Source: Thioalkalivibrio sp. (lineage in GTDB: Bacteria; Pseudomonadota; Gammaproteobacteria; Ectothiorhodospirales; Ectothiorhodospiraceae). From it: a DNA stretch of 10,245 nt. Made by a program: the position numbers and the translations under genes. This document shows, in pieces, positions 1 to 10,245 of this stretch; within the stretch, counting starts at the first letter, position 1, and each line of letters opens with the position of its first letter. The stretch spans positions 1-10,245 of the forward strand of contig SKNJ01000171.1 in the NCBI GenBank assembly GCA_007120575.1. Reading direction: 5' to 3'. A model generated the notes under the pieces. The model searched no databases, was not told the origin of the DNA, and saw nothing but the letters and a program-made list of their open reading frames with translations.

Positions 1-366
1 AAGCCGAGGTCGCTCTTGTCGACCAGCATGCCCATCTGTTCGGTGAACTCGCCGTTGCCGTCGGCGATGAAGGTCACGCGGTCGGCCTGCTGATCGGCCT
101 GCCAGGCCTCCATGACGAAGCCGTCGTTGACCGAGATGCAGACGATCTCGTCGATGCCGTGCTGCTTGAGCACCGGCGCCAGCTCGTTGTAGCGCGGCAC
201 GTGGGCGGACGAGCAGGTCGGGGTGAACGCGCCCGGCAGGGCGAACACGACCACGTTACGACCCTTGAACAGGTCTTCCGAGCGCACGTCGTGCCAGTCA
301 TTGTCCTTGCGGCAGCGGAAGGTAACTTCCGGGACGCGCTGGCCTTCGCGATTTTCAAGTTCCATG
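1..366 (-). CDS. Peroxiredoxin, Prx5 type (possibly Prx-glutaredoxin hybrid), 3' end outside the window
   Basis: Thiol peroxidase that reduces hydrogen peroxide and organic hydroperoxides in the cytoplasm. The first 122 residues are present. The peroxidatic cysteine is Cys51 in the signature PGAFTPTCS (residues 44-52), followed by the conserved HVPRYNEL segment; a later [10 protein letters not shown] block and a [13 protein letters not shown] block are also typical of the Prx5 group. The ATG at 366 has an AAGGAG ribosome site at 372-377. The sequence closely resembles, from memory, the Prx domain of Haemophilus-type peroxiredoxin-glutaredoxin hybrids, which carry a C-terminal CPFC glutaredoxin domain. 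Whether that domain is fused here lies beyond position 1 and cannot be seen. A dyad-overlapped promoter lies just upstream, suggesting the gene is regulated separately from the membrane-protein gene behind it. Confidence 0.93.
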
Positions 367-436
367 GGTTCTCCTTTTGTCGATCCGTAGGGTTGGGTTC
401 GGAATGTTCGCCGGGGTTTGCCCGACTACGGGATCG

Positions 437-466
437 ATCATAAGGGTCGTCTTATGATATATCCAA
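437..466 (-). promoter_or_regulatory. Candidate peroxiredoxin promoter overlapped by a perfect dyad operator
   Basis: Read on the minus strand, TTGGAT (461-466) and TATGAT (437-442) form a sigma-70-like promoter with an 18-bp spacer, about 70 bp before the peroxiredoxin start. A perfect inverted repeat, ATCATAAG-N6-CTTATGAT (437-458), covers the -10 box and most of the spacer. That placement suits a repressor rather than an OxyR-type activator, which normally binds at or upstream of -35. The dyad does not fit the OxyR (ATAG-N7-CTAT) or Fur patterns I know, so the regulator is unassigned. The promoter and its role are inferred; the dyad itself is directly visible. Confidence 0.5.
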
Positions 467-498
467 TGAATTATTCCTAATCCGCGATTAGTTTTGTC

Positions 499-1518
499 CT
501 ATCGTTGGTCCGACCCGCGGTCGTCCTGGGGTGTCGCCGTCGAGGGCCCTTCGGTGGTGTCCGGAGTGGGGTCGCCGGCCGGGGCATAGGCGCGGGCCTT
601 TGCGCCGAACTGGCGGAAGCGGTCGGTCAGCTCCTCCAGGCGCTGCTCCCAGGCCGGATCCGGTTGCTGGCCTTCGGTGGCCTTGAAGAACACCTGCATC
701 AGGGCGGTCATCGCGACCGGCTCGATGACCGCCTGCTTGATGCCCCAGGCAAACACCAGGGCCACGATCAGCGTGAGGGCGCCGGCGTTGCCCGGAAACA
801 GGGCCACCAGGCCGGCGACCGGTGCGAGGATGATCAGGAACACCAGCAGGGTCAGCCCCCAGATCACGAATGCAAGGAAGAAGGCGTTCTTGAGGAAGAC
901 CTTGTAGTTCTGTGCGTACAGGATCAGCGCGGTGCGGCTGGAGGCCCAGGGGTTGTCGGAGCGTGTGCGCATGTTGTAGGCGAGGATGACCTCGTCCAGG
1001 TAGGTCAGCGACAGGTTGATGACGGTATTGATGAAGCGAGCCAGGCCCCCGGTGCCGGGGATCGGTATCAGCTGGCCGATGGTCAGGAACACCCGGTTGA
1101 AGGCCTTGAGTACACCCTTGATGAGTTGATCCACCGCGAACAGGACCGAAGATTCGGCGAACCGCTCGCGCACCACCGCCTGGGCGTGCGTGATCTGGCC
1201 GCGACCCTCGGGCAGGCTCTTGCCCTCCATCAGCTCGACCAGCACGGCGATATGTCCGGCCTTGACCAGGTACAGCAGGTACTCGCGCAACAGGTAGGCG
1301 GCGATGCCCACCAGTCCGAAGCCGATCAGCCCGCCCCAGACCCCGAATGCCGCCGGGTTGTCGCCGATATGTCCGACCAGATAGCCGACGCCGGCCCCGG
1401 CCCCGGTACCCAGCACATAGGCAAGGGTGATCGCGAAATAGATCAGGAAGCGAAATACCAGAAACGGTGTGGTACGGGCCAGCAGCCCGAAGATCTCGCG
1501 CAGGCGAAAATCGAACAT
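499..1518 (-). CDS. Integral membrane protein of unknown function
   Basis: A 339-residue protein that I cannot assign to a named family. Hydrophobic segments lie near residues 18-37, 39-50, 58-85, 143-153, 213-241 and 247-272. A loop around 86-142 is more polar. The C-terminal tail from about 282 is soluble and charged (EQRLEELTDRFRQFGAKA), ends in a low-complexity P/T/S-rich stretch, and is probably cytoplasmic. The region SSRTALILYAQNYKVFLKN (193-211) before the last membrane hairpin looks conserved in character. The ATG at 1518 was chosen over the in-frame upstream ATG at 1629 because GAGGGA (1526-1531) sits at good spacing and the added 37 residues look like translated non-coding DNA. The layout faintly recalls multi-pass transporters of the choline-transporter-like type, but this is a weak guess. 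The gene is co-directional with the peroxiredoxin but separated from it by the dyad promoter. Confidence 0.8.
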   Translation of the reverse strand: MFDFRLREIFGLLARTTPFLVFRFLIYFAITLAYVLGTGAGAGVGYLVGHIGDNPAAFGVWGGLIGFGLVGIAAYLLREYLLYLVKAGHIAVLVELMEGKSLPEGRGQITHAQAVVRERFAESSVLFAVDQLIKGVLKAFNRVFLTIGQLIPIPGTGGLARFINTVINLSLTYLDEVILAYNMRTRSDNPWASSRTALILYAQNYKVFLKNAFFLAFVIWGLTLLVFLIILAPVAGLVALFPGNAGALTLIVALVFAWGIKQAVIEPVAMTALMQVFFKATEGQQPDPAWEQRLEELTDRFRQFGAKARAYAPAGDPTPDTTEGPSTATPQDDRGSDQR

Positions 1519-1716
1519 CGGTGATTCCCTCGTAGCGTTGATGACCCCGACCGTTCGCGTTGCAGGCAAGGCGGGCCCCGGGGGCGGCCACCCCGACCAT
1601 AGCCGGATCCGCCAGCATTTCCACCCCATACCGGGTGACCTTGCACTCCGTTCGCGAGGCGAGAGGCGGTTCGCGCGGTGCCTTCGGGCCCCGCAATCCC
1701 CGGTTGCCGGCGCGGG

Positions 1717-1747
1717 TTCCGGTTGACGTCGCGAGACGAAACCGGGA
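1717..1747. other. GNRA-capped hairpin in the divergent intergenic region
   Basis: CCGGTT (1719-1724) pairs with AACCGG (1740-1745). After a small internal loop, CGTC (1727-1730) pairs with GACG (1735-1738) around the tetraloop GCGA (1731-1734). A U-G and a U-A pair can extend the base (1717-1718 with 1746-1747). There is no T-run on either side, so it is not an intrinsic terminator. It lies just upstream of the candidate ffs promoter. The rest of 1519-1800 is GC-rich and I see no gene in it. Confidence 0.4.
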
Positions 1748-1750
1748 AAG

Positions 1751-1778
1751 TTGCGGCCCGGTTCCGGTGCCGTAAATG
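1751..1778 (+). promoter_or_regulatory. Candidate ffs promoter
   Basis: TTGCGG (1751-1756) and TAAATG/GTAAAT (about 1772-1778) lie 15-16 bp apart. They are followed by a GC-only discriminator, GCGCGCC, of the kind seen at stringently controlled stable-RNA promoters. A start around 1785 would leave a short 5' leader before the mature 4.5S RNA, consistent with 5' processing by RNase P as in E. coli. The match to consensus is only moderate. Confidence 0.3.
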
Positions 1779-1800
1779 GCGCGCCGGTTCCACCGCGTTA

Positions 1801-1914
<114 letters not shown>

Positions 1915-1989
1915 CCCTTTTTCCGTCGATGTCGTGGCCCCGCCGCCGTGGCACAATCCAACGGATCGCTGTGCAGTGACGGGGGAGGC

Positions 1990-3723
1990 ATGAGTCATCA
2001 GGTTCTGGCCCGCAAGTGGCGGCCGGCTCGCTTCGAGGAGCTGATTGGCCAGCCGCATGTGGTGCGCGCCCTCGCCAATGCCCTGAAGGGCGACCGCCTG
2101 CACCACGCCTATCTGTTCGCCGGTACCCGCGGGGTCGGCAAGACCACCATTGCCCGGATTCTTGCACGCTGTCTCAACTGCGAGACCGGGGTGACCCCCA
2201 CGCCCTGCGGCGAGTGCCGGTCCTGTGTCGAGATCGCCGAGGGGCGGCACCTGGATCTGATCGAGGTTGATGCGGCCTCGCGCACGCGTGTGGATGACAC
2301 CCGCGAGTTGCTGGACAATGTCTCCTACGCGCCCACCACCGGCCGCTTCAAGGTGTACCTGATCGACGAGGTGCACATGCTCTCGGAGAAGAGCTTCAAC
2401 GCGTTGCTGAAGACGCTGGAGGAGCCACCCGACCACGTTAAATTCCTGCTCGCGACCACCGATCCGCAGAAGCTGCCGGTGACCGTGCTGTCGCGCTGTC
2501 TGCAATTCAACCTGAAACCAATGCCGCCGGCGCTGATTGCCGAGCACCTGGCGCGGGTACTGGCCGCGGAACAGATCGAGGCCGAGCCGGGGGCGTTGCT
2601 GCGCCTGGGCGAGGCGGCCGAGGGCTCGATGCGCGACGCCCTGAGTCTGACCGACCAGGCAATTGCCTACGGCGCCGAGCGTCTGACCGAGGCCGAGGCC
2701 TGCGACATGCTCGGCCTGTTGCCGCGGACCCGCCTGACGGGACTGCTGGACGCGGCCCTGGACGGGGATGGTCCGGGCCTGATCAGCGGGCTGGCGGAGC
2801 TGGACACGCTGGGCCCCGACTGGTCGCGCGTGCTCGACGAACTGGCCGCGCTGCTGCACCGGGTGGCGGTGCAGCAGGTCGTCGGCGAGGTGGCCGCAGA
2901 GGGCGAGGCCGCTGAGGTCTGGGCCCGCGCGACCGCCGTGCGGGTGGATGCCGAGCACCTTCAGCTTGCCTATCAGATCCTGGTGCACGGGGCGCGTGAT
3001 CTGCCCCATGCCCCTGATCCGCGCATGGGCGTGGAGATGACGCTGCTGCGCCTGTTGGCGTTCCGGCCGGAGGCCCCGCCGTCCGCAAGCGATGGGGCAG
3101 GTGGCGAACCACGTGCACGGCCCGCCACCGCTGCGGCGCCGCGCAGCGAACCCGTGGGTCAGGATGGCGACAGTGTGCCGGTCTCGCCGCGGGCACCCGG
3201 GTCCGGAGAGCCAGCGACGGATGTCGCGCCGGAGGCTCCGCGGGCGGCGGTGGACGAGCAGGTCGAATCGGTCAGTGAACCGCCCCCGCCGGAGCCCGGG
3301 CCGGCGCCGGTGGCCAACCCGGGCACGTTCGAATGGCATGCGTTTGCCAGTCGGTTGCCAGCCGGTACGGCACGCGAGCTGGCGCTGCATTCGGAATTGC
3401 AATCGCGCGATGCCGAGCGCGTCGTACTGGCACTGGCGCCGGGCAACCGTACGCTGTGCACCGAGCGCGCGCGCGGTCGGTTGAAGGCGGCGCTGGAGGA
3501 GGCGCTGGGGCACTCCCTGCACCTCGAGATTGTCGACCAGGCAGAGCCCGGCGCGGCTACCCCGGCGGCCCGCCTTGCCGCGGATGCGGCGGAACGTCAG
3601 GCTAGTGCTGAGGCGGCCATGCGCGAGGACCCGGTAGTGCGCGCGCTGGGCGAACAGTTCGGGGCGGAAGTGGAGGCGGTGCGTTTCCGCGAGCCGAACG
3701 GGCCGGGCGAGGCACCTGCCTGA
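1990..3723 (+). CDS. dnaX: DNA polymerase III subunit tau (tau/gamma), clamp-loader ATPase
   Basis: AAA+ ATPase of the replicative clamp loader. It opens and loads the beta clamp and, through its C-terminal part, ties the polymerase core and DnaB into the replisome. The protein has 577 residues. Walker A is GTRGVGKTT (45-53). Zinc ligands are Cys64, Cys73, Cys76 and Cys79. Walker B is VYLIDEVHML with Asp126-Glu127. The SRC arginine finger is Arg169, and the sensor-2 Arg215 lies in GSMRD. A long Pro/Ala-rich linker (about 365-450) precedes the tau-specific domain (EWHAFASRL onward), which ends in the family-typical VRALGEQFGAEVEAVRF. The ATG at 1990 follows a GGGGGAGG site at 1981-1988; an upstream in-frame GTG at 1948 lacks this support. 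No A-rich slippery heptamer is present, so the truncated gamma form is not predicted by the E. coli mechanism. It heads the dnaX-ybaB-recR cluster. Confidence 0.97.
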   Translation: MSHQVLARKWRPARFEELIGQPHVVRALANALKGDRLHHAYLFAGTRGVGKTTIARILARCLNCETGVTPTPCGECRSCVEIAEGRHLDLIEVDAASRTRVDDTRELLDNVSYAPTTGRFKVYLIDEVHMLSEKSFNALLKTLEEPPDHVKFLLATTDPQKLPVTVLSRCLQFNLKPMPPALIAEHLARVLAAEQIEAEPGALLRLGEAAEGSMRDALSLTDQAIAYGAERLTEAEACDMLGLLPRTRLTGLLDAALDGDGPGLISGLAELDTLGPDWSRVLDELAALLHRVAVQQVVGEVAAEGEAAEVWARATAVRVDAEHLQLAYQILVHGARDLPHAPDPRMGVEMTLLRLLAFRPEAPPSASDGAGGEPRARPATAAAPRSEPVGQDGDSVPVSPRAPGSGEPATDVAPEAPRAAVDEQVESVSEPPPPEPGPAPVANPGTFEWHAFASRLPAGTARELALHSELQSRDAERVVLALAPGNRTLCTERARGRLKAALEEALGHSLHLEIVDQAEPGAATPAARLAADAAERQASAEAAMREDPVVRALGEQFGAEVEAVRFREPNGPGEAPA

Positions 3724-3834
3724 GGCAGGACATGAATCAGCGTTTCCGCGGGCGGGCACCGGCCCGGGCGGCGGTATCCACGCAATCCAGACCAACAGCA
3801 TCCGCGACCAGGCGGATTCAGGAGAGCAAGCGAG

Positions 3835-4161
3835 ATGATGAAAGGTGGCATGGGCGGTCTGATGAAGCAGGCCCAGAAGATGCAGGAAGACATGCAGAAG
3901 ATGCAGGCCGAGCTGGCCGAGATGGAGATCGAAGGGCAGGCCGGTGGCGGTCTGGTCAGCGTGACCATGAGCGGAAAGTACGCGGTGCGGCGAGTCAAGA
4001 TCGATCCGAGCCTGTTCGAGGATGATCGCGACATGATCGAGGATCTTGTTGCGGCGGCGGTGAATGACGCAGTACAGAAGGTCGAGTCCACGACCCAGGA
4101 GCGTATGGGCAGCCTGACCGAGGGCATGGGCCTGCCCGCGGGCATGAAGCTCCCGTTCTGA
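3835..4161 (+). CDS. ybaB: YbaB/EbfC family nucleoid-associated DNA-binding protein
   Basis: Small dimeric DNA-binding protein of 108 residues, the usual length for the family. It opens with a Met/Gly-rich start and a long amphipathic helix rich in Gln, Met, Lys and Glu (about 8-32). The beta-sheet core follows ([22 protein letters not shown], about 40-60, split by the conserved GKY turn). A second helix ([19 protein letters not shown]) and a Met/Gly-rich tail complete it. The start has tandem ATGs at 3835 and 3838 behind an AGGAGA site (3820-3825). It sits 111 nt after dnaX and 22 nt before recR, the conserved order. Family members coat DNA and affect expression; a direct link to RecR function is suggested only by gene order. 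The gap before it (3724-3834) contains a short CGGGC/GCCCG hairpin (3753-3766) and no gene. Confidence 0.95.
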
Positions 4162-4183
4162 GCGCCGCGGGACCGCGTGTTCG

Positions 4184-4774
4184 ATGGACGCCGAACTCGA
4201 CGAACTGGTCCAGGCCCTGCGCTGCCTGCCGGGGGTTGGGGCGAAATCCGCGCGCCGCATGGCGCTGCACCTGCTGGAGCGGGACCGCGAGGGTGCGCGG
4301 CGCATGGCGCGTGCGGTGGAGCACGCGGTGGAGACGATCGGCCATTGCTCGGTGTGCCGCACGCTGACCGCAGCCGAGACGTGCAGCTACTGCCGCGATC
4401 CGGAGCGGGATCCGCAGGTGATCTGCGTGGTGGAGAGCCCCGGGGACGTGCTGGCGATCGACGGTGCGACCGACTTCAACGGACGCTTCCATGTGCTGCT
4501 TGGTCGCCTTTCGCCGCTGGACGGGATCGGTCCCGAGGCATTGGGTCTGGATCGCCTGGAGATCCGGTTACGACAGGAGGGTGTGCAGGAATTGATCCTG
4601 GCCACCAATACCTCGGTGGAAGGCGAGGTGACCGCGCATTACCTCTCCGAGATGGCAGCGCGGCACGGCATTCGTGCCACCCGCATCGCCCAGGGCATCC
4701 CCACCGGGGGCGAACTGGAGTACACCGATGCCGGCACCCTGGCGCATGCCTTGTCGGGACGGCGTGATTACTGA
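4184..4774 (+). CDS. recR: Recombination mediator protein RecR
   Basis: Ring-forming DNA-binding protein that works with RecO (and RecF) to load RecA on SSB-coated gaps during recombinational repair. The 196 residues show the helix-hairpin-helix (LPGVGAKSARRMA, 15-27), the four-cysteine zinc finger (Cys55, Cys58, Cys67, Cys70), the TOPRIM domain starting at VICVVES with Glu84, and the C-terminal GELEYTDAGTLAHAL. The N-terminus is about four residues shorter than the E. coli protein. No good ribosome site precedes the ATG at 4184, and no other in-frame start lies between it and the ybaB stop. Translation is probably coupled to ybaB, which ends 22 nt upstream. The TGA stop at 4772-4774 directly abuts the -10 box of the next promoter. 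Confidence 0.97.
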   Translation: MDAELDELVQALRCLPGVGAKSARRMALHLLERDREGARRMARAVEHAVETIGHCSVCRTLTAAETCSYCRDPERDPQVICVVESPGDVLAIDGATDFNGRFHVLLGRLSPLDGIGPEALGLDRLEIRLRQEGVQELILATNTSVEGEVTAHYLSEMAARHGIRATRIAQGIPTGGELEYTDAGTLAHALSGRRDY

Positions 4775-4780
4775 TATAAA
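4751..4780 (+). promoter_or_regulatory. Sigma-70-type promoter for hinT, embedded in the end of recR
   Basis: TTGTCG (4751-4756) and TATAAA (4775-4780) are spaced by 18 bp, with a GC-rich discriminator (GCGCGCCC) after the -10 box. The -35 lies inside recR codons and the -10 starts at the base after the recR stop. TATAAA stands out strongly from the GC-rich background. This would make hinT and the downstream barrel gene a separate transcription unit. Confidence 0.6.
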
Positions 4781-4781
4781 G

Positions 4782-4817
4782 CGCGCCCGACGCGGGCGTG
4801 CCCGGTCCCTCGACCGG
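4782..4817 (+). other. Two tandem hairpins in the hinT 5' leader
   Basis: The first hairpin pairs CGCGCCCG (4782-4789) with CGGGCGTG (4793-4800), using one G-U pair around a 3-nt loop. The second pairs CCGGT (4802-4806) with ACCGG (4813-4817), extendable past one mismatch. Both follow the predicted transcription start and end about a dozen bases before the AGGAG site. There is no T-run after either, so they are leader structure rather than a terminator. Any regulatory role is unproven. Confidence 0.35.
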
Positions 4818-4840
4818 CCATTCCCATGGAGGAGAGCGGC

Positions 4841-5185
4841 ATGACCGACTGCGTGTTCTGCAAGATCGTGGCGGGCGATATCCCGGCGAAAACGGTGTTC
4901 GAGGACGAGGAGGTGCTCGCCTTCGAAGACCTGAGTCCGCAGGCCCCGCAGCATGTGCTGGTGATCCCGAAGAAGCATATCGCGACGCTGAACGACCTGA
5001 CGGCCGAGGATGCGCCCGTCATCGGGAAGATGGCCCGGGTGGCGGCGCAGGTGGCGCGCGATCGCGGATTTGCGGAGGACGGTTATCGGACCGTGATGAA
5101 CTGCAACCAACTGGGCGGTCAGACGGTCTATCATATACATATGCATGTACTGGGCGGACGCGGGATGTCCTGGCCGCCTGGCTAG
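4841..5185 (+). CDS. hinT: HIT-family nucleotide-binding protein (HinT-like phosphoramidase)
   Basis: Histidine-triad hydrolase acting on nucleoside phosphoramidates such as AMP-lysine or AMP-NH2, probably as a cytoplasmic dimer. The 114 residues match the usual HinT length. The triad is HIHMHVLGG with His98, His100 and His102. The N-terminal CVFC pair (Cys4, Cys7) with His46 and His98 matches the zinc-binding variant of the family, which E. coli HinT lacks. The block DLSPQAPQHVLVIPKKH (30-46) and EDGYRTVMN (79-87) are also standard. The ATG at 4841 has AGGAG (4830-4834) at ideal spacing; an in-frame ATG at 4826 overlaps that site and is unlikely. It has its own promoter at the end of recR and is probably co-transcribed with the barrel protein that starts 47 nt downstream. 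Confidence 0.95.
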   Translation: MTDCVFCKIVAGDIPAKTVFEDEEVLAFEDLSPQAPQHVLVIPKKHIATLNDLTAEDAPVIGKMARVAAQVARDRGFAEDGYRTVMNCNQLGGQTVYHIHMHVLGGRGMSWPPG

Positions 5186-5232
5186 CCAATCCGGGCCTTC
5201 CCGGTATCTGGAGAGCGAGCGGAGACAACGAC

Positions 5233-6048
5233 GTGGCACAACGGGTGGTGACGGACGGGATGCGCGAATCGCGGCGGGGCCTGTGCCTGGCGGGTGCGGG
5301 TGCTCGTGTTGTCGGTCCGCGCGCCATGGCGGGATGGCTGCTGGCGGGGCTGGGGTTGGTGTTCGGCCCGGCCCAGGCCGAGGCGCCGGCGGGCGAGTTC
5401 GAGGCATATGCCCTGAACCCGTCGATTGACCTGAACACGTTCAGCATCGGAGAGCTGGCAGTGGCGGCGAGAGAGCCGGCCCGCGAGCGTTCGGATTCGC
5501 GGTACCACCTGACCCTGCGTTCCGGCCACGACACCGCGCCGCTGTTCGATGGCGAGGACGCGGTACTGAATACGCGCATGTTCGAGGCGGTCGGGGGCTA
5601 CCGCCAGGAGTTCGGCAACAGCGGTTTCGGCTACGGACTCAATCTCGGGCTGGGCATGCAATCCGGCGAAACCTGGAACGATCTGGGACCGGGTCAGGAG
5701 TTCAACTCCTACTTTACCGACCTGAGTCTCGGGCCGACCTTCGCGGCCGGCCGCTTTGACAGCCAGTTCCGGATCGGTCTGCGTCAGCCACTGACCAGTG
5801 ACGAATCCCATCCCGGGTTCGGTTTTGGTAACCGGCATCGCGATATTGGCCGCACCGCGGGCTACCTGAGCCTGGATGGGCGCCTGCGCCTGCAGAACCA
5901 GTCCGAACTCTCGATGAGCCTGTACTACGACGACTACACCATGAACGAAGCTGACAGCGGTTGGCTGGCCGATCGCCTCGAATTCGAAGGTGCGTCGCGC
6001 GACGCGGCCTCCTCGGTGATCGGCGTGGAGATGGGGCTGACCTTCTGA
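5233..6048 (+). CDS. Predicted outer-membrane beta-barrel protein of unknown function
   Basis: A 271-residue exported protein whose family I do not recognise. A signal peptide ends at AQA (residues 47-49), giving a mature protein of about 222 residues. That protein shows alternating polar/hydrophobic strands with many aromatic residues and Gly (for example FGYGLNLGLGMQSG and SELSMSLYYDDYTMN). It ends in VEMGLTF: a terminal Phe with alternating hydrophobics is the classic signal for assembly by the BAM complex. The start is uncertain. The GTG at 5233 has a GGAGA site (5221-5225) at 8 nt and is preferred, but it gives a long n-region containing SRRGLCL. ATG at 5260 and ATG at 5326 are in frame, and the latter gives a compact signal peptide but no ribosome site and no positive charge. 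Possible roles include a pore or a membrane-bound enzyme; nothing in the sequence decides. Confidence 0.75.
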   Translation: MAQRVVTDGMRESRRGLCLAGAGARVVGPRAMAGWLLAGLGLVFGPAQAEAPAGEFEAYALNPSIDLNTFSIGELAVAAREPARERSDSRYHLTLRSGHDTAPLFDGEDAVLNTRMFEAVGGYRQEFGNSGFGYGLNLGLGMQSGETWNDLGPGQEFNSYFTDLSLGPTFAAGRFDSQFRIGLRQPLTSDESHPGFGFGNRHRDIGRTAGYLSLDGRLRLQNQSELSMSLYYDDYTMNEADSGWLADRLEFEGASRDAASSVIGVEMGLTF

Positions 6049-6106
6049 TCGCGACGCGCGCCGTATAACGATCGGTCTCGGCGCACCCCTGTCGCGACCG
6101 TTCGCG
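6049..6106. other. Nested hairpin at the end of the barrel gene
   Basis: TCGCGAC (6049-6055) pairs with GTCGCGA (6091-6097), and inside it GCGCC (6058-6062) pairs with GGCGC (6080-6084). The outer right arm can alternatively pair downstream, CGCGA (6093-6097) with TCGCG (6102-6106). It begins directly after the TGA of the barrel gene. With no T-run it is not a standard intrinsic terminator, though it may protect the 3' end. A 12-bp perfect palindrome (GCGGGGCCCCGC, 6129-6140) follows in the same convergent gap. Confidence 0.4.
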
Positions 6107-6185
6107 GTTACCTCCCGGATGTCTGTCCGCGGGGCCCCGCAACGACTGTATTGACCCGGTGTTCGCCCCGAGATCGTTCAGTGCC

Positions 6186-6212
6186 TGCCCGGGGAAACCG
6201 GTCCCGGGGGCA
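6186..6212 (-). terminator. Hairpin just after the rsgA stop, possible 3' end structure
   Basis: On the minus strand TGCCC (6212-6208) pairs with GGGCA (6190-6186), and GGG/CCC (6205-6203 with 6194-6192) pair inside around an 8-nt loop. It lies eight bases past the rsgA stop codon. No T-run follows, so intrinsic termination would be weak; Rho-dependent termination is equally possible. Confidence 0.35.
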
Positions 6213-6219
6213 TATCCCT

Positions 6220-7101
6220 TTACACCGAACAGTGGCCCCCCAGGCTGTGCCAGGCGTCCAGGCGGTCGGCCGGCAATTGCCCCGCCGCGACCGCGGCGCG
6301 CACCGCGCAGCCAGGCTCGCTGGCGTGGTGGCAGTCGCGGAAGCGGCAGGCGTCGGCATATGCGACGAGGTCGGGGAAGCCGCGCTCCAGAACGTCGCGG
6401 GACGCGATTTCCGGGGTGAAGTCGCGGACCCCGGGCGAATCGATCCAGGCCCCGCCGCCGGCGAGCGGATACCAGTGGGCGGTGACTGTGGTGTGCCGTC
6501 CTTCTCCGGAGGCCGCGAGTTCGCCGGCTTCCGGCGTCGGCCAGTCTGCCGCGCCGTGCTGTTGCAGCAAGGCGGAGATAATCGAGGATTTGCCCACCCC
6601 GGACTGGCCCACCAGGATGTTGGTATGCCCGCGCGCGGCCTCGGCCAACGCCTCCAGCCCGTGGCCGGTGCGCGCACTGACCGCCAGCGGCCGCAGGTCG
6701 AGGTGGCGGTAGGGGGTCAGCCACTCCGGCTCCTGCGTCCTGGCGAGGTCCTGTTTGTTGAGCAGCAGGCGAGGGCGTGCCGGAAGGTTGAGGATGGCGA
6801 CCAGGAAACGGTCGATCAGGAAACGCGCGGGGGCGGGTTCCGGGGCGACCACGATCCACACGCAGTCGATATTGGCGGCGATGACCTTGCGCCGGCCAAA
6901 ACCGTCGCGCCGGATCAGGACGTTATCGCGGGGCAGGACCTGGACCACCTGTTCGCCGACGGGGTCCAGTTCCACGCGGTCGCCGCACGCCAGGTCCTTG
7001 TGGCGACGGTGCAGGCGCAGCCGACGCAGGGCTCGGTCGTCGGCGCCCACGATGTCGGCCATCTCGTTGTGGCGGGCGACGACCCGACTGGGGGTGGTCA
7101 C
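6220..7101 (-). CDS. rsgA: Ribosome small-subunit-dependent GTPase RsgA
   Basis: Circularly permuted GTPase that checks late maturation of the 30S subunit and releases from it on GTP hydrolysis. Domain order in the 293 residues is as follows. An N-terminal OB-fold (about 5-65, including CGDRVEL) comes first. The permuted G domain then shows NKQD (G4, 115-118), SA (G5, 142-143), GQSGVGKSS (G1, 165-173), RHTT (G2, 202-205) and DSPG (G3, 221-224). The C-terminal zinc motif has Cys252, Cys257, His259 and Cys265. The start is a GTG at 7101 with no ribosome site of its own; the OB fold begins at residue 5, so a downstream start would cut it. Compared with the roughly 350-residue E. coli protein it lacks the basic N-terminal extension. 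A 7-codon mini-ORF ends in a GTGA overlap with this start, and a palindromic element lies 34 bp upstream. Confidence 0.96.
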   Translation of the reverse strand: MTTPSRVVARHNEMADIVGADDRALRRLRLHRRHKDLACGDRVELDPVGEQVVQVLPRDNVLIRRDGFGRRKVIAANIDCVWIVVAPEPAPARFLIDRFLVAILNLPARPRLLLNKQDLARTQEPEWLTPYRHLDLRPLAVSARTGHGLEALAEAARGHTNILVGQSGVGKSSIISALLQQHGAADWPTPEAGELAASGEGRHTTVTAHWYPLAGGGAWIDSPGVRDFTPEIASRDVLERGFPDLVAYADACRFRDCHHASEPGCAVRAAVAAGQLPADRLDAWHSLGGHCSV

Positions 7102-7121
7102 GGACGATATGGATCGATCAT
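7098..7121 (-). other. Possible 7-codon leader ORF coupled to the rsgA start
   Basis: An ATG at 7121 opens a frame encoding MIDPYRP whose TGA (7100-7098) overlaps the rsgA GTG start in the arrangement GTGA. An AGGGA motif (7137-7133) lies 11 nt before the ATG, whereas the rsgA GTG has no ribosome site. Translational coupling would explain how rsgA is initiated. Short ORFs are common by chance, so this is a suggestion only. Confidence 0.25.
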
Positions 7122-7135
7122 GGATCAGTGTTTCC

Positions 7136-7303
7136 CTAGCCCGGATATTTCATCAATTGCACGCGCCCTCGCGGGTCTCTTGTCCGCACAGGGAATTTGC
7201 CTCAGTCGGCCGTATCGCTCCATACGCCACTCCTTCGGAAAATCCCCTGTGCGGCCCATATTCTGCGCGATCATCACGCGAATTCATGAAACATCCGGGC
7301 TAG
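7136..7303. repeat. Nested imperfect palindrome, MITE- or REP-like non-coding element
   Basis: The 168-bp segment has outer arms 7136-7158 and 7281-7303 that match as inverted repeats at 21 of 23 positions. Both arms begin CTAGCCCGGAT, followed by TTTCAT and AATT cores. Further in, TCGCG (7169-7173) faces CGCGA (7266-7270). CCGCACAGGG-type arms 7184-7198 and 7240-7254 match at 14 of 15. The centre is CGTAT (7211-7215) with ATACG (7222-7226). Pairing stays in register throughout, so the single strand could fold into one long hairpin. It is AT-richer than its surroundings at the arms and carries no ORF. The right terminus contains the phhB stop codon. No clear target duplication can be defined because the ends (CTAG) are themselves palindromic. 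No transposase is nearby, so movement would need one supplied elsewhere. Confidence 0.8.
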
Positions 7304-7635
7304 TCCAGCAGGGCGTCGACGCGCGCGGCGCAGATGAAGTCGTTCTCCGTCAGCCCGCCGACCGCATGCGTGGAGTACTGCACTGAGCAGTGGTTGAACC
7401 CCACCGCCATGTCGGGGTGGTGGTCCTCGATATGCGAGACCCAGGCGACCGCGTTCACGAACGCCATGGTCTCGTGGAAGTTGTCGAACTTGAAGCTGCG
7501 CTGGATGCTCTTGCCGGTTTCGTCGATCATCCAGCCGTTGTCGATCTGGCCCAGGGCGCGTTCCGCGTCGGGGCGCGGCATGGGTTCCGAGAAGCCCTCG
7601 CAGGCCTGGCAGTGCTTGGTCTTCAGGTCACTCAT
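7300..7635 (-). CDS. phhB: Pterin-4a-carbinolamine dehydratase
   Basis: Dehydrates 4a-hydroxytetrahydrobiopterin in pterin recycling, the partner reaction of phenylalanine hydroxylase; some relatives act instead in RuBisCO assembly or in folate-related steps. The 111 residues contain the active-site block EDHHPDM (70-76) with His72-His73, then His90 in STHAVGGLTENDF with Asp99, as in catalytically competent members. An N-terminal CQAC pair (Cys9, Cys12) is present, as in several gammaproteobacterial homologues. The ATG at 7635 lies 8 nt after the cytochrome stop, so the two are surely co-transcribed; its own ribosome site is weak, so translation may be coupled. The TAG stop (7302-7300) lies within the end of the palindromic element, so the C-terminal end was set by that sequence. 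No phenylalanine hydroxylase gene is in the window, so the real substrate is open. Confidence 0.93.
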   Translation of the reverse strand: MSDLKTKHCQACEGFSEPMPRPDAERALGQIDNGWMIDETGKSIQRSFKFDNFHETMAFVNAVAWVSHIEDHHPDMAVGFNHCSVQYSTHAVGGLTENDFICAARVDALLD

Positions 7636-7643
7636 GGCGGATC

Positions 7644-7946
7644 TCAGAAGTTGTAGTATTCGGCGTTCAGGTATTCGACCACGGCGGCGACCTCGTCGTC
7701 GAACCAGTTGGTGCCGAGCTGGGTGTTGCACATGTTGACCTGGGATACCAGTTGGTCGTGGGAACCGACCATGCGGTTGTCGCGGGTGTAGAGGCCGGAG
7801 CCGTCCCCGCCCATCATGTCGGCATGGCAACTGATGCAGTTGTCGCTGTGCAGCTCCTGGCCCTTGCGGATGTCGTCCGCCTGGGCTGCGCCAATGCCGC
7901 TCAGGCCCAGGGCCAGGGCGGCGATGCCCGTGGTGATCTGTCGCAT
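7644..7946 (-). CDS. Small periplasmic c-type cytochrome
   Basis: Single-heme electron carrier, 100 residues with a signal peptide cleaved after AQA (21-23), leaving a mature protein of about 77 residues. Heme attachment is CISCH (Cys37, Cys40, His41). The sixth ligand is probably Met59 or Met72; Met44 and Met45 are too close to the CXXCH. An extra cysteine (Cys73) follows Met72. The tail, DDEVAAVVEYLNAEYYNF, is the usual C-terminal helix of class I cytochromes. The ATG at 7946 has GGGAGAA (7952-7958) at good spacing. It is the first gene of an apparent cytochrome-phhB unit transcribed away from orn. The redox partner is not visible here. Class I fold and the periplasmic location are inferred from motif and signal peptide. 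Confidence 0.9.
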   Translation of the reverse strand: MRQITTGIAALALGLSGIGAAQADDIRKGQELHSDNCISCHADMMGGDGSGLYTRDNRMVGSHDQLVSQVNMCNTQLGTNWFDDEVAAVVEYLNAEYYNF

Positions 7947-8081
7947 CGTGATTCTCCCGGTGGGGTGAGTTATCGGGGTGGCGGTCGTGCCACCTTGTCT
8001 GTGACCATGATGATAGACTCCCGTTCCGGATGAAAGGGAAGCCCTGTCCGGGACTATCGCGTGTTTCCCGAAGGAGCGAAC

Positions 8082-8639
8082 ATGGCTGCGAGTGCCGAAA
8101 ACCTGATCTGGATCGATCTGGAGATGACCGGGCTGGATCCGCAGGCGGACCGGATTATCGAGGTCGCGACCATTGTCACGGACAAGGACCTGAACGTCCT
8201 GGCCGAAGGACCGGTGATGGCGGTGTTCCAGCCCCCGGATGTGCTGTCCGGGATGGATACCTGGAACCAGACCACCCACCGCAAGTCCGGCCTGCTGAAG
8301 CGGGTGCGCCACAGCGATATCGACGAGGCGGCGGCCGAGCAGGAGACCCTCGCGTTCCTGAACGAGTATGTCCCGAAGGGAGCGTCGCCGATGTGTGGCA
8401 ATTCGATCTGCCAGGATCGTCGGTTCATGGCGCGCCTGATGCCGGAGCTGGAGCAGTATTTCCACTACCGCAACCTGGACGTGTCGACCCTGAAGGAGCT
8501 GGCGCGGCGCTGGGCACCGGATGTGGTGGCCCAGCTGAGCAAGAATGGCTCGCACCAGGCGCTGCAGGATATCCGCGACTCAATCGACGAATTGCGGCAC
8601 TATCGCGAGCACTTTATCCAGCTGCCGCCGGCCTCCTGA
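8082..8639 (+). CDS. orn: Oligoribonuclease
   Basis: Essential 3'-5' exoribonuclease of the DEDDh family that finishes RNA decay by cutting di- and short oligoribonucleotides, including pGpG from cyclic-di-GMP breakdown. The 185 residues show all catalytic positions: Asp12 and Glu14 in [11 protein letters not shown], Asp112 in [10 protein letters not shown], His158 and Asp163 in SHQALQDIR. The YREHFI ending is typical. The ATG at 8082 follows AAGGAG (8071-8076); an in-frame GTG at 8061 precedes that site and is rejected. rsgA and orn are known divergent neighbours in E. coli; here the cytochrome and phhB genes lie between them. It converges on nadB with a gap of only 35 nt. Confidence 0.97.
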
Positions 8640-8647
8640 GCGCGGCC

Positions 8648-8683
8648 CAGGGCCGATCACTCAGGGCCGATCACTCAGGGCCG
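8648..8683. repeat. 14-bp tandem repeat across the orn-nadB convergent junction
   Basis: The unit CAGGGCCGATCACT occurs at 8648-8661 and 8662-8675, with a partial third copy (8 nt) at 8676-8683. The nadB TGA (8677-8675) falls at the boundary of the second and third copies. The CCGATCA in either full copy can pair with TGATCGG at 8685-8691, giving alternative hairpins in the shared 3' region. There is no T-run. Confidence 0.8.
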
Positions 8684-10245
8684 CTGATCGGAGCCCGGAC
8701 GCAGGGCGTTGTCCGGCGCCAGGATGGTCGGCTTGCCCTCCAGCGCCGGGTCCGGTTCCGGGTGTTCGCGCAGGTAGTGCAGGCCGCGGCTCTCCGGGCG
8801 GGCCAGGGCACTCTTCACGATGATTTCGGCCACCATCGCGAGGTTGCGCAGTTCCAGCAGGTCCGGCGAGATCCGGAAATGGCTGTAATATTCGTGGATC
8901 TCCTCCTGCAGGATCCGGATGCGGCGTTCCGCGCGTTTCAGGCGTTCCACGGTGCGCACGATCCCGACGTAGTCCCACATCAGCCGCCGCAGCTCGTCCC
9001 AGTCGTGTGCAACGATGACCTCTTCCTCCGACTCGGTGACCCGGGACTCGTCCCAGGCGGCGGGTACCGGCAGCTGCTCGGGGGTCGGCAGGTCGGTCTG
9101 AGAAAGGATGTGATCGGCCGCAGCGCGGGCATACACCAGGCATTCCAGCAGTGAATTGCTCGCCATACGGTTGGCGCCATGCAGGCCGGTGTAGGACACC
9201 TCTCCGGTCGCGTACAGGCCGGGCAGGTCGGTCTGACCGAAGTGATTCACCATCACCCCGCCGCAGGTGTAGTGCGCAGCGGGCACTACCGGCAGCGGCT
9301 CCCGGGTCATGTCGAAGCCGAACTCCAGGCAGCGCTCGTGGATGGTCGGGAAATGCTCGCGGATAAACTCGGCCGGCTGATGGCTGATGTCCAGATAGAC
9401 GCAGTCGATCCCCAGACGCTTCATCTCGTGGTCCACCGCACGCGCCACGATATCCCGCGGGGCAAGTTCGCCGCGTTCGTCGAACCGGTCCATGAAGCGT
9501 TCGCCATTTGGCAGCAGCAGGCGGCCACCCTCGCCACGCACCGCCTCGGAGATCAGGAAAGACTTGGCGCGCGGGTGAAAGAGGCAGGTCGGGTGGAATT
9601 GCATGAACTCCATGTTCGCGATGCGACAGCCAGCGCGCCAGGCCATCGCGATGCCGTCACCGGTGGCGCCGTCCGGGTTCGAGCTGTACAGATACACCTT
9701 GCTGGCGCCCCCGGTGGCGAGGATCACGGTGGGGGCCAGCAGGGTTTCCACCTGGCGGGTCTCGGCATCCTGCACGTAGGCCCCGATCACGCGCCGGGTC
9801 CCGCCGACCGGGCGGGTAATCAGGTCCACTGCCACATGCCGTTCCAGCACGTCGATGGTGCCGAGCTCGCCGGCGTTGCGCACCAGTGCCTCCTCAATCG
9901 CGCGGCCGGTGGCGTCGGCGGCATGCGCGACCCGCCGCGCGCTGTGTCCACCCTCGCGGGTCAGGTGCAGGCGGCTGCGCCCGTCCATCGCCTCGCGGGT
10001 GAACGGGACCCCGAGGTTCATCAGCCAGTGGATCGCCTCGGGCCCCGCCGCAACCGTGCGTCGCACTGCGTCCGCGTCGCACAGGCCGGCGCCGGCGTCC
10101 AGGGTGTCGGCGATATGTGCATCGAAGGAATCGGCGCGGTCCAGCACTGCGGAGATCCCGCCCTGGGCATAACGCGTACTACCCTCGTCCACCGGGCCCT
10201 TGCTGATCACCACGACCCGGCGGTGCGGGGCCAGGTGCAGGGCAG
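8675..10245 (-). CDS. nadB: L-aspartate oxidase, N-terminus outside the window
   Basis: FAD enzyme that oxidises L-aspartate to iminoaspartate, which NadA uses to make quinolinate in de novo NAD synthesis. About 522 residues are present; the family is usually about 535-540, so roughly 15-20 residues, including the dinucleotide-binding GxGxxG, are lost past 10245. The visible start RRVVVISKG is the end of the first beta strand-helix unit. The FAD/succinate-dehydrogenase-type core shows [34 protein letters not shown] (split in two parts), [25 protein letters not shown] and [15 protein letters not shown]. These carry the His and Arg residues that bind substrate in this family. A C-terminal three-helix domain follows. 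The segment [11 protein letters not shown] at the end looks like a loose tail ending in the tandem repeat. A GTG at 10213 is only an internal codon. Confidence 0.96.

Follow-up and report, generated by a model that had tools for sequence, protein, structure and literature searches.

MITEs are non-autonomous transposons in which selection is usually expected on the ends only. The IS1380 family of insertion sequences includes ISEcp1, and its transposases are DDE enzymes (PF13701) that act on double-stranded ends. IS1247, a member of this family, is described with a 5-bp direct repeat (PMC3281130). ERIC, a 127-bp repeat of enterobacteria, is described as an intergenic imperfect palindrome over its full length that is predicted to form one long stem-loop (PMC2267715, PMC2229807). 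The YPAL (RU-2) repeats of Yersinia, about 168 bp long, are palindromic with a predicted conserved stem-loop; their own inverted repeats are internal, and their target duplications are given as 3-26 bp (PMC2229807). NEMIS (Correia) elements of Neisseria are likewise MITEs with terminal repeats, and the NEMIS transcript is reported to be cut by RNase III (PMC10969869, PMC2229807). RNA structures with phylogenetically conserved properties have been proposed for the CIR repeats of Caulobacter and Brucella (PMC2229807), so a conserved RNA fold in a small repeat is in itself nothing new. REP and BIME sequences are defined as 20-40 bp palindromes without the terminal repeats or target duplication of an insertion sequence (PMC3733652).

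Here we describe a 168-bp palindrome (positions 7136-7303) in a 10,245-nt stretch of Thioalkalivibrio DNA, the whole of which we call the window. Like ERIC it is an intergenic imperfect palindrome over its full length with a single long predicted stem-loop, and it resembles YPAL in size, palindromy and the predicted stem-loop. In contrast to YPAL its inverted repeats are terminal, and its target duplication is 4 bp, against the 5 bp given for IS1247. ERIC is described with TA termini and a 7-bp repeat and lacks IS1380 ends, and the parts of PMC2267715 and PMC2229807 that describe it contain no strand test. NEMIS also has TA termini and other ends, and the parts of PMC10969869 and PMC2229807 that describe it do not include a one-strand fold conserved across bacterial classes. 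The CTAG of our element contains TA as well, so the termini by themselves do not separate it from these two families, with which it was compared by description. CIR is shorter (about 110 bp) and consists of two arms plus a linker, with a GANTC motif (PMC2229807). The element is also close to IS1380-family insertion sequences (NF033539 / PF13701), two of which (L234 and L235 in genome G401) have the outer 17-18 nt and the CTAG target class in common with it; unlike them it lacks a transposase, and no match was found between its body and theirs. Judged from sequence comparison, it is a MITE with IS1380-type ends, set apart by a body conserved on one strand. Among the papers listed by searches of an open-access library, none describes an IS1380-linked MITE by its title or abstract start, and none was found on a strand-specific conserved MITE fold in bacteria.

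The palindrome and its target site

The features of the locus are as follows.

6220-7101, minus strand: rsgA, ribosome small subunit-dependent GTPase (ORF and family match)
7136-7139, unstranded: left copy of the duplicated target CTAG (single CTAG in relatives)
7140-7299, minus strand: element proper, 160 bp (copies, core length and strand tests; RNA-like structure on the minus strand)
7140-7158, plus strand: left terminal inverted repeat, CCCGGATATTTCAT... (IS1380-type ends identical over the outer 17-18 nt, counting CTAG)
7184-7201, unstranded: left inner arm of the covarying central helix (helix 4, two-sided change in 13 of 14 pairs)
7202-7207, minus strand: symmetric internal loop, 3' strand, GACTGA on minus (faces the 5' strand in G-A and A-G oppositions)
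7231-7236, minus strand: symmetric internal loop, 5' strand, GAAGGA on minus (consensus fold and loop counts)
7237-7254, unstranded: right inner arm of the covarying central helix (helix 4, as above)
7281-7299, minus strand: right terminal inverted repeat (arm pairing and IS1380 end comparison)
7300-7303, unstranded: right copy of the duplicated target CTAG (holds the phhB-like stop codon, TAG on the minus strand)
7300-7635, minus strand: phhB-like gene, 4a-hydroxytetrahydrobiopterin dehydratase (ORF and family match; stop inside the element's CTAG)

The first-pass annotation had proposed a nested palindrome with 23-bp terminal arms, and the arms 7136-7158 and 7281-7303 do pair at 21 of 23 positions (91%). 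The inner pairs that it named are also present, and 7184-7201 pairs with 7237-7254 at 16 of 18 positions (89%). A single nested hairpin is predicted for the 168 nt on either strand. Its folding energy is -40.8 kcal/mol as DNA (z -6.0), -69.9 kcal/mol as plus-strand RNA (z -6.9) and -94.0 kcal/mol as minus-strand RNA (z -9.5), and in each case none of 200 shuffled sequences was equally stable. Without the CTAG at either end, which is the duplicated target, the element proper has a length of 160 bp (7140-7299). The right-hand CTAG contains the phhB-like stop codon, and the element therefore abuts that gene; on the other side the rsgA frame, on the minus strand, has its 5' end at 7101, 34 bp from 7136. 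The claim that the palindrome has no coding capacity held in part: no frame is open in most copies (the best single frame reaches 32 of 77 and 14 of 70), but long stop-free plus-strand frames span the element in the window (6151-7386). Several frames are open in more copies than shuffling predicts (about 5.6 of 77 and 2.4 of 70).

A phhB match was found in 29 of 30 genomes of the same genus. The phhB-rsgA distance could be measured in 14 relatives and is 25-46 bp in 12 of them. G007 has 76 bp and G002 has 314 bp, with another repeat inside the G002 gap; in the window the distance is 202 bp. Five of the 12 (L083, L086, L087, L091 and L092) lack the element and have one CTAG at the phhB stop, which provides the comparison of empty and filled gaps that the first-pass annotation had suggested. 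Because of divergence in the flanks, these gaps count as orthologous but not as empty sites exact to the base.

Across copies, the element is flanked by a duplicated 4-bp YTAR target. Non-palindromic target 4-mers occur as direct repeats in 13 of 69 copies and in 7 of 71 copies of a second set, which excludes those of genome G030, and in inverted form only once (20 versus 1 in 140 copies). Palindromic direct repeats were found in 21 and 27 copies of the two sets, the two target copies differ at one base in 13 and 6, and 21 and 31 do not have YTAR on both sides. A duplication of TA alone was considered, given that CTAG and TTAA are palindromic, and is disfavoured by the non-palindromic direct repeats; the 13 and 6 copies with one difference are also compatible with a TA duplication and a variable end base. 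Mismatched terminal pairs beside the target often look corrected towards complementarity.

Other repeats adjoin the element. In the window it meets the end of a repeat, CTAGGGAAACACTGATC..., at 7111-7139, as it does at two more places in its own genome, and a copy of this repeat also lies in the phhB-rsgA gap of G002 (loci L021, L025 and L082). A further repeat end, CTAGGAGCCTGTCGGA..., adjoins several element copies and also IS1380 copies in other bacteria, with the CTAG in common (L002, L019, L020 and L029 in the window's genome; L216, L235 (G401); L261).

Copies across the Pseudomonadota and IS1380-type ends

A search of the host draft genome (G000; 2.15 Mb, 344 contigs, 66.6% complete) with the element gave 53 matches, both strands counted. 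The 29 copies, partial copies and ends in this genome fall into 23 groups by flank, but adjoining repeats merge some separate places and a one-base offset splits a likely pair (C243/C10), so the number of distinct copies or ends is given as roughly 22-27. Matches were also detected in 13 of 57 other sampled genomes (14 of 58 with its own), at other places, and copies in several relatives are 163-170 bp long. The element is thus not a single copy conserved at one locus, and the distribution supports the mobile element suggested by the first-pass annotation. Six contigs of the draft (C10, C113, C161, C217, C285 and C310) end within a copy, which shows that the assembly is broken at this repeat. 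Copies shun genes: 10 of 66 lie inside ORFs of at least 300 nt, versus 53.6 expected at random positions.

The end motif was present in 31 of 369 genomes of the class (24 of 271 genera), against one match for a reversed control pattern. Among 40 chosen end-motif places, 27 have an inverted partner at most 450 bp away. In 13 pairs the distance from CCCG to CGGG is 159-162 bp, and the others span 26 to 243 bp. The 13 places without a partner include degenerate or cut copies and single ends without a nearby transposase. A covariance model of the element, scored on at most seven candidates per genome in a phylum sample, matched 42 of 398 genomes at E <= 1e-5 (17 of 213 genera), and most of the matches listed cover all 165 positions. 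One family (f207) accounts for 31 of the 42 genomes and eight further families (including f1) for the rest; G000 is the only model-positive genome of the window's own class in this sample. As a control, the model found no match across 171 kb in 33 IS1380-bearing loci, and searches of viral contigs (with one exact pattern), plasmids and phages gave no element match.

Several variants were seen. Derivatives of about 26-60 bp, hardly more than the two ends, occur in G057 (L113, L115), G098 (L166, L170) and G123 (L190), and G150 has a 243-bp relative with the same ends and a different, less related body (L194-L196). One copy of the host genome (L021, 1501-1668, contig C279) has its inner hairpin inverted with respect to the outer arms, and its identity to the window element is 83% in one orientation and 76% in the opposite one. 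A variant in G030 (L063, L074, L137-L148) has the ends CCCGGAAARTCC and apparent 5-bp duplications of the form WTNAW, which by eye are exact in 6 of 12 copies, and may use a different transposase. A degraded IS30-family element lies in the hairpin loop of one copy (L111, 536-1407, G057:C40) with a 3-bp TAG repeat, and another inverted-repeat insert occupies the loop in L112; hairpin loops seem to attract insertions.

The transposase-bearing element with matching ends that the first-pass annotation had recommended looking for was found, with ends identical to CTAGCCCGGAT, although in another genome. This gammaproteobacterium (G401) has two elements with the same ends and a transposase frame, one at 377-1954 of L234 with 453 aa open and one at 753-2331 of L235 with 369 aa open, whose frame is perhaps damaged. 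A further such element lies at a contig edge in G309 (L237). The L234 and L237 frames belong to the IS1380 family (NF033539, 402.7 and 361.9 bits with a cut-off of 180; PF13701, 538.2 and 456.9 bits). The first 18 nt of the window element equal the right end of L234 and the first 17 its left end, whereas the body has no match in L234, L235 or L237 beyond the ends. G401 and G309 both also carry copies of the MITE. Given this identity over 17-18 bases with an IS1380 element in a genome that carries the MITE, an IS1380 transposase is probably the mover in trans. The element is not, on this comparison, a plain internal-deletion derivative of the insertion sequence found, since its 160-bp body is itself conserved.

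A scan of named genomes with the L234 transposase gave 30 loci, eight from one Chromatiales MAG and the others from betaproteobacteria, Planctomycetes, Verrucomicrobia and more. The end motif (with at most one mismatch) lies within 300 bp of 12 of the 30, a hand count without a control in which many loci are cut by contig ends. Within the window's family, PF13701 was detected in 6 of 47 genomes, four of them above the cut-off, and not in the 66.6% complete G000; the copy in G031 has other ends, and the five other loci scanned have no near match to the element's ends. The PF01609 search for the cognate insertion sequence covered 30 of 82 matches, as scanned loci, together with 14 stretches, so other cognate insertion sequences may be missed.

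A fold conserved on one strand

The fetched loci yielded 86 unique full-length copies, of which 77 with lengths of 158-168 bp were retained; clustered at 88%, they form 28 groups. The alignment holds 24 copies, namely 22 cluster representatives and two extras; six rearranged or most degenerate representatives are excluded, which somewhat flatters the covariation figures. The RNAalifold consensus has -21.4 kcal/mol and 37 pairs on the plus strand and -56.9 kcal/mol and 50 pairs on the minus strand. In the minus-strand structure, 91.7% of alignment cells pair and 39 of 50 pairs show two-sided changes, with a covariation score of 0.433 against 0.209 for shuffled alignments (reached in none of 500) and at most 0.124 with slid partners. 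The nested fold of 165 nt, with hardly any change in length, is found again in the 42 model-positive genomes of the 398 in the phylum sample. Unpaired columns of the minus-type strand are rich in purines (3131 of 4879 and 3072 of 4668 letters in the two sets). The four G-A/A-G oppositions of the GAAGGA/GACUGA loop are kept in 69, 69, 56 and 66 of the 77 copies and in 49, 50, 40 and 36 of 70 further copies; in some copies the centre of the loop is changed to UU/UU and the oppositions are retained. Rfam gave one sub-threshold match for the window stretch (16.1 bits, with a gathering score of 33.2) and none at the gathering score for eight loci.

The two strands can be told apart because a G.U wobble reads as an A.C mismatch on the opposite strand. 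In the 77 copies, with the structure derived on the minus strand, the G.U:A.C ratio is 281:63 (159 other mismatches). Because this structure came from the minus strand, the test was repeated with the plus-derived structure, and the ratio (131:46) has the same direction. The 70 further copies, from genomes absent from the covariance model, give 421:68 with the minus-derived structure, with 528 other mismatches because the sequence-only alignment is locally poor. With the plus-derived structure the ratio is 202:43, and this is the safer figure, since the copies were found with a minus-strand model, which favours those with such wobbles. Counted as distinct wobble events the ratio is 150:57, and 16 of 17 genomes favour G.U, while in G000 itself such events do not favour the minus strand (10:12). 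C-to-T and G-to-A rates in the two sets are 0.074/0.075 and 0.088/0.099 in paired columns and 0.119/0.102 and 0.112/0.104 in unpaired columns. They are alike within each set, so a plain mutational strand bias does not account for the wobble excess; with the sets pooled, the rates are 0.189 versus 0.106 in unpaired and 0.087 versus 0.106 in paired columns. Together with the loops, the wobble excess points to one single-stranded form, most simply RNA. The retention of an elaborate RNA-like fold by one strand suggests that the body is probably functional rather than filler.

The structured strand has no bias towards the neighbouring genes (29:27 for downstream and 28:28 for upstream genes, in 66 of the 70 further copies), so a cis role tied to transcript direction is not favoured. 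An orientation bias to the downstream gene in 71 copies (46:20) rested on crude ORF calls and was gone in the further copies. No consensus sigma-70-like promoter was detected in the window copy.

Probable mobility and selection of the element

The reading that we prefer, at a probability of about 0.72, is that of an IS1380-moved MITE whose body is under selection for a one-strand fold, likeliest as RNA and perhaps cis-acting. The element is short and without a transposase gene (a 160-bp core, where up to about 300 bp is allowed), and it has terminal inverted repeats, a target duplication, dispersed copies and the ends of an autonomous element. The first-pass annotation was thus well founded in naming a MITE, given the copies here and elsewhere in relatives, the element-free gaps with a single CTAG and the transposase-bearing elements with matching ends. 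Its remark that symmetry along the full length is unlike a typical MITE was apt, as that part is conserved and strand-specific. An IS1380-family transposase would recognise the CCCGRATRTTTCAT ends of this non-autonomous element in trans, insert it into 4-bp YTAR sites and duplicate the target. On the minus-type strand, selection would have kept a nested hairpin of 165 nt whose purine-rich internal loops are fixed. The form under selection would most likely be RNA, produced when transcription of neighbouring genes reads through the element (here from phhB towards rsgA), and the preferred role for the hairpin would be a cis-acting one in processing or stability, by analogy with NEMIS and ERIC transcripts. 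This cis-acting role is the weakest step, and it is less likely than not. A bolder reading is tentative and falls short of even odds: the body would be an undescribed class of structured RNA of about 165 nt, spread through the Pseudomonadota on IS1380-type ends, and the RNA itself, by way of its conserved internal loops, would be needed for the success of the element, for example to trap a host RNA-binding factor or to affect the transcript of the transposase. The element would then be a mobile carrier of RNA and not just a passive hairpin.

The other explanations differ mainly in what they make of the body. If this were an ordinary IS1380 MITE in which only the ends matter, the body would be kept at the DNA level by descent and by a template-switch correction maintaining arm complementarity; the very short derivatives and the corrected look of the terminal pairs fit this. 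Correction or a DNA cruciform, however, treats the strands alike and predicts neither an excess of wobbles on one strand, which already holds in the 70 copies outside the model, nor conserved unpaired loops, and we regard it as improbable. Selection could instead act on one strand as single-stranded DNA, for instance when it is on the lagging strand or while the element transposes. This would explain an asymmetry without bias to neighbouring genes or a detected promoter, and G.T wobbles and G-A oppositions form in DNA too; yet IS1380 DDE transposases act on double-stranded ends, which the direct 4-bp duplication fits, and there is only a small chance that this is the selected form. A trans-acting small RNA gene with its own promoter, spread by transposition, has an equally small chance: structure and loops are conserved regardless of the neighbours' direction, but the window copy has no sigma-70-like consensus, and no conserved extra sequence extends beyond the hairpin.

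Two proposals concern the class of element. A REP/BIME-like repeat, which the first-pass annotation had also named, would agree with the palindromic, intergenic and multicopy character but fails at 168 bp versus 20-40 bp and on terminal repeats with a 4-bp duplication; the ends, moreover, are those of an IS1380 element, and such an assignment is hardly credible. Halves of the element flank the degraded IS30-type gene in L111, as a deletion derivative of an IS30-family element would require, but this IS30 sequence lies within the hairpin loop, with inverted ends of its own and a 3-bp TAG repeat, and a second IS30 copy (L123) is without the palindrome's ends. IS30 parentage is ruled out, and the piece is a later insertion into the loop.

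A widespread palindromic repeat is now linked to IS1380 transposases, probably as its movers. The near-constant length and one-strand fold of its body across distant bacteria make it testable whether the RNA of a MITE matters for its spread.
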